This document shows positions 1 to 64,000 of a stretch of 64,000 nt of DNA, in pieces. The stretch is from Roseicyclus persicicus (GTDB lineage Bacteria > Pseudomonadota > Alphaproteobacteria > Rhodobacterales > Rhodobacteraceae). The notes below the pieces were generated by a model. The model did not search any database and was not told the DNA's origin. It was given only the letters and a program-made list of their open reading frames with translations. The position numbers and the translations under genes are program-made. Positions within the stretch are counted from its first letter, which is position 1, and each line of letters opens with the position of its first letter. The stretch covers positions 806,001-870,000 of the forward strand of contig NZ_JAAZQQ010000002.1 of the NCBI RefSeq assembly GCF_012395815.1, given 5' to 3'.

Positions 1-783
1 CGGCGGCGCGCCCACCCCGAGGAAGGACAGCGTCGCCTCGGCGATGATGGCCAGCGCCAGCGAGATGGTGGCGATGACCAGCACCGGCGACAGCACGTTG
101 GGCAGGATGTGGCGCAGCATGATCGCGGCGGGCGAGCGCCCGATCAGCCGGGCGGCGGCCACGTATTCCTTGGATTTCTCGACCAGCGTCGCGCCGCGCA
201 CCACGCGGGCGAACTGCACCCAGTCCGACAGGCCGATGGCGATGATCAGCACCCAGATCGCCACGTCGTTGCGGTATTCGGGCGGCGTGATCCCCTTGGC
301 GATGCCGAAGATCAGCATGGCCACAAGGATCGCCGGAAAGGTCAGCTGCACGTCCGCGACGCGCATGATGATCGTCTCGACCAGCCCGCCGACATAGCCC
401 GCGATCAGGCCCAGGGTGATCCCCAGCACCATGGCGAAGCCGACCGCGGCGAAGCCCACGAACAGCGAGATCCGAAGCCCGTAGAGGATGGTCGAGAACA
501 CGTCCCGCCCCTGGTCGTCGGTGCCCATCAGGAAGCTTTCGCCGGTGAACATGTTGGGCGCGTTCGGCGGCGTGAAGCCGTTCATCAGGTTCAGCGTGGC
601 GGGGTTGAACGGGTCGTGCGGCGCGATCAGCGGCGCGAACACCGCCGACAGGATCAAGAGGACCGTCACCGCCGCCGAGACCATCGCCACCGGCGAGCGG
701 CGGAAGGAATGGGCGACGTCGCTGTCCCAGGCGAGCGACAGGCGCGAGCGGGGGCGGGTCACGGGGGTGGGCGTGTCGGTCAT
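1..783 (-). CDS. Peptide-type ABC transporter permease (DppC family), 3' end outside the window
   Basis: This is an inner-membrane permease of a dipeptide/oligopeptide-type ABC importer. The visible 261 residues start with a short cytoplasmic arm rich in Arg, then a membrane segment and the segment 'LIAPHDPFNP' typical of DppC/OppC N-terminal domains. Further membrane segments and the coupling-loop region 'EYVAAARLIGRSP' follow. The ATG lies 4 bp downstream of the stop of the DppB-like gene, so the two are cotranscribed. No stop codon is reached before the window edge, so only the C-terminal tail is missing. The family call is firm; the substrate is not known. Confidence 0.9.
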   Translation of the reverse strand, partial: MTDTPTPVTRPRSRLSLAWDSDVAHSFRRSPVAMVSAAVTVLLILSAVFAPLIAPHDPFNPATLNLMNGFTPPNAPNMFTGESFLMGTDDQGRDVFSTILYGLRISLFVGFAAVGFAMVLGITLGLIAGYVGGLVETIIMRVADVQLTFPAILVAMLIFGIAKGITPPEYRNDVAIWVLIIAIGLSDWVQFARVVRGATLVEKSKEYVAAARLIGRSPAAIMLRHILPNVLSPVLVIATISLALAIIAEATLSFLGVGAPP

Positions 784-787
784 GGCC

Positions 788-1750
788 TCAGCTCCTCAGC
801 CGCGGGTCGATGGCGACGTACAGAAGGTCGACGATCAGGTTGATGCCCACGAACATGACCGAGATCAGCATCAGGTAGGCGGCCATCACGGGGATGTCGA
901 CGAACTGGATCGCGTTGATGAACAGAAGGCCGACGCCCGGCCACTGGAACACGGTTTCGGTGATGATGGCGAAGGCGATGATCGACCCCAGCTGCAGACC
1001 CGTCACGGTGATGACGGGCACCAGCGTGTTCTTCAGCGCGTGGCGGAAGTTGATCGCCTTCTGCGACAGCCCGCGCGCGCGGGCGAAGCGGATGTAGTCC
1101 TGCCGCAGCACTTCCAGCATCTCGGACCGCACCAGCCGCATGATCAGCGTCATCTGGTACAGCCCCAGCGTGATCGACGGCAGGATCAGCGCGATCAGGC
1201 CCGATTGCGTCAGGAAGCCGGTGGACCAGCCCCCGAGCTGGACGACCTCCCCGCGCCCGAAGGAGGGGAGCCAGGACAGTTCCACCGCGAAGACGTAGAT
1301 CAGCAGGATGCCGATCAGGAAGGTCGGCAGCGACACCCCGATCAGGCTGAGGGTCATGATCGCGTTGGCCGCCCAGCCGTCGCGCCGGATCGCGGTGAAG
1401 ACGCCGAAGACGATCCCGAAGACCAGCGCGAACAGGCCCGAGACCGCGGCCAGCTCCAGCGTGGCGGGCAGGCGTTCGGCGATGATCTCGGCCACCGGCC
1501 GGCCCTGCCTGTAGGAGATGCCGAGATCGCCCTGCACGGCGCGGACGAGGAAATTCCAGTACTGCACGAAGAACGGGTCGTTCAGCCCGAGGTTCTCGCG
1601 CAGGCGTTCGATGTCCTCGACGGTGCGCTCCTGGCCCAGCATCGTCTCGACCGGGTCGCCGACGAAGCGGAACATGGCGAAGGCGACAAGCCCCACCACG
1701 AGCAGCACGAGCACCGACTGGAGTATTCGGCGGAAGATATAGCTGAGCAT
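788..1750 (-). CDS. Peptide-type ABC transporter permease (DppB family)
   Basis: This 320-residue inner-membrane permease has the usual length for DppB/OppB. It opens with 'MLSYIFRRILQSVLVLL', the standard first membrane helix of the family. It has a periplasmic loop with 'LGLNDPFFVQYWNFL' and the coupling motif region 'DYIRFARARGLSQKAI' around residue 220. It sits between an upstream solute-binding protein gene and a DppC-like gene, forming the order binding protein, DppB, DppC. No ATPase gene is visible and it probably lies beyond the left edge. The substrate could be peptides, nickel or glutathione and cannot be told from sequence. Confidence 0.93.
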   Translation of the reverse strand: MLSYIFRRILQSVLVLLVVGLVAFAMFRFVGDPVETMLGQERTVEDIERLRENLGLNDPFFVQYWNFLVRAVQGDLGISYRQGRPVAEIIAERLPATLELAAVSGLFALVFGIVFGVFTAIRRDGWAANAIMTLSLIGVSLPTFLIGILLIYVFAVELSWLPSFGRGEVVQLGGWSTGFLTQSGLIALILPSITLGLYQMTLIMRLVRSEMLEVLRQDYIRFARARGLSQKAINFRHALKNTLVPVITVTGLQLGSIIAFAIITETVFQWPGVGLLFINAIQFVDIPVMAAYLMLISVMFVGINLIVDLLYVAIDPRLRS

Positions 1751-1823
1751 GTGCCTGGCATCCCTGTTCGCGAGGGTCAGGACTGCCCGCTGCGCCGCCG
1801 CCCGTCAAGCCTTGGAGGCCGGG

Positions 1824-1894
1824 GGCGGCGCGGCGCGGGCGTCCGCCGCCCCCGGGCGATGCAGGGCGCGGCGCCGGGCGGGCGCCGCGCCGCC
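1824..1894 (-). other. Intercistronic stem-loop between binding-protein and permease genes
   Basis: Two perfectly complementary 13-base arms (1824-1836 and 1882-1894) enclose a G+C-rich loop of 45 bases. They lie in the 172-bp gap between the solute-binding protein stop and the permease start. There is no T-run, so it is not a standard terminator. Such hairpins after binding-protein cistrons commonly protect the upstream mRNA and raise its yield over the permeases. That role here is inference. Confidence 0.5.
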
Positions 1895-1922
1895 TTGGGC
1901 GGCAGGTTGGAAAGCGCGGGGC

Positions 1923-3470
1923 CTAGCGGTGGTTCACCCAGCGCAGCACGAAGAAGTTGTCGGGCCGCTGGGTCACCTCGATCCCGTCGCGCAGGCCCCA
2001 CAGGAGCGGCTCCACGTAGAGCGGCACGTAGACCATGTCGTCCTGCACGGTGGCCGCGGCCTCGTCGAGCATCGCCTGCCGGGCGGTGTCGTCGATCTCG
2101 GACTGGATCATCGGCAGCAGCTCGTCGATGCGGGGGTTGGTGTAGCCGCCGAAGTTCCAGGTGCCGAGCCGGTCGCCCGCCGTGTGCACGAGGAACCGCA
2201 GCGGGTGCTCGGCGTCGAAGGTGCCCGGCGACCAGCCCAGCAGGTACATGTCGAAGTTGTCCGCCCGCAGTTCCGGCCAGTAGTTCGAGACCGGCATCGC
2301 CTCGAGCGTGGCGGTCATGCCGACCTGCGCCAGCATCCCCGTCACCGCCTGGCAGACCTGTTCGTCGTTGATGTAGCGGTCGTTGGTGCAGGACAGCGAG
2401 AAGGCGAAACCGTCGGGATAGCCCGCCTCGGCCAGCAGCGCGCGGGCCGCCTCGGGGTCGTAGGCCGGCCGGCTGTCGAGCGCGGGGCTGAAGCCGCGGG
2501 CGGAGGGCGGCACGAGCTGGCTGGCCGGTTCGGCCGAGCCGCGCATGATCGTCTGCAGGATCGCGGGCACGTTGACGGCGTGGGCCACCGCGCGGCGCAC
2601 GCGGACGTCGCTGAACGGGTTGTCGCCGCCGCCCTGCAGCTCGGCATGGTCATGGGCAAAGCCCAGCATGATGACCCGCGTCTCGATCCCGCGCAGCACC
2701 GTGGTGCCGTCGGCCGCGTCGATGCGCTCGGCGTCCTGCACCGGGACCGGGTTGATCATGTCGATCTCGCCCGACAGGAGCGCGGCCACCGCCGTCGCGG
2801 GGTTCTGGATCGGGGTGAAGACGGCGCGCGTGACCGTGTGCTCGACCTCGCCCCACCAGCCGGCGAAGGGCTCCAGCACCGTTTCCAGGTCGGGCTGGCG
2901 CGACACCAGGCGGAAGGCGCCGGTGCCGTTGGCGTTCAGCGTGGCGAAGTTCTCGGCGTCGCGGGCGACGGCGACGGCCCCGTTGGCCTCGGCCCAGCCG
3001 CTGTCCATCATCATCCAGTTGGCGATGGAGTCGGGAAAGATCGGCTGCGGCGTGCTGGTCAGGATGTCGACGGTGTAGTCGTCGACCACCACAAGGTCGC
3101 TGACGGGGGCGAACCAGCTGCGCACGTCGGAGGCCTCGCTGGCCGCGCGCTCGTAGCTGAAGCGCACGTCCTCGGCGGTGAAGGCCGCGCCGTCGTGGAA
3201 GGTGACGCCCTCGCGCAGGTAGAACCGCCAGCCCGCGCCGTCGGGCAGCGGTTCCCACCGGGTGGCGAGCGCGGGCTCGATCGTCATGTCGCGGCCGCGC
3301 CGCACCAGCCCCTCGTAGACATTGGTCAGGAAGCCCAGCACCGGCGTCGACGACACCGCGTGCGGGTCCATCGTCGAGGGGTCGGTGGTCGAGGACCAGC
3401 GGAAGGTCTCGGCCGCCGCGGGAAAGGCGAGGCCGGCCGCCAGGGTGGCGGCCGCGAACAGGCGTGTCAT
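1923..3470 (-). CDS. ABC transporter substrate-binding protein, SBP family 5 (peptide/nickel type)
   Basis: This is a periplasmic binding protein of 515 residues that would deliver a solute to the downstream DppB/DppC-like permeases. It starts with a clear Sec signal peptide (MTRLFAAATLAAGLAFPAAA, cleavage before ETF). It contains the family-5 landmarks 'STMDPHAVSS', 'ALATRWEPLPDG' and 'REGVTFHDGAAFTAEDVRFSYERA' in the first third, and 'YDPEAARALLAEAGYPDGF' in the second lobe. It is homologous to the second binding protein at 7785-9374. The exact ligand is unknown. Confidence 0.92.
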   Translation of the reverse strand: MTRLFAAATLAAGLAFPAAAETFRWSSTTDPSTMDPHAVSSTPVLGFLTNVYEGLVRRGRDMTIEPALATRWEPLPDGAGWRFYLREGVTFHDGAAFTAEDVRFSYERAASEASDVRSWFAPVSDLVVVDDYTVDILTSTPQPIFPDSIANWMMMDSGWAEANGAVAVARDAENFATLNANGTGAFRLVSRQPDLETVLEPFAGWWGEVEHTVTRAVFTPIQNPATAVAALLSGEIDMINPVPVQDAERIDAADGTTVLRGIETRVIMLGFAHDHAELQGGGDNPFSDVRVRRAVAHAVNVPAILQTIMRGSAEPASQLVPPSARGFSPALDSRPAYDPEAARALLAEAGYPDGFAFSLSCTNDRYINDEQVCQAVTGMLAQVGMTATLEAMPVSNYWPELRADNFDMYLLGWSPGTFDAEHPLRFLVHTAGDRLGTWNFGGYTNPRIDELLPMIQSEIDDTARQAMLDEAAATVQDDMVYVPLYVEPLLWGLRDGIEVTQRPDNFFVLRWVNHR

Positions 3471-3606
3471 GCGATTGTCCCTTCATGAACGGTGCGCAGG
3501 CGCGGGCCGCGCGCGCGGGCCGCAAGACTGGCCCGCCGCGCGCGGGAAAGGGAACCCTGCGGACGCTCACACCTGCGTGATGGTCCCTGTCAACGAGCGG
3601 GCGCTC

Positions 3607-3752
3607 CGGTCCTGTCCCGGGGCTCCGCCCGTTCGGACCTTGGAGGCTCCACCGGAGCCTCCACCGGCCCCGGGGGGGGGCGGACCGGTCCTGTCTCCCG
3701 GGGCTCCGCCCGTTCGGACCTTGGAGGCTCCACTGGAGCCTCCACCGGCCCC
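3607..3752. repeat. Two direct repeats of about 66 bp, each with an internal hairpin
   Basis: Copy 1 spans 3607-3672 and copy 2 spans 3686-3752. They are almost identical (copy 2 has two extra bases near its start and one C-to-T change) and are joined by a G-rich linker. A third partial start, CGGTCCT, begins at 3766. Each copy carries an inverted repeat with 9-base arms GGAGGCTCC/GGAGCCTCC around a 3-base loop (3642-3662 and 3723-3743). They fill the 301-bp gap downstream of the CdsA-like gene and upstream of the binding-protein gene. There is no clean T-run, so terminator function is uncertain. I see no gene in this gap. Confidence 0.75.
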
Positions 3753-3771
3753 TGGGGGGCCGGATCGGTCC

Positions 3772-4719
3772 TCACCCCCAAACCAGCAGGGTGACGTGGT
3801 AGAACAGCGGCGCGGCAAAGATCACGCCGGCCAGCTGGTCGAGGAACCCGCCCTGGCCGGGGATCAGGTGCGACCAGTCCTTGACGCACTTGTCGCGCTT
3901 GATCGCGGCGAAGACGAGGCTGCCGAACATCCCCGCCGCCGCCGCCATCGCCGCCATCGCCGCCGCGCCGGCCAGGCCGAAGGGCGTGATCCAGCTCAGG
4001 CCCGCCCCGATCAGCGCCGCCGCGGCGATGCCCGTCAGCACCCCCTCCAGCGTCTTGGGCGACACCGCCGGCGCCAGCTTGCGGCGGCCGAAGCGGCGGC
4101 CGGCGTAGTAGTCGAAGAACTCGCCGAACTGCACCACCATGGCCAGGAACACGATCAGCAGCACCGACCGGTCCTCGGCCCCGTCGCCCACCTCGTAGGT
4201 CAGGAGCGCGGGCACGTGGCTGACGCAGAACACGCAGATCATCAGCCCCCACTGCATCTCGGCCACGCGCACCAGGAACCGCTGCGGGTCGCCGCGCAGC
4301 GCCGAGACGATCGGCAGGAGCAGGAAGGCGTAGACCGGGATGAACACGGCCAGCAGGCCCGTCCACCCCAGCCCGACGAAGACGTATTGCAGCGGCAGGA
4401 TCACGAAGGCCGCCAGCGCCAGCGACAGGTGGTCGGCCCGGCGCTTGTAGGCGTAGGTCAGGAACTCGCGCAGCGCCGCGAAGCTGGCGAAGGCGAACAG
4501 CAGCAGCACCGCCACCTCGCCCGTCAGCACCGCCAGCGACAACAGGATCACCATCGCCCACCACGAATGGACGCGGGTCATGAAGGTCTCGACCACCGGG
4601 TCGGCGCGGCCCTCGGGCTGGCGGGCGCGCAGGAACTCGCCAAGCAGCGTCAGCGCGGTCAAAAGGCCGATCACCCCGAAGGACAGCAGCAGGATGTCGA
4701 GCGTCGTCTGGCTGGTCAT
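3772..4719 (-). CDS. Phosphatidate cytidylyltransferase-like membrane protein (CdsA family)
   Basis: This 315-residue integral membrane protein has about eight hydrophobic segments. It carries the C-terminal CDP-alcohol-forming region 'GRRFGRRKLAPAVSPKTLEGVLTG' followed by 'KRDKCVKDWSHLIPGQGGFLDQLAG', which matches the CdsA signature S-x-x-K-R-x3-K-D-x5-GHGG-x-x-DR with substitutions. CdsA makes CDP-diacylglycerol from phosphatidate and CTP. It overlaps the upstream acyltransferase by an ATGA junction, so both act in phospholipid synthesis or remodelling. The His-to-Gln and Arg-to-Gln changes in the signature suggest a paralogue rather than the essential CdsA. Confidence 0.82.
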   Translation of the reverse strand: MTSQTTLDILLLSFGVIGLLTALTLLGEFLRARQPEGRADPVVETFMTRVHSWWAMVILLSLAVLTGEVAVLLLFAFASFAALREFLTYAYKRRADHLSLALAAFVILPLQYVFVGLGWTGLLAVFIPVYAFLLLPIVSALRGDPQRFLVRVAEMQWGLMICVFCVSHVPALLTYEVGDGAEDRSVLLIVFLAMVVQFGEFFDYYAGRRFGRRKLAPAVSPKTLEGVLTGIAAAALIGAGLSWITPFGLAGAAAMAAMAAAAGMFGSLVFAAIKRDKCVKDWSHLIPGQGGFLDQLAGVIFAAPLFYHVTLLVWG

Positions 4720-5390
4720 GGCGCGGTGTCCGGCGGCTCGGGGCGCAGCGCCACCAGCGCGGCGGCGGCGCGGGCCAGGAAATTGCCCCGGTTCTCGCCC
4801 TCGGCCACCCGCACCGGCGCGCCGAAGGTCACGGTGCAGATCAGGGGCAGGGGGATGACCTCGCCCTTGGGCATGATCTCGTTGAGGTTGGCGATCCAGG
4901 CCGGCACCAGGTCGACGTCGGGCCGGGCCTTGCCGATGTTGTAGAGCCCCGCCCGGAACGGCAGCAACGGCTCGTCGCCCATGTTGCGGTTGCCCTCGGG
5001 AAAGATGATCAGGCTCGATCCCTCGTCGAGCGCGGCCAGGATCGCCTCCATCGGGTCCTCGGTGCGTTCCTCGCGGCGGCGGTCCACCAGCACGCAGTTG
5101 AACACCTCGGGCCCGACGAAGGCGCGCAGCGGCGTCTTGAGCCAGTAGTCGGCGGCGGCCACGGGCCGGGTGCGGCGGCGGATATGGGCGGGCAGGCAGG
5201 CCCAGATCATCGGCATGTCGGCGTTCGAGACATGGTTGGCGTAGTAGACCCGCTGCCGGGCCACCGGCTCCACCCCGCGCCAGTCTGCGCGCACCGCGGT
5301 GATGAAGCGCGCGACGAACACCAGCACATGGCCGACCGCCCGCGCCGCGACGCGCCGCGGCAGGCTGCGCCGGGGTGTCTGTGCCGCCAT
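4716..5390 (-). CDS. Lysophospholipid acyltransferase family protein (PlsC type)
   Basis: This 224-residue 1-acylglycerol-3-phosphate acyltransferase-like protein would add an acyl chain to lysophosphatidate, the product then used by the CdsA-like enzyme encoded next. It shows the HX4D catalytic box at H53-D58 (NHVSNAD) and the FPEGNR glycerophosphate-binding box at residues 130-135. An N-terminal amphipathic or membrane segment lies at about 18-33. The stop overlaps the start of the downstream gene by the ATGA arrangement. It is divergent from the lactate dehydrogenase gene. Confidence 0.88.
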   Translation of the reverse strand: MAAQTPRRSLPRRVAARAVGHVLVFVARFITAVRADWRGVEPVARQRVYYANHVSNADMPMIWACLPAHIRRRTRPVAAADYWLKTPLRAFVGPEVFNCVLVDRRREERTEDPMEAILAALDEGSSLIIFPEGNRNMGDEPLLPFRAGLYNIGKARPDVDLVPAWIANLNEIMPKGEVIPLPLICTVTFGAPVRVAEGENRGNFLARAAAALVALRPEPPDTAP

Positions 5391-5419
5391 GTCCGTCCTC
5401 CCTTGGGGTGCGACAGTGA

Positions 5420-6454
<1,035 letters not shown>

Positions 6455-6461
6455 GCCCGCG

Positions 6462-7388
6462 TCAGCCGCGGAACAGGCGCAGGATCGACAGGGTCGCGTC
6501 CCACAGGTCGAAGCCGCGCGCGAGCAGGTGCTCGCCGGCAAGCCCCGGTGCGCCCGGCCGGCCCCGGGTCTCGGCCTCGACCCGCGCGATGAGCCGCAGG
6601 AGCCGGCGCCGGTGCACGCCCAGCCGCGCCAGCACCGGGTCGGCCAGCGCGCCCGCGAAGGCCGCCACCACCGCGCCCGTGGCAAGGAGCCCCGCCAGCG
6701 TCGCCGCGACAAGGCCCGGCGAGGGGCCGACCGGGATCACCCCGTACCACAGCCGCCCCAGCCGGTCGCCCAGCGGGAAATCGGCGATGGCGGTGTGCCG
6801 GGCCACCGCCTCGGCGACGCCGGGCGCCATCGAGACCATGCCGGGCGTGAGCGTCTGGAACAGCGCCGCACCGACCGCCACCGCCAGAAGCGCCGTGGTG
6901 ATCTCGGCCACCGCCGAGCGCGTGGCCGTGTAGTCGGCCAGCGCCCCGGCGATGCGGTCGGCCATGGCCGCGGCGCCCTCGGGGCTGCCCTGGCGGCGCA
7001 GCGCCTCGGCGTAGGCCGGTGCCGACAGGATCGCGCGCGACAGGGCGGCGGCGTCGGCCGGCGGACCGTCGGGCAGGGGCACCTCGAGCAGGTCCTCCAG
7101 CACCGCGGCCTCGACGCGCGCCGCGACCGCGGTGCGCAGCAGGAGCCGGCGCCCCCCGAGCCAGGCCGCCGCGCGGCGGGCGCCGGTCAGCCGGGCCACC
7201 AGCGCCGCGAGGCGGGTCAGCACGAGGACGGGCGACAGCACCACGTTCACCGGCGCCCGCAGGATGTCGCGCCCCAGCGCCGCGCGGTGCAGGCGCAGGC
7301 TGCCCGGCCAGCGGAAGTGCCGGGCGACGAAGGCCTCGACCTGCGCGCGCCGGGCCCTTGGGGCCATGTCGGGGGCGGGCGCGGTCAT
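6462..7388 (-). CDS. Conserved membrane-associated hypothetical protein (possibly DUF6635)
   Basis: This 308-residue protein has an N-terminal 'VEAFVARHFRWPGSLRLHRAALGRDILRAPVNV' region, hydrophobic stretches near residues 160-185 and 225-250, and an Arg-rich C-terminal half. I associate this pattern with the DUF6635 family, from memory only. The function is unknown. It overlaps the upstream small membrane protein by 4 bp (ATGA), so the two are translationally coupled. It ends 7 bp from the convergent ldh stop. Confidence 0.7.
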   Translation of the reverse strand: MTAPAPDMAPRARRAQVEAFVARHFRWPGSLRLHRAALGRDILRAPVNVVLSPVLVLTRLAALVARLTGARRAAAWLGGRRLLLRTAVAARVEAAVLEDLLEVPLPDGPPADAAALSRAILSAPAYAEALRRQGSPEGAAAMADRIAGALADYTATRSAVAEITTALLAVAVGAALFQTLTPGMVSMAPGVAEAVARHTAIADFPLGDRLGRLWYGVIPVGPSPGLVAATLAGLLATGAVVAAFAGALADPVLARLGVHRRRLLRLIARVEAETRGRPGAPGLAGEHLLARGFDLWDATLSILRLFRG

Positions 7389-7684
7389 GTCAGGCTCAGG
7401 ACGGCGAAGAGGACAAGGCTGGCCACCCGCGCGAGGTCGGCCCAGAGCGCCGGCCCCTCGTCCCGCGCCGCCGCGCGCCAGACCCCCACCAGCACCACAA
7501 GGTTGTAGGGCACCGACAGGGCATAGCCCGCCGCCAGCGCCAGCCAGGGCCGGTCGGCCGAGACGAGGGCGAGGAACGCCACGCTGGTCGTGACGTTGAC
7601 CACGAGCGCGCCCAGCACCGCCCAGGTCCAGAACGCCTCGCCGAGGGAAAGATCGCCCCGCCAGAGGGCCATGAGCCTGTCCAT
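7385..7684 (-). CDS. Small hypothetical inner-membrane protein
   Basis: This is a 99-residue protein with three or four hydrophobic segments (about 20-40, 45-65 and 80-99). The internal ATG (MDRLMALWRGD) is preferred over an upstream GTG/ATG because a longer reading would run through the terminator of the preceding gene. It is coupled to the following gene by a 4-bp overlap. It is probably a membrane partner of that protein. No family was recognised. Confidence 0.6.
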   Translation of the reverse strand: MDRLMALWRGDLSLGEAFWTWAVLGALVVNVTTSVAFLALVSADRPWLALAAGYALSVPYNLVVLVGVWRAAARDEGPALWADLARVASLVLFAVLSLT

Positions 7685-7732
7685 GCCGGGAATCTGGGGC
7701 GCCGCCCGCGCCCGCGCCAGAGGGGTGACAAG

Positions 7733-7762
7733 AAAAGGCCGCCCCGGTTGCCCGGGGCGGCC
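7733..7762 (-). terminator. Intrinsic terminator of the second solute-binding protein gene
   Basis: Perfect 11-base arms (7737-7747 and 7752-7762) around a 4-base loop are followed on the minus strand by a TTTT run. They sit about 22 bp past the stop of the gene at 7785-9374. Confidence 0.85.
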
Positions 7763-7784
7763 CCTGTCGGTCATGCCGGACCGG

Positions 7785-9374
7785 TCAGTTCATCTCGAAA
7801 TACTTGAACCTGACCGAGTCGTCGGCGTCCACCAGCGTGGTCCAGGCATCCGAGATGCCCCAGTTCAGCACCTGGTTGTGGATCGGGATGTAGATCAGCT
7901 CTTCCTCGGCCATCGCGAACAGCTCGGCGATGGTCTGGTTGCGGGCCGCGAGGTCGGTGTTCGAGGTCAGCGACTCGATCATCGCGTCCATCTCGGGGTT
8001 GAGGTAGCGGGTGCCGTTCCACGACCCCCGGCCCTCGGTGCGCGAGTGGTAGAGGAAGTTGAAGATGTACTCGGCGTCATAGGTCGGCACGCCCCAGCCG
8101 AGCAGGTAGAAGTCGGTTTCCAGGTTCGCGATCAGCGGGAAGTGCTGGGCGCGGGGCAGGGCCGACAGGTTCGCCGTGATCCCGATCTGCGCCAGCATGC
8201 CGACGGCGGCCTGGCAGATCGCCTCGTCGTTGACGTAGCGGTCGTTCGGGCAGTCGAGCTGGATCGAGAAGCCGTCGGCGTAGCCCGCCTCGGCCATCAG
8301 GGCGCGGGCGGCCTCGACGTCATAGGCCGGGTAGGCGTCGAGCTCGGCCGTCCAGCCGTTCACCGGCGGGGGCGAGATCACGCCGGCGGGCGCCGACTGG
8401 CCGCGCATCACGACCTGCTGGATGGCCTCGCGGTTGATCGCGATGTCGATCGCCTGGCGCACGCGCAGGTCGGCCAGCGGGTTCGCCCCCTCGACACTGT
8501 CCAGCGTCAGGTCGGCGTCGCCGACGTTCATGCCGAAGAAGATCACCCGGTTCTGCGGCGCGGTGGCCAGCCCGATGCCGTCGGCCTCGGCCACGCGGGC
8601 AAGATCCTGCACCGGCACGTCCTGGATGAAATCGACCTCGCCCGTCAGCAGCGCTGCGACGCGGGTCGCGGGGTTCTGGATCGGGGTGAAGATGATCTCG
8701 GTCACGTCCATCGGGAAGGTGCCGATGCCCCAGTAGGTCTCGTTCAGCGTCATCACCGTGCGCACGTCGGCCTCGCGGCTCTGCAGCACGTAGGGGCCGG
8801 TGCCGTTGGTGTTGCGCGCGGCGTAGGTGTCCTCGCCGGCGGCGTAGTCCTGCGCCTCCTCGGCGCCGTTCGCCGCGGCCCAGCCCGCATCCATGATCAT
8901 GATGTTGGTCAGGTTGTTGGGCAGCAGCGGGTTCGGCCCGTCGGTCACGATCTCGACGGTGTAGGGGCCCGCGGCCCGCACCTCGGTCACGCCGGTCAGC
9001 AGTTCCTTGAAGTTCGACGTCTCGGACTGGGCGCGGTTGAGCGAGAACACCACGTCCTCCGCGTCGAAGGTCTCGCCGCCGTGGAAGGTCACGCCCTCGC
9101 GCAGCTGGAACACCCAGACGTTCGGGTCGTCGGCCGAGGGCTCCCAGCTCAGCGCCAGCGCCGGCTCCATCTCGCCGGCGTGGTTGCGCACGATCAGCGG
9201 CTCGTAGATCTGGTGCATCAGCGTGGTGGTCGGGCCCTCGTTCTGGGCGTGCGGGTCGAGCGTCAGCGCCTCGGCGGCGCGCGCCCAGCGGATGGTTTCG
9301 GCCGAGGCGGCCGCGGTCGTCAGCGCGGTCGTGGCCAGAAGCGCCGCCCCGAAGGCGGCAAAACGCATGGTCAT
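7785..9374 (-). CDS. ABC transporter substrate-binding protein, SBP family 5 (orphan copy)
   Basis: This periplasmic binding protein has 529 residues. The start MTMRFAAFG is preceded by an AGGGAG-like ribosome site and gives a clean signal peptide cut before ETIRWARA. The family-5 landmarks 'LTLDPHAQNEG', 'EPLIVRNHAGEMEPALALSWEPS', 'REGVTFHGGETFDAEDVVFSLNRA' and 'AARALMAEAGYADGFSIQLDCPNDRYVNDE' closely parallel the copy at 1923-3470. It has its own terminator and no adjacent permease or ATPase genes. It may therefore feed the transporter encoded at the left edge. The ligand is unknown. Confidence 0.9.
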   Translation of the reverse strand: MTMRFAAFGAALLATTALTTAAASAETIRWARAAEALTLDPHAQNEGPTTTLMHQIYEPLIVRNHAGEMEPALALSWEPSADDPNVWVFQLREGVTFHGGETFDAEDVVFSLNRAQSETSNFKELLTGVTEVRAAGPYTVEIVTDGPNPLLPNNLTNIMIMDAGWAAANGAEEAQDYAAGEDTYAARNTNGTGPYVLQSREADVRTVMTLNETYWGIGTFPMDVTEIIFTPIQNPATRVAALLTGEVDFIQDVPVQDLARVAEADGIGLATAPQNRVIFFGMNVGDADLTLDSVEGANPLADLRVRQAIDIAINREAIQQVVMRGQSAPAGVISPPPVNGWTAELDAYPAYDVEAARALMAEAGYADGFSIQLDCPNDRYVNDEAICQAAVGMLAQIGITANLSALPRAQHFPLIANLETDFYLLGWGVPTYDAEYIFNFLYHSRTEGRGSWNGTRYLNPEMDAMIESLTSNTDLAARNQTIAELFAMAEEELIYIPIHNQVLNWGISDAWTTLVDADDSVRFKYFEMN

Positions 9375-9595
9375 TGAAAGACTCCCTGTTCTTGGTGTTG
9401 GCGTTCCGGCGGCCGAGTATGGATAGGTTTTCCCGCTTGTCCAGCCGAGGGCCGACCGTCCGGTCCACGGAACAACCCCGGCGGGATGCCCGCAAGGGCA
9501 ATTCCCGCAAGGCGGGAAGCCGGCCGGGGGATGCATCTTGTCTCCGCCCCATATAGGTGCAGACTGCGCAGCGATTGATCCCGGGGGAGACACCC

Positions 9596-10267
9596 ATGAC
9601 CGCCACCGCCAAGCAAGGGGACTGGATCGAGCGGTTCGAGGGGCTGAGCCGTCTCGAGCCGCGGGTCCGCGACCTGCTGACCGCGCGCAGCCAGGTGATC
9701 CGGGTGCCGGCGGGCACGGTGATCTTCGGGCCGGGCAAGTCGCCGGACAACCTGCTGCTGCTGCTGCACGGCACGGTGCGGGTGCAGCAGCTGGCCGAGA
9801 ACGGGCGCGAGGTGGTGCTCTACCGCGTCACGGCGGGCGAAAGCTGCGTGCTGACCACGGCCTGCATGCTGGCCTACGAGGATTACGCCGCCGAGGGCGT
9901 GGCCGAGACCGACATCGAGGCCGCGGCGATCCCGCGGGCGGTGTTCGACGACCTGATCGCGTCGTCCAAGGAATTCCGCAACTTCGTGTTCCGCGCCTAT
10001 TCGCGGCGGATCACCGACCTGTTCCACGTGATCGAGGACATCGCCTTCCGCCGCATGGACATCCGCCTTGCGCAGAAGATCATCGAGCGCGCGGACACCG
10101 GCGTGCTCAAGGCCACCCACGCCCAGCTCGCCGCGGAACTGGGCACCGCGCGCGAGGTGATCTCGCGCCAGCTGGCCGAGTTCCAGCGCCGCGGCTGGAT
10201 CGCCCAGTCGCGCGGCGCCATCGAGATCCTCGACTGCGACGGGCTGCGCGGGCTGGCCGAAAGCTGA
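9596..10267 (+). CDS. Crp/Fnr family transcriptional regulator
   Basis: This is a 223-residue regulator with an N-terminal cyclic-nucleotide-type sensory barrel (about 20-125), a long dimer helix and a C-terminal winged helix (about 155-215). The recognition helix reads EVISR (residues 187-191), matching the FNR-type E-x-x-S-R pattern that reads TTGA half-sites. The N-terminal Fe-S cysteines of FNR are absent, so it is not a classical oxygen sensor. Two cysteines, C84 and C90, in 'GESCVLTTACML' could be redox or persulfide sensing residues (inference). The start follows a GGGGGAGA ribosome site. The gene lies directly upstream of the sulfur operon. Confidence 0.9.
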   Translation: MTATAKQGDWIERFEGLSRLEPRVRDLLTARSQVIRVPAGTVIFGPGKSPDNLLLLLHGTVRVQQLAENGREVVLYRVTAGESCVLTTACMLAYEDYAAEGVAETDIEAAAIPRAVFDDLIASSKEFRNFVFRAYSRRITDLFHVIEDIAFRRMDIRLAQKIIERADTGVLKATHAQLAAELGTAREVISRQLAEFQRRGWIAQSRGAIEILDCDGLRGLAES

Positions 10268-10280
10268 TCGCCGCCAACGG

Positions 10281-10294
10281 TTGACCTGCATCAA
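10281..10294 (+). promoter_or_regulatory. FNR-type box upstream of the sulfur operon
   Basis: TTGACCTGCATCAA is a perfect TTGA-N6-TCAA inverted repeat. It lies 14 bp past the regulator stop and 120 bp before the leader ORF. It fits the half-site predicted from the EVISR recognition helix of the adjacent regulator. Confidence 0.6.
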
Positions 10295-10326
10295 GGCCGG
10301 CCGCGCCGCGCCGTCCGATCCTGCTG

Positions 10327-10368
10327 TGTGACCTAATCACAGACCGGGCCGGCCCGCGCCGGTATATC
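10327..10368 (+). promoter_or_regulatory. Putative activated promoter: TGTGA-N5-TCACA repeat plus -10 TATATC
   Basis: A perfect 15-base inverted repeat TGTGACCTAATCACA occupies 10327-10341. A -10-like TATATC is at 10363-10368. If transcription starts near 10375, the repeat is centred near -41, the place of a class II Crp/Fnr-type activator. The 5-base spacer differs from the 6-base spacer of E. coli CRP sites. The start site is inferred, not seen. Confidence 0.5.
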
Positions 10369-10400
10369 TGACCCTGCGAACAGGCAAGGAGTCAGCACAA

Positions 10401-10454
10401 ATGGCTGAAATCATTCGGAATCAGATGCGATTCGCATCGGGGGGAAAGGCATGA
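10401..10454 (+). CDS. Short leader ORF (17 codons), translationally coupled to the sulfur operon
   Basis: An ATG preceded by AAGGAG (10386-10390 region, good spacing) opens a 17-codon frame encoding [17 protein letters not shown]. Its TGA overlaps the ATG of the next gene (ATGA at 10451-10454). The arrangement implies that ribosomes finishing the leader start the YeeE/YedE gene. It could be a regulatory leader peptide or the remnant of a longer upstream gene. The peptide has no recognised relative. Base composition is locally less G+C-rich than the neighbouring genes. Confidence 0.5.
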   Translation: MAEIIRNQMRFASGGKA

Positions 10455-10885
10455 TCGAAACCGCGTTCACACCCTGGCAATCGCTGGGCGGCGGCGCCCT
10501 GATCGGGCTGGCGGCGGTGCTGCTGATGCTCGTCGCGGGCCGCATCATGGGCGCGACCGGCGTTCTGGCCGGCATCTTCGCCCCGGCCTCGGTCTACGAC
10601 CTGAGCTGGCGCGTGGCGCTGCTGGCGGGCATGGTCACTGGCCCGGCCGTGTTCTGGCTGGTCACGGGCGGCATGCCCGAGATCACCGTCCCGGTCTCCA
10701 CGCCCATGCTGCTGGTCGGCGGCTTTATCGTCGGCGTCGGCGTGACCTACGGGTCGGGCTGCACCTCGGGCCACGGCGTCTGCGGCATGGCGCGGCTGTC
10801 GCCGCGGTCCATCGCGGCGACGCTGACCTTCATGGCCACGACCGCCGTCACCGTCTTCGTCGTCCGCCACGTCATCGGAGGGTAA
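10451..10885 (+). CDS. YeeE/YedE (sulfur transport) half-protein, PmpA-like
   Basis: This 144-residue inner-membrane protein has about four membrane helices. It carries the signature '[20 protein letters not shown]' near residues 99-118, whose Cys and Gly residues define the YeeE/YedE fold that moves thiosulfate or other sulfur species. It is half the length of E. coli YeeE and is followed at once by a second half, so the two probably form one channel. It is the first structural gene of the operon and is coupled to the leader ORF. Confidence 0.88.
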
Positions 10886-10889
10886 TGCG

Positions 10890-11327
10890 ATGCACCTGAT
10901 CCTGATCTACCTCATCGGCGTGGTCTTCGGCACCGGCATCGTCGTGTCGGGCATGGCCAACCCCGCCAAGGTCATCAACTTCTTCGACGTGGCCGGCAGC
11001 TGGGATCCCAGCCTCGCCTTCGTGATGGGCGGCGCGCTGATCGTGGCGGCCATCGGCTATCGCCTCGTGTTCCTGCGCGGCCGGCCGATCTTCGAGGGCA
11101 AGTTCATGCTGCCCACCGCCCGCAACCTCGACGCGCGCCTCATCGGCGGGTCCGCCGTCTTCGGCGTCGGCTGGGGCATCGCGGGCTTCTGCCCGGGCGG
11201 CGCGCTGCCCGCGCTCGGCACCGGCCGGACCGAGGTGATCCTGTTCGTGATCGCCATGCTCGGCGGCATCTTCGCTGCGAAATACCTGCAATCGCTGTCG
11301 CGCCCCAAGGCGCAGGCGGCTTCCTGA
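10890..11327 (+). CDS. YeeE/YedE (sulfur transport) half-protein, PmpB-like
   Basis: This 145-residue membrane protein starts 4 bp after the previous stop. The N-terminal '[20 protein letters not shown]' and the later '[21 protein letters not shown]' (Cys in the sulfur-handling motif) match the second half of YeeE/YedE proteins. Together with the preceding gene it would make a full sulfur-compound channel in the inner membrane. In related bacteria such gene pairs (pmpAB) accompany sulfide detoxification genes, as here. Confidence 0.88.
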
Positions 11328-11348
11328 GAACCCCGGAGGACCCTGTAA

Positions 11349-12233
11349 ATGACCGACTATCCCGTGAACATGAACGTCCACCCCGAGGTCGAGCCCTTCT
11401 TCGACCCCGCGACCAACACGATCTCCTACGTCGTGAAGGACCCCAACTCCAACAGCTGTGCCATCGTCGACAGCGTGATGGACATCGACTACGCCGCCGG
11501 CCGCATCACCTACGAAAGCGCCGACGCCATCATCGCCTATGTCCAGGACAAGGGCCTCAAGGTCGAGTGGCTGATCGAGACCCACGTCCACGCCGACCAC
11601 CTGTCGGCCGCGCCCTACATCCAGGACAAGCTGGGCGGCAAGATCGGCATCGGCCGCAACATCACCGTGGTGCAGGACACCTTCGGCAAGGTGTTCAACG
11701 AGGGCACCGAGTTCCAGCGCGACGGCTCGCAGTTCGACGCGCTGTTCGATGACGGCGACAGCTACGAGATCGGCGGGATGCGCGCGGTGGCGATGTACAC
11801 GCCGGGCCACACGCCGGCCTGCATGACCCATGTGATGGGCGACGCGGCCTTCGTCGGCGACACGCTGTTCATGCCCGATGGCGGCTCGGCGCGGGCCGAC
11901 TTCCCCGGCGGGGACGCGGGCACGCTGTATGACTCGATCCAGAAGGTGCTGGCCCTGCCCGACGAGATGCGCCTGTTCATGTGCCACGACTACGGCCCGA
12001 ACGGCCGCGACATCCAGTGGGAGACCACGGTCGGCGACGAGAAGGCGCACAACATCCACGTCGGCGGCGGAAAGACGAAGGAGGAATTCGTCAAGTTCCG
12101 CACCGAGCGCGACGCGCAGCTCGACATGCCGCGGCTCATCATCCCCTCGCTGCAGGTGAACATGCGCGCGGGCGAGGTGCCGAAGGACCGCGATGGCCGC
12201 CCGATGCTCAAGGTGCCGGTCAACGCGCTCTGA
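11349..12233 (+). CDS. Metallo-beta-lactamase-fold hydrolase, persulfide dioxygenase-like (ETHE1/Blh type)
   Basis: This 294-residue soluble enzyme probably oxidises glutathione persulfide to sulfite. Metal-binding residues of the fold are visible: THVHADHL (H79, H81, D83, H84), H154 in YTPGHTP, D171 in FVGDTLF and H213 in MCHDYGP. The MBL domain is continuous with a C-terminal extension from about residue 215 that is typical of the Blh/ETHE1 group. Its position between the sulfur-channel genes and the SQR fusion supports the persulfide role. The substrate is inferred from family and context. Confidence 0.88.
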   Translation: MTDYPVNMNVHPEVEPFFDPATNTISYVVKDPNSNSCAIVDSVMDIDYAAGRITYESADAIIAYVQDKGLKVEWLIETHVHADHLSAAPYIQDKLGGKIGIGRNITVVQDTFGKVFNEGTEFQRDGSQFDALFDDGDSYEIGGMRAVAMYTPGHTPACMTHVMGDAAFVGDTLFMPDGGSARADFPGGDAGTLYDSIQKVLALPDEMRLFMCHDYGPNGRDIQWETTVGDEKAHNIHVGGGKTKEEFVKFRTERDAQLDMPRLIIPSLQVNMRAGEVPKDRDGRPMLKVPVNAL

Positions 12234-12245
12234 TCCCTGCCAGGC

Positions 12246-12270
12246 GGGCGGGCGCAGGACGCGCCCGCCC
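12246..12270 (+). other. Intercistronic hairpin
   Basis: Perfect 10-base arms GGGCGGGCGC/GCGCCCGCCC surround a 5-base loop between the hydrolase and SQR-fusion genes. There is no T-run, so it more likely affects mRNA stability or processing than termination. Confidence 0.5.
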
Positions 12271-12315
12271 CACGCAACCCGGGGGCGAGGGGCCCCTTGA
12301 GGAGGAGGCACCGCC

Positions 12316-13989
12316 ATGGATGCCCGGACGATCACGGTTGGCCTGTCGGTCAGCCCCCAGATAACCGCCGACGACCTGCGGACGGCCAAGGACCACGGCT
12401 TTCGCGCGATCATCTGCAACCGCCCCGACGGCGAGGGCATGGACCAGCCCAACTTCGAGGAGATCGAGACCGCCGCGAAGGCCCTCGGCCTCGAGGCGCG
12501 CTACCTGCCGATCACGGCGGGCAAGGTCATGGACGAGGACGCCGCCGCCTTCGGCCGCCTCCTGACGGAACTGCCCGGCCCGGTGCTGGCCTACTGCCGC
12601 ACCGGCACGCGGTCGGCGACGCTGTGGTCGCTGGCCGTGGCCAAGGACAAGCCGGTGGCCGACATCCTCGCCGCGACCAAGGCGGCGGGCTACGACATGG
12701 GCGGCGTGGTGCGCCGCATCGCCAACGGCGGCAAGACGCCCACCGACCGCGCCGACGCGCAGTTCGACGTGGTGATCGTGGGCGGCGGCGCCGCGGGCAT
12801 CGCGGTGGCGGCCTCGCTCCGCGCGCGCAAGCCGGGGCTGGAGATGGCGATCATCGACCCCGCCGACATCCATTACTACCAGCCCGGCTGGACCATGGTG
12901 GGCGGCGGCGTGTTCGACGCCGCGACCACCGCCAAGACCATGGGCAGCCTGATCCCCGCGGGCGTTCACTGGATCAAGTCCGCCGTCGCGGCCTTCGAGC
13001 CCAAGGACAACGCCGTCATCCTCGACGGCTGCCGCGTGGTGAAATACCGCCGCCTGATCGTCGCGCCGGGGCTGAAGCTCGACTGGCACAAGGTCGAGGG
13101 TCTGGTCGACACGCTGGGCCAGAACGGCGTGACCTCGAACTACCGCTACGACCTCGCCCCCTACACCTGGGAACTGGTCAAGGGGATGAAACAGGGCCGC
13201 GCCGTGTTCACCCAGCCGCCGATGCCGATCAAGTGCGCCGGCGCCCCGCAGAAGGCGCTGTATCTCTCGGGCGACCACTGGTTCCGCACGGGCGTGCTCG
13301 ACCGGATCGACATCCAGTTCATGAACGCGGGCGGCGTGCTGTTCGGGGTCAAGGATTATGTCCCGGCGCTGCAGTCCTACATGAACCGCTACAAGGCCGA
13401 GCTGAATTTCTTCCACAATCTCAAGGCCATCGACGGGCCTGCGAAAAAGGCGTGGTTCGAGGTGAAGGAGCCCGAGAAGGAGGCCCGCACCGTCGAGGTG
13501 GAGTTCGACATGATCCATGTCGTGCCGCCCCAGACCGCGCCCGACTTCATCCGGGTCTCGCCGCTGGCCGACGCCGCGGGCTGGGTCGACGTGGACCAGG
13601 CGACGCTGCGCCACAAGACCTACGAGAACATCTGGTCGCTCGGCGACGTGATGAACGCGCCGAACGCCAAGACCGCCGCGGCGGCCCGGATGCAGGCGCC
13701 CATCGTGGCCGAGAACGTGGCCGACGACATCGACGGGCGGTCCCCCACCGCGATCTACAACGGCTACGGCTCCTGCCCGCTGACGGTGGAGAAGGGCAAG
13801 ATCGTGCTGGCCGAGTTCGGCTATGGCGGCACGCTGCTGCCGTCCTTCCCGCGCTGGCTGATCGACGGCACCAAGCCGACCCGCGCGGCGTGGTTCCTGA
13901 AGGAGACCGTGCTGCCGCCCTTCTACTGGAAGGCGATGCTGCGCGGGAAGGAGTGGATGGTGAAGCCCGAGAAGGTCACCGCCCGCTGA
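12316..13989 (+). CDS. DUF442 (TIGR01244)-sulfide:quinone oxidoreductase fusion
   Basis: This is a 557-residue two-domain protein. Residues 1-110 are a DUF442/TIGR01244 phosphatase-like sulfurtransferase domain with the loop CRTGTRS (C94). Residues from about 150 form a flavoprotein with the FAD motif GGGAAG (156-161). It resembles mitochondrial-type sulfide:quinone oxidoreductase, with 'PIKCAGAPQK' (C307) and 'GYGSCPLT' (C487). The 180-residue spacing of these cysteines parallels the redox pair of human SQR. It would pass electrons from sulfide to quinone and hand the sulfane sulfur to the fused domain (inference). It sits directly downstream of the persulfide dioxygenase-like gene. Confidence 0.87.
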   Translation: MDARTITVGLSVSPQITADDLRTAKDHGFRAIICNRPDGEGMDQPNFEEIETAAKALGLEARYLPITAGKVMDEDAAAFGRLLTELPGPVLAYCRTGTRSATLWSLAVAKDKPVADILAATKAAGYDMGGVVRRIANGGKTPTDRADAQFDVVIVGGGAAGIAVAASLRARKPGLEMAIIDPADIHYYQPGWTMVGGGVFDAATTAKTMGSLIPAGVHWIKSAVAAFEPKDNAVILDGCRVVKYRRLIVAPGLKLDWHKVEGLVDTLGQNGVTSNYRYDLAPYTWELVKGMKQGRAVFTQPPMPIKCAGAPQKALYLSGDHWFRTGVLDRIDIQFMNAGGVLFGVKDYVPALQSYMNRYKAELNFFHNLKAIDGPAKKAWFEVKEPEKEARTVEVEFDMIHVVPPQTAPDFIRVSPLADAAGWVDVDQATLRHKTYENIWSLGDVMNAPNAKTAAAARMQAPIVAENVADDIDGRSPTAIYNGYGSCPLTVEKGKIVLAEFGYGGTLLPSFPRWLIDGTKPTRAAWFLKETVLPPFYWKAMLRGKEWMVKPEKVTAR

Positions 13990-14003
13990 CACGACACCGA
14001 GGC

Positions 14004-14027
14004 GGCGGCCCCGCGACCGGGGCCGCC
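14004..14027 (+). other. Intercistronic hairpin
   Basis: Perfect 10-base arms GGCGGCCCCG/CGGGGCCGCC surround a 4-base loop in the 61-bp gap between the SQR fusion and the SulP gene. No T-run follows. Confidence 0.5.
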
Positions 14028-14050
14028 CGAGCACAAGAAAGACGACCGGC

Positions 14051-15814
14051 ATGACCCGCACCGACATCCTCGCCCTCGCGAAACGCTACGTTCCCGTCCT
14101 CGACTGGGGCCGCAGCTACACCCGCGACGCGTTCCAGAACGACCTGCTGGCGGCGGTGATCGTGACGATCATGCTGATCCCGCAGTCGCTGGCCTACGCG
14201 CTCCTGGCGGGGCTTCCGCCCGAGGCGGGGCTTTACGCCTCGATCCTGCCCATCGTGCTCTACGCGATCTTCGGCACCTCCCGCGCGCTGGCCGTGGGGC
14301 CGGTGGCGGTGGTGTCGCTGATGACGGCGGCGGCGATCGGGCAGGTGGCCGAGCAGGGAACGGCGGGCTACGCGGTGGCCGCGCTGACGCTGGCGGTGCT
14401 GTCGGGGGGCATCCTGCTGGCGATGGGGCTGCTGAAGCTGGGGTTCCTGGCCAATTTCCTCAGCCACCCGGTCATCGCGGGCTTCATCACCGCGTCCGGC
14501 ATCCTGATCGCGGCCTCCCAGGTCCGCTACATCCTCGGCATCGACGCGCACGGCCACACGCTGCCCGAGGTGCTCTATACCCTCAACGAGAACATGAACG
14601 ACGCCGACCCGGTCACCATAGCGCTGGGCTTGGGGGCGCTGGGCTTCCTGTTCTGGGTGCGCAAGGGGCTTAAGCCGCTCCTGCTGCGGATGGGCGTGCG
14701 GCCGCGCCTGGCCGACATCGCGCAGAAGGCGGGGCCGGTGGGCGCGGTGGTCGTCACCACGCTGATCGTCTGGGCCTTCGGGCTGGCCGAGCAGGGCGTC
14801 GCCATCGTGGGCGCGGTGCCGCAGTCGCTGCCGCCGCTGACGATGCCCGACCTGTCGGCGGACCTGGTCTCGGCGCTGTTCGTGCCCGCGCTGCTGATCT
14901 CGGTGATCGGCTTCGTGGAATCCGTCTCGGTCGCCCAGACGCTGGCCGCCAAGAAGCGCCAGCGCATCGACCCCGACCAGGAGCTGATCGGGCTGGGCGC
15001 CGCCAACCTCGGCGCGGGCTTCACCGGCGGCTACCCGGTGACGGGCGGCTTTGCCCGGTCGGTCGTCAACTTCGACGCGGGCGCCGAGACGCCGGCGGCC
15101 GGCGCCTACACCGCCGTCGGCCTCGCCATCGCGGCGCTGGCGCTGACGCCGCTGATCTTCTTCCTGCCCAAGGCAACGCTGGCGGCCACCATCATCGTGG
15201 CGGTCCTGAGCCTCGTCGACTTCTCGATCCTCAAGACCAGCTGGGGCTATTCCAAGGCCGATTTCGCCGCCGTCGCCGCCACCATCCTGCTGACGCTGGG
15301 CATGGGGGTGGAGACGGGCGTGACCGCCGGGGTGCTCCTGTCGATCCTCCTGCACCTCTACAAGACGTCCAAGCCGCACGTGGCCGAGGTGGGCCTCGTC
15401 CCCGGCACCCAGCATTTCCGCAACATCCACCGCCACGCGGTCGACACCGACCCGGCCGTCCTGACCATCCGCATCGACGAGAGCCTGTATTTCCCGAACG
15501 CCCGGTTCCTGGAGGATTACGTCCTGAACCGCGTCGCAGGCGACAAGGCGGTGAAACACGTCGTGCTGATGTGCTCGGCGGTGAACGTGATCGACTTCTC
15601 GGCGCTCGAGGCGCTCGAGGCGCTGAACCTGCGGCTCAAGGACATGGGCATCACGCTGCACCTGTCCGAGGTGAAGGGCCCGGTGATGGACCGGCTGCAG
15701 CGGTCGCATTTCCTGCACGACCTGACGGGCCGCGTGTTCCTCGCGCAGTTCGACGCCTGGGTGGCGCTGACGCAGGCGCCCGCGCCGGAACCCGAGCGCC
15801 AGGCGGCGGAGTAA
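14051..15814 (+). CDS. SulP family anion transporter with C-terminal STAS domain
   Basis: This 587-residue inner-membrane transporter has the SulP landmark 'NDLLAAVIVTIMLIPQSLAYALLAGLPPEAGLYASILPIVLYAIFGTS' in the first 90 residues and ten or more hydrophobic segments. The central region 'VSVAQTLAAKKRQRIDPDQELIGLGAANLGAGFTGGYPVTGGFARS' is followed by a cytoplasmic STAS domain from about residue 440. SulP proteins carry sulfate, bicarbonate or other anions. As the last gene of the sulfur operon it may export sulfate or sulfite made from sulfide. That direction is inference. Confidence 0.92.
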   Translation: MTRTDILALAKRYVPVLDWGRSYTRDAFQNDLLAAVIVTIMLIPQSLAYALLAGLPPEAGLYASILPIVLYAIFGTSRALAVGPVAVVSLMTAAAIGQVAEQGTAGYAVAALTLAVLSGGILLAMGLLKLGFLANFLSHPVIAGFITASGILIAASQVRYILGIDAHGHTLPEVLYTLNENMNDADPVTIALGLGALGFLFWVRKGLKPLLLRMGVRPRLADIAQKAGPVGAVVVTTLIVWAFGLAEQGVAIVGAVPQSLPPLTMPDLSADLVSALFVPALLISVIGFVESVSVAQTLAAKKRQRIDPDQELIGLGAANLGAGFTGGYPVTGGFARSVVNFDAGAETPAAGAYTAVGLAIAALALTPLIFFLPKATLAATIIVAVLSLVDFSILKTSWGYSKADFAAVAATILLTLGMGVETGVTAGVLLSILLHLYKTSKPHVAEVGLVPGTQHFRNIHRHAVDTDPAVLTIRIDESLYFPNARFLEDYVLNRVAGDKAVKHVVLMCSAVNVIDFSALEALEALNLRLKDMGITLHLSEVKGPVMDRLQRSHFLHDLTGRVFLAQFDAWVALTQAPAPEPERQAAE

Positions 15815-15820
15815 AGGGGG

Positions 15821-15887
15821 CGAAAAACCGCAGTTTTTCGCACGGGAAAACTGCAGTTTTCCGCCGCGTTTTGCTGCAGCAAAACGC
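15821..15887. repeat. Three-hairpin intergenic element, copy 1
   Basis: Three perfect hairpins in a row lie between the convergent SulP and ugpC stops. The first is CGAAAAAC/GTTTTTCG around CGCA (15821-15840). The second is an 18-base self-complementary block with arms GGAAAAC/GTTTTCC (15845-15862). The third is a 22-base palindrome with arms GCGTTTTGCTG/CAGCAAAACGC (15866-15887). The A/T tracts in the stems stand out in this G+C-rich genome. A second copy is at 29552-29619. Confidence 0.85.
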
Positions 15888-15892
15888 CCCCG

Positions 15893-16954
15893 TCAGTCCA
15901 CCACGCTCAGCGCCGGGCGGCTGCCGCGCTCCATCGCCCGCCCCTCGGCGTCGAAGAACAGCACCGCCTCGGGGTCCGCGCCGAGGCGCAGCGTCTGCCC
16001 CTCGCGGATCTGCGTGCCGTGCCCGTCGCGCAGGATCATCCGGTCCGGGCCGATCGCCAGGTGCACCAGCGTCTCGGCCCCCAGCGCCTCGACCAGCACC
16101 ACGCGGGCCTCGGGCCCCTCGCGCGAGATGCGCAGCGCCTCGGGCCGCACCCCCAGCGCCGCCGCCCCGGGCCGGAGCCCGCCGCCCAGCGTCGCCACCG
16201 CCGCGCCGCCCGCCGTGCCCGCCTCGTAGACGTTCATCGGCGGCGCGCCGATGAATTCCGCCACGAAGCGGCTGGCCGGGCGCTGGTACAGGTCCATCGG
16301 CGTGCCGATCTGCTCGATCCGGCCCTCGGACATGATGACGATGCGGTCGGCCAGGCTCATCGCCTCGACCTGGTCATGGGTCACGAAGACGAAGGTCGCC
16401 TTGAGCCGCGCGTGCAGGTCCTTGAGTTCCGCCCGCAGCTGCGTGCGCAGCTTGGCGTCGAGGTTCGACAGCGGCTCGTCGAACAGGAACACGGCAGGTT
16501 CCCGCACGATGGCGCGGCCCATGGCGACGCGCTGGCGCTGGCCGCCCGACAGCTGCCGCGGCTTGCGGTCGAGGTACTGGGTGATCTGCAGCGTCTCGGC
16601 GGCCGCCGCGATGCGCCGGTCGATCTCGGGGCGCGGGGTGCCGCGGTTCCTGAGCCCGTATTCCATGTTCCGCCGCACCGACATGTGCGGGTAGAGCGCG
16701 TAGTTCTGGAACACCATGGCGATGTCGCGCTCGGCGGGCTCCAGCCGGTTCACCACGCGGCCGGCGATCTCGACCTCGCCCTCGGTGATCGTCTCCAGCC
16801 CCGCGATCATGCGCAGGATCGTCGACTTGCCGCAGCCCGAGGGGCCCACCAGCACGATGAATTCCCCGTCCGCGATGTCGACGGAGGCGCCTGTGACGGC
16901 GGTCACGCCGCCTGCGTAGGTCTTGCCCACGTTGCGAAGTTTCAACTCGGCCAT
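15893..16954 (-). CDS. ugpC: sn-Glycerol-3-phosphate ABC transporter ATP-binding protein UgpC
   Basis: This 353-residue cytoplasmic ATPase energises the Ugp importer. Walker [10 protein letters not shown] is at residues 37-45, the signature LSGGQRQR starts at about 135, and Walker B with DE is at 159-160, followed by '[21 protein letters not shown]'. The MalK-type regulatory TOBE/OB domain fills residues 240-353. Length and layout match UgpC/MalK. The start lies 3 bp after the ugpE stop. It is the last gene of ugpBAEC. The sugar-phosphate assignment rests on the neighbouring binding protein. Confidence 0.92.
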
Positions 16955-16957
16955 GCG

Positions 16958-17806
16958 TTATTTCTCGCTGTCCACGAGGCCCTTCACGAAGAGCCGCTGC
17001 ATCAGGATCACCACCGCGACGGGCGGCAGCATGGCGAGCACGGTGACCGCCATGATGTAGTTCCAGTTCGGTTCGCTGTCGACGACGTCGGCCATGCGCT
17101 TGATGCCCGCGACGATGGTGTAGAAGCTGTCGTCCGTCGTCACGAGGATCGGCCAGAGATACTGGTTCCAGCCGTAGATGAAGAGGATCACGAACAGCGC
17201 CGCGATGTTGGTCTGCGACATCGGCAACAGGATGTCGCGGAAGAACTTCATCGGGCCGGCGCCGTCGATCCGGGCGGCCTCCATCATCTCGTCGGGGATG
17301 GTCAGGAACACCTGCCGGAACAGGAAGGTGGCCGTGGCCGACGCCATCAGCGGCACGGTAAGGCCTGTGTAGCTGTTCAGCATTCCCAGATCGGCGATCA
17401 CCTCGTAGGTCGGCAGGATCCGCACCTCGACCGGCAGCATCAGGGTGATGAAGATCAGCCAGAAGGCCAGCACCCGGAACGGAAAGCGGAAATAGACGAT
17501 GGCGAAGGCCGAGACGATCGAGATCACGATCTTGCCCACCGCGATCAGCAGCGCCATCACCATCGAGTTGAACAGCATCAGGCTGATCGGCACCGACATC
17601 TGCGAGGAGATGCCGCCGGCCATGACCCCGGTGTAGCTGGTGGCGATGTTGTCGCCCGGCAGGAGCGGGATGGTGCCGGTGGCGAAGGCCGAGGGCTCGT
17701 GCGTCGACGCGATGAAGGCGACGTAGACCGGGAAGGCCACGAGCGCCACGCCGCAGATCAGCACGGCATGGGCCAGGATGTCGAGCCAGCGCTGGTTTTC
17801 GACCAT
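16958..17806 (-). CDS. ugpE: sn-Glycerol-3-phosphate ABC transporter permease UgpE
   Basis: This 282-residue MalG-type permease has six membrane segments. It has the EAA-loop region 'DEMMEAARIDGAGPMKFFRDILLPMSQTNIAALFV' around 185-220. The N-terminal 'ILAHAVLICGVALVAFPVYVAFIASTHEP' is characteristic of UgpE. It lies between ugpA (13-bp gap) and ugpC (3-bp gap). It forms the channel with UgpA for uptake of glycerol-3-phosphate or glycerophosphodiesters. Confidence 0.92.
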   Translation of the reverse strand: MVENQRWLDILAHAVLICGVALVAFPVYVAFIASTHEPSAFATGTIPLLPGDNIATSYTGVMAGGISSQMSVPISLMLFNSMVMALLIAVGKIVISIVSAFAIVYFRFPFRVLAFWLIFITLMLPVEVRILPTYEVIADLGMLNSYTGLTVPLMASATATFLFRQVFLTIPDEMMEAARIDGAGPMKFFRDILLPMSQTNIAALFVILFIYGWNQYLWPILVTTDDSFYTIVAGIKRMADVVDSEPNWNYIMAVTVLAMLPPVAVVILMQRLFVKGLVDSEK

Positions 17807-17819
17807 GTCTCCGCCCCCC

Positions 17820-18707
17820 TCAGTAGGTGACCCGGCGTTCCACGTAGCGGAACTGCACGAAGGTCAGGAGCATCACGAGGCACATCAGGACGACCGACTG
17901 CGCCGCCGAGGAGCCGAGGTTGAGCCCGATGAAGCCGTCGTCGAACACCTTGTAGACGAGCGTGTTGGTCGCCTGCGCCGGCCCGCCCGAGGTGGTCGCG
18001 TGGATCACGGCGAAGGTGTCGAACAGCGTGTAGACCACGTTCACGACGAGCAGGAAGAAGGTCGTGGGCGACAGGAGCGGCAGGGTGATGGTCCAGAACC
18101 GCTTGACCGGGCCCGCGCCGTCGATGGCGGCGGCCTCGCGCAGGGAGGCCGGGATCGACTGCAGCCCCGCCACGAAGAACAGAAAGTTGTAGCTGATCTG
18201 CTTCCACACCGAGGCGACGACGACGAGGATCATGGCGTCGTTGCCGTTCAGGTTGTGGTTCCAGTCATAGCCCAACGTCATCTCCAGCGCGTAGGGCAGG
18301 ATGCCGATGGCGGGGTTGAAGATGAACCACCACAGGATGCCGGCGACCGCGGGCGCCACCGCGTAGGGCCAGACCAGCAGCGTGGTGTAGGGCGCGGCGC
18401 TGCGGATCATCCGGTCGACGGCCAGCGCCAACAGGAGCGCGATGCCGAGCGAGGCGATGACCGTGGCGATGGAGAACACCACCGTGACCTGCAGCGAATT
18501 CAGGTATTCCGAGCTGTTGAACAGCGCCTCGTAGTTGCGCATCCCCACGAAGGTGGTCGACAGCCCGAAGGCGTCCTCGCGCAGGAAGGACTGGTAGACG
18601 GCCTGCCCGGCCGGCCACAGGAAGAACACCGCGGTGATGGCAAGCTGCGGGGCCAGCAGCAGGTAGGGCAGCCCCTTGTTGCCGAAGATCGTGCGCTTGG
18701 TCTGCAT
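17820..18707 (-). CDS. ugpA: sn-Glycerol-3-phosphate ABC transporter permease UgpA
   Basis: This 295-residue MalF-type permease starts '[41 protein letters not shown]', typical of UgpA. The EAA loop '[32 protein letters not shown]' is near residues 195-230. Six membrane segments are predicted. It is preceded by a G+C-rich hairpin after ugpB, as often found between binding protein and permease genes. Confidence 0.92.
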
Positions 18708-18726
18708 GCCGTCTCCGCAGAAAGCG

Positions 18727-18758
18727 GGCCCGCGCCGCCCGGGTCGGGGGCGCGGGCC
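18727..18758 (-). other. Intercistronic stem-loop between ugpB and ugpA
   Basis: Perfect 10-base arms GGCCCGCGCC/GGCGCGGGCC flank a 12-base loop in the 68-bp gap after the ugpB stop. No T-run follows. It probably stabilises the ugpB message or limits read-through into ugpA (inference). Confidence 0.55.
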
Positions 18759-18775
18759 ACGGGATCACGAGGGGA

Positions 18776-20101
18776 TCAGTTGTTGGCGGCCTCGAAGTCG
18801 CGGATCAGCGCGTTGCCGCGCGCCACCACGGCGTCGAGCGCGCCCTGGGCGTCCACGTCGCCGGCGAGCAGGCGCTGGAACTCCTCGTCGATGATGCCGC
18901 GGATCTGCACGTAGTTGCCGAAGCGCAGGCCCTTGGAGTTCGGCGTCGGCTCGTTCAGCGTGATCTGCTGGATCGAGATGTCGGCGCCGGGGTTGGCGGC
19001 GTAGTAGCCCTGCTCGGTCGACAGGTCATAGGCGGCCTGGGTGATCGGCAGGTAGCCGGTGTCCTGGTGCCACTGGGCCTGCACCTCGGGCGAGGACAGG
19101 AAGCGGAAGAACTCGGCCACGCCGCGCTGCTCCTCGTCGCTGCCGCCCGACAGCACCCACAGGGTGGCGCCGCCGATGATCGAGTTCTGCGGCGCGCCCT
19201 CGACGTCGTCGTAGTAGGGCAGCATCCCGTAGCCGACCTCGAAGTCGGGGGTGTTGGCCAGCACGCCCGCGCGCGAGGCGGACGAGTTCATGTACATGGC
19301 GCAGGTCTGGGCATAGAACAGCGGGGGCGCATCGTTGCCGCCGCCGGGGCCGCCGTACTGGAACACGCCCTCTTCCTGCCAGCGCGCCAGGTTCTCCCAG
19401 TGGCGCACCTGCACCGGGCCGTTGACCGTCAGCTCGGTCTCCATGCCGGCAAAGCCGTTCTCCATCGTGCCGATCTGCTGGTTGTGCCAGGCCGAGAAGT
19501 TCTCGAGCTGCACCCAGCTGACCCAGCCGGTGGTGAAGCCGCACTCGGCCGCGCCCGATTCCATGATCTGGCGCGAGAACGCCTCGACCTCGGCCCAGGT
19601 CGCGGGCGGGGTGTCCGGGTCGAGCCCGGCGGCCTCGAAGACGTTGCGGTTGTAGTAGAGGATCGGCGTCGACGAGTTGAAGGGCATCGACAGCATGTTG
19701 CCCTGCGGGTCGGTGTAGTAGCCGACCACGGCCGGCAGGAAGGCGGAGGGGTCGAAGGCGACGCCCGCGTCGGCCATCAGCTGGTAGACCGGGACGATGG
19801 CGCCCTCGGCGGCCATCATGGTGCCGGTGCCGACCTCGAACACCTGCACGATGTCGGGCTGCTCGCCGGCGCGGAAGGCGGCGATCGCGGCGGTCATCGT
19901 CTCGGTATAGGAGCCGCGGTAGCTCGGCACCACGACGAACTCGGACTGGGTCGCGTTGAAGGCGGTGGCCAGCGCCTCGGTCTTCTCGCCCAGCTCGCCA
20001 CCCATGGCGTGCCACCAGTCGATCTGCGTCTGCGCCGCGGCGGCGGTGCCCAGGGCAAGGGTGCTGACGGCGCCGAGCGCCGCGAGTTTGCGGATATCCA
20101 T
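18776..20101 (-). CDS. ugpB: sn-Glycerol-3-phosphate ABC transporter substrate-binding protein UgpB
   Basis: This 441-residue periplasmic binding protein has the signal peptide MDIRKLAALGAVSTLALGTA with cleavage near AAAQTQ. UgpB features are 'IDWWHAMGGELGEKTEALATAFNATQSEFVVVPSYRGSYTETM' at 25-65 and 'MPFNSSTPILYYNRNVFEAAGLDP' mid-protein, which carry Trp and Tyr residues of the ligand site. The start MDIRK follows a GGAGGAGAG ribosome site; an upstream in-frame ATG would destroy the signal peptide. It is the first gene of ugpBAEC. I see no convincing Pho box upstream, though phosphate control is common for ugp. Confidence 0.93.
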   Translation of the reverse strand: MDIRKLAALGAVSTLALGTAAAAQTQIDWWHAMGGELGEKTEALATAFNATQSEFVVVPSYRGSYTETMTAAIAAFRAGEQPDIVQVFEVGTGTMMAAEGAIVPVYQLMADAGVAFDPSAFLPAVVGYYTDPQGNMLSMPFNSSTPILYYNRNVFEAAGLDPDTPPATWAEVEAFSRQIMESGAAECGFTTGWVSWVQLENFSAWHNQQIGTMENGFAGMETELTVNGPVQVRHWENLARWQEEGVFQYGGPGGGNDAPPLFYAQTCAMYMNSSASRAGVLANTPDFEVGYGMLPYYDDVEGAPQNSIIGGATLWVLSGGSDEEQRGVAEFFRFLSSPEVQAQWHQDTGYLPITQAAYDLSTEQGYYAANPGADISIQQITLNEPTPNSKGLRFGNYVQIRGIIDEEFQRLLAGDVDAQGALDAVVARGNALIRDFEAANN

Positions 20102-20234
20102 TCTGTCTCTCCTCCGGCCGGGATGTCCGGCGTCAGTGCTGTTGGAGTGCAAAGGGGAGAGGATGCCCCCCTCTGCGTGGCGCTTAGCGCTCGTTTGTGA
20201 CGGGCATGTTACGCGGGCAGAAAGATCGCGCAAG

Positions 20235-20262
20235 ACCGTTTGTCACAATCAGACCAAACGGT
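20235..20262 (-). promoter_or_regulatory. Inverted repeat upstream of ugpB, possible operator
   Basis: Arms ACCGTTTG (20235-20242) and CAAACGGT (20255-20262) flank a 12-base centre about 135 bp upstream of the ugpB start and past the xth stop. Read from xth, the T-run precedes the stem rather than follows it, so a terminator is unlikely. The cognate regulator is unknown. Confidence 0.4.
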
Positions 20263-20285
20263 AAAAAACGGGGCGGGCGCGGCCC

Positions 20286-21068
20286 TTAGGCGGCCAGATC
20301 CACCCAGACGGGCACGTGGTCCGAGGGCTTGTCGCGCCCGCGCACGGCCGCCTCGATCCCCGCGTCCTGCATCAGGTCGGCGGCCTGCGGGCTGAGCAGC
20401 AGGTGGTCGATGCGGATGCCGTTGTTCCGCTCCCAGGCGCCGGCCTGGTAGTCCCAGAAGCTGTAGAGGCCGGGGGCCTGCGTGCGCGCGCGGATCGCCT
20501 CGGTGAAGCCGAGGTTCAGGATCCGGCGAAAGGCGGCGCGGCTTTCGGGCCGGGCCAGCGCGTCGTCGCGCCACGCCTCGGGGCGGGCGGCATCCTCGTC
20601 CTGGGGAATCACGTTGTAGTCGCCGGCTAGCACCACCGGCATCTCGGTCGCCAGCAGGGCGCGGGCATGGGCCTCCATCCGCGCCATCCACGCCAGCTTG
20701 TAGTCGAACTTGGGCCCCGGCACCGGGTTGCCGTTGGGCAGGTAGAGGCCGCAGACCCGCACCGCGCCCGCGTCGCCGATCACCGTCGCCTCGATCCAGC
20801 GCGCCTGTTCGTCGCTGTCGTCGCCGGGCAGGCCGCGGGCCACGTCCTCCAGCGGCAGCCGCGACAGGATCGCGACGCCGTTGAACCCCTTCTGGCCGTG
20901 GGTCTCGACCCGGTAGCCCATGTCCTCGAAATGCTCGCGCGGGAAACCCTCGTCGACCGACTTGATCTCCTGCAACAGCGCCACGTCCGGCCGCGCCTCG
21001 GCCAGCCAGTCCGACAGCGCCGCGATCCGCGCCTTGATGCCGTTGATGTTGAACGTCGCGATCTTCAT
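20286..21068 (-). CDS. xth: Exodeoxyribonuclease III
   Basis: This 260-residue Mg-dependent AP endonuclease/3'-5' exonuclease acts in base-excision repair. Family motifs are 'MKIATFNINGIKAR' at the start, 'LLQEIKSVDEGFP' (metal-binding Glu) at 34-46, 'YLPNGNP' near 107, 'LAGDYNVIP' near 149 and the C-terminal 'RIDHLLLSPQ' and 'KPSDHVPVWVDL' with the catalytic Asp-His. Length is normal for XthA. It is a single gene, divergent from the Hint-domain gene. Confidence 0.95.
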   Translation of the reverse strand: MKIATFNINGIKARIAALSDWLAEARPDVALLQEIKSVDEGFPREHFEDMGYRVETHGQKGFNGVAILSRLPLEDVARGLPGDDSDEQARWIEATVIGDAGAVRVCGLYLPNGNPVPGPKFDYKLAWMARMEAHARALLATEMPVVLAGDYNVIPQDEDAARPEAWRDDALARPESRAAFRRILNLGFTEAIRARTQAPGLYSFWDYQAGAWERNNGIRIDHLLLSPQAADLMQDAGIEAAVRGRDKPSDHVPVWVDLAA

Positions 21069-21219
21069 GGGCGGTCCCGCCTTTCGGGGTCAGGGAGGGG
21101 CGGGCCGCGGCGGCGGCCGTCCTTGCCGGTCAATTCCATAAAGCTGCCCGGGTCTTTCCGCAATCGGGGCCGATCCCGCCGTTAGGGCTCGGTCAACGAT
21201 TGAAGGGCAAGACTGCCGT

Positions 21220-22143
21220 ATGCCGATCTACACCGACCAGACCATCGCGGGCAATTTCGACCCCGGTGTGCCGCCCCCGCTGCCCACGACGATCTCCGTC
21301 GTGACCATGACGATCAACGACGCCAACGGCGACGGGTTCATCCGGCCCAACTCGGGCGACACCATCAACGGCAGCAACGTCAACGCCGTCTGGGTCGGCG
21401 ACACCGTCACCATCAACGGCGTCCGCATCACCGGGGTGACCTTCTACACCGATGACGGCGGGCGCTATTTCACGCCCTCCGACGGGTCGGTGCTGACCGA
21501 TGGCGGCACCGCGACGCGGGTGACCTTCGTCACCGCCAGCACGCAGTTCCCGGTCGGCAACCTCGGGCCGCCCTGCTTCACCCTCGGCACGCGGATCGCC
21601 GTGCCGGGCGGGCTCGCGCGGGTCGAGGATCTGCGCGTCGGCGACCTGGTCGAGACGCTGGACCATGGCCCTCGGCCGATCCGCTGGATCGGCCGGCGCC
21701 GGGTCACGGGGCGCGGCGCCTTCGCCCCGATCCGCTTCGCCGCGGGGGCGCTGGGCGATCACGGCGCGCTCTGCCTGTCGCCGCAGCACCGCGTCCTGGT
21801 CGATGACTGGCGGGCCGAGCTGTATTTCGGCGAGGCGTCGGTGCTCTGCGCGGCGCACATGCTGGTCGACGGCGCCCTGATCCGCCCGGCCCCCTGCACC
21901 GCGGTCACCTATCTCCACATCCTGCTCGACGCGCACGAGATCCTGCGGGCCGAGGGGCTGGCGACCGAAAGCTTCCTGCCCGGCGCCTACCTGTGCCGCG
22001 AGGGCACCGAACTCGGCGACGAGATGGCGGCGCTCTTTCCCGGGATGGCCGGCCGCACCGCGATGCTGACGCCCGCGCGCCGGATCCTGCGCCGGCACGA
22101 GGCGGCGCTGCTGCAGTCGCCCGCCCTGGCGCGGGCCGCCTGA
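21220..22143 (+). CDS. Hint-domain protein with EF-hand-like N-terminal motif
   Basis: In this 307-residue protein, residues 117-260 form a Hint (hedgehog/intein-type) domain. It begins at 'CFTLGTRIAVPGGLARVEDLRVGDLVETLDHGPRPIRWIGRR' (nucleophile-like C119) and includes 'LSPQHRVLVDDW'. Residues 34-41 (DANGDGFI) look like a calcium-binding loop. No signal peptide is seen. Rhodobacterales carry many such stand-alone Hint proteins, often linked to secreted calcium-binding repeat proteins. The function is unknown and self-cleavage is not established. It converges on the IscA-type gene with a 2-bp gap. Confidence 0.8.
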   Translation: MPIYTDQTIAGNFDPGVPPPLPTTISVVTMTINDANGDGFIRPNSGDTINGSNVNAVWVGDTVTINGVRITGVTFYTDDGGRYFTPSDGSVLTDGGTATRVTFVTASTQFPVGNLGPPCFTLGTRIAVPGGLARVEDLRVGDLVETLDHGPRPIRWIGRRRVTGRGAFAPIRFAAGALGDHGALCLSPQHRVLVDDWRAELYFGEASVLCAAHMLVDGALIRPAPCTAVTYLHILLDAHEILRAEGLATESFLPGAYLCREGTELGDEMAALFPGMAGRTAMLTPARRILRRHEAALLQSPALARAA

Positions 22144-22145
22144 GG

Positions 22146-22484
22146 CTACATCGAAAACGACGTGCCGCAGCCGCAGGAGGACGTGGCGTTGGGGTTCTCG
22201 ATCGTGAAGCGGGCGCCGATCAGTTCCTCGGTGAAGTCGATCACCGCGTCGGCGAGGAAGGGCAGGGACACCGCGTCGACCACCACCTTCTGCCCCTGGC
22301 TCTCCAGAACGAGGTCGTCCGCCGCGGGCTCGTCGAGCTTGATCTCGTACTGGAACCCCGAGCAGCCGCCGCCCTCGACCGCGACGCGCAGCGCCTTGGT
22401 CTCGCCCATGGCCGCGTTGATCTCGGCCAGCCGGGCAAAGGCGCGGTCGGTCACTTTCGGGGGCACGGTCAGGGTCAGGGTCAT
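22146..22484 (-). CDS. HesB/IscA-type iron-sulfur cluster assembly protein
   Basis: This 112-residue A-type carrier delivers Fe-S clusters to target enzymes. The three conserved cysteines are present in 'GGGCSGFQY' (near residue 40) and 'SSCGCGTSF' (near 104-106). The start MTLTLTVPP gives the normal length for ErpA/IscA. No suf or isc genes adjoin it, so ErpA, IscA and SufA cannot be separated. It is divergent from dgt. Confidence 0.92.
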   Translation of the reverse strand: MTLTLTVPPKVTDRAFARLAEINAAMGETKALRVAVEGGGCSGFQYEIKLDEPAADDLVLESQGQKVVVDAVSLPFLADAVIDFTEELIGARFTIENPNATSSCGCGTSFSM

Positions 22485-22657
22485 GGCGAGGCTCCGGCAA
22501 CTCCTGCGGGGGAATATATGGACCCTGCGCCGCCGCCTCAATGGGGCGTGCCGCCGCCCGCCGCGCCGGCCCCGTGATGGGCCGGGTTTGCCCCCCTGTA
22601 TTCGCTGATCTTTCCGACCTATAAGGCGCCCGAACCCGGTGTTGAAAGGCTGGCCCG

Positions 22658-23827
22658 ATGCGCGCCCCCCATGCCTGCGATCCGACGCGTAGCCGCGGCC
22701 GCCTCGTCCCCGAGGAGGAGAGCACATTCCGTTCGCCCTTCCAGCGCGACCGCGACCGGATCATCCATTCCTCGGCCTTCCGCCGCCTCAAGCACAAGAC
22801 GCAGGTCTTCGTGGAGCACGAGGGCGACTATTTCCGCACCCGCCTGACCCACAGCCTCGAGGTGGCGCAGGTCGCCCGCACCATGGCGCGCGCGCTGGGT
22901 CTCGACGAGGATCTGACCGAGGCGGTGGCGCTGGCCCATGACCTCGGCCACCCGCCCTTCGGCCACACCGGCGAGGACGCGCTGCAGGCGCTGATGGCGC
23001 CCCATGGCGGCTTCGACCACAACGCGCAGGCGATCCGTATCGTCACCCACCTCGAACGCCACTACGCCGAGTTCGACGGGTTGAACCTGACCTGGGAAAC
23101 CCTTGAAGGCATTGCGAAACACAACGGTCCCGTGGCGCCGCCGATCCCCTGGGCGCTGGCCGGCTACTGCCACCGCCACGACCTGGAACTGGCCACCCAC
23201 GCCGGCGCCGAGGCGCAGGTCGCCGCCATCGCCGACGACATCGCCTACAACCACCACGACCTGCACGACGGTCTCCGGGCCGAGCTGTTCTCGACCGACG
23301 AGCTGGCCGGGCTGCCGATCCTCGACGGCTGCTTCGCCGAGGTCGACCGCCTCTACCCCGGCCTCAACTACTACCGCCGCCGGCACGAGGCGCTGCGCCG
23401 CTTCTTCGGGGTGCTGGTCGAGGACGTGATCGCCTACGCCCATGCCGAGCTGGCCGCCCTCGACCCCCGCAACCCCGCCGACATCCGCGGCGCGGGCCGG
23501 CCGATCATCCGCTTCTCGGCGCCCTTGTTCGCCGATCTCAAGGTGATCCGAGAGTTCCTGTTCCACCGCATGTACCGCGCCCCCGCCGTGGTCGAGATGC
23601 GGGCCGAGGTCACCGCCGTGGTGCGCGAGCTGTTCCCGCATTTCATGGCCCACCCCGACGAGCTGCCGAAACAGTGGCGCAAGGACGTGGAGGCCGTCGC
23701 GGGCGACGAGACGGAGCTCGCCCGCATCGTCTGCGACTACATCTCGGGCATGACCGACCGCTTCGCGCTGCAGACCCACGCGCGGCTGTTCGGGCGCACG
23801 GTGACGGCGCGCGGGGTCTGGGCCTGA
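22658..23827 (+). CDS. dgt: Deoxyguanosinetriphosphate triphosphohydrolase-like protein
   Basis: This is a 389-residue HD-domain dNTPase that splits dNTPs to nucleoside and triphosphate. Metal ligands of the HD fold are seen at H65 (RTRLTHSLEV) and H94-D95 (LAHDLGHPPFGH), with the conserved N-terminal 'SPFQRDRDRIIHSSAFRRLKHKTQVF'. Length fits the type 2 dGTPase-like family of alphaproteobacteria. It is followed 63 bp later by argS in the same direction, a common pairing in this group. Confidence 0.93.
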   Translation: MRAPHACDPTRSRGRLVPEEESTFRSPFQRDRDRIIHSSAFRRLKHKTQVFVEHEGDYFRTRLTHSLEVAQVARTMARALGLDEDLTEAVALAHDLGHPPFGHTGEDALQALMAPHGGFDHNAQAIRIVTHLERHYAEFDGLNLTWETLEGIAKHNGPVAPPIPWALAGYCHRHDLELATHAGAEAQVAAIADDIAYNHHDLHDGLRAELFSTDELAGLPILDGCFAEVDRLYPGLNYYRRRHEALRRFFGVLVEDVIAYAHAELAALDPRNPADIRGAGRPIIRFSAPLFADLKVIREFLFHRMYRAPAVVEMRAEVTAVVRELFPHFMAHPDELPKQWRKDVEAVAGDETELARIVCDYISGMTDRFALQTHARLFGRTVTARGVWA

Positions 23828-23890
23828 GGGCTGATTGACCTCTGCCGCCACCGTGGTAGGAGGCTCGGGATCGTTCCCGAGGACCTGAAG

Positions 23891-25621
23891 ATGACGCTGT
23901 TCGCCGAAATCCACGCCGCCGTCCTGTCCGCGCTCGACGCGCTCGCCGCCGAGGGCGCGCTGCCCGCCGGCCTCGACACCGCCGCCGTCGCGGTGGAGCC
24001 GCCGCGCGACCCGGCCCATGGCGACATGGCGACCAACGCCGCGATGGTGCTGGCCAAGCCCGCGGGCATGAAGCCGCGCGACATCGCCGAGGCGCTGGCC
24101 GGCAGGCTGATGGCCGACCCCCGCATCGCCGGCGCCGAGGTGGCGGGCCCCGGCTTCCTGAACCTGCGGCTGACGCCCGACGCCTGGCGCGGCGTGGTCG
24201 CCGCGATCCTGGCCGCGGGCGACGCCTATGGCCGGTCGGGCATGGGGCAGGGGCGGCGGGTCAACGTCGAATACGTCTCGGCCAACCCCACCGGCCCGTT
24301 GCACGTGGGCCACACGCGCGGCGCGGTGTTCGGCGACGCGCTGGCCAGCCTGCTGGCCTTCACCGGCCATGACGTGACGCGGGAATACTACATCAACGAC
24401 GGCGGCGCGCAGGTCGAGGTGCTGGCCCGGTCCGTCTACCTCCGCTACCTCGAGGCCCACGGCCAGACCGTCGCCTTCGAGGACGGCACCTATCCCGGCG
24501 ACTACCTGATCGAGGTCGGCGAAGCGCTGGCCGCCGAGGTGGGCGACGCCTATGTCGGGCAGCCCGAGGAGACCTGGCTGGCCGAGATCCGCGACTTCGC
24601 CACCGACCGGATGATGGAGCTGATCCGCGAGGACCTGGCGGCGCTGGGCGTGAAGATGGACGTCTTCTATTCCGAGAAATCCCTCTACGGCACCGGCCGG
24701 ATCGAGGCGGCGCTCGACGACCTGCGCGGCAAGGGCCTGATCTACGAGGGCGTGCTGGAGCCGCCCAAGGGCAAGACCCCCGAGGACTGGGAGCCGCGCA
24801 GCCAGACCCTGTTCAAGTCCACCGGCTACGGCGACGACGTCGATCGCCCGGTGATGAAGTCGGACGGCAGCTGGACCTATTTCGCCCCCGACATCGCCTA
24901 TCATTACGACAAGATTTCCAGAGGCTTCGACGAGCTGATCGACATCTTCGGCGCCGACCACGGCGGCTACGTCAAGCGCATGAAGGCGGCCGTCGCGGCG
25001 CTCTCGGGCAACCGCGTGCCGCTCGACATCAATCTGATGCAGCTGGTGAAGCTGCGGCGCGGCGACCAGGAGCTGAAGATGTCCAAGCGCGCGGGCACCT
25101 TCGTCACGCTGCGCGACGTGGTCGACATGGTCGGCCCCGACGTGACCCGCTTCGTCATGCTGACCCGCAAGAACGACGCGCCGCTCGATTTCGACGTGGA
25201 CAAAGTGCGCGAGCAGTCCAAGGACAACCCGGTCTTCTACGTGCAATACGCCCACGCCCGCATCCAGTCGGTGCTGCGCCGCGCGGCCGAGGCCGGGCAT
25301 TTCCCCGGCGGGCCCGAGGACCTTGCCGCCATCGCCGATCCGTCGGAACTGGCGCTGGTCGCGCGGCTGGCCCACTGGCCCCGGATGGTCGAGGGCGCGG
25401 CCGAGGCGCACGAGCCGCACCGCATCGCCTTCTACCTCTACGACCTCGCCTCGGAATTCCACGCGCTGTGGAACAAGGGCAACGCCGACCCCTCCCTGCG
25501 CTTCCTGCAGGAAGACGACCCGGCGGCAACCCGCGGGAAATTGGCCCTGATTCGGTCCGTGGCGATTGTCATTTCCAACGGTCTTGGTATTCTGGGCGTG
25601 ACCCCGGCCGAGAAGATGTGA
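23891..25621 (+). CDS. argS: Arginyl-tRNA synthetase
   Basis: This 576-residue class I aminoacyl-tRNA synthetase charges tRNA-Arg. The HIGH box is '[14 protein letters not shown]' (H138-H141) and the KMSKS-equivalent is '[15 protein letters not shown]'. An N-terminal Add1 domain (about 1-100) and a C-terminal DALR anticodon-binding domain with '[17 protein letters not shown]' are both complete. The following SPOR, nagZ, scpA and scpB genes run in the same direction and probably form one transcription unit. Confidence 0.97.
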
Positions 25622-25729
25622 GGCGCCGCAGACCTCCCGCCGGCCGGGTCCGACAGGCAAGACAGCCCCCGGGGCGCCCATTCGGGCGCAATCACAAGAG
25701 GGGCGCTAGGGCAGGCATGGCAGGTGGCT

Positions 25730-26683
25730 ATGGCGGATATCGAGTATTTCGAGGATGACCGCGCCCGGTCCGCGGGCGCGCAGCCCCCGCGGCTCGGGCT
25801 TCTGGTCAACTGGGCCGGGGCGCTTGTGTCGCTTGGGCTGGTGGTGGGCATGGCCGTCTGGGCCTTCCAGCTGACGATGCGCGACGTGTCGGGGGTGCCG
25901 GTGATCCGGGCGCTCGAAGGCCCGATGCGCGTGCCGCCGGCCGATCCGGGCGGGGTGCAGGCCGAACACCAGGGCCTTGCCGTCAACCGCCTCGCCGAAG
26001 GCGCGGAAGCGGGCCCTGTGCCCGACAGGCTGGTGCTGGCGCCGCCGCCCGTGGACCTTGCCGCGGTGCAGCTCGCCTCGGCCTCGACCGCCGCGCCGCG
26101 TGCGCCCGAGATGCCGACGCCCGCCGCCGCCGGCGCCCAGACGCAGGCCCTGATCGACCGCCTGATCGCCCGCGCCGAGCCGCTGGCGCCCGTCGCCCCG
26201 CAGGCCGCCGCGCTGCCCGCGCCTGCGCCCTTGCCTGCACCCGGGGCCGAGCCCGAGGTGCTGCCGGCCGTGGCCGCCGACCCCGCGACGGCGCAGGTGA
26301 TCCCCGCCTCGGTGCCCGGCGTCGCCCGGTCGCTGCGCCCGGCCTCGCGCCCCGCCGGCGTCGAGGCCCGCGCCCCCACGCCCGTCGCGGCCGCGCCCGT
26401 GACCGAGGAGATCGACGCCGCGACCCTGCCCGAAGGCACGCGGCTGGTGCAGCTGGGCGCCTTCGACACGCCCGACATCGCGCGCGCCGAATGGGCGCGC
26501 CTGACCGACCGCTTTCCCGACTACTTCGACGGCCGCGCCCGCGTGATCCAGGAGGCGTCCTCGGGCGGCTCGGCCTTCTACCGGCTGCGCGCCGCGGGGT
26601 TCGAGGACCTCGCCGCCTCGCGCCGCTTCTGCGCCGCGCTGATGGCCCAGAACGCCCCCTGCATCCCCGTGACGGTCCGCTAG
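25730..26683 (+). CDS. SPOR-domain cell-division-associated membrane protein
   Basis: This 317-residue bitopic inner-membrane protein has a short cytoplasmic N-terminus and one membrane helix at about 24-46 ('LGLLVNWAGALVSLGLVVGMAVWAF'). A long Ala/Pro-rich periplasmic linker (about 90-225) leads to a C-terminal SPOR domain from 'TRLVQLGAFDTPDIARAEWARLTDRFPDYF' to the end, which binds denuded peptidoglycan at the septum. The ATG at 25730 is preferred over a GTG two codons upstream. It lies just before nagZ. Confidence 0.85.
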   Translation: MADIEYFEDDRARSAGAQPPRLGLLVNWAGALVSLGLVVGMAVWAFQLTMRDVSGVPVIRALEGPMRVPPADPGGVQAEHQGLAVNRLAEGAEAGPVPDRLVLAPPPVDLAAVQLASASTAAPRAPEMPTPAAAGAQTQALIDRLIARAEPLAPVAPQAAALPAPAPLPAPGAEPEVLPAVAADPATAQVIPASVPGVARSLRPASRPAGVEARAPTPVAAAPVTEEIDAATLPEGTRLVQLGAFDTPDIARAEWARLTDRFPDYFDGRARVIQEASSGGSAFYRLRAAGFEDLAASRRFCAALMAQNAPCIPVTVR

Positions 26684-26689
26684 GGCGCC

Positions 26690-27703
26690 GTGGCGGGGCT
26701 CTCGGCCACCATCCTCGGCTGCGAGGGCCCGCACCTCTCGCCCGACGAGGCGCGCTTCTTCTCCGAGGCGCAGCCCTGGGGCTTCATCCTGTTCGCCCGC
26801 AACGTGGTCGACCCGACCCAGCTCTGGGCGCTCACCTCGGACCTGCGCGCGGCGGTGGGGCGCGACGCGCCGATCCTGATCGACCAGGAGGGCGGCCGCG
26901 TCCAGCGCCTGCGCCCGCCGCACTGGCGGCAGTGGCGCCCGGCGCTGGACCAGATGGCGCAGGCCGGCCCCGCGCGGGCCGCCCGCGCCATGTATCTGCG
27001 CGCCCGCCTGATCGCGCACGAGCTGCGCGCCGTCGGCATCGACGTGAACTGCATGCCGCTGGCCGATGTCGCCCGCGAGACGACGCACCCGGTGCTGAAG
27101 AACCGCCTCTACGGCAGCGCCCCCGACAGCGTCATCGGCGCCGGCCGCGCCGTGGCCGAGGGGCTGGTCGCAGGCGGCGTGCTGCCGGTGCTCAAGCACC
27201 TGCCGGGCTATGGGCTGGGCGAGGTCGACAGCCACCTGACCCTGCCGCGCGTCTCTGCGCCGCTGGAGGAGCTGCGCCGCGTCGACTTCGCGGCCTTCCG
27301 CCCGCTGGCCCACCTGCCGCTGGGGATGACGGCCCACATCGTCTACGAGGCGTTCGGCGAGGCGCTGCCCGCCACCTTCTCGCCCGACATGATCCGGCTG
27401 ATCCGCGACGAGATCGGGTTCGACGGCGCACTGATGACCGACGACCTGTCGATGGGCGCCCTGCCGGGGCCGATCGGCGAGCGTGCCGCGCGGGCGCGGG
27501 CGGCGGGCTGCGACCTGATCCTGCACTGCAACGGCGACCGCGCCGAGATGGCGCCGGTGGTGGCCGCGTCGGGCACGCTCGACGGCGCCGCGCTGATCCG
27601 GGCCGAGGCCGCGCTGGCCCTGCGGCGCGACCCCGAGCCGCTTGACATCGAGGCGGCCGAGGCCGACCTTGCCGACCTTCTGGACGGAGAGGTCTATGGC
27701 TGA
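26690..27703 (+). CDS. nagZ: Beta-N-acetylhexosaminidase NagZ
   Basis: This 337-residue glycoside hydrolase family 3 enzyme removes N-acetylglucosamine from cell-wall muropeptides in recycling. Motifs are 'ILIDQEGGRVQRLRPPHW' at 62-79, 'KHLPGYGLGEVDSHLTLP' with the catalytic-loop H182, and the nucleophile-bearing 'MTDDLSMGAL' (D251/D252). The start is GTG, 6 bp after the SPOR gene stop, giving 'AGLSATILGCEG' as expected. It overlaps scpA by 8 bp. Confidence 0.94.
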   Translation: MAGLSATILGCEGPHLSPDEARFFSEAQPWGFILFARNVVDPTQLWALTSDLRAAVGRDAPILIDQEGGRVQRLRPPHWRQWRPALDQMAQAGPARAARAMYLRARLIAHELRAVGIDVNCMPLADVARETTHPVLKNRLYGSAPDSVIGAGRAVAEGLVAGGVLPVLKHLPGYGLGEVDSHLTLPRVSAPLEELRRVDFAAFRPLAHLPLGMTAHIVYEAFGEALPATFSPDMIRLIRDEIGFDGALMTDDLSMGALPGPIGERAARARAAGCDLILHCNGDRAEMAPVVAASGTLDGAALIRAEAALALRRDPEPLDIEAAEADLADLLDGEVYG

Positions 27704-28499
27704 CAGGCCCGTCGCCGCCAATGACGCCGCGCCCGAGTGGGACGCCGTCGCCTCGCGCCGCGCGGCCGAGGCGCTGATCGTCGACGTCGACGGGTTCGAG
27801 GGGCCGCTCGACCTGCTGCTGACGCTGTCGCGCACGCAGAAGGTGGACCTGCGGCGCATCTCGATCCTGCAGCTGACCGAACAGTACCTCGCCTTCATCG
27901 AGCAGGCCCGCGAGCTGCGCATCGAGCTGGCCGCCGACTACCTGGTGATGGCGGCCTGGCTCGCCTTCCTGAAATCGCGCCTGCTGCTGCCCCCCGACCC
28001 GACCGAGGAAGGCCCGACCGGCGAGGAGATGGCGGCCTATCTGGCCTTCCAGCTGGAACGCCTCGCCGCGATGCGCGACTGCGCGGCCAAGCTGATGGCG
28101 CGCGACCGGCTGTTCCAGGACCGCTTCCCGCGCGGCGCGGCGCAGGAGATCGCCACCTCGCGCCGGATCACCTACACCGCGGGCCTTCTGGACCTGATGC
28201 AGGCCTACGCCCGCATCCGCACCCGCGACGAGTTCCGCCCCTATGTCATGGACCGCGACAACGTGCTGACCATGGAGGAGGCGCTGGAACGGATGCGCGG
28301 CCTGATCGGCTATGCCGGCGACTGGACTGACCTGTCGAGCTACCTGCCCAAGGACTGGCGCGGCGACCCCAAGCGGCGGCGGTCCGCCACGGCGGCCAGC
28401 TTCGCCGCGGCGCTGGAGCTGGCCAAGGCGGGCAAGGTTCTGATCCGCCAGTCCGAGACCTTCGCGCCGATCCAGCTGCGCCGCAGGGACGACCGATGA
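27696..28499 (+). CDS. scpA: Segregation and condensation protein A
   Basis: This 267-residue kleisin subunit of the Smc-ScpAB condensin organises the chromosome. The diagnostic N-terminal stretch is 'VDGFEGPLDLLLTLSRTQKVDLRRISILQLTEQYLAFIEQ', followed by 'YLVMAAWLAFLKSRLLLPPDP'. The ATG inside the end of nagZ was chosen because it carries the short leader usual for the family. It overlaps scpB by 4 bp (ATGA). Confidence 0.94.
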   Translation: MADRPVAANDAAPEWDAVASRRAAEALIVDVDGFEGPLDLLLTLSRTQKVDLRRISILQLTEQYLAFIEQARELRIELAADYLVMAAWLAFLKSRLLLPPDPTEEGPTGEEMAAYLAFQLERLAAMRDCAAKLMARDRLFQDRFPRGAAQEIATSRRITYTAGLLDLMQAYARIRTRDEFRPYVMDRDNVLTMEEALERMRGLIGYAGDWTDLSSYLPKDWRGDPKRRRSATAASFAAALELAKAGKVLIRQSETFAPIQLRRRDDR

Positions 28500-29173
28500 C
28501 CGACGCGCCCGCCGACCCCAGGCGCGACGGCCTGTTCCGCGCGCCGCCCCTGGCCGAGCAGGAGCGCATGGTCGAGGCGATGCTGTTCGCCAGCCCCACG
28601 CCGCTGACCCTGGCCGAGATGGAGGCGCGGATGCCCCACGGTTGCGACGCCGCCGAGGCGCTGCAGCTCCTGCGCCGCCGCTACGAGGGGCGTGGGGTGC
28701 AGGTGACCCGCGTGGGCGAGGCCTGGGCCATCCGCACCGCGGCCGACCTCGGGTTTCTGATGGCGCGCGAGACGGTGGAGACGCGCAAGCTCAGCCGGGC
28801 CGCGATCGAGACGCTGGCGATCATCGCCTACCACCAGCCCGTGACCCGCGCCGAGATCGAGGAGATCCGCGGCGTCTCGGTCAGCCGGGGCACGGTGGAC
28901 CAGCTGATCGAGCTGGACTGGGTGCGCTTCGGCCGCCGCAAGATGACGCCGGGCCGGCCGGTGACCTACGTGGTGACGCAGGGCTTCCTCGATCATTTCG
29001 GGCTGGAAAGCGCCCGCGACCTGCCGGGGCTGAAGGAGCTGCGCGAGGCGGGGCTTCTCGACAGCCGCCCGCCCGAGGGGGCCGAGCCGCCCGAACCGCG
29101 CGACGGCGACACCGGCGACATGTTCGAGGACGACGCCGAGGCCTGGCCGGCCGGTGACGACGGCGAGGACTGA
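28496..29173 (+). CDS. scpB: Segregation and condensation protein B
   Basis: This 225-residue winged-helix partner of ScpA carries the family region 'LSRAAIETLAIIAYHQPVTRAEIEEIRGVSVSRGTVDQLIELDWV' around 95-140 and 'YVVTQGFLDHFGLESARDLPGL'. The C-terminal acidic tail (about 190-225) is rich in Asp, Glu and Pro. It is translationally coupled to scpA. Confidence 0.93.
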   Translation: MTDAPADPRRDGLFRAPPLAEQERMVEAMLFASPTPLTLAEMEARMPHGCDAAEALQLLRRRYEGRGVQVTRVGEAWAIRTAADLGFLMARETVETRKLSRAAIETLAIIAYHQPVTRAEIEEIRGVSVSRGTVDQLIELDWVRFGRRKMTPGRPVTYVVTQGFLDHFGLESARDLPGLKELREAGLLDSRPPEGAEPPEPRDGDTGDMFEDDAEAWPAGDDGED

Positions 29174-29282
29174 GCCGGCGCCGTTACGGGGGGCAGAATT
29201 TCGCCACAGTCGTGCTATATCTGACGCTGACGGCACGATCATCGCCCCTCGCGGTCGGCGGGGGCAGCGGAAAGGCGACAGG

Positions 29283-29477
29283 ATGGACCGGATCATCAAC
29301 ATGCTGATCAACCGCGTGCTCGGGCGGCTGATCAACCGCGGCGTCGACGCCGGGATTGAGCGCGCCACCCGCGGCTCGGGCCGCGACCTGACGCCCGAAC
29401 AGCAGGCGCAGGCCCGCCAGAGCGCGCGGACCGCCAAGCAGGCGATGCGCGTCGCCCGCCGGATCGGGCGCTTCTGA
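29283..29477 (+). CDS. Small basic hypothetical protein
   Basis: This is a 64-residue protein, 'MDRIINMLINRVLGRLINRGVDAGI' followed by a hydrophilic, Arg/Ala/Gln-rich helix ending RVARRIGRF. It has an amphipathic N-terminal helix and no recognised domain, though similar short proteins follow scpB in related genomes as far as I recall. The ribosome site is AAAGGCGACAGG. Its last codons and stop are tandemly duplicated. Confidence 0.65.
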   Translation: MDRIINMLINRVLGRLINRGVDAGIERATRGSGRDLTPEQQAQARQSARTAKQAMRVARRIGRF

Positions 29478-29507
29478 GAGACGCCCGCCGGATCGGGCGC
29501 TTCTGAG
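29453..29507 (+). repeat. 26-bp tandem duplication spanning a stop codon
   Basis: The block 29453-29478, covering the last codons and TGA of the small basic protein gene, is repeated exactly at 29482-29507 with a 3-base spacer. The first 8 bases occur a third time at about 29513-29520. It looks like a recent slippage or unequal-crossover duplication. Confidence 0.8.
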
Positions 29508-29551
29508 GGTCGCCCGCCGCTACCCGAGGTGCCCGCTTCATTCCTGAGGCA

Positions 29552-29619
29552 GCGAAAAACTCGAGTTTTTCGCACCGGAAAACTGCGGTTTTCCGGTGCG
29601 TTTTGCTGCAGCAAAACGC
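29552..29619. repeat. Three-hairpin intergenic element, copy 2
   Basis: Three hairpins occur in the same order as at 15821-15887. The first is a 22-base palindrome with arms GCGAAAAACTC/GAGTTTTTCGC (29552-29573). The second has 11-base arms CACCGGAAAAC/GTTTTCCGGTG (29573-29598). The third is the identical 22-base palindrome (29598-29619). Stem ends and loops differ between copies but remain paired. It lies between the convergent scpB/small-ORF unit and glnA. Confidence 0.85.
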
Positions 29620-29640
29620 CCCCTTCACCCTCCGACGCAA

Positions 29641-29669
29641 ACGAAAACGGGCGCCCGAAGGCGCCCGTT
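29641..29669 (-). terminator. Intrinsic terminator of glnA with UUCG tetraloop
   Basis: Ten-base arms AACGGGCGCC/GGCGCCCGTT (29646-29655 and 29660-29669) enclose CGAA, read as the stable C(UUCG)G tetraloop on the minus strand. A TTTTCGTTT tail follows. It begins 23 bp after the glnA stop. Confidence 0.85.
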
Positions 29670-29691
29670 CCCGTAATCCTGTCCGCCGCGA

Positions 29692-31098
<1,407 letters not shown>

Positions 31099-31173
31099 CG
31101 TGACCTTCCCTTGACGTAGTGGTCCTGTGGTGTTCGGTGTGCGGCCCGGCGGGGCCGCGAAAACGGGCTGCGC

Positions 31174-31581
<408 letters not shown>

Positions 31582-31655
31582 CTACGGTGGCGGCCGGTCG
31601 CGATCCCCGGGATTCCGACGGCATGTGATGAAAAAATAGGCAAAGCGCTCCGAAA

Positions 31656-33254
31656 ATGGACGAAACTGAATCCGGTGGCCGGGCAGAGCTGCTGACCGCC
31701 GCCCAGATGCGCGCGGCGGAGCGCGCGGCCATCGACGGCGGGTCCGTCACCGGGCTGCAGCTGATGGAGCGCGCGGGCGCGGGGGTGGTCGCGGCGGCGC
31801 TGGCCGAGCGCCCGGCGCTGGCCGAGGGCGCGCACCGGGCGCTGGTCCTCTGCGGGCCCGGCAACAACGGCGGCGACGGCTTCGTCATCGCGCGGCTCCT
31901 GGCGGCGCGGGGCTGGACGGTCGATGTGCACCTGATGGGCGACCCCGACCGCCTGCCGCCCGACGCGCGCGCCAATCACGACGCCTGGGCCCGGACCGGG
32001 CCAGTGCAGCCGATGGCGGCCGCCCGCGACGCGGCGCCGCCCGACCTGGTCGTCGACGCGGTGTTCGGCACCGGGATCGGGCGGCCCCTGCCGACCGGGC
32101 TGGAGCAGGTTCTGGACGCCGTCCGCGGCGCCCGTGACAGCGACCCGGGCCGGTCCCTGACCGTGGCGGTCGATGTCCCCTCGGGCCTCTGCGCCGACAG
32201 CGGCCGCCCGCTCGGCCGCCCGCTGCCCGCCGACCTGACGGTGACCTTCCACCGCGCCAAGCCCGGCCATGTCCTCGACCGCGGCCCGGCGCTGTGCGGG
32301 CGGCTGGTCATCGCCGACATCGGCCTGCCCGACGCGCCGGTCCCGGGGGCCGTGCGCTGGATCGGGCCTTGGGCCGCGCGCCGGACGGCCAAGACCGGCG
32401 GGCACAAGTACAGGCATGGCCATGCCCTGGTGGTGGCGGGTGGGTTCGGCCGCACCGGGGCCGCGCGTCTGGCGGCGCGGGCGGCGCTGCGGGTCGGGGC
32501 GGGGCTGGTGACGGTGGCCGCGCCTGCCGCCGCGATGCCGGAATGCGCGGCGCAGCTGACGGCGATCATGCTGCGGCAGGCGGACGGGTCGAACGACCTG
32601 TGCGATCTGCTCGCGGATGACCGGATCAATGCCGTCTGCCTCGGTCCGGGCCTCGCGCCGGAGGGCGCCGGGCAGACCGAGGCCCGGGCCATGGTGCTGA
32701 CCGCGCTGCAGATGCGGTCGCTGGCGAAGGGCCGCGGGATCGTCCTCGATGCCGATGCGCTGACGCTGTTTTCGTGGCCGCCCGAGAAGCGGGAGAAGCT
32801 GTTGGCCGAAATCACCGCGGCGGGCGGCTGCGTGATGACGCCCCATGACGGCGAATTCGCGCGGCTGTTCCCCGACCTGGCCAGCCGGCTGGAGGCCGAG
32901 CCAGGCGGCGGCCCGGCCTGGTCCCGCCTCGACGCCGCGCGTGCCGCCGCCGCGCGGGCGGGCTGCGTCGTGCTGCTCAAGGGGCCCGACACGGTGATCG
33001 CCGCGCCCGATGGGACCGCCGCGATCCACGCCGCCGCCTACGACCGCGCCGCGCCCTGGCTGGCGACGGCGGGGGCGGGCGACGTGCTGGCGGGCCTCAT
33101 CGCCGGGCTGATCGCGCGGGGACACGCGCCCTTCGACGCCGCCTGCGCCGCGGCCTGGCTGCATGTGGAGGCCGCGCGCACCTTTGGCCCCGGCCTGATC
33201 GCCGAGGATCTGCCAGAGGCGCTGCCGGGCGTTCTGCGGCCGCTGGGGGCCTGA
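31656..33254 (+). CDS. nnr: Bifunctional NAD(P)H-hydrate epimerase / ADP-dependent dehydratase
   Basis: This is a 532-residue metabolite-repair enzyme. The N-terminal YjeF_N epimerase (about 12-215) carries 'VLCGPGNNGGDGFVIARLL' at 65-82. The C-terminal ribokinase-like dehydratase (about 230-530) has 'KTGGHKYRHGHALVVAGGFGRTGAARLAARAALRVGAGLVTVA' and the nucleotide/catalytic loop 'ATAGAGDVLAGLIAGL' with D476. Together they restore hydrated NAD(P)H. It is divergent from glnB. The start is an ATG within an A-rich stretch. Confidence 0.94.
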   Translation: MDETESGGRAELLTAAQMRAAERAAIDGGSVTGLQLMERAGAGVVAAALAERPALAEGAHRALVLCGPGNNGGDGFVIARLLAARGWTVDVHLMGDPDRLPPDARANHDAWARTGPVQPMAAARDAAPPDLVVDAVFGTGIGRPLPTGLEQVLDAVRGARDSDPGRSLTVAVDVPSGLCADSGRPLGRPLPADLTVTFHRAKPGHVLDRGPALCGRLVIADIGLPDAPVPGAVRWIGPWAARRTAKTGGHKYRHGHALVVAGGFGRTGAARLAARAALRVGAGLVTVAAPAAAMPECAAQLTAIMLRQADGSNDLCDLLADDRINAVCLGPGLAPEGAGQTEARAMVLTALQMRSLAKGRGIVLDADALTLFSWPPEKREKLLAEITAAGGCVMTPHDGEFARLFPDLASRLEAEPGGGPAWSRLDAARAAAARAGCVVLLKGPDTVIAAPDGTAAIHAAAYDRAAPWLATAGAGDVLAGLIAGLIARGHAPFDAACAAAWLHVEAARTFGPGLIAEDLPEALPGVLRPLGA

Positions 33255-33258
33255 CGGC

Positions 33259-33750
33259 TCAGGCGGGCACCGTCAGCACATCCGCCGAGGCCAGCTCCAG
33301 ACCGTCGGCATAGAGCACCTCGGGCCGGCCGAAGCGCAGCGCGAAGCCCGTCACCTCGGCCTCCAGCTCCGCCAGCCGGATGAACTCGCCATCCACCAGC
33401 TGCCCCGCCGGCACGCAGGCCTGCGCCTGGCCGTAGAGCGCCTTGGCGCGCCAGTCGCGGATCAGCACGCGCTGCGCCGCGGGCAGCCAGACGTCGCGGT
33501 CCGGCCGGCCGCCGAGGGCGTTGCGCGTCATTTCCACGATGGGCGTGCCCGCCGGCAGCGTCACCCGGTCGATCGCCACCAGCGCCCGCGCGCCGTGGCG
33601 CGTCACCAGCCGGTCGCCGGCGTAGAGATGCTCGACCGGCAGCGCGCCGTCGAGGGTCAGCACGGTGCTGCCGGGGGCGAGGGCGACGGGGCTGGCCTGG
33701 CCCATGTCGTCCACCCGGAGCCCGGCCGCAGTCGGGATCAAGTGCATCAT
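33259..33750 (-). CDS. Small Hint-domain protein
   Basis: This 163-residue protein consists largely of one Hint domain: 'ALAPGSTVLTLDGALPVEHLYAGDRLVTRHGARALVAIDRVTL', then 'LPAAQRVLIRDWRAKALYGQAQACVPAGQLVDG'. In place of the usual first Cys the motif has Ser (GST), and the usual 'PQHRVLV' is 'AAQRVLI', so splicing-type chemistry is doubtful. The start at two tandem ATGs was chosen over a longer frame lacking a good ribosome site. It is the second Hint protein of the window, sharing the 'DWRA-LYG/LYFG' segment with the first. Confidence 0.7.
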   Translation of the reverse strand: MMHLIPTAAGLRVDDMGQASPVALAPGSTVLTLDGALPVEHLYAGDRLVTRHGARALVAIDRVTLPAGTPIVEMTRNALGGRPDRDVWLPAAQRVLIRDWRAKALYGQAQACVPAGQLVDGEFIRLAELEAEVTGFALRFGRPEVLYADGLELASADVLTVPA

Positions 33751-33794
33751 GTCGAAACCTGCTCGGTCACGGGCGCTTTGTGCGCCCTGTTGGT

Positions 33795-33803
33795 TGTGGA
33801 TAA
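33795..33803. promoter_or_regulatory. Perfect DnaA-box match
   Basis: TGTGGATAA is the exact complement of the consensus DnaA box TTATCCACA, about 45 bp upstream of the Hint gene start. Only one copy was noticed, so it is not an origin; it could tie the downstream gene to DnaA or be chance. Confidence 0.35.
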
Positions 33804-33991
33804 ACCCTAGCGCGGCCCCCCCGGCCTGCACAGGGAAATCCCGCCGGGACGGGGGGATGCGGGGGGAAGTGTTGCGCGAAAGTCGGGCGGTCATGGCCGC
33901 CAGACTGCCGGGGCCGGGTTAGCGCCGGGTAAACGGACCCCGCGTTTTCCATCTCGCCCTCGGGCCGCGGCTTTGCTAGAGCGCGCTCCAG

Positions 33992-34076
33992 GCGGGTGTG
34001 GCGGAATTGGCAGACGCACCGGATTTAGGTTCCGGCGCCGCAAGGCGTGGGGGTTCAAGTCCCTCCACCCGCACCA
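33992..34076 (+). tRNA. tRNA-Leu (anticodon TAG)
   Basis: An 85-base class II tRNA with a long variable arm. Acceptor arms GCGGGTG/CACCCGC pair fully, the anticodon stem CCGGA/TCCGG encloses the loop TTTAGGT with anticodon TAG, the T-loop is GGTTCAAGTCC-like, and the 3' CCA is encoded. It reads CUA (and probably other CUN) leucine codons. Confidence 0.97.
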
Positions 34077-34100
34077 GGCGACAGGCAGGAGGGGGCCGCG

Positions 34101-34994
34101 ATGGCGGGTGTCACGCTTCTCGATGGCGGGATCGGGCAGGAGATGGTGGCGCGCGCGGGCGACCGGCCGACGCCGCTGTGGTCCACGCGGGCCATGATGG
34201 ACCACCCGGGGCTGCTGCAGCAGATCCACGCCGATTACTTCGCCGCGGGCGCCGACATCGCCACCACCAACACCTACGCCATCCACCGCGACCGGCTGCG
34301 CCCGGACGGGCTGGAGGAGGCCTTCGCGCCGCTGATGGCCGCCGCGCTCGGCGAGGCGTCGGCGGCCCGCGCCGCCCACGGCCGCGGCCGCATCGCCGGG
34401 TCGATCGGCCCGCTGCGGGCGAGCTACCGGCCCGACCTGCACCCGCCCCACGCCGAGGCGGTGCCGCTCTATGCCGAGGTCGCCCGGCTCCTCGCGCCGC
34501 GGGTCGACCTGATCCTGGTCGAGACGGTCGCCTCCGTGGCCCATGCCCGCGCCGCGCTCGAGGGGGCGGTGGCGGCGGGCAGGCCGGTGTGGCTGGCCGT
34601 CACGCTCGATGACGAGGACGGCACGCGCCTGCGCTCGGGCGAGTCGCTGGCCGAGGTGCTTCCGGTGGTGACGGAGGGCGGCGCCGCGGCGGTCCTGGCC
34701 AATTGCTCGGCGCCCGAGGCCATGCCGGCGGGGCTCGACATCCTGGCGCGGGCGGGGCTGCCCTTCGGCGCCTACGCCAACGGCTTCGCCCGGATCACCA
34801 AGGCGTTCCTGCAGGACCGCCCGACCGTCGACGCCCTGTCGCCCCGCCGCGACCTCGGGCCCGTGGCCTACGCCGACCACGCCATGGGCTGGGTCGGGCA
34901 GGGCGCCACGATCCTCGGCGGCTGCTGCGAGACCGGCCCGGCCCACATCGCCGAGATCGCCCGCCGCCTGCGGGAGGCCGGCCTGCACGATTGA
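34101..34994 (+). CDS. Homocysteine S-methyltransferase family protein
   Basis: This 297-residue zinc enzyme of the BHMT/MmuM fold would move a methyl group from S-methylmethionine or a betaine to homocysteine. The N-terminal 'VTLLDGGIGQEMVAR' and the three zinc ligands C202 (LANCSAPEAM) and C275-C276 (ILGGCCETGPAHI) are all present. The start, with GGAGGG upstream, is only 24 bp after the tRNA-Leu gene, so there is no room for a riboswitch. The methyl donor cannot be told. Confidence 0.9.
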   Translation: MAGVTLLDGGIGQEMVARAGDRPTPLWSTRAMMDHPGLLQQIHADYFAAGADIATTNTYAIHRDRLRPDGLEEAFAPLMAAALGEASAARAAHGRGRIAGSIGPLRASYRPDLHPPHAEAVPLYAEVARLLAPRVDLILVETVASVAHARAALEGAVAAGRPVWLAVTLDDEDGTRLRSGESLAEVLPVVTEGGAAAVLANCSAPEAMPAGLDILARAGLPFGAYANGFARITKAFLQDRPTVDALSPRRDLGPVAYADHAMGWVGQGATILGGCCETGPAHIAEIARRLREAGLHD

Positions 34995-35038
34995 GGATTT
35001 CGATTGATCCTTGCGCGTTCGATTGCATACTGCCGCGC

Positions 35039-35920
35039 ATGATCAACAAGCTCGAAATGTTCATCGCGGTGGCCAAGGAGGGGCATTTCGGCCGTGCCGC
35101 CGAAAGTCTCGGGATCACCCAGCCGACGCTCTCGACCGGCATCAAGCAGCTGGAGGAACAGCTGGGCGTGCAGCTGATCTTCCGCGGGTCGCGCTACGGC
35201 GGTCTGACGCCCGAGGGGCAGCGCGCGCTGGTCTGGGCGCGGCGGCTGGTGTCGGACAGCCGCACCTTCCGCGAGGAGATGCGCGTCAGCCGCCACGGGC
35301 TGTCGGGCCACCTGCGGCTGGCGGTGATCCCCACCGCGCTGACCTGGGCCGCGAAGCTGTCGGCGCGCTTCGCCGCGCGGCACCCCAAGGTGCGCTTCAC
35401 CATCCTGTCGCGGACCTCGGCCGAGATCCTTAAGATGCTGGAGAATCTGGAGGTCGACGCCGGGCTGTCCTACCTCGACAACGAACCCCTGGGCCGCGTC
35501 ACCACCGCGCCGCTCTACACCGAGCGCTACACGCTGGTCTGCCACGCCGACAACCCGCTGGCGCTGGAGACCGAGGTCACGTGGGCCGACCTGGCCGGCG
35601 AGCGGCTGTGCCTGCTGACCCCCGACATGCAGAACCGGCGCATCATCAACCAGTGCTTCATGGAGGCCGACGTGACGCCCGATGCGCTGGTCGAGTCGAA
35701 TTCCACCGTCGTGCTGGCCGCCCATGTCGAGGAGGGCGGCTGGGTCACCGTGTTGCCCGCTGAAATGGCACGGTTTCTGGCGTCCGGGAAACGCTTTGCC
35801 ATCGTGCCCATCGCGGGCGGCCACGTCGAGCACAAGGTCGGGCTCGTCGCGCCCTACCGCGAGCCCCATACGCCCGTGCTCGAGGCGCTCCTCGCGGAAG
35901 CCGCGGACCTCGCCGCCTGA
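35039..35920 (+). CDS. fdsR: LysR-type regulator of the formate dehydrogenase operon (FdsR-like)
   Basis: This 293-residue regulator has an N-terminal HTH at 1-60 ('MFIAVAKEGHFGRAAESLGITQPTLSTGIKQLEEQLGVQLIFRG') and a two-lobed effector domain after about residue 90. It lies directly upstream of fdsGBACD in the same direction; in Cupriavidus a LysR gene, fdsR, holds this place. Control of the operon, probably by formate, is inferred from this conserved order. The 132-bp gap downstream holds inverted repeats that could be its site. Confidence 0.85.
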   Translation: MINKLEMFIAVAKEGHFGRAAESLGITQPTLSTGIKQLEEQLGVQLIFRGSRYGGLTPEGQRALVWARRLVSDSRTFREEMRVSRHGLSGHLRLAVIPTALTWAAKLSARFAARHPKVRFTILSRTSAEILKMLENLEVDAGLSYLDNEPLGRVTTAPLYTERYTLVCHADNPLALETEVTWADLAGERLCLLTPDMQNRRIINQCFMEADVTPDALVESNSTVVLAAHVEEGGWVTVLPAEMARFLASGKRFAIVPIAGGHVEHKVGLVAPYREPHTPVLEALLAEAADLAA

Positions 35921-35976
35921 CCCCGGCGGTGTCGGTTTCGGCGCGCAGAGGGTCGGCGGTGTTTCATTGAAAATTC

Positions 35977-36014
35977 CGATCGATTGACGGAACAGCGATA
36001 TTGATGGTCGATCG
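35977..36014 (+). promoter_or_regulatory. Inverted repeat upstream of fdsG, candidate LysR site
   Basis: CGATCGA (35977-35983) and TCGATCG (36008-36014) form an inverted repeat 38 bp across. It ends 39 bp before the fdsG start. A second small palindrome, TTTCATTGAAA, lies at 35962-35972. The A+T-rich gap is where a LysR protein would bind to control fds. Confidence 0.4.
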
Positions 36015-36052
36015 AAAACGCGCAAGCTGCGGCCAGAGTTCCGGAGCCTGCC

Positions 36053-36529
36053 ATGACGACCACTGCCCGCCTGCCCGACGCCGACCGGGTCGCCGAGATC
36101 GCCCGCATCGTGGCCGATCACCTGCATCTCGAGGGGCCGCTGCTGCCGATCCTGCACGCGCTGCAGGCGCGCTTCGGCCATGTCCCCGCCGCGGCGCAGG
36201 CGCCGATCTGCGAGGCGTTGAACATCACCCGGGCCGAGCTGCATGGGGTCATCAGTTTCTACCATGATTTCAGGGAGAAACCGGCCGGCGTTCACGTGGT
36301 CAGGATCTGCCGCGCCGAAGCCTGCCAGGCGGTCGGCGCCGGCGCGCTGTCCGAGGCGGTGCTGGCGCGGCTCGGCCTCGACTGGGGCGGCACCACGCGC
36401 GACGGGCGCGTGACGGTGGAGCCGGTCTATTGCCTCGGCCTCTGCGCCTGCGGGCCGGCGGCGATGGTCGATGGCCAGCCGCGCGGCCGCGTGCGGGCGG
36501 ACGCGCTGCTGGCGGAGGTGGGCGCATGA
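36053..36529 (+). CDS. fdsG: NAD-dependent formate dehydrogenase gamma subunit
   Basis: This 158-residue thioredoxin-like [2Fe-2S] subunit is related to NuoE. The four cluster cysteines are C86 and C91 (ICRAEACQAVGA) and C127 and C131 (VYCLGLCACGP). It helps pass electrons from the molybdenum subunit to the FMN site that reduces NAD. Its stop overlaps the fdsB start (ATGA). It is the first gene of the cytoplasmic, oxygen-tolerant FdsABG-type enzyme. Confidence 0.95.
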   Translation: MTTTARLPDADRVAEIARIVADHLHLEGPLLPILHALQARFGHVPAAAQAPICEALNITRAELHGVISFYHDFREKPAGVHVVRICRAEACQAVGAGALSEAVLARLGLDWGGTTRDGRVTVEPVYCLGLCACGPAAMVDGQPRGRVRADALLAEVGA

Positions 36530-38022
36530 GGGTCTACGTCCCCCGCGACGCCGCCGCCCGCGCGCTGGGCGCCGATGCTGTCGCCGCCGCCTTCGAGGCC
36601 GCGGGCCATGCCGTCATCCGCAACGGGTCGCGCGGGATGATCTGGCTGGAACCCCTTGTGGAAATTGAGGAAAACGGCGTCCGCCGGGCCTGGGGGCCGG
36701 TCGCGGCGGGGGATGTGCCGGCGATCCTCGCCGGTCGCGCCGAAAGCCTCGGCAGGGTCGAGGACATCCCCTTCTTCGGCCGTCAGCAGCGCCTGACCTT
36801 CGCGCGCTGCGGCCTGATCGACCCGCTGGACCTGGCCGACTACGAGGCCCATGGCGGGCTGGCCGGCCTGCGCCGCGCGCGGGCGCTGGGGCCCGAGGGC
36901 ATCCTGGCCGAGGTGAAGGCGAGCGGGCTGCGCGGGCGCGGCGGGGCGGGGTTTCCGACCGGGATCAAGTGGGAGACGGTGGCCCGCGCCCCGGGCGACC
37001 GGAAATACATCGTCTGCAACGCCGACGAGGGCGACAGCGGCACCTTCGCCGACCGGATGCTGATGGAGGGCGACCCCTTCACGCTGATCGAGGGCATGGC
37101 GATCGCGGGGCTGGCCGTGGGGGCGACGAAGGGCTTCGTCTACATCCGGTCGGAGTATCCCGACGCCATCGCGGTGATGACGCGGGCGGTGGAGATCGCG
37201 AGGAAAAACAAAATTCTCGGGGGCGGTGTTCATGCATCGCATGCGTTCGATATCGAGATCCGCGTGGGTGCGGGCGCCTATGTCTGCGGCGAGGAGACCT
37301 CGCTCCTGAACTCGCTCGAGGGCAAGCGCGGGGTGGTTCGGGCCAAGCCGCCGCTGCCGGCGCTGGAGGGGTTTCTGGGCCGGCCGACGGTGGTGAACAA
37401 CGTGATCTCGCTGGCCACCGTTCCGGTGATCCTGGAGAAGGGGGCGGATCACTACGCGTCCTTCGGGCTGGGCCGGTCCCGGGGCACCATGCCGGTGCAG
37501 ATCGCGGGCAACGTGGCGCGCGGGGGGCTGTTCGAGACCGCTTTCGGGATGCCGCTGGGCGAGCTGGTCCACGACATCGCGGGCGGCACGGCCAGCGGGC
37601 GCCCGGTGAAGGCGGTGCAGGTCGGCGGGCCGCTGGGCGCCTGGTTCGCGCCGGCGAAGTTCGACACGCCCTTCGCCTACGAGGAGTTCGACGGGCAGGG
37701 CGGGCTGATCGGGCACGCGGGCGTCGTGGTGGCGGACGACACCGTCGACATGGCGCTGATGGCGCGCTTCGCGATGGAGTTCTGCGCGGTCGAGAGCTGC
37801 GGGAAATGCACGCCCTGCCGGATCGGCGCGGTGCGCGGCGTGGAGACCATCGACCGGATCCGGGCGGGGGATGCGGCGGCGGTGCCGCTGCTCGTGGACC
37901 TCTGCGAGACGATGAAGCACGGGTCGCTCTGCGCGTTGGGGGGCTTCACGCCCTACCCGGTGATGAGCGCGCTGCGGCAGTTCCCCGAGGAGTTCGGGCT
38001 GCTGCGGGAGGCGGCGGAGTGA
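36526..38022 (+). CDS. fdsB: NAD-dependent formate dehydrogenase beta subunit
   Basis: This 498-residue NuoF-like diaphorase subunit binds FMN and NAD. An N-terminal domain (1-110) precedes the FMN-binding 'KASGLRGRGGAGFPTGIKWE' at 131-150 and 'YIVCNADEGDSGTFADR' near 161-177. The C-terminal [4Fe-4S] ligands are C425, C428, C431 (SCGKCTPCRIG) and C469. It reduces NAD with electrons from formate. It is coupled to fdsG by a 4-bp overlap. Confidence 0.96.
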   Translation: MRVYVPRDAAARALGADAVAAAFEAAGHAVIRNGSRGMIWLEPLVEIEENGVRRAWGPVAAGDVPAILAGRAESLGRVEDIPFFGRQQRLTFARCGLIDPLDLADYEAHGGLAGLRRARALGPEGILAEVKASGLRGRGGAGFPTGIKWETVARAPGDRKYIVCNADEGDSGTFADRMLMEGDPFTLIEGMAIAGLAVGATKGFVYIRSEYPDAIAVMTRAVEIARKNKILGGGVHASHAFDIEIRVGAGAYVCGEETSLLNSLEGKRGVVRAKPPLPALEGFLGRPTVVNNVISLATVPVILEKGADHYASFGLGRSRGTMPVQIAGNVARGGLFETAFGMPLGELVHDIAGGTASGRPVKAVQVGGPLGAWFAPAKFDTPFAYEEFDGQGGLIGHAGVVVADDTVDMALMARFAMEFCAVESCGKCTPCRIGAVRGVETIDRIRAGDAAAVPLLVDLCETMKHGSLCALGGFTPYPVMSALRQFPEEFGLLREAAE

Positions 38023-38040
38023 GCGGGTCGAGGACACATG

Positions 38041-38120
38041 GGGTCGCCGCCTGCGGCGTCGACCCGGGCGAGGGGGCCAGCCCCCTCGCGCTCCCCCGGA
38101 GTATTTTGGAAGCAAAGATG
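38041..38120 (+). repeat. Two hairpins plus GGAGTATTT motif within the fds operon
   Basis: Between fdsB and fdsA lie a hairpin with 11 paired bases and one mismatch (38041-38065) and a perfect 9-base hairpin GCGAGGGGG/CCCCCTCGC (38068-38089). They are followed by CCCCCGGAGTATTTTGGAAG and CAAAGATG up to 38120. From memory, similar hairpin-plus-'GGAGTATTTGG..AAAGATG' blocks are dispersed in Rhodobacterales intergenic DNA. A related block without strong hairpins is at 54004-54033. Confidence 0.6.
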
Positions 38121-38140
38121 GGCAGGGAGGCTGCAAGGCC

Positions 38141-41035
38141 ATGAAGGATTTCATCATTCCCTGGAACGACGACCGTGACATGGGCACGCCCGCCAGGGAG
38201 GGCGCGCCGGTCACGCTGACGATCGACGGGTTCGAGGTGACGGTGCCCGAGGGCACGAGCGTCATGCGGGCCGCGGCGCTGGCGGGCATCCAGGTGCCGA
38301 AGCTCTGCGCGACCGACAGCCTGGAGGCCTTCGGGTCGTGCCGGCTGTGTGTCGTGGAGATCGAGGGGCGGCGGGGCACGCCGGCCTCCTGCACGACGCC
38401 GGTGGCGGCGGGGATGGTGGTGCGCACCCAGTCGGAGCAGGTGAAGAAGATCCGCAAGGGGGTGATGGAGCTCTATATCTCCGACCACCCGCTGGATTGC
38501 CTGACCTGTGCCGCGAACGGCGATTGCGAGTTGCAGGATATGGCCGGCGCCGTGGGCCTGCGCGACGTGCGCTACACCGCGCCCGAGGACGGGATGCGCA
38601 CCCATTTCGCCCGGAACACCAGCGGCGAGGCGAACCCCGAGTGGCTGCCGAAGGACGACAGCAACCCGTATTTCACCTATGACCCGGCGAAATGCATCGT
38701 CTGCAACCGCTGCGTCCGGGCCTGCGAGGAGGTGCAGGGGACCTTCGCGCTGACCATCGAAGGCCGGGGCTTCGAGAGCCGGGTGTCGGCGGGGGCCGCG
38801 GGAGATGATTTCCTGTCATCTGACTGCGTCAGCTGCGGCGCCTGCGTGCAGGCCTGCCCGACGGCGACGCTGCAGGAGAAATCCGTCATCGAACTCGGCA
38901 CGCCGACGCGGTCGGTGATCACCACCTGCGCCTATTGCGGGGTGGGGTGTTCCTTCAAGGCCGAGCTGAACGGCGACGAGCTGGTGCGGATGGTGCCCTA
39001 CAAGCACGGGGCGGCGAACCGGGGGCACAGCTGCGTGAAGGGGCGGTTCGCCTGGGGCTATGCGCAACATGCCGACCGCATCCTGAACCCGATGATCCGC
39101 GACAGCATCGACCAGCCCTGGCGCGAGGTGAGCTGGGAGGAGGCGATCGGGTTCGCGGCGGCACGGCTCAGGGGCATCCAGGAGAAGCACGGGCGCAAGT
39201 CGGTCGGCGTGATCACGTCGAGCCGCTGCACCAACGAGGAAACCTACCTCGTGCAGAAGCTGGCGCGCGCGGTGTTCCGCAACAACAACACCGACACCTG
39301 CGCGCGGGTGTGCCATTCGCCCACGGGCTACGGCCTCGGCCAGACCTTCGGCACCAGCGCGGGCACCCAGAATTTCGACAGCGTGATGCACACCGATGTC
39401 GCCGTCATCATCGGGGCGAACCCGACCGACGGGCACCCGGTTTTCGCAAGCCGCCTGAAGAAGCGGCTCCGGCAGGGCGCGAAGCTGATCGTGATCGACC
39501 CGCGCCGGATCGACCTAGTGAAATCGACCCATGTGGAGGCGGCGCATCACCTGGCGCTGCGGCCCGGGACCAACGTGGCGGTCGTGACCGCGATGGCGCA
39601 TGTGATCGTCACCGAGGGGCTGTTCGACGAGGATTTCATTCGCAGCCGCTGCGACTGGGACGAGTTCGAGGAGTACGCGGAGTTCGTCAGCGACGTCCGC
39701 CATTCCCCCGAGATGACCGAGATGCTGACCGGCGTGCCGGCCGACGCGCTGCGCGCCGCCGCGCGCCTCTACGCCACCGGGGGCAACGGGGCGATCTACT
39801 ACGGGCTGGGCGTGACCGAGCATTCCCAGGGCTCGACCACCGTGATGGCGATTGCCAACCTCGCCATGCTGACGGGCAACATCGGGCGCGAGGGGGTGGG
39901 GGTGAACCCGCTCCGCGGCCAGAACAACGTGCAGGGCTCCTGCGACATGGGGAGCTTCCCGCACGAGCTGCCGGGGTATCGCCATGTGAAGAACGCCGAT
40001 GTGCGGGCGATCTTCGAGGCCGCCTGGGGCATCGAGATCGACCCCGAGCCGGGCCTGCGCATCCCCAACATGCTGGACGCGGCCGTCGACGGGCAGTTCA
40101 AGGGCCTCTACTGCCAGGGCGAGGACATCCTGCAGTCGGACCCCGACACCAAGCATGTCGCGGCGGGGCTGGCGGCGATGGAGTGCGTCATCGTCCACGA
40201 CCTGTTCCTGAACGAGACGGCGAACTACGCGCATGTGTTCCTGCCGGGCTCGACCTTCCTGGAAAAGGACGGGACCTTCACCAATGCCGAACGGCGCATC
40301 AACCGGGTGCGCAAGGTGATGGCCCCGCGGAACGGCTACGCGGACTGGGAGATCACCCAGCTGCTGGCGAACGCGATGGGCGCGGGCTGGCACTATACTC
40401 ACCCCTCGCAGATCATGGACGAGATCGCGGCGACGACGCCGGGCTTCGCCCATGTCGACTACGCCATGCTGGAGGAGCGGGGCAGCGTGCAGTGGCCCTG
40501 CAACGACGCGGCGCCCGAGGGCTCGCCGATCATGCATGTCGACGGCTTCGTGCGCGGCAAGGGGCGGTTCATCGTCACCGAATACGTGGCGACCGAGGAA
40601 CGGACCGGGCCGCGCTTCCCGCTCCTGCTGACCACCGGGCGCATCCTGAGCCAGTACAACGTCGGCGCGCAGACGCGGCGGACGGCGAACACGGTCTGGC
40701 ACACCGAGGACGTGCTGGAAATCCATCCCCATGACGCCGAGGTCAGGGGGATCACGGAGGGCGCCTGGGTGAAGCTCGCCAGCCGCTCGGGCGAGACGGC
40801 GCTGCGGGCGCACCTGACCGATCGGGTCAGCCCCGGCGTGGTCTACACGACCTTCCACCACCCCGGCACGCAGGCCAACGTCATCACCACGGATTACTCC
40901 GACTGGGCCACGAACTGCCCGGAATACAAGGTGACGGCGGTGCAGGTCGGGCTGTCGAACGGGCCGACCGAGTGGCAGGAGAGCTACGAGGCGCAGGCGG
41001 AGCGGTCGCGCCGCATCCTGCCGGCGGCGGAATGA
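38141..41035 (+). CDS. fdsA: NAD-dependent formate dehydrogenase alpha (molybdenum) subunit
   Basis: This 964-residue catalytic subunit oxidises formate to CO2 at a bis-MGD molybdenum centre. The N-terminal NuoG-like part carries [2Fe-2S] ligands C56, C67, C70, C84, then H116-C120-C123-C129. Two ferredoxin-type clusters follow (C185/188/191/195 and C229/232/235/239). The molybdopterin domain has its own [4Fe-4S] (C263, C266, C270, C298). The molybdenum ligand is Cys391 in TCARVCHSPTGYG, encoded by an ordinary TGC, so the enzyme is not a selenoprotein. Confidence 0.97.
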   Translation: MKDFIIPWNDDRDMGTPAREGAPVTLTIDGFEVTVPEGTSVMRAAALAGIQVPKLCATDSLEAFGSCRLCVVEIEGRRGTPASCTTPVAAGMVVRTQSEQVKKIRKGVMELYISDHPLDCLTCAANGDCELQDMAGAVGLRDVRYTAPEDGMRTHFARNTSGEANPEWLPKDDSNPYFTYDPAKCIVCNRCVRACEEVQGTFALTIEGRGFESRVSAGAAGDDFLSSDCVSCGACVQACPTATLQEKSVIELGTPTRSVITTCAYCGVGCSFKAELNGDELVRMVPYKHGAANRGHSCVKGRFAWGYAQHADRILNPMIRDSIDQPWREVSWEEAIGFAAARLRGIQEKHGRKSVGVITSSRCTNEETYLVQKLARAVFRNNNTDTCARVCHSPTGYGLGQTFGTSAGTQNFDSVMHTDVAVIIGANPTDGHPVFASRLKKRLRQGAKLIVIDPRRIDLVKSTHVEAAHHLALRPGTNVAVVTAMAHVIVTEGLFDEDFIRSRCDWDEFEEYAEFVSDVRHSPEMTEMLTGVPADALRAAARLYATGGNGAIYYGLGVTEHSQGSTTVMAIANLAMLTGNIGREGVGVNPLRGQNNVQGSCDMGSFPHELPGYRHVKNADVRAIFEAAWGIEIDPEPGLRIPNMLDAAVDGQFKGLYCQGEDILQSDPDTKHVAAGLAAMECVIVHDLFLNETANYAHVFLPGSTFLEKDGTFTNAERRINRVRKVMAPRNGYADWEITQLLANAMGAGWHYTHPSQIMDEIAATTPGFAHVDYAMLEERGSVQWPCNDAAPEGSPIMHVDGFVRGKGRFIVTEYVATEERTGPRFPLLLTTGRILSQYNVGAQTRRTANTVWHTEDVLEIHPHDAEVRGITEGAWVKLASRSGETALRAHLTDRVSPGVVYTTFHHPGTQANVITTDYSDWATNCPEYKVTAVQVGLSNGPTEWQESYEAQAERSRRILPAAE

Positions 41036-41841
41036 AGGCGAGCGTCTCGATCCGCGCCACGGCGCTGGGCCCCGACGGCGCGCGGGAGGTGACCCGCGCG
41101 CTGCCCGAGGAGGTGCCGGTGGCCGTCACCTGCAACGGCACGACGCAGGCCGTGATGATGTGCACGCCGGCCGACCTGGAGGAGTTCGCGGTGGGCTTCG
41201 CCTTAACCGAGGGCTACGCCACGCCCGACCAGATCGAGCGGGTGGAGATCCTCGAGGCGGAGGCCGGGATCGAGGCGCGGCTCTGGATCGCGGAGGAGGC
41301 GGCGGCAGAGCTTGGCGCACGGCGCCGCGCGATGCTGGGGCCGGTGGGCTGCGGGCTGTGCGGGATCGAGAGCCTGGAGCAGGCGCTGCGGGTGCTGCCG
41401 CCGGTCAGCGCCCGGACGACGCTGACCCGGGCCGAGGCGGCGGGTGCGCTCGACGCGCTGCGCGGGCACCAGCCGCTCCATGACCTGACCCATGCCGTCC
41501 ATGCCGCGGGGCTGCTGATGCCGGGGCGGGGGATCGTGCTGGCGCGCGAGGACGTGGGCCGTCACAACGCGCTCGACAAGCTGATCGGCGCGGCTTTGCG
41601 CGCGGGGATCGACCCCGCGGCGGGCGCGGTCGTGCTGACCAGCCGGGTGTCGGTCGAGATGGTGCAAAAGACGGTGCTGGCGGGCGCGGGGCTGCTGATC
41701 GCGGCCTCGGCCCCGACCGCGCAGGCGCTGCGGCTGGCCGAGGCCGCGGGGCTGACGGTGGCCGCCTTCGCCCGCGGCGCGCGGGTCGAGGTGTTCACCC
41801 ATTCCGAGAGACTGCAGGGAGACCAGACCGATGTCGCCTGA
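41032..41841 (+). CDS. fdhD: Formate dehydrogenase accessory sulfurtransferase FdhD (FdsC)
   Basis: This 269-residue protein sulfurates and inserts the molybdenum cofactor of formate dehydrogenase. The CXXC sulfur-relay pair is C107/C110 in GPVGCGLCGIES, and the conserved 'REDVGRHNALDKLIG' lies near 180. It overlaps fdsA by 4 bp (ATGA) and the delta-subunit gene by 11 bp, so it is tightly coupled in the operon. In fds nomenclature this position is fdsC. Confidence 0.95.
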   Translation: MKASVSIRATALGPDGAREVTRALPEEVPVAVTCNGTTQAVMMCTPADLEEFAVGFALTEGYATPDQIERVEILEAEAGIEARLWIAEEAAAELGARRRAMLGPVGCGLCGIESLEQALRVLPPVSARTTLTRAEAAGALDALRGHQPLHDLTHAVHAAGLLMPGRGIVLAREDVGRHNALDKLIGAALRAGIDPAAGAVVLTSRVSVEMVQKTVLAGAGLLIAASAPTAQALRLAEAAGLTVAAFARGARVEVFTHSERLQGDQTDVA

Positions 41842-42034
41842 AAAGCTGACCCGCATGGCGAACCAGATCGCCGGCTTCTTCAAGACCCAGCCGGGCCGCG
41901 ACCAGGCCGAGCGCGTGGCCCAGCACCTGAAGGACTACTGGGACCCGCGGATGCGCGCCGAGCTGAAGGCCCATGCCAAGGGGCACGAGGGCGAACTCGA
42001 CGAGCTGGTGCGCCGGGCGCTGCCGTTGATCTGA
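41831..42034 (+). CDS. fdsD: Formate dehydrogenase delta subunit
   Basis: This is a 67-residue protein with the FdsD pattern 'MSPEKLTRMANQIAGFFKTQPGRDQAERVAQHLKDYWDPRMRAEL'. The small subunit is needed for assembly or stability of FdsABG. It starts inside the end of fdhD. It is the last gene of fdsGBACD and is followed by a palindrome array. Confidence 0.93.
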   Translation: MSPEKLTRMANQIAGFFKTQPGRDQAERVAQHLKDYWDPRMRAELKAHAKGHEGELDELVRRALPLI

Positions 42035-42056
42035 CGGCGCGGGGTCGGACGGCGCA

Positions 42057-42122
42057 AGGGTCTTGCAAGACCCTCGCTAGAGCCTTGCAAGGCTCTGGCA
42101 AAAGCCTTGCAAGGCTTTTGCC
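42057..42122. repeat. CTTGCAAG palindrome array A (three units)
   Basis: Three back-to-back perfect inverted repeats share the core CTTGCAAG but have different outer arms that still pair: AGGGT/ACCCT (42057-42074), AGAGC/GGCTCT-type (42079-42096) and a 26-base unit with arms GGCAAAAGC/GCTTTTGCC (42097-42122). Unit pitch is about 20-22 bases. The array lies between the convergent fdsD and HlyD-family stops. It is related to array B at 48349-48433. Confidence 0.9.
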
Positions 42123-42125
42123 GCC

Positions 42126-43334
42126 TCACATCGCCCGCCGGTCCACCACGGCGACCCCGTCGGCCACCGCGTCGCTGGGGTGGGTCACGATCCGCTCGCC
42201 GGGGGTCAGCCCCGCCAGCACCTCCGCCGTCCGCGCGCCGCGCCGGCCCAGCGTCACCGCGCGCTCCTCGGCCAGCCCGTCGGCCACCACGAACACCGCC
42301 CAGCCGTCCCCGCGCCGGAAGACCGCGCCGAGCGGCACCTGCACGGCGCTGTCCGTCTCCCACTCCACCACGCGCAGGAACACCGAGAAGCCGTGGCCCA
42401 GCCCCGCCCGCGCCTCGGGCGGCGTCACCAGGTCGAAGATCACGTCCACCCGCTGCTCCTCGATCCCCAGCGCCGAGACCCGCGTCTCGGCCGCCGGCTC
42501 CACCCGGCGCAGCACCGCCTCGAGCGCACCCGGCCCGCCCCAGCGCTCCACGATGGCCCGCGTGCCGGGCCCGATCCGCACCGCGTCGGACGACAGGAGG
42601 TCGGCCACGATCTCCAGGTCGCCGGGGTCGCCCACCGTCACCAGCGGCGCGCCGGCCTGCACCGGGTGTTCGCTGATCGTGGCGATGGACAGGACGACCC
42701 CGTCCGCCGGCGCCGTCAGGTCGACGCAGCAGGCCGCCGGTGCCGCGCCCCCCTCGGGGCCCATCAGCGCCGCCTGCGCGCGGTCCAGCGTGCCCGTGGA
42801 CATGGCGATGCGCGAGCGCGCGGCGGCGACGGCGGCGTCGGCCACGGCCAGCTGCTGGGTCACGGTCTCCAGCTGCGTCACGCTCGACACGCCCCGCTGC
42901 ACCAGCGCCTGCGTGCGGTCGAACTGCATCGCGGCGAAGGCGCGCTCCTCCTCGGCGCGGGTCAGGTCGGCGCGGGCGACCTCCAGCGCGGCCTGCGCCT
43001 CGGCCACCGCCGCCTCGGCCTGCGCCCGGCTGCGCGCGTCGAGGAGCGCGGGCGAGGCCGGCTCCACCCGCGCCACTACCGTCACGCCCGCCGCCACCGG
43101 GTCGCCCACCACCACGGGCGCCCGCAGCGCGGTGCCGGCGATGGGGGCGGCCACCTCGTAGACCTCGCGGATGCGCGTCCGCGCGTCGGCGTCGATGGTC
43201 ACCTGCATCGGCCCCGCCGTCACCTCGATCAGGTCGACCGGCACCGGGTCCTCGCGAAAGGCGACCCAGGCCAGCCCCCCGATCAGGGCCGCCCCGGCCA
43301 GCGAAAGCGCGATCGTGCGCGTGGTCCAGACCAT
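42126..43334 (-). CDS. HlyD/RND-type periplasmic adaptor (membrane fusion protein)
   Basis: This 402-residue adaptor would link the adjacent inner-membrane ABC permease to the periplasm or an outer-membrane channel. It has an N-terminal membrane anchor at about 6-24 ('TIALSLAGAALIGGLAWVAF'). A lipoyl/barrel-sandwich half with 'IDADARTRIREVYEVAAPIAGTAL' and an alpha-helical coiled-coil hairpin (about 105-190, rich in Ala, Glu and Arg) follow. The C-terminal beta-barrel ends 'GERIVTHPSDAVADGVAVVDRRAM'. It is the third gene of the ATPase-permease-adaptor unit. Confidence 0.88.
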   Translation of the reverse strand: MVWTTRTIALSLAGAALIGGLAWVAFREDPVPVDLIEVTAGPMQVTIDADARTRIREVYEVAAPIAGTALRAPVVVGDPVAAGVTVVARVEPASPALLDARSRAQAEAAVAEAQAALEVARADLTRAEEERAFAAMQFDRTQALVQRGVSSVTQLETVTQQLAVADAAVAAARSRIAMSTGTLDRAQAALMGPEGGAAPAACCVDLTAPADGVVLSIATISEHPVQAGAPLVTVGDPGDLEIVADLLSSDAVRIGPGTRAIVERWGGPGALEAVLRRVEPAAETRVSALGIEEQRVDVIFDLVTPPEARAGLGHGFSVFLRVVEWETDSAVQVPLGAVFRRGDGWAVFVVADGLAEERAVTLGRRGARTAEVLAGLTPGERIVTHPSDAVADGVAVVDRRAM

Positions 43335-43338
43335 GGCG

Positions 43339-45696
43339 TTACTCCCGTGTCTTCATCACTTCGACGAGGTCCATCCGGTCGATCCGGCGGCGGACGATCA
43401 TCACCGAGCCGAGGCTGGCGGCCAGCACCACCAGGCTCGCCCAGGCGAAGCTTTTGGGTTCCAGCACCAGCGGGATCGCGTAGAGATCCGAGGTGAAGCT
43501 CGAGGCCAGCGCCCGCGCGATCCAGGCCCCCATCAGCCAGCCCACCGGCTGCGCCAGCAGCGCCAGCAGCATCGTCTCGCCCACCAGAACCCGGCTCACC
43601 TCGGCCCGCGTGAAGCCGAGGATGCGCAGGCTGGCCAGTTCGCGGGCGCGTTCCGACAGCTGGATGCGCGCGCCGTTGTAGGCGACGCCGACCGTGATCA
43701 GGATGGCGATGACGGCATAGACCGTGTTCACCACGGTGACATTCTCGCTGATCGTGTCCTCGAAGGCGGCGCGGTTCTCGCGCATCAGGATCAGCCCCGA
43801 CAGCCGGGGCGTGTCCTGCAGCGCGGCGTGGAGCGCGGGCAGGTCGGGCTCGTCGATCAGGATGTTGCCCACCGACATGGTGGGCGCGCGGCGGAACAGC
43901 CGGTCGAGGTAGCCGATCTCGACATAGGCGCCGAGGCCGAAATATTGCTCCACCAGCCCCGCGACGACCATCTCGTGGGTCTCGCGCCGGCCGGTCATGA
44001 ATTCGACCTCCAGGGTATCGCCCACCCCCACCTCCAGCTGCGCGGCCAGCCGGTCGGACAGCAGGATGCCGCCCGGCGGCGGGTCGATCGGCGTGCCGTC
44101 CGCGCCGATCACCCGGCTGAGCGTCGCGCCCTCGGGCCGCGCCTCGATCGAGACGCGCTTTTCCCGCGGCCCGTTGCGGAGCGTGGCGGCGTGGAACTGC
44201 TGCGCCTCGGCCTGCATCACGCCGGGCAGCCGCATCAGGTCGGACAGCGCGGTGTCGGGCACGTCGTCGGCGAACAGCACCATCGCGTCCTGCCGGTAGG
44301 ACTGGTTGAAGGCGAGGTCGATGATGCGGGCGAGGGCGTCGAACATGAAGCTCGCCGAGATCACCGCCGCCGTCGCGGCCCCGAGGCCCAGCATGGTCAG
44401 CGCGCTGCGCACCGGCCAGCGGATAAGGCTGCGCAGCACCATGATGGTGGTCTGCTTCAGCCGGGCCGCCGCCATCACGCGGTCGAGGATCGTCTTGCGG
44501 AACACCGGCGGGGCGGGGGGCTGCATCGCGACCGCGGGGGCGAGGCGCGCGGCCATCAGCGCGGCGCGCAGCGCGCCCAGCATCGTGGTGGCCAGCGCCG
44601 CCAGGCCCGACATGGCGTAGACCCAGCTCGGCACCCGGAACAGGAGGTAGGGAAACTCGAAGAAGCGCGCGTATTGCCAGGCCATCGCACGCGCGAGCAG
44701 TGTCCCGAGCCCCCAGCCCAGCCCCACGCCGATCACCGCGATCAGGGCGGCCAGCAGCAGGTAGTGCAGCGAGATTTCCAGGTCGGTGTAGCCCAGCGCC
44801 TTCAGGAGCCCGATCTCGGCCCGGTCCAGCGCCACGATCCGGCTCATCACCATGCCGACGAGAAAGGCCGAGATGGCGAAAAAGATCGGCGGCACCACCA
44901 CCGCCATCCCGCGCAGCTGGTCGATCTCGGCCGAGACGAAGGCGTCGGACACCTGTTGCGCCCGGCCGTAGGCCCCCAGCCCGCCATAGGGGTCGAGGAG
45001 CGCGTCGAGCGCATCCAGCACGTCGGCCTCCACCGCGTCGGCGGTCAGGCGCAGGGCGAGGTGGTTGAAGGCGCCAGCCATGTCGAAGGCGGCCTCCAGC
45101 TCGGCCTCGGGCATCCAGATGATGCCGAAGCCCTCGTTGTCGGGCATCAGCGCGCCGGGGCCGATGGTGTAGATGAACTCGGGGCTGAGCGCGGTGCCGG
45201 TGATCGTCAGCTCGCGGCGCTGGCCGTTCAGGTTGGCGTGGAAGGTGTCGCCGATGCGAAAGCCGTTGGCCTCGGCGAAGCTGGTCGTCACCATCACCTC
45301 GCCCGCCCGCGCGGGGTAGAGGCCCGTGCGCAGGATCGGCACGTTCAGGAGCGGGTCGTCGTCGGCCGGCCAGGACAGCATCTGCCCCATCGCCACCGCG
45401 ACCCGGCCCGGCAGGTCCAGCACCGCCATGCCCTGCACCCGCGCCTCGGCCGAGTAGACGCCGGGGATCTCGCGGATCTCGGGCAGGAGCCGGTCGGGCG
45501 CGCGGCGGGCGTCGGCGAAGACCTCGGCAAAGCGGTTGCGCTCGTAGTAGGCCGCGCGCGTGTCGGTCAGGGCCGTGTGCATCCCGAAGGCCGTCAGCAG
45601 GATCGCCACCCCGCAGGCCAGCACCACCGCGATGGCCAGCCCCTGCACCCAGAGCCGGCGGAAGTCGCGCATCAGCTTGATGTCGATCGCCTGCAT
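43339..45696 (-). CDS. ABC transporter permease with two FtsX domains
   Basis: This is a 785-residue inner-membrane protein. An N-terminal helix (about 16-40) and a large periplasmic MacB-like domain precede a first FtsX core (about 260-400, including 'SRIVALDRAEIGLLKALGYTDLEI'). A second helix and periplasmic domain start near 425, and a second FtsX core ('IQLSERARELASLRILGFTRAEVSRVLVGETMLL') ends the protein. It is a double-length MacB/LolC-type permease. The ATG at 45696 was chosen; a GTG three codons upstream overlaps the ATPase stop. The substrate is unknown. Confidence 0.88.
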   Translation of the reverse strand: MQAIDIKLMRDFRRLWVQGLAIAVVLACGVAILLTAFGMHTALTDTRAAYYERNRFAEVFADARRAPDRLLPEIREIPGVYSAEARVQGMAVLDLPGRVAVAMGQMLSWPADDDPLLNVPILRTGLYPARAGEVMVTTSFAEANGFRIGDTFHANLNGQRRELTITGTALSPEFIYTIGPGALMPDNEGFGIIWMPEAELEAAFDMAGAFNHLALRLTADAVEADVLDALDALLDPYGGLGAYGRAQQVSDAFVSAEIDQLRGMAVVVPPIFFAISAFLVGMVMSRIVALDRAEIGLLKALGYTDLEISLHYLLLAALIAVIGVGLGWGLGTLLARAMAWQYARFFEFPYLLFRVPSWVYAMSGLAALATTMLGALRAALMAARLAPAVAMQPPAPPVFRKTILDRVMAAARLKQTTIMVLRSLIRWPVRSALTMLGLGAATAAVISASFMFDALARIIDLAFNQSYRQDAMVLFADDVPDTALSDLMRLPGVMQAEAQQFHAATLRNGPREKRVSIEARPEGATLSRVIGADGTPIDPPPGGILLSDRLAAQLEVGVGDTLEVEFMTGRRETHEMVVAGLVEQYFGLGAYVEIGYLDRLFRRAPTMSVGNILIDEPDLPALHAALQDTPRLSGLILMRENRAAFEDTISENVTVVNTVYAVIAILITVGVAYNGARIQLSERARELASLRILGFTRAEVSRVLVGETMLLALLAQPVGWLMGAWIARALASSFTSDLYAIPLVLEPKSFAWASLVVLAASLGSVMIVRRRIDRMDLVEVMKTRE

Positions 45697-45704
45697 CCGC
45701 GCCC

Positions 45705-46421
45705 TCACCAGCTGATCTCGTGGGGGGCGACGCGGGTGTCGTTCACCTCCACGCTGGCGATGCGGCCGTCGGCGAAGCGCACCACCCGGTGCGCCATGGC
45801 GCGGATGCCGGCGTTGTGGGTGATGACCACGGTCGAGGTGCCGAACTCGTCGTTGATCTCGCGCAGCACCTCCAGCACCTGCACGCCGGTCTTGCTGTCG
45901 AGCGCGCCCGTGGGCTCGTCGCACAAGAGCACCTCGGGCCGCTTGGCGATGGCCCGCGCGATGGCCACGCGCTGTTGCTCGCCGCCCGACATCTCGGCCG
46001 GGAAATGGTCGAGCCGGTGCTTGAGCCCCACCCGCTCCAGCGCCTCGGCGGCGTCCATCGGGTTCGGCGCCACGTCGGTGACTAGCTGCACGTTCTCGCG
46101 CGCGCTGAGCGAGGGGACGAGGTTGTAGAACTGGAAGATGAAGCCGACATGGTTGCGCCGGTAGCGCGTCAGCGCCCGGTCGCCGAGGCGGGTCAGTTCG
46201 AGATCGCGGAACCAGACCCGGCCGCCGGTCGCGTGGTCGAGCCCGCCGAGGATGTTCAGGAGCGTCGACTTGCCCGACCCCGACGGCCCCAGCAGCACCG
46301 ACAGCTCGCCCGCGTAAAGCTCCAGGTCGACGCCGGCCAGCGCGTGGACCTTTGCGCCGCCGGTGTCGTAGACCTTGGTCAGGCCCTCGGTGCGGAAGAC
46401 GGTGTCGGGACGGTCGGCCAT
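45705..46421 (-). CDS. ABC transporter ATP-binding protein (MacB/LolD type)
   Basis: This 238-residue ATPase has Walker [10 protein letters not shown] (45-53), '[19 protein letters not shown]' Q-loop region, signature [14 protein letters not shown] and Walker B '[12 protein letters not shown]'. The LolD/MacB-like '[21 protein letters not shown]' is typical of exporters that pair with FtsX-type permeases. It is the first gene of the exporter operon; a TTGA-N6-TCAA box lies 39 bp upstream, in the divergent gap with the dehydratase. Confidence 0.92.
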
Positions 46422-46459
46422 GATGGCCCACTGTCTCACATGATCGGCCGCGCGGCGAC

Positions 46460-46473
46460 TTGATCTGCCTCAA
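46460..46473. promoter_or_regulatory. FNR-type box in the divergent exporter/dehydratase region
   Basis: TTGATCTGCCTCAA matches TTGA-N6-TCAA. It is 100 bp before the dehydratase start and 39 bp before the ATPase start on the other strand. The spacing suits activation of the dehydratase gene better than the ATPase gene. Confidence 0.5.
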
Positions 46474-46529
46474 CCGGCCCCGATGGGGCTTGTGGGGCGG
46501 GGGGCGGCTCCGCTACCACTGGGGCAGGG

Positions 46530-46560
46530 GTTTCACTATCCGGCCCCGTGTTTCACTATC
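46530..46560 (+). promoter_or_regulatory. Tandem direct repeat, candidate operator of the dehydratase gene
   Basis: GTTTCACTATC occurs at 46530-46540 and again at 46550-46560, exactly 20 bp apart, with related CGGCCCC/TGGAACC following. The second copy ends 12 bp before the start codon. A period of two helical turns suggests two sites for one regulator, perhaps a sugar-acid repressor. Confidence 0.4.
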
Positions 46561-46572
46561 TGGAACCATGCC

Positions 46573-48342
46573 ATGTCCGACACCCGCGCCAACCGCCGCT
46601 ACCGCAGCCAGGAATGGTTCGACAACCCCAACAACCCGGGCATGACGGCGCTCTACCTGGAGCGCTACCAGAACCAGACCTTCACCAAGGGAGAGCTGCA
46701 GTCCGAGCGCCCGATCATCGGCATCGCCCAGACGGGCAGCGACCTGGTGCCCTGCAACAAGATCCATGTCTTCCTGATGGACCGGATCAAGGCCGGCATC
46801 CGCGACGCGGGCGGGATCCCGATGGAATTCCCGGTCCACCCGATCCAGGAGACGGGCAAGCGGCCCACGGCGGCGCTCGACCGCAACCTGCAATACCTGT
46901 CGCTGGTGGAGGTGCTGCACGGCTACCCCATCGACGGGGTGGTCCTGACCACGGGCTGCGACAAGACCACGCCCGCGCTGCTGATGGGGGCGGCCACGGT
47001 GAACCTGCCCGCCATCGCGCTGAACGGCGGGCCGATGCTGGATGGCTGGTGGAAGGGCAAGCGCGCGGGCTCGGGCACGATCATCTGGGAAAGCCGGCGG
47101 CTGCTGGCCGAAGGCAAGATCGACTATGCCGAGTTCATGGAGCGCGCCTGCGCCTCGGCCCCGTCGCTCGGGCACTGCAACACCATGGGCACGGCGAGCA
47201 CGATGAACGCGCTAGCCGAGGCGCTGGGGATGACGCTGCCGGGTGCCGCCGCGATCCCGGCGCCGTTCCGGGAGCGGATGGAGATGGCCTATTTCACCGG
47301 CCGCCGCATCGTGGAGATGGTCGAGGCGGACCTGAAGCCGTCCGACATCCTGACCCGGGCGGCATTCCTGAACGCGATCAAGGTCAACACGGCGATCGGC
47401 GGGTCGACCAATGCGCCGCCGCATTTGCAGGCCATCGCGCGGCACATGGGGGTGGAGCTCGACGTGACCGACTGGCAGGCGCACGGGCTGAAGCTGCCGC
47501 TGCTGGTCAACATGCAGCCGGCGGGGGAATACCTGGGCGAAGGCTTCTTCCGCGCGGGCGGCGTGCCGGCGGTGATGGGGGAACTGCTGGCCGCGGGGCA
47601 ACTGGACGGGGCGGTGATGACCGCCGCGGGCAAGCCGCTGGCCGAGGCGCTGGCGGGCGCGCGGAGCCTCGACCACGACGTGATCCGCCCCTTCGACCGG
47701 CCGCTGCGCGAGGAGGCGGGGTTCGTGGTGCTGTCGGGCAACCTGTTCGACTCGGCCCTGATGAAGACCAGCGTCATCTCGGCCGACTTCCGCGCGCGGT
47801 TCCTGAAGAATGGCGTGTTCGAGGGCCGCGCGGTGGTGTTCGAAGGGCCCGAGGATTACCACGACCGCATCAACGACCCCGCCCTCGGCATCGACGAGAC
47901 GACCATCCTGTTCATCCGCAACGTGGGTTGCGTCGGCTACCCCGGCTCGGCCGAGGTGGTGAACATGCAGCCGCCCGACGCGCTGATCCGGGCGGGCATC
48001 CGGCACCTTCCGACGGTGGGCGACGGGCGGCAGTCGGGGACCTCCGAGTCGCCCTCGATCCTGAACGCCTCGCCCGAGGCGGCGGTGGGGGGCGGCCTCG
48101 CGCTCCTGCAGACGGGCGACCGGGTGCGGCTGGACCTGACGGCCGGCACCCTGAACGCGGTGGTGGAGCCGGCCGAGTGGGCGGCCCGCCGCGCCGCGTG
48201 GCAGCCACCCGAGATCCTCCACCAGACGCCCTGGCAGGAGATCTACCGAACCCATGTGGGGCAGCTGGCGCAGGGCGGGTGCCTGGAGCTGGCGACGGCC
48301 TACCAGCGCATCGCCGAAACCCTGCCGCGCGACAACCACTGA
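46573..48342 (+). CDS. IlvD/Edd family sugar-acid dehydratase (L-arabinonate dehydratase-like)
   Basis: This is a 589-residue Fe-S dehydratase. Cluster-binding cysteines C61 (DLVPCNKIH), C129 (TTGCDKTTPA, with D130-K131 at the Mg site) and C202 (GHCNTMGTASTM) are present. The N-terminus 'YRSQEWFDNPNNPGMTALYLERY' and the length match pentonate/hexonate dehydratases rather than biosynthetic IlvD. It would remove water from an aldonic acid to give a 2-keto-3-deoxy acid. The start ATG lacks a good ribosome site. No sugar pathway genes adjoin it, so the substrate is open. Confidence 0.87.
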   Translation: MSDTRANRRYRSQEWFDNPNNPGMTALYLERYQNQTFTKGELQSERPIIGIAQTGSDLVPCNKIHVFLMDRIKAGIRDAGGIPMEFPVHPIQETGKRPTAALDRNLQYLSLVEVLHGYPIDGVVLTTGCDKTTPALLMGAATVNLPAIALNGGPMLDGWWKGKRAGSGTIIWESRRLLAEGKIDYAEFMERACASAPSLGHCNTMGTASTMNALAEALGMTLPGAAAIPAPFRERMEMAYFTGRRIVEMVEADLKPSDILTRAAFLNAIKVNTAIGGSTNAPPHLQAIARHMGVELDVTDWQAHGLKLPLLVNMQPAGEYLGEGFFRAGGVPAVMGELLAAGQLDGAVMTAAGKPLAEALAGARSLDHDVIRPFDRPLREEAGFVVLSGNLFDSALMKTSVISADFRARFLKNGVFEGRAVVFEGPEDYHDRINDPALGIDETTILFIRNVGCVGYPGSAEVVNMQPPDALIRAGIRHLPTVGDGRQSGTSESPSILNASPEAAVGGGLALLQTGDRVRLDLTAGTLNAVVEPAEWAARRAAWQPPEILHQTPWQEIYRTHVGQLAQGGCLELATAYQRIAETLPRDNH

Positions 48343-48348
48343 GCGGCG

Positions 48349-48433
48349 CCACGGTCTTGCAAGACCGTGGCCAGAGCCTTGCAAGGCTCTGCCGCGGCCC
48401 TTGCAAGGGCCGCCACGTCCTTGCAAGGACGTG
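48349..48433. repeat. CTTGCAAG palindrome array B (four units)
   Basis: Four consecutive perfect inverted repeats have the core CTTGCAAG and outer arms CCACGGT/ACCGTGG (48349-48370), CAGAGC/GCTCTG (48372-48391), GCGGCC/GGCCGC (48394-48413) and CACGTC/GACGTG (48414-48433). Every arm differs but pairs. The pitch is 20-22 bases. It lies 7 bp after the dehydratase stop and just before the FNR box of the usp gene, both genes running in the same direction. Confidence 0.9.
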
Positions 48434-48448
48434 CGCGCCCCGCCCCGC

Positions 48449-48462
48449 TTGACCGAGATCAA
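48449..48462 (+). promoter_or_regulatory. FNR-type box upstream of the universal stress gene
   Basis: TTGACCGAGATCAA is a perfect TTGA-N6-TCAA box centred 58 bp before the ATG. With a start of transcription near 48497 it would sit at about -41. Universal stress genes are common FNR targets. Confidence 0.6.
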
Positions 48463-48513
48463 CGACCGGCGCCCCGATTGCTGCGCTATCCTCGGCGCAG
48501 GGGAGGGCCGGGA

Positions 48514-49341
48514 ATGACCGACGCCAAGTTACGAACCATCATGGTCGCCACCGACCTGTCGGAGCGCTCGGACCGCGCGCTCGACCGGGCGGTGATGCTC
48601 GCACGCGCGCACGACGCCCGGCTGAGCGTGGTCTCCGCCGTCGACGGCGCCTATCCGCCGGCCCTGCGCGACGAGTTCACGGCGCGGGTGCGCCAGCATC
48701 TCGACCACGCCCGCCCCGGCGACGACGTCGTCACCACGATCCATGTCGAGGCGGGCGACGTGGTCGAGATCCTGCTGCGGCACCTGAACGGTCCCGAGGT
48801 CGACCTGGCCGTGCTGGGGGTGCACCGGACGCGCACCTTCCTCGACGGGCTGCGCCAGACCACGATGGAGCGTCTCGTGCAGGGCGTGCGCAAGCCGGTG
48901 CTGCTGGTGCGCGACCTCGCCACCGGGCCCTACGCGCGCGCGCTGGTGCCGGTGTCCTTCTCGCCGTCCTGCGCGGCGGCGCTGGCGGCGGTCGCGCAGA
49001 TCGCGCCCGGGGCCAGCTGCCGCGCGGTCCATGCCTGGCTCGTGCCCTTCGGCGGCCTGACCGGCGGGGCGGGGTCCGAGATGGCGCCCGCCGTCGAGGC
49101 CGAGACCCGCGCCCTGGCCGAGGACTGGGCCGCGCGGCTGCCCGCGGGCCTGCCGCGCCCGGTGCTCGTCCATGGCGGCGTGGTGGAGGTGCTGGAGCGG
49201 GAACTGGCCACCGTCGCCCCCGACCTCGTGGCGATCGGGGCCCACACGCGGCCGGGCCCGGCGCTGCACCCGCTGGGGGGATTCGCGGCCGAGCTGATCC
49301 GCCGCCCGCCCTGCGACCTGCTGGTGACCCGCGGCCGCTGA
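48514..49341 (+). CDS. Universal stress protein, tandem UspA domains
   Basis: This 275-residue cytoplasmic protein has two UspA domains. Domain 1 is 'RTIMVATDLSERSDRALDRAVMLARAHDARLSVVSAVDG' to about 140. Domain 2 is shorter and ends 'VAIGAHTRPGPALHPLGGFAAELIRRPPCDLLVTRGR', whose G-2X-G-9X-G-like loop suggests ATP binding. It is preceded by GGGAGG and by an FNR box, which suggests induction at low oxygen. The precise function is unknown. Confidence 0.9.
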   Translation: MTDAKLRTIMVATDLSERSDRALDRAVMLARAHDARLSVVSAVDGAYPPALRDEFTARVRQHLDHARPGDDVVTTIHVEAGDVVEILLRHLNGPEVDLAVLGVHRTRTFLDGLRQTTMERLVQGVRKPVLLVRDLATGPYARALVPVSFSPSCAAALAAVAQIAPGASCRAVHAWLVPFGGLTGGAGSEMAPAVEAETRALAEDWAARLPAGLPRPVLVHGGVVEVLERELATVAPDLVAIGAHTRPGPALHPLGGFAAELIRRPPCDLLVTRGR

Positions 49342-49353
49342 GGCCCGGCCGAA

Positions 49354-49389
49354 CAAAAAAACGGGGGCGCATCCCGCGATGCGCCCCCG
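49354..49389 (-). terminator. Intrinsic terminator of the cold-shock gene
   Basis: Eleven-base arms (49362-49372 and 49379-49389) around a 6-base loop are followed on the minus strand by TTTTTTT. It lies 28 bp after the csp stop. Confidence 0.93.
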
Positions 49390-49416
49390 CCTGGTCCGAT
49401 CGGACGAAGCGTCGTC

Positions 49417-49623
49417 TCAGACGAGCTTGATGTTGACGGCGCTCTCGCGGCCGTCACGGCCCTTCTCGAGGTCGAAGGTCACCTTCTGGTTGTCCTGAAG
49501 GCCCTTGAGGCCCGAGCGCTCGACGCCCGAGATGTGGACGAACACGTCCTTGGAGCCGCCATCGGGGGCGATGAAGCCGTAACCCTTGGTGGCGTTGAAC
49601 CATTTCACGGTGCCAGTGGCCAT
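49417..49623 (-). CDS. cspA: Cold-shock domain protein (CspA family)
   Basis: This is a 68-residue single-stranded nucleic-acid-binding protein and RNA chaperone. RNP1 KGYGFIAPDG is at 13-22 and RNP2 VFVHIS at 27-32. The sequence is the standard 'MATGTVKWFNATKGYGF' form. A long A+T-richer leader precedes it (about 49624-49760), as usual for csp genes. A strong terminator follows. Confidence 0.96.
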   Translation of the reverse strand: MATGTVKWFNATKGYGFIAPDGGSKDVFVHISGVERSGLKGLQDNQKVTFDLEKGRDGRESAVNIKLV

Positions 49624-49802
49624 TCCCGTGTCTCCTGTCTTGTCACGCTGCCCGCACCATGCGGCAGCCCGGCGTCACTCATGCAGATCGAGAGCACAAG
49701 TCTTGGCCGATGGGCGTAAGACAGGGGTCGATAGAGTAGAGATAGCACCGCGGGTGATGCGACGTTTTCGCCGCGAAGTAAAGGAAAATCGGGGCAACCG
49801 GG

Positions 49803-49816
49803 CTGACCCATGTCAA
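49803..49816 (+). promoter_or_regulatory. Near-FNR box upstream of the MaoC-Pta gene
   Basis: CTGACCCATGTCAA has one mismatch to TTGA-N6-TCAA and is centred 67 bp before the ATG. On the other strand the same bases read TTGACA, a -35 hexamer, so a role in transcription toward cspA is an alternative. Confidence 0.35.
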
Positions 49817-49876
49817 GGTCGGCCCATCCCGGCGGGTTAGTCTGCCCCGGCCGGACAAGGGAGCCAGACACCGCCC

Positions 49877-51250
49877 ATGACCATTCTCACGAGCACGCCC
49901 TGGGCCGACCTGGCCGTCGGGCAGGAGGCCGGCACGACGCGGCTCTGCCGCGCCGAGGACCTCTATGTCTTCGCCCATGCCAGCGGCAACCTGAACCCGA
50001 TGCACCTGCCCGAGCTGGACGGCGACGGCGACGGCCGCCCCGAGGCCGTGGCGCCGTCCGCCTGGGTCGCGGCGCTGATCTCGGGCGTGCTGGGCAACCA
50101 GCTGCCGGGGCCGGGCACGCTGTACCTGAGCCAGTCCCTGCGCTTCACCGGGCGGGCCCACGCGGGCGAGACGCTCGCCGTCGGCGTGCGGGTGGCCGAA
50201 AAGCTGCCGGGCGGCGTCGTGCGCCTGTCGGTCTGGGTCGACGGGCCCGCGGGCCGCATCGCCGAGGGCGAGGCGACCGTGCAGGCGCCGGACGCCGCGC
50301 GCCGCTTCGACGGGGTCGAGGTGCCGGGCCTGACGGTGCAGTCCCACCGCCACTTCGACGCGCTGCTGGCCCGCGCGGAGCCGCTGCCGGCGCTGCCGAC
50401 CCTCGTCGTATGCCCCGAAAGCCCCGACGCGGTGATGGGCGCGGTGATGGCGCGCGACCACACCCTGATCGACCCGGTCTTCGTCGGCGACCCGGCCAGG
50501 ATCGCGGCGGCGGCGCAGGAGGCCGGGGCCGACATCGCGGGCATCGAGATCGTCGACGTGCCCGACCACCGCGCCGCAGCGCTCCGGGCGGTCGCGCTGA
50601 TCCATGAGGGCCGGGGCCGGGCGCTGATGAAGGGGCACCTGCACACCGACCAGCTCCTGCACGCGATCCTGAAGAAGGAGGGGGGCCTCAGGACCAACCG
50701 GCGCCTCAGCCATGTCTTCGTGATGGACGTGCCGGGGCTCGATCACCTGCTGTTCGTGACCGACGCGGCGATCAACATCGCCCCCGACCTCGAGTGCAAG
50801 GTGTCGATCGTCCAGAACGCCATCGACCTCGCCCGCGCGCTGGGGCTGGAGCAGCCCAAGGTCGGGATCCTGTCGGCGGTCGAGACGGTGACGGCGTCGA
50901 TCCCGTCCACGCTCGACGCCGCCGTCCTGTCCAAGATGGCCGAGCGCGGCCAGATCACCGGCGGGCTGGTCGACGGGCCGCTGGCGATGGACAACGCGGT
51001 CGATCCGGGTGCCGCGCGGACCAAGGGGCTGACCGGGCTGGTGGCGGGGCGGGCCGACATCCTGGTGGCGCCGAACATGGAGGCGGGGAACATGATCGCG
51101 AAGGAGCTGACCTTCCTCGCCCATGCCGAGGCGGCGGGCATCGTGATGGGGGCGCAGGTGCCGGTGATCCTGACAAGCCGGGCCGACGACGACAAGGCGC
51201 GGCTCGCGTCCTGCGCGGTGGCGGCGCTTTATGCCGAGAGCCTGCGGTGA
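49877..51250 (+). CDS. MaoC-like hydratase / phosphate acyltransferase (PTA_PTB) fusion
   Basis: This is a 457-residue fusion. Residues 1-150 are a MaoC hot-dog domain ('DLYVFAHASGNLNPMHLP', with the Asn-x-x-H-like active-site segment) that acts on enoyl- or hydroxyacyl-CoA. Residues about 165-457 are a phosphate acetyl/butyryltransferase ('DAVMGAVMARDHTLIDPVFVGDP', 'MDNAVDP', 'ADILVAPNMEAGNMIAKEL'). The latter would make acyl phosphate for the acetate kinase encoded next with a GTGA overlap. Together they would turn acyl-CoA into acid plus ATP. Confidence 0.9.
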   Translation: MTILTSTPWADLAVGQEAGTTRLCRAEDLYVFAHASGNLNPMHLPELDGDGDGRPEAVAPSAWVAALISGVLGNQLPGPGTLYLSQSLRFTGRAHAGETLAVGVRVAEKLPGGVVRLSVWVDGPAGRIAEGEATVQAPDAARRFDGVEVPGLTVQSHRHFDALLARAEPLPALPTLVVCPESPDAVMGAVMARDHTLIDPVFVGDPARIAAAAQEAGADIAGIEIVDVPDHRAAALRAVALIHEGRGRALMKGHLHTDQLLHAILKKEGGLRTNRRLSHVFVMDVPGLDHLLFVTDAAINIAPDLECKVSIVQNAIDLARALGLEQPKVGILSAVETVTASIPSTLDAAVLSKMAERGQITGGLVDGPLAMDNAVDPGAARTKGLTGLVAGRADILVAPNMEAGNMIAKELTFLAHAEAAGIVMGAQVPVILTSRADDDKARLASCAVAALYAESLR

Positions 51251-52419
51251 GCCTGATCCTGACCCTGAACGCGGGCTCGAGCTCGATCAAGGTCGGGCTC
51301 TATGCCGCCGCCGACGAGCCCCGCGAGGAGGCGCGCGGGCAGGTCGAGGCGCTGGGGCCCGCCGCGCGGTTGGAGATCGAAACGGGCGGCGAGAGGACGG
51401 TCACGGAGATCGGCCCGGCCGACCACGCGGCCGGGCTCGCGCGGCTTGTCGCGGCGCTGGCGCCGCTCCGCGCCGGGCGGCCCATCGCGGCGGTCGGCCA
51501 CCGCATCGTCCACGGCGGCCCCGACATCGACGGGCCGCGGGTGCTGACGCCCGACCTGATCGACCACCTCGACACGCTGTCGCCGCTCGCGCCGCTGCAC
51601 CAGCCGCACAACCTGTCGGGCGTCCGCGCCGCGCTGGCCGAATTCCCCGACGCGGTGCAGGTCGCGGCCTTCGACACCGCCTTTCACCGCGGCCATCCAT
51701 GGGTGAACGACACCTTCGCCCTGCCGCGCCGCTTCTACGCCGCGGGGGTGCGGCGCTACGGGTTCCATGGGCTCAGCTACGACTACATCGCCGGGCGGCT
51801 CGCCACCGATCACCCCGACCTCGCGGCGGGCCGCGTCATCGTCGCCCACCTCGGCAACGGCGCCTCGCTCTGCGCGCTCGAGGCCGGGCGCTCCGTCGCC
51901 TCGACGATGGGCTTTTCGGCGCTCGACGGCATGCCGATGGGCACCCGCGTGGGCCAGCTCGACCCCGGGGTCGTCCTCTACCTGATGGGGCAGGGGATGA
52001 CCGCGGCCGAGATCACCCGGCTCCTCTACAGTGAGAGCGGCCTCAAGGGCCTGTCCGGGATCAGCCACGACATGCGGGTGCTCCTGGCCTCGGACGCGCC
52101 CGAGGCGGCGGAGGCCGTGGCCTATTTCACCTTCCGCCTCGCGCGCGAGATAGGGGGGCTGGCCGCCGCGCTGGGCGGCCTCGACGCGCTGGTCTTCACC
52201 GGCGGCATCGGCGAGCACGCCGCGCCGGTGCGGGCGCAGGCGCTGGCGCGGCTGGGGTTCCTCGGCCTTGCCCTCGACCCCGCGGCCAACGCCGCCAACG
52301 CCCCCGCGATCCACGCCGGCCCCGTGCCGATCCTGGTGATCCCGACCGACGAGGAGCGCATCATCGCCCGCGCCGCGGCGCGCGCGCTCTTGACCTCCGC
52401 ACCTGACCAGACGAAGTGA
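51247..52419 (+). CDS. ackA: Acetate kinase family protein
   Basis: This 390-residue ASKHA-fold kinase makes acetate (or propionate) and ATP from the acyl phosphate. It has the N-terminal 'LTLNAGSSSIKVGLY' (8-22), 'FDTAFHRGHP', 'RRYGFHGLSYDYIAGRL', 'HLGNGASL', 'TMGFSALDGMPMGTRVGQLDPGV' and 'LVFTGGIGEHAAPVR'. The GTG start overlaps the pta stop. The DUF1499 gene follows 5 bp after the stop, or overlaps it if a GTG start is used. Confidence 0.95.
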   Translation: MSLILTLNAGSSSIKVGLYAAADEPREEARGQVEALGPAARLEIETGGERTVTEIGPADHAAGLARLVAALAPLRAGRPIAAVGHRIVHGGPDIDGPRVLTPDLIDHLDTLSPLAPLHQPHNLSGVRAALAEFPDAVQVAAFDTAFHRGHPWVNDTFALPRRFYAAGVRRYGFHGLSYDYIAGRLATDHPDLAAGRVIVAHLGNGASLCALEAGRSVASTMGFSALDGMPMGTRVGQLDPGVVLYLMGQGMTAAEITRLLYSESGLKGLSGISHDMRVLLASDAPEAAEAVAYFTFRLAREIGGLAAALGGLDALVFTGGIGEHAAPVRAQALARLGFLGLALDPAANAANAPAIHAGPVPILVIPTDEERIIARAAARALLTSAPDQTK

Positions 52420-52424
52420 CCGCC

Positions 52425-52880
52425 ATGCGCATCGCCCTGATCCTCCTTGCCGTCCTCGCCGCCGCCACGATCGGCGCGGCGATCTGGTTCCGCACCGTCT
52501 CGATGCCGGCCGAGACCTGGCACGTGGACCCCGCCGCGGTCACGCCGCCGGCCACGCCGAACTTCGACCTGCGCGTGGGCGAGCGCGCCCCGGTCTTCGA
52601 CGCGACGCCCGACGTGATGGCGGCACGGCTCGACGCCATCGCCGCGGTCGAGGGCGCGGCGCTGATCGGCGGGTCGCTGGCCGAGGGGCACATGACCTAT
52701 ATCGTGCGCTCGCGGCTGATGGGCTACCCCGACGCGGTGTCGATCCGGCTGGTGCCCGTGGGGCAGGGCACGCGGGTGGAGATCTTTTCCCGGTCGCGCT
52801 TCGGCCATTCCGACATCGGCGTGAACGCGGCCCGGGTCGAGCGCTGGATTTCGACCGCCCGCGCGCAGACCGGCCCTTGA
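52425..52880 (+). CDS. DUF1499 family protein
   Basis: This 151-residue protein has an N-terminal membrane helix (about 2-22, '[20 protein letters not shown]') and a soluble DUF1499 domain with '[52 protein letters not shown]'. The biochemical role is unknown. The ATG at 52425 was preferred; a GTG at 52416 overlapping the ackA stop is possible. Confidence 0.82.
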
Positions 52881-52911
52881 CCGGCGCTCGCGCGCCCGTC
52901 ACATCGCGCCC

Positions 52912-53967
52912 ATGCTGCCCGAGGACCGCCTGACCCAGATCACCGAGCGTTTCGAGTATCTCGAGGCGCGGCTGAATGCCGGCCCGGCGCCCGACGAGAT
53001 CGCGCGGGTGAGCCGGGATTACGCCGAGCTGAAGCCCGTGGTGGCCCAGATCGCCGGCTGGCGGCAGCTCAGGGCCGACATCGCCGAGGCCGAGGCGATG
53101 CTGGCCGACCCCGAGATGCGGGCGCTGGCCGAGGAGGAGCTGCCGCGCCTGCGCGCCGCGCTGCCCGAGGCGGAAGCCGCGCTGCAGCTGGCGCTGCTGC
53201 CCAAGGACGCGGCCGATGCGCGGCCGGCGATGATCGAGATCCGGCCGGGCACGGGCGGGGACGAGGCGGCGCTGTTCGCGGGCGACCTGCTCCGCATGTA
53301 CACCCGCTATGCCGAGGCGCGCGGCTGGCGCATGGAGATCGTGGACCTGCAGGAGACCGAGCTGGGCGGGGTCAAGGAGGTCACGGCGCGGATCGAGGGC
53401 GACGGCGTCTTTGCCCGCCTGAAGTTCGAGAGCGGCGTGCACCGGGTGCAGCGGGTGCCCGAGACGGAGTCGGGCGGGCGCATCCACACCTCGGCGGCGA
53501 CGGTCGCGGTGCTGCCCGAGGCCGAGGAGGTGGAGATTGACATCCCCGCCACCGACATCCGCATCGACACGATGCGGTCCTCGGGCGCGGGCGGCCAGCA
53601 TGTGAACACGACGGACTCGGCGGTGCGGATCACGCATCTTCCGACCGGGATCGTGGTGACGAGTTCCGAGAAATCGCAGCACCGCAACCGCGAGATCGCC
53701 ATGCAGGTCCTGCGCGCGCGGCTCTACGACCTGGAGCGGCGGCGGGCGGCCGACGCGATGGCCGCGGACCGGCGGGCGCAGGTGGGGACGGGGGACCGGT
53801 CGGAGCGGATCCGCACCTACAATTTCCCGCAAGGCCGGATGACGGACCACCGGATCAACCTGACGCTCTACAAGCTCGACGCGGTGATGAACGGCGACCT
53901 CGACGAGGTGATCGACGCGCTGACGGCGGATGCGCAGGCCCGCCAGCTGGCGGCGATGGAAGCGTGA
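52912..53967 (+). CDS. prfA: Peptide chain release factor 1
   Basis: This 351-residue factor terminates translation at UAA and UAG. The stop-reading tripeptide is PET (183-185) and the peptidyl-tRNA hydrolysis motif GGQ is at 227-229 ([17 protein letters not shown]). The C-terminal '[25 protein letters not shown]' is complete. It is followed by prmC, whose product methylates the GGQ glutamine. Confidence 0.97.
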
Positions 53968-54003
53968 GGGCGCCCTTGCCCCGGCGGGTGCGCGGGGCGG
54001 CAC

Positions 54004-54033
54004 CGGAGGAATGCGTATTTGGGGAAAGATGAA
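54004..54033 (+). repeat. Short CGGAGGAATGCGTATTTGGGG block before prmC
   Basis: The 69-bp gap between prfA and prmC contains a block similar to the end of the fdsB-fdsA element: CCGGAG, then GTATTTGGGG and AAAGATGAAG. It probably belongs to the same dispersed family and may also supply the prmC ribosome site. Confidence 0.4.
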
Positions 54034-54036
54034 GGG

Positions 54037-54888
54037 GTGAGCGCGGGCGGCTGGCTGGCCGCGGCGCGGGCGGCGCTGGCCCCGGTGATCGGGGCCGAGG
54101 CGGCGGCGCGCGAGGCGCGGCTGATGCTGGGCCACGCGACGGGCTGGAGCCCGGCGCAGGTGGCGGTGGCGGGCGGCGAGGCGCTGGAGGCCGGTGCCGC
54201 GGCGCGGGCGGACGCGTTGCTGGCGCGGCGGATGCGCCGGGAGCCGCTGGCGCAGATCCTGGGCGACTGGGGGTTCTTCGGGCGGCGCTTTGCGGTGACG
54301 CGGGACACGCTGACGCCGCGGCCGGATACCGAGACGCTGGTGGAGCTGGCGCTGGCGGCGCCGTTCCGTCGGGTGATCGACCTCGGGACCGGGACGGGGG
54401 CCATCGCGGTGACGCTGCTGGCCGAGCGGCCGGCGGCGACCGGGGTGGCGACGGACCTGTCGGTGGCGACGCTGGCGGTGGCCGAGGGCAACGCCGCGCG
54501 GCACGGGGTGGCGGGGCGGTTGTCTTTTCTGAACGCCGACTGGTGGGACGGGGTGGAGGGGGTGTTCGACCTCGTGGTGTCGAACCCGCCCTACGTGACC
54601 GAGGCGGAGTATGCCGGGCTTGCCCCCGAGATCACCGGGTGGGAGCCGCGCGGCGCGCTGACGCCGGGGGGCGACGGGCTGGCGGCGTATCGTGCCATCG
54701 CGGCGGGGCTGGGCGCGCATCTGGCGCCGGGCGGGCGCTGCCTGGTGGAGATCGGGGCGGGGCAGGGCGAGGCCGTCGCGGCCCTGTTCGCGGCCGCGGG
54801 GCTTGACGCGGTGGCCGTGCATCCCGACATCAATGGCAAGCCGCGCGTGGTGTCGGGCACGATGCCGATGCGCCACGATCCGCCGTAA
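54037..54888 (+). CDS. prmC: Release factor glutamine methyltransferase
   Basis: This SAM-dependent enzyme has 283 residues from a GTG start. The SAM motif is DLGTGTGAIAV (about 115-125) and the catalytic NPPY is at 183-186 (SNPPYVTEAEY). It N5-methylates the GGQ glutamine of RF1/RF2, matching its place after prfA. The start is uncertain: GTG at 54037 follows GGGGAAAG, and TTG at 54019 is an alternative. Confidence 0.93.
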   Translation: MSAGGWLAAARAALAPVIGAEAAAREARLMLGHATGWSPAQVAVAGGEALEAGAAARADALLARRMRREPLAQILGDWGFFGRRFAVTRDTLTPRPDTETLVELALAAPFRRVIDLGTGTGAIAVTLLAERPAATGVATDLSVATLAVAEGNAARHGVAGRLSFLNADWWDGVEGVFDLVVSNPPYVTEAEYAGLAPEITGWEPRGALTPGGDGLAAYRAIAAGLGAHLAPGGRCLVEIGAGQGEAVAALFAAAGLDAVAVHPDINGKPRVVSGTMPMRHDPP

Positions 54889-55119
54889 TTCGGCGCAAAC
54901 GGGTGGTTTTCCGCGGGAATCGCGCAGATTCGCCTTGTCATGCGCCGCCGTGCGTGCTTACTCGGCCCCAGCGGGAGGGAACGTCGCAGGACCTTCCCCC
55001 GCGGCTCTGCCCCATCTTCCGTACCGATCCGCCACCGCGCCGGTACGGGTGACGAGCGTCCCCCGGGCCCTGCGCCCGGTCCGCTGCCAACCCAGGACAA
55101 CTGGAACCGTATTTTACAC

Positions 55120-55761
55120 ATGAGATCATCGAAGAACCGCTCGCGGTCCAAGGGGAACCGCAATCGCTCGGTCGGCAACATCGTCAACCGCGTGTTCGAT
55201 TCGTCCGGCCCCGAGGGCAAGGTCCGCGGCACCCCGCAGCAGATCATCGACAAGTACAACCAGCTTGCCCGCGACGCGCAGCTGGCCAATGACCGGGTGG
55301 CGGCGGAGAACTTCCAGCAGCACGCGGAGCATTACCTGCGGATGCTGGCCGAGGCGCAGCGCGAGCAGGAGCAGGCCCAGCAGCACCAGCAGCAGCAGCA
55401 GCGCCCGCAGCAGCACGGCCAGCAGGGCGGCGGCCAGCAGGGCGGCGACCGCGAGCCGCAGGCCGACACGGGCCAGCCCGAGCGCGAGCAGCGCGCCGAG
55501 CGGGAGCCCCGGGCGGAGCGTGAACCGCGGGCCGAGCGCGAGCCCCGGGCCGACCGCGAACCGCGCGCCGAGCGCGAGGGCCGTGGCGGGTTCGATGCGG
55601 TGATCGACACCGGCGCCGAGGCCGACACCGGCCTTGTCGAGACCCCCGAAAGCACGCCGAAGCCCAAGCGCAGCCGCTCGCGCCGTCCGCGCAAGCAGGA
55701 CGATGGCGGCCAGGGTGGCGGCGACGCCGAGGGCAGCCCGCCGCAGGAAGCGGCCGAATAA
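55120..55761 (+). CDS. DUF4167 family protein with charged repeat tail
   Basis: This is a 213-residue protein. The N-terminal 80 residues are the alphaproteobacterial DUF4167 domain ('NRVFDSSGPEGKVRGTPQQIIDKYNQLARDAQLANDRVAAENFQQHAEHYLRML'), preceded by a basic patch suggesting RNA binding. A Gln-rich linker (80-110), six copies of a six-residue charged repeat (about 120-155) and a basic Arg/Lys patch near 190 follow. The tail is predicted to be disordered. The function is not known. It converges on rsmA with a 3-bp gap. Confidence 0.88.
   Translation: MRSSKNRSRSKGNRNRSVGNIVNRVFDSSGPEGKVRGTPQQIIDKYNQLARDAQLANDRVAAENFQQHAEHYLRMLAEAQREQEQAQQHQQQQQRPQQHGQQGGGQQGGDREPQADTGQPEREQRAEREPRAEREPRAEREPRADREPRAEREGRGGFDAVIDTGAEADTGLVETPESTPKPKRSRSRRPRKQDDGGQGGGDAEGSPPQEAAE
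55477..55584 (+). repeat. 18-bp tandem repeat within the DUF4167 gene
   Basis: Six in-frame units encode PEREQR, AEREPR (three times), ADREPR and AEREGR. Third codon positions vary between units, so the repeat is maintained at the protein level and is not a fresh expansion. Confidence 0.85.
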
Positions 55762-55764
55762 GGC

Positions 55765-56604
55765 TCAGCCCGCCACCGCGCGGGCGAGCGCGCAGAACCC
55801 CTCGATCGGCACCTGCTCGGCGCGGTCCGTGGGCGACAGCCCGGCCGCGACGATGCGGTCCTCGATGTCGGGCGTCAGCCCCTTCAGCGCCGCGCGCAGC
55901 ATCTTGCGGCGCTGGTTGAACGCCTTGGCCACCACCCGTTCCAGCACCCCCGGATCGGCCGCGAAGCGCGGCGCGGGCAGGGCCTGCAGGTGCACCACCG
56001 CCGAGCGCACCTTGGGCGGCGGGGTGAAGGCCTCGGGCGGGAGCGTCATGGCGATCCGCACGTCGCAGCGCCACTGGGCCAGCACGGCAAGCCGACCATA
56101 GGCCTTGGAGCCAGGCGGCGCCACGATCCGTTCGGCCACCTCGCGCTGGAACATCAGCGTCAGCGACTGCCAGAGCGGCGGCCAGGCGGGCGGCGTCAGC
56201 CAGCGCACCAGCAGTTCCGTGCCGACGTTGTAGGGCAGGTTCGACACCACCTTGATCGGCGGGGTCAGGTGCGCGGCCCAGTCGACGGCCAGCGCGTCGG
56301 CGTTCAGCACCTCGAGCCGGCCGGGGTAGGCCGCGGCGATCTCGGCCAGCGCGGGCAGGCAGCGGGCGTCCTTTTCCACCGCCACGACCCGGCGCGCGCC
56401 CTCGGCCAGCAGCCCGCGGGTGAGGCCGCCGGGACCGGGCCCGACCTCCAGCACGTCGCAGGAGGTGAGGTCACCCGCCTGCCGCGCGATCTTGGACGTC
56501 AGGTTCAGGTCGAGCAGGAAGTTCTGCCCCAGCGCCTTGCGGGCGGACAGGCCGTGGGTGGCGATGACCTCGCGCAGGGGGGGCAGGCTGTCGATGGCGC
56601 TCAT
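55765..56604 (-). CDS. rsmA: 16S rRNA adenine(1518/1519)-N6-dimethyltransferase
   Basis: This 279-residue KsgA enzyme dimethylates two adenines of helix 45 during small-subunit assembly. '[21 protein letters not shown]' is at 21-41, the SAM motif [12 protein letters not shown] at 51-62 and the catalytic NLPY at 122-125. The C-terminal domain with '[20 protein letters not shown]' is complete. Confidence 0.96.
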
Positions 56605-56647
56605 GGGGGAAGCCTTGCCGCGAAACCGCGCCCCGGCGCAAGCGCGA

Positions 56648-56863
56648 TCAGGCGAGGAACACGCCGAGCACCACGCACATAAGCCCGATCACCGACAGGA
56701 GCAGCGCCCCCATGTTGATCGTCACGATCCGCTGCAGGCGCGCGCGCAGTTCCGGGTCGGGGAGCCCTGCGCGTTTCGCCGAAACTGCGGCCCAGATGCA
56801 GTAGCCGAGCGCCAGCAGGCCCATCAGCGCGAGGCCGGTTCCGACATAGACGAGGGCCGCCAT
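56648..56863 (-). CDS. Small hypothetical membrane protein
   Basis: This is a 71-residue protein with two membrane helices ('[24 protein letters not shown]' and '[23 protein letters not shown]') and a short charged loop. The ATG giving MAALVYVG was preferred over an upstream GTG and follows a GGACAGC-like region with no strong ribosome site. No family was recognised. It lies 43 bp upstream of rsmA in the same direction. Confidence 0.65.
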
Positions 56864-57009
56864 CCGCGCTGTCCTTTCCTGCAGGTGCAACCCTTGACCT
56901 AGGCCAGCACTTTCCCGCTGGCAAGGCTTGTGGCGGGCCGCGCGGCTGGCTAGACGAAGGCTTTGCCGCGCCGCCCCGGCGCGCCCCTTCAGCTTGAGCG
57001 AGAGACGCG

Positions 57010-57276
57010 ATGGACGACACCGAGACCCCCCGCCCCGACAGCTACCACGTCACCGCCGACGAGCTGCGCCAGTTCATCGAGCGCTACGAGCGGCTGGAGG
57101 CCGAGAAGAAGGACATCACCGACGCGCAGAAGGAGGTGATGGCCGAGGCCAAGGGGCGCGGCTACGACACCAAGGTGATGCGCAAGGTGATCGCGCTGCG
57201 CAAGCGCCAGCCCGACGACATCGCCGAGGAAGAGGCGGTGCTGGAGATGTACAAGGAAGCGCTCGGCATGCGCTGA
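57010..57276 (+). CDS. gapR: GapR-type nucleoid-associated protein (DUF2312)
   Basis: This 88-residue protein has the DUF2312 pattern 'VTADELRQFIERYERLEAEKKDITDAQKEVMAEAKGRGYDTKVMRKVIALRKRQPDDIAEEEAVLEMYKEALGM'. In Caulobacter, GapR clamps overtwisted DNA ahead of replication and transcription forks. The small, largely helical, alphaproteobacteria-specific protein matches that family over its full length. Confidence 0.92.
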   Translation: MDDTETPRPDSYHVTADELRQFIERYERLEAEKKDITDAQKEVMAEAKGRGYDTKVMRKVIALRKRQPDDIAEEEAVLEMYKEALGMR

Positions 57277-57286
57277 GCTTAGGGCC

Positions 57287-58162
57287 TCACGGGGTCAGGA
57301 GGGTGACGCCCGGGATGCGGGCGATCTCGGCCATGTCGTCCTCGTAGGCGCGGGTCATCTCCTCGACCAGCTCGGGCGTCCAGCCGGGCAGGTCGAGCTC
57401 CTCCTCGATCTCGGCGTCGAGCGCGTAGCGGTCGAGGAAGGCGCCCACGATGCGCCGGCGCTGCATCTCCGAGGCCGGCGGATTGTCGGCGAGATAGCGC
57501 TGCATGCGGGTGAAGCCGGTCCGGTCCATGATCGTCTCGGCCAGGTCGTCGAGCCCGTCGAGCGGCACCTCGAAGGGCAGGTCGACCATCTCGCGCATGA
57601 TCTCGCCCCACAGCAGCGGGGTGTCCTCGTTGCACCAGACCACGACGGGCGCGTCGGGCTGGGCCGCGCGCAGCCGGCGCAGCATCTCGGACCAGGCCAC
57701 GGCGCGGGGCTGCATCGCGTCGGTGAACTCGCGGAAATCCTTGAACTTCGAGGCGGTGAACAGGGCCGGGATCAGGGTCGCGGGGTTGCGCATCCCGATG
57801 AAGAACTCGACATCGGCCTCGGGGAACAGCCGGCGCAGCCCGCTGGCCTGGCGGTCGATCATCGGCCAGATCTGCGCGCCCTGCACGACGAGCCGGTTGA
57901 TGCAGACGAAGCGCGGGTCGGAAAACACCAGCCGGTCGACCGGCGCGTCGTCGATGATCGCCTCGAGCAGCGCCTCCTGCACCTCGGGCGTGGCGGCGCG
58001 GCCGCGGAGCGCGCGGGCGGTGTCGCGCAGGACGGCCCGGAAGCGGCCGAGCGGCGGCACCTGCACCCCCTCGCGCGCCAGCGCCACGCGGTTCTTCAGG
58101 AGCGAGGACAGCAGGAGGCCGAGATCGGTGCTTGGCGCGCCGAGATGGAAGACGACCTGCAT
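57287..58162 (-). CDS. Hypothetical protein, possible degenerate sulfotransferase fold
   Basis: This 291-residue protein starts 'MQVVFHLGAPSTDLGLLLSSLLKNR', which resembles the PAPS-binding start of sulfotransferases (H-x-G-x-x-K-T-x-T) but lacks the lysine. 'VEFFIGMRNPATLIPALFTASKF' could match the second nucleotide-binding strand. The C-terminal quarter is acidic. Such proteins occur in Rhodobacterales. Enzymatic activity is doubtful. Confidence 0.6.
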   Translation of the reverse strand: MQVVFHLGAPSTDLGLLLSSLLKNRVALAREGVQVPPLGRFRAVLRDTARALRGRAATPEVQEALLEAIIDDAPVDRLVFSDPRFVCINRLVVQGAQIWPMIDRQASGLRRLFPEADVEFFIGMRNPATLIPALFTASKFKDFREFTDAMQPRAVAWSEMLRRLRAAQPDAPVVVWCNEDTPLLWGEIMREMVDLPFEVPLDGLDDLAETIMDRTGFTRMQRYLADNPPASEMQRRRIVGAFLDRYALDAEIEEELDLPGWTPELVEEMTRAYEDDMAEIARIPGVTLLTP

Positions 58163-58284
58163 GTTGCCCTTATCCTTGCCCGAAGGACTGCTGCCCGGCC
58201 GCGACCCTATACCGCCCGCCCGCCCGCTGCCAACCCGCGCCGCGCTTGCGAAGCCGCGGGGCTTGGCGTATTCGGGCCGGGCGT

Positions 58285-58360
58285 GCCCCTATAGCTCAGC
58301 TGGTAGAGCATCTGATTTGTAATCAGAGGGTCGGGAGTTCGAGTCTCTCTGGGGGCACCA
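58285..58360 (+). tRNA. tRNA-Thr (anticodon TGT)
   Basis: A 76-base tRNA. Acceptor GCCCCTA pairs with TGGGGGC (one G-U), the anticodon stem CTGAT/ATCAG encloses TTTGTAA with anticodon TGT, the T-arm has GTTCGAGTC, and CCA is encoded. The sharp fall in G+C just past its 3' end makes it a likely integration site. Confidence 0.97.
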
Positions 58361-58488
58361 CAATAACCCGTTAAATTATTGAATTTTTGCTATTAATTAT
58401 CAAGAGTCTATAATTGGTCCACCTTTTTGGCCACCCCTGTGTTGACGATCGCCCGAACCATCACCGGCAGCCATCAGGCAACCATCTG
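58361..58488. other. A+T-rich left edge of a putative genomic island
   Basis: Directly after the tRNA-Thr CCA the sequence becomes strongly A+T-rich for about 60 bases (58361-58420), unlike anything earlier in the window. Codon use downstream is also less G+C-rich. No integrase gene or second copy of the tRNA 3' end is visible in the window, so the right end lies beyond it. Confidence 0.6.
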
Positions 58489-59133
58489 CTAGATCCCCGA
58501 TACGTTCCCTCCATTCCGGAAGAGATCATCCCACGTGACGGCGTGGCTGGGACGCTGCTGGAACCGCACCTCGATCATGCAGGCTTTCATGTCAAGGACA
58601 GCCCGCAGTAGGCTGATCGATGCCGGGCTTTCACAACAGACCGCTGGGTTCCGACCGTCGTCATCGTCGCACCCCTCGAACCTGAGACCGTGGTCACCCG
58701 GGGCATCGGTTTCCGGACCAAGGCCCAGATCCAGAAGAAGACCTGCGGCCTCGCCTGCGGGCGAATGGTTGGCAAGCCATGCAGCGTAAAACCCGTCGCC
58801 GAAACACGGCTGGAAGGTATCCTCGCGACGAAAACGACCTTCATCGATGAGGCGCCAGTGATCGCGCTGCGTCAGCCTGCGGAAACCGCCCTCTCCGAAG
58901 GCATTCTCGATCACGTCGTATTTCACGAGCCTGCGCGGAAACGGCAGAGCGTCCGTGACGATCTGGAAGCCATGCTGCCCAGGATCGCGATCGATGTAGA
59001 GGATGCGCTCCGGCCTTGCAGGCGCGGATAACAGCGGAGCATCGCTGCGCAGGTGATGCTCAAGGATGCGCTCCACGTGCGGCGCTAGGGCGACGGCAGA
59101 AGTGCCAGCCAGGAAATCTCGTCGCGACAGCAT
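58489..59133 (-). CDS. Tat-exported hypothetical protein
   Basis: This 214-residue protein starts 'MLSRRDFLAGTSAVALAPHVERIL', with a twin-arginine motif SRRDFL followed by a weakly hydrophobic stretch. It is preceded by a good GAGG ribosome site at 5 bp. The body contains 'RILYIDRDPGQHGFQIVTDALPFPRRLVKYDVIENAFGEGGFRRL', repeated His and Asp residues and four scattered cysteines. I recognise no family. Export by Tat usually means a folded, often cofactor-bound protein. It is the first gene inside the putative island. Confidence 0.6.
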   Translation of the reverse strand: MLSRRDFLAGTSAVALAPHVERILEHHLRSDAPLLSAPARPERILYIDRDPGQHGFQIVTDALPFPRRLVKYDVIENAFGEGGFRRLTQRDHWRLIDEGRFRREDTFQPCFGDGFYAAWLANHSPAGEAAGLLLDLGLGPETDAPGDHGLRFEGCDDDDGRNPAVCCESPASISLLRAVLDMKACMIEVRFQQRPSHAVTWDDLFRNGGNVSGI

Positions 59134-59748
59134 GTGATCCTCAGTGGAAGGACAAGGCGACCGCAACTCTGATGAGGCTGCACCCGTAGATTGCCGGATC
59201 GGCCACATCTCCCGAAGGACGACCACCTTGCCGGGTCGGGCAGGTTGGTGGGGGCGACGCCCCGCTCTTGATGACGGTTGACCTCATATCAGAAAAGGCC
59301 GGGAGTGAGTAGGTTTGACGTACCGAGCTACGCATCCCGATCGCGCCTCCTCCAGGTACAGCGAAGCGTCGGTTTACCGCTGGAGTTCAGACGTTGCTGC
59401 GGACCGCAGTGAACGACCCCAAAGAGCTCTTCTCGAACTGTGGTGTCCCGAGCAGTATCCGCCACGATGGGCGGAAACCGGACGATCGCTGCGGGAAGCA
59501 TGATTCCGACAAGGGCGGAAGCCGACCGAAGGACGCGAAGGTTTGCGATAGCGCCAGGAGCGGCGAGACGCCCTCCTCATGAAACGCCGGCAAGGAGCCG
59601 TTTGCAGGACTACATTCAACAGCACACGTACAGGCGCTTTCGGGTAGACACAGCTTGAGGAACTACGTCACGATAGAGGCAGGATTGACATGTTCCGGCA
59701 TTTTCTACCTTATTGATTTTAATTGAGAGTTTAGTTCACGAGGTCGTC
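59134..59748. other. 615-bp stretch with no convincing gene
   Basis: Only short frames without ribosome sites occur. The minus-strand frame at about 59390-59590 ends 'ILLGTPQFEKSSLGSFTAVRSNV', which looks like repeatedly mis-annotated repeat DNA I recall from alphaproteobacteria, but I cannot place it. The last 60 bp before 59749 are A+T-rich (59690-59735) and probably hold the promoter of the helicase gene. Confidence 0.5.
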
Positions 59749-62700
59749 TTGACGGATCCAGCGATTTCAAGGGTTCTCGAGGCTGCGCGTCGCAGGTTGC
59801 TGGACACGGGTACGCGGAACCGCCTGATCCATGTGAACCGGGCCAATACCCGTGCGAACTGCCTGAACATCATCAACGAGCGCTCCGATGCAGTGTACGA
59901 GATCCTTCGTGCGTCTTCCCGCAAGATGCGCTTCAAGGCCATGGGGAAAGACAAGGGTGGCGAAGGGCAAGACATGCTTCTGGCGCTGCCCGAGCCTGAC
60001 ATTCCGGAAGGCGCGGACCGCCTAACTGATGCGATCCTCGAGACCCCTCTTGGCCCCGACGCCTTGGCGCGCAGGCTTCTACGGCTGGCAACCGACGCAA
60101 AGACGGCCGAGGAAGAGCAGGGTCTCAACATCCTCTACCTGGCCATGGGTTTCCTGCAATGGCGCGAGAGCCCGGCCTCCGAGACAACGCGCGAGGCGCC
60201 GCTGATCCTGCTCCCGGTTCAGTTGACGCGGAATGAGCGCAGCTCGACATACGACATCCAATGCCGCGACGACGACATCGCGACGAACCTCCCGTTGCAG
60301 CAGCGCCTGCGCACCGATTTCGGCATCTCCATGCCCGAGATCGAGGAAAGTGAGGATTGGAAGCCTTCGGATTATTTCGCCACCGTGCGAGATGCCGTCT
60401 CCGGTCAACCCGGTTGGACGCTGGATGCGAATGGCATGCAGTTGGGCTTTTTCTCCTTCGCCAAATTGCTCATGCATCGCGACCTCGACCCCTCGACCTG
60501 GCCCGAGGGTGCCTTTGCAGAGAATGACCTTCTGCGCGGGCTTCTGGCCGAAGGCTTCGACGCGCCGAGCCCTATCTTCGGGCCCGGCGACCGACTGGAC
60601 GAAATTCTCGATCCTGCGGAGATCGTGCAGGTCATCGACGCTGATGCCTCGCAGACGATCGTGATCGAAGAAGTCCGGCGGGGATCGAGCCTTGTCGTTC
60701 AAGGGCCGCCAGGCACCGGGAAATCGCAGACGATCACCAATCTGATCGCAGCCGCGGCCCATGACGGCAAATCGGTGCTCTTCGTGGCCGAGAAGATGGC
60801 CGCGCTGTCGGTCGTGCATGATCGTCTGGTGCGCGCGGGGCTTCGGGACATCTGCCTCGAACTGCATTCCCGCACCGCCAACAAGAAGGCGCTCGCCCAG
60901 GAACTGGGGCGCACATTGATGGCCAGCGCCCAGGCGCTGCCCGGCGCGCCCGACCCGGCCCGGCTGCGCGACACCCGCGACAGGCTGAACCGGATCACGT
61001 CGCTCCTCCACGATCCCCTATCTCCAACTGGCGACACGCCGTTTCGCGCCATCACCGAAATCGTCGGCTTCATCGGCGACGGGGCGCCGCCACCATGCGT
61101 CCCGCTGGATGGCTTGGAATCTCTCGACCGAACCACGCGCGACCGCGCTTGCGCTGCCTTGACCGCCTATGCCGAGGCGCTGGGGCGTTCCGGCCCGCCC
61201 GAGGCGCATCCCTTCCGCGGCACCGGTGCGCTGGATCTTCAACCGACGGATCTGGCCCGTCTTGAGAATGAGTTGGCCGAAGCGATCAGTGCGATTGATG
61301 TGCTCTCGGCCGAAGGCCAGCGCTTGGCCACGATCACCGGCCTTCGCGCGCCGACGACGCTCGATGAGGTCGACCGCCTTGTGGCCTCCCTGCGCAGCCT
61401 TGGTGGCCAGCCGCCTGACGCGCGAGACTGGATCGCGCCCCTGTTCGATCACGCCCGATCGCCCCGATTGGCCGAGGCGCTCGCCACAGGATCGGCCTGG
61501 TCTGAGGCTCGGCAGGCAGCCGATGCGGATTTCGCCGTCGCCGCATGGACCACCGATGTCGCAGAGATGCGCGCCGCGCTCGCGCGTGGGCAAGCCTCGT
61601 TCTTCTCGCGCCTGTTCGGCGGCTATCGCCGGGCTTCGGGGGAACTGGCCGGTCTTCTTGCAGGACCTCTGCCCAAAAGTGCTGCCGAGCGCATCGCACT
61701 GGTGGATCGCATCGTGCAGATTCAGGCGCTGCGGCGCGCGCTGGCGGATGAGGAACCCTGGCTTCAAGCCACGCTCGGACCGGCCTGGCGCGGTGAACGA
61801 ATGCCATTCGCCAAGGCAGCCGCGGCTGCAAGCTGGATGGCCCGGTTGAACAAGACGGGCGCCATCGCCAACGGCGAACAACTCAGCGCTGCGCTGGATG
61901 CCATGCCGGATCCGGTCAAGGCCGCCGACCACCTTGCAGCACTGACGGCCACTGCCCTCCAACGGATCAGTGCGCCCATCGCGCGCCTGCAGCTTGATCT
62001 GACCCATGCGGACCTTGGCAGCCCGATCGACCGCACGTCCTTGGCCGAAGTCCGCGATGCGTTTGCCCAAATGGCTGCCGAACCTGATCGCTATAGCGAC
62101 TGGGTCGGTCTTGCCCGGGCTATCGCCACCGCTGTCACGGCGGGCGCCGAAGGGGTCGTGGATGCCGTGGCCGATGAGCGCGTTCCGCCTGCGCGTGCGG
62201 CACAGGAGTTCGCCTATGCCTGCGCGGAGGCCCGATGGACAGCCGCCCGACGCGTCCGTCCCGAGTTGAACGACCTGCCCCAACTGAACCGGCATGATCT
62301 CGTCAGCCTTTTCGCCGATCTGGAGAAGGATCGCATCGACACAGCGCGCAACCTGATCCTGTCCCGGCATTTCGAACAGATGCCGCGCGGAACGATGGGG
62401 GAAATGGGCATCATCCGAGGCGAGATTGCACGCAAGCGCGGGCACAAGCCGATCCGCTGGGTCATGCGCAACGCAGGCTCGATCGTGCAACGGATCAAAC
62501 CCGTCATGCTGATGAGCCCGATTTCCGTCGCGCAATTCCTGCCTCCGGGCAGCGCACAGTTCGACATCCTCGTGATCGACGAAGCCTCGCAGATCCGCCC
62601 CGAAGATGCCCTCGGCGTGATCGCGCGGGCGCGCCAGATCGTCGTGGTCGGAGATCAAAAACAGCTCCCGCCGACATCCTTCTTCGACCGCCTTGTTGAT

Positions 62701-64000
62701 GATGTCGAAGAGAACGATGAGGACGAGGAAGAGACGGTCGTCGGTGCAACCGCCTCGGACATGGAGAGCATCCTTTCGCTGTGCGAGGCGCGCGGCTTGC
62801 GGCAGCGGATGCTGGAATGGCACTACAGATCGCGCGATCCCTCGCTGATCCGGGTGAACAACGCTGAATTCTACGAGGATCGGCTGGTCCTGCCCCCCTC
62901 TCCCCTCCAGCTCGATCCCGACTACGGGCTGAAATTCCGCCGCGTGCCGGGTGTTTATGCTCGGGGCGGCAGCGGCCTGGGGCGTCAAGGCACGAACCGT
63001 ATCGAAGCCGAGGCCGTGGTAGCCGCGATGGCCGATCATGCAAGGAACTGGCCCGACCTGTCGCTGGGGGTCGTCGCCTTTTCGAAGGCGCAGGCGACGA
63101 TGCTGACCGAGGTACTGGAACTGCAGCGTCGCCGCGACCCGGTGTTGGACGGCTTCCTCCGTGAGGGCAAGGCGGAGGACGTATTCGTCAAGAACATCGA
63201 GAATGTTCAGGGTGACGAGCGGGACGTGATCCTGATCTCGGTCGGCTACGGCCCGCAAGAGCCCAATGGGCGCTTGCCCGCCATGAGCTTCGGGCCCGTG
63301 AACGGGGAAGGTGGCGAGAGGCGGCTGAATGTGCTCTTTTCCCGCTCACGCGTGCGCTGCGAGGTTTTCGCCTCGTTCGATCCGGGCGATATCGACCCCT
63401 CGCGCAGCAGCCGCGAAGGGCCGCGTGTTCTCAAGCGCTTCCTCGATTTCGCCAAGACTGGCCAGATCGAAAGCCATGCGCCAACCGGCCTCGATGCCGA
63501 CAGCCCGTTCGAAGAGGATGTGGCACGGGTCATTCGCGCACAGGGTTTTCTGGCAGATCCGCAGGTCGGCAGCCGCGGTTTTCGCATCGACATCGGTGTG
63601 CGCCACCCCGACCGGCCCGGCCAGTACCTGCTCGCCGTGGAATGCGATGGCGCGGCCTATCATGCGGCGCTCTGGGCGCGGGAACGCGACAGGCTCCGGC
63701 AGGGCATTCTCGAGAATCTCGGATGGCGTTTTCACAGAATCTGGAGCACGGACTGGTTCCACCATCGCGCCCGCGAGATCGAACGTCTCAGGACCGCGCT
63801 GGAAGGCGCTCGCGCCGCCATGGATGACGGCATCCGGGTGCGCGGTGCAAATCACGGAAGCGAACGCGCCACGCTGCCGGCCGAGCCTGTTGCGAAACAG
63901 CCTGATGCCATCGACATCGGCCATCTCGCATTGAAGGCGCCCGCTTATGTCAGGGCCGATCTGTCGATCCGCTCCTCGATCGAACCCCATGAGGCGCCGG
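59749..64000 (+). CDS. Large DUF4011-type SF1 helicase with C-terminal PD-(D/E)XK-like nuclease, 3' end outside the window
   Basis: At least 1417 residues are in one unbroken frame. The N-terminus 'LEAARRRLLDTGTRNRLIHVNRANTRA' and the next 270 residues match DUF4011. Walker A GPPGTGKS is at 319-326, Walker B DEAS at 944-947, then 'VVGDQKQLPPTSFF', 'WHYRSRDPSLI' and 'NVQGDERDVILISVGYG' of UPF1/DNA2-type helicases. A nuclease-like domain follows (D1281, E1298-C-D1300, 'ILENLGWRFHRIWSTDWF'), resembling the MTES_1575/Vsr-like group. A DUF3320 tail is expected beyond the edge. The start is TTG after ACGAGG. Such proteins recur in defence islands. Confidence 0.85.
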   Translation, partial: MTDPAISRVLEAARRRLLDTGTRNRLIHVNRANTRANCLNIINERSDAVYEILRASSRKMRFKAMGKDKGGEGQDMLLALPEPDIPEGADRLTDAILETPLGPDALARRLLRLATDAKTAEEEQGLNILYLAMGFLQWRESPASETTREAPLILLPVQLTRNERSSTYDIQCRDDDIATNLPLQQRLRTDFGISMPEIEESEDWKPSDYFATVRDAVSGQPGWTLDANGMQLGFFSFAKLLMHRDLDPSTWPEGAFAENDLLRGLLAEGFDAPSPIFGPGDRLDEILDPAEIVQVIDADASQTIVIEEVRRGSSLVVQGPPGTGKSQTITNLIAAAAHDGKSVLFVAEKMAALSVVHDRLVRAGLRDICLELHSRTANKKALAQELGRTLMASAQALPGAPDPARLRDTRDRLNRITSLLHDPLSPTGDTPFRAITEIVGFIGDGAPPPCVPLDGLESLDRTTRDRACAALTAYAEALGRSGPPEAHPFRGTGALDLQPTDLARLENELAEAISAIDVLSAEGQRLATITGLRAPTTLDEVDRLVASLRSLGGQPPDARDWIAPLFDHARSPRLAEALATGSAWSEARQAADADFAVAAWTTDVAEMRAALARGQASFFSRLFGGYRRASGELAGLLAGPLPKSAAERIALVDRIVQIQALRRALADEEPWLQATLGPAWRGERMPFAKAAAAASWMARLNKTGAIANGEQLSAALDAMPDPVKAADHLAALTATALQRISAPIARLQLDLTHADLGSPIDRTSLAEVRDAFAQMAAEPDRYSDWVGLARAIATAVTAGAEGVVDAVADERVPPARAAQEFAYACAEARWTAARRVRPELNDLPQLNRHDLVSLFADLEKDRIDTARNLILSRHFEQMPRGTMGEMGIIRGEIARKRGHKPIRWVMRNAGSIVQRIKPVMLMSPISVAQFLPPGSAQFDILVIDEASQIRPEDALGVIARARQIVVVGDQKQLPPTSFFDRLVDDVEENDEDEEETVVGATASDMESILSLCEARGLRQRMLEWHYRSRDPSLIRVNNAEFYEDRLVLPPSPLQLDPDYGLKFRRVPGVYARGGSGLGRQGTNRIEAEAVVAAMADHARNWPDLSLGVVAFSKAQATMLTEVLELQRRRDPVLDGFLREGKAEDVFVKNIENVQGDERDVILISVGYGPQEPNGRLPAMSFGPVNGEGGERRLNVLFSRSRVRCEVFASFDPGDIDPSRSSREGPRVLKRFLDFAKTGQIESHAPTGLDADSPFEEDVARVIRAQGFLADPQVGSRGFRIDIGVRHPDRPGQYLLAVECDGAAYHAALWARERDRLRQGILENLGWRFHRIWSTDWFHHRAREIERLRTALEGARAAMDDGIRVRGANHGSERATLPAEPVAKQPDAIDIGHLALKAPAYVRADLSIRSSIEPHEAP

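Follow-up and report, generated by a model that had tools for sequence, protein, structure and literature searches.

Tandem palindrome arrays with a fixed core and covarying arms lie behind genes in Roseicyclus persicicus and may act as two-way transcript-end barriers

Introduction

How transcripts end without a U-tract in GC-rich bacteria is poorly understood. The GeSTer scheme includes tandem-hairpin and U-less (I-shaped) terminator classes. Like the arrays described here, these comprise hairpins in tandem or without a U-tract; however, they are pattern classes, whereas the arrays form a sequence family with a fixed core and with copies swapped at fixed slots. Bidirectional intrinsic terminators are likewise hairpins right behind the stop codons of convergent genes, and for B. 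cereus parts of one report (PMC5381666) describe compensatory stem evolution in terminators between convergent genes, a trait that, as far as those parts go, both kinds of element have in common. In contrast to intrinsic terminators, the arrays lack a U-tract at all 118 ends analyzed, consist of two to five tandem hairpins, and have a fixed palindromic top with G-U pairs nearly absent. REP elements are short extragenic palindromic repeats implicated in termination and RNA stabilisation (PMC8049555, in part), and REP, BIME and REPIN sequences resemble the arrays in being short palindromic repeats at many extragenic places. However, a REPIN is built from a pair of inverted REPs that flank a diverse spacer, whereas each array unit is one complete palindrome, of which the stem varies and only the top is fixed. 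A literature search by title and start of abstract, with most subscription papers outside its scope, returned no published description of such arrays.

Results

An earlier note on the window (the whole stretch of DNA analyzed, 64,000 nucleotides) had described three perfect inverted repeats around a shared 8-base core, CTTGCAAG, between convergent genes. The repeats were confirmed exactly and constitute array A1; a second array, A2, with the same core is situated about 6 kb from it.

41831-42034, plus strand: fdsD-like gene (formate dehydrogenase delta subunit; PF11390)
42057-42122, no strand assigned: array A1, a tandem of three perfect palindromes that share the core CTTGCAAG
42057-42074: A1 unit 1, palindromic arms of 5 bases
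42079-42096: A1 unit 2, palindromic arms of 5 bases
42097-42122: A1 unit 3, palindromic arms of 9 bases
42126-43334, minus strand: HlyD-type membrane fusion protein gene (PF13437)
46573-48342, plus strand: dihydroxy-acid/6-phosphogluconate dehydratase-type gene, upstream of A2 (PF00920)
48348-48433, no strand assigned: array A2, a tandem of four palindromes that share the core CTTGCAAG
48514-49341, plus strand: universal stress protein gene, downstream of A2 and codirectional with the dehydratase gene (PF00582)

The A1 cores start at 42062, 42084 and 42106, so that the regular spacing claimed by the note holds, but at a pitch of 22 and 22 and not at its lower value of 20. As the note had stated, A1 is flanked by convergent genes, 22 nt from the end of the fdsD-like gene and 3 nt from that of the HlyD-type gene; A2 begins 5 nt past the stop codon of the dehydratase gene. 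All seven CTTGCAAG copies in the window lie inside A1 or A2, compared to a mean of 0.53 and a maximum of 3 in 100 dinucleotide shuffles of the window. The folding z-scores of the two arrays were -4.4 and -6.9, and in the predicted fold optimum of A1, units 1 and 3 pair with each other and do not each fold alone. Neither array matched Rfam at the gathering score, the window yielding two tRNAs and a SAM-I/IV riboswitch only (59177-59279, minus strand; RF01725, 63.8 bits).

Arrays of this type, family A, recur throughout the genome. In 3.71 Mb (10 contigs), two CTTGCAAG cores lie 10-16 bases apart at 70 places, and the reversed-pattern control gave 0. We read 21 arrays, which together comprise 75 units; about 18 of the genome's 70 core pairs lie outside them. 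Of these arrays, 11 have four units, eight have three, one has two and one has five. The units read can be summarized roughly as GCC-A-G-N-N-Y-CTTGCAAG-R-N-N-C-T-GGC, and some A arrays also hold palindromes centred on TTTGCAAA. The outer arms had been said to differ in sequence yet stay self-complementary, and this was borne out across all 75 units: 375 of 375 inner arm pairs (positions 1-5 beside the core) are Watson-Crick, and positions 2 and 3 use all four letters yet still pair in 75 of 75 units, whereas shuffling the partners at positions 1-5 gave mean pairing of 0.32-0.76. Arm symmetry fades past positions 6-8, and in this genome pairing drops to chance by positions 9-10. In the compared genomes G011, G003 and G004 (G000 being the genome under study and other G numbers the compared genomes), 94.8-100% of inner pairs hold, depending on position, and G003 also has units with altered centres such as CTTTCAAG. 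CRISPR arrays have a regular pitch too, but here there are no spacers: between the cores lie complementary arms and a short linker, and the arms change from unit to unit, so that the note was right to set CRISPR aside.

Equal arms occurred within one array in 3 of 101 pairs of this genome, compared to 5.9 under shuffling (P 0.14), and in 0 of 64 in G011 (P 0.016), 0 of 69 in G003 (P 0.023) and 0 of 64 in G004 (P 0.056), the last three P values being mutually non-independent; avoidance of equal arms within an array is suggestive only. None of 259 cores in the stretches read from G000, G011, G003 and G004 was an isolated CTTGCAAG outside arrays, against about one per 120 kb predicted by the window shuffles, and it is possible that CTTGCAAG is avoided elsewhere in these genomes.

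Differing arms within one array, from which the note had read compensatory change, are insufficient to establish it; orthologous arrays do so. We matched arrays by their flanking DNA into 22 groups of at least two and counted only units with an exact CTTGCAAG in a shared alignment column. Of 1190 pairs compared, 1083 were identical, 84 had changed on both sides with pairing kept and 23 on one side, in pairwise counts that repeat events common by descent. Copies in relatives with unpaired arms had been named as evidence against the claim, and unpaired double changes were absent from the 1190 pairs. Relative to G003, G004 and G011, this genome showed 67 paired double and 8 single changes in 490 pairs, whereas about 10 double and 121 single are expected if the two sides change independently at equal rate; the linkers differ by 41-43% in the same comparison. 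Paired double changes were of the A-T to G-C type in 60 of the 84. The closest pair, G004 and G011, showed 0 double and 4 single changes in 215, demonstrating that one-sided steps do occur. Compared to its orthologs, one array of G011 (L063) is shorter by two units, and the arms of a hybrid unit in it have ceased to match, as would be expected from recombination between cores. Thus, the arms are under a pairing constraint, and because the letters change while pairing stays, the hairpin itself is either constrained or copied. The note had left two causes side by side, hairpin selection and palindrome writing by some mechanism; selection is favoured by the one-sided changes, and the near lack of G-U pairs keeps writing a candidate.

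We also analyzed the position of the arrays relative to genes, with gene calls and strands from a simple ORF caller. Every one of the 21 arrays read is intergenic by these calls; 12 of the gaps are convergent, 9 codirectional and none divergent, compared to 8, 73 and 31, respectively, among gaps of at least 40 nt without arrays in the same stretches, which apart from the window were chosen for arrays (Fisher test, P 5e-7 for convergent and 0.004 for divergent). The median distance from stop codon to array was 10 nt in this genome, 9 in G011, 8 in G003 and 10 in G004, and the median start-side distance was 52-64 nt in the four genomes. These values cover the arrays with a flanking gene within 300 nt (21 of 21, 18 of 19, 20 of 21 and 17 of 21, respectively). 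No common function links the ten flanking genes examined: formate dehydrogenase delta subunit, membrane fusion protein, dehydratase, universal stress protein, 3-hydroxyacyl-CoA dehydrogenase, acyltransferase, type IIA topoisomerase A subunit, glycine-cleavage-type oxidoreductase, TrkH and a sulfatase-modifying-type protein.

The stable hairpin shortly past the stop codon that characterizes intrinsic terminators is thus present (median 8-10 nt), with a mean predicted unit energy of -12.6 to -14.5 kcal/mol in the four genomes, but the U-tract directly after it is not: 0 of 118 array ends in these genomes have at least five T in the next 9 nt. The absence of a T-run after the A1 units, and with it the statement that this is not a standard terminator, therefore stands. 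The ordinary form of hairpin plus T-run also exists in this species, as an example at 49359-49392 (minus strand) illustrates. Four convergent gaps in the window exceed 10 nt; one holds an A array, one a hairpin beside an A/T run, and two hold arrays of a second family, B, which consists of tandem hairpins centred on CTGCAG or CTCGAG, has arms with A/T runs and is also located behind genes.

15820-15887, no strand assigned: family B array 1, CTGCAG-type centre (CCGCAG in its first unit), A/T-run arms, between convergent genes
29552-29619, no strand assigned: family B array 2, centres CTCGAG, CTGCGG and CTGCAG

The 14-base centre of family B occurs in 11 of the 13 genomes of the genus; among 100 family genomes, 3 have it, the present one among them, against 2 for the reversed control. 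By eye, a direct repeat of about 26 bases, CGCCCGCCGGATCGGGCGCTTCTGAG, occurs twice at 29453-29510, just before the second B array.

Selection on the RNA of one strand would be visible as an excess of G-U over A-C mismatches. Inner pairs contained 2 G-U and 2 A-C of 445 in codirectional arrays and 1 and 1 of 675 in convergent arrays, and outer pairs of codirectional arrays contained 13 and 16; this strand test, with its few events, gave no sign of such selection. For B. cereus terminators, PMC5381666 gives 4.02% G-U pairs, and 89.5% of A-U/G-C switches with an inferable intermediate pass via G-U. Compared to these values, the scarcity of G-U in the arrays argues against a plain RNA reading, a hint only, as GC content differs. 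It would fit a two-way function everywhere, cruciforms or arm-onto-arm copying.

Three slots were compared in detail between genomes, and at two of them relatives have no array or something else. Behind trkH, a four-unit A array is present here and absent at the same place in 11 relatives; this comparison sets aside G007, a distant match only, and for eight relatives at 51-54% identity orthology rests on similar downstream sequence. In G011 and G004, the trkH gene is followed after 3 nt by a TCA resembling the stop codon of the facing gene. A gain of the array in this genome would be the simpler reading, though not a proven one. At the topoisomerase slot, the A array of this genome lies 4 nt past the stop codon, while G003, G004 and G011 carry a B array (centres CTCGAG and CTGCAG) 5-8 nt past it, and eight other sequences have, by eye, neither array in the first 260 nt. 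At the A1 slot, G003, G004 and G011 carry A arrays, G001 has two hairpins centred on TTTGCAAA and TTTCGAAA, and G012 has just 7 nt between the genes. Furthermore, the neighbour pair ACGCC-AGAGC is common to five arrays at unrelated genes, and 10 repeated neighbour-arm pairs were found compared to a shuffled mean of 4.7 (P 0.003). Since this exceeds the shuffles, arrays have probably been copied.

Core pairs were present in five genomes of the genus (70, 36, 35, 35 and 2) and absent from eight, so that 4 of 12 congeners have them; for G011, 33 of its 36 core pairs were covered, and for G004 all but two places (contigs C475 and C476). The family-wide search that the note had proposed found a core pair in 19 of 394 genomes. 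Exactly one pair in 10 of these is background level, since the reversed control had one pair in 20 of 394 and never more. Nine genomes had more than one pair, namely this one, with 69 by the scan pattern, and eight others with 2, 2, 2, 2, 3, 4, 6 and 59, the cores being arranged differently in the genome with 59. A GTDB scan for three cores gave at least 102 stretches. Among the 80 matches listed, 29 were from Rhodobacterales, several of them places already read in G001, G003, G004 and G011, and 51 from others, mostly Bacteroidaceae; arms of at least 5 were present in 92 of 97 Rhodobacterales units vs 12 of 180 others among those matches. Most of the non-Rhodobacterales matches are thus unrelated repeats with a shared 8-mer.

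Other repeats were observed in passing. In Bacteroidaceae bacterium Horse_feces99 (L151, L155, L160 and others), CTTGCAAG recurs every 22 bases, in most cases with no palindromic arms; our guess is that this is possibly repeat-coding sequence. G364, of another genus (L121-L126), has dispersed CTTGCAAG palindromes, often two adjacent, one about 80 bases away, located tens to hundreds of nt from genes, divergent gaps included, and is perhaps an independent relative. Perfect palindromes centred on TTGCAA or TTCGAA, some paired, lie behind genes elsewhere in the genus and family, and the habit of placing palindromes behind genes may be wider, with other cores.

L119:6986-7031 (G006): TTGCAA/TTCGAA palindromes
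L127:8737-8766 (G098): TTGCAA/TTCGAA palindromes
L128:10676-10723 (G098): TTGCAA/TTCGAA palindromes
L129:10861-10903 (G222): TTGCAA/TTCGAA palindromes
L150:11489-11533 (G289): TTGCAA/TTCGAA palindromes

Discussion

The arrays are real, numerous and constrained. The best explanation, in which we place moderate confidence, is that they would be dispersed, strand-symmetric hairpin arrays that lack a U-tract and form a two-way barrier at transcript ends. Each unit would form a hairpin: the top, CTTGCAAG, is fixed, and the stem varies in its letters but preserves its base pairs. The top is its own reverse complement and both strands would give the same hairpin; this likeness of the strands fits a two-way role where genes converge. 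From either side, a transcript would run into two to five successive hairpins, and the array would most likely mark and protect transcript 3' ends from both sides. It may stop or slow polymerase, or block 3'-to-5' exonucleases after Rho-type termination, or both; trimming of Rho-ended transcripts by 3'-to-5' exonucleases is described in parts of PMC7815308. Because there is no U-tract, a polymerase barrier or an exonuclease block is likelier than a classical terminator. From these sequence comparisons we infer action on RNA, the two-way barrier role and any core-reading protein.

A transcript-end element fits the position behind stop codons, the absence from divergent gaps and the interchange with B arrays. 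Against a barrier speak the missing U-tract, the presence of hairpin plus T-run in the window, the lack of an array or its replacement in relatives at two of three slots, and G-U pairs as rare as A-C, unlike the expectation for a purely one-strand RNA element. The arrays would thus work like a two-way transcript-end hairpin and are dispersed somewhat like REP, as extragenic palindromic repeats with 70 core pairs and all arrays read intergenic, but they fail a defining feature of each class, having no U-tract and no RAYT found.

A DNA-level role, through cruciforms extruded at the palindromes or through a dimeric chromosome-organising protein bound to the core, with RNA hairpins as a by-product, is unlikely but fits several traits. 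Convergent junctions are sites of supercoil build-up, and such elements would relieve supercoils or mark domain ends there. The core is almost invariant: in the array regions of five genomes, which were picked by CTTGCAAG, 285 inverted repeats have 6-base arms and a centre of 8 bases, and this centre is CTTGCAAG in 230 and TTTGCAAA in 37. Furthermore, palindromy runs through the centre, G-U is not favoured, and neighbouring units up to 26 bases apart have a pitch of 22 or 23, near two helical turns, in 144 of 160 cases. However, the pitch spans 20 to 26, and a protein that binds the duplex would be blind to the complementarity of freely varying arms.

That the arrays are a non-autonomous mobile or selfish REP- or MITE-like repeat, tolerated at gene ends as the place of least harm and without host function, we regard as improbable. 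The trkH array confined to this genome, the A-for-B exchange at the topoisomerase slot and the neighbouring arms common to arrays at unrelated genes all favour it. The earlier note had suggested a link to RAYT, but the Y1 transposase (PF01797), the only family searched, was found in 0 of 12 genomes, 11 of this genus (G007 and G009 set aside), whereas the same search found it in 5 of 14 known genomes; a RAYT-driven REP is thus rejected. In addition, A1 (91-base query) had no blastn match in plasmids and viral contigs no three-core match, arms that stay complementary while linkers diverge are unexpected for a dead repeat, and the absence from divergent gaps needs targeting or selection. Least probable is that mutation itself writes or repairs the palindromes by quasipalindrome template switching or dedicated fold-back at the core, one arm being copied onto the other, with symmetry needing little selection: template switching makes imperfect inverted repeats more perfect (PMC7202029, in part), inner pairs are without exception here, double changes that keep pairing are common and G-U has no advantage, but G004 and G011 differ by one-sided changes only, as expected for stepwise compensation, and symmetry fades along the arms.

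The two-way barrier remains our preferred reading, and the near absence of G-U pairs keeps a DNA-level role or palindrome correction as less likely candidates. A wider reading, itself unlikely as a whole, would combine these ideas: mobile palindrome-array cassettes, in at least two families (A and B), would be set down behind genes at stop codons by a non-Y1 route and could replace one another at the same slot. With their symmetry upheld by active DNA-level correction as well as selection, they would serve as a rewritable two-way transcript-end signal.

For transcript ending without a U-tract, the arrays provide dozens of aligned, symmetric natural test cases, in which related species differ by presence, absence or exchange. 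Should the two-way barrier be real, they would be compact bidirectional insulators; if their symmetry is kept by arm-onto-arm copying, they would serve as a natural template-switching reporter. With RAYT missing, the question arises of how the arrays spread. In these genomes they probably act as two-way punctuation of gene transcripts, and they look like elements that can be gained and swapped.
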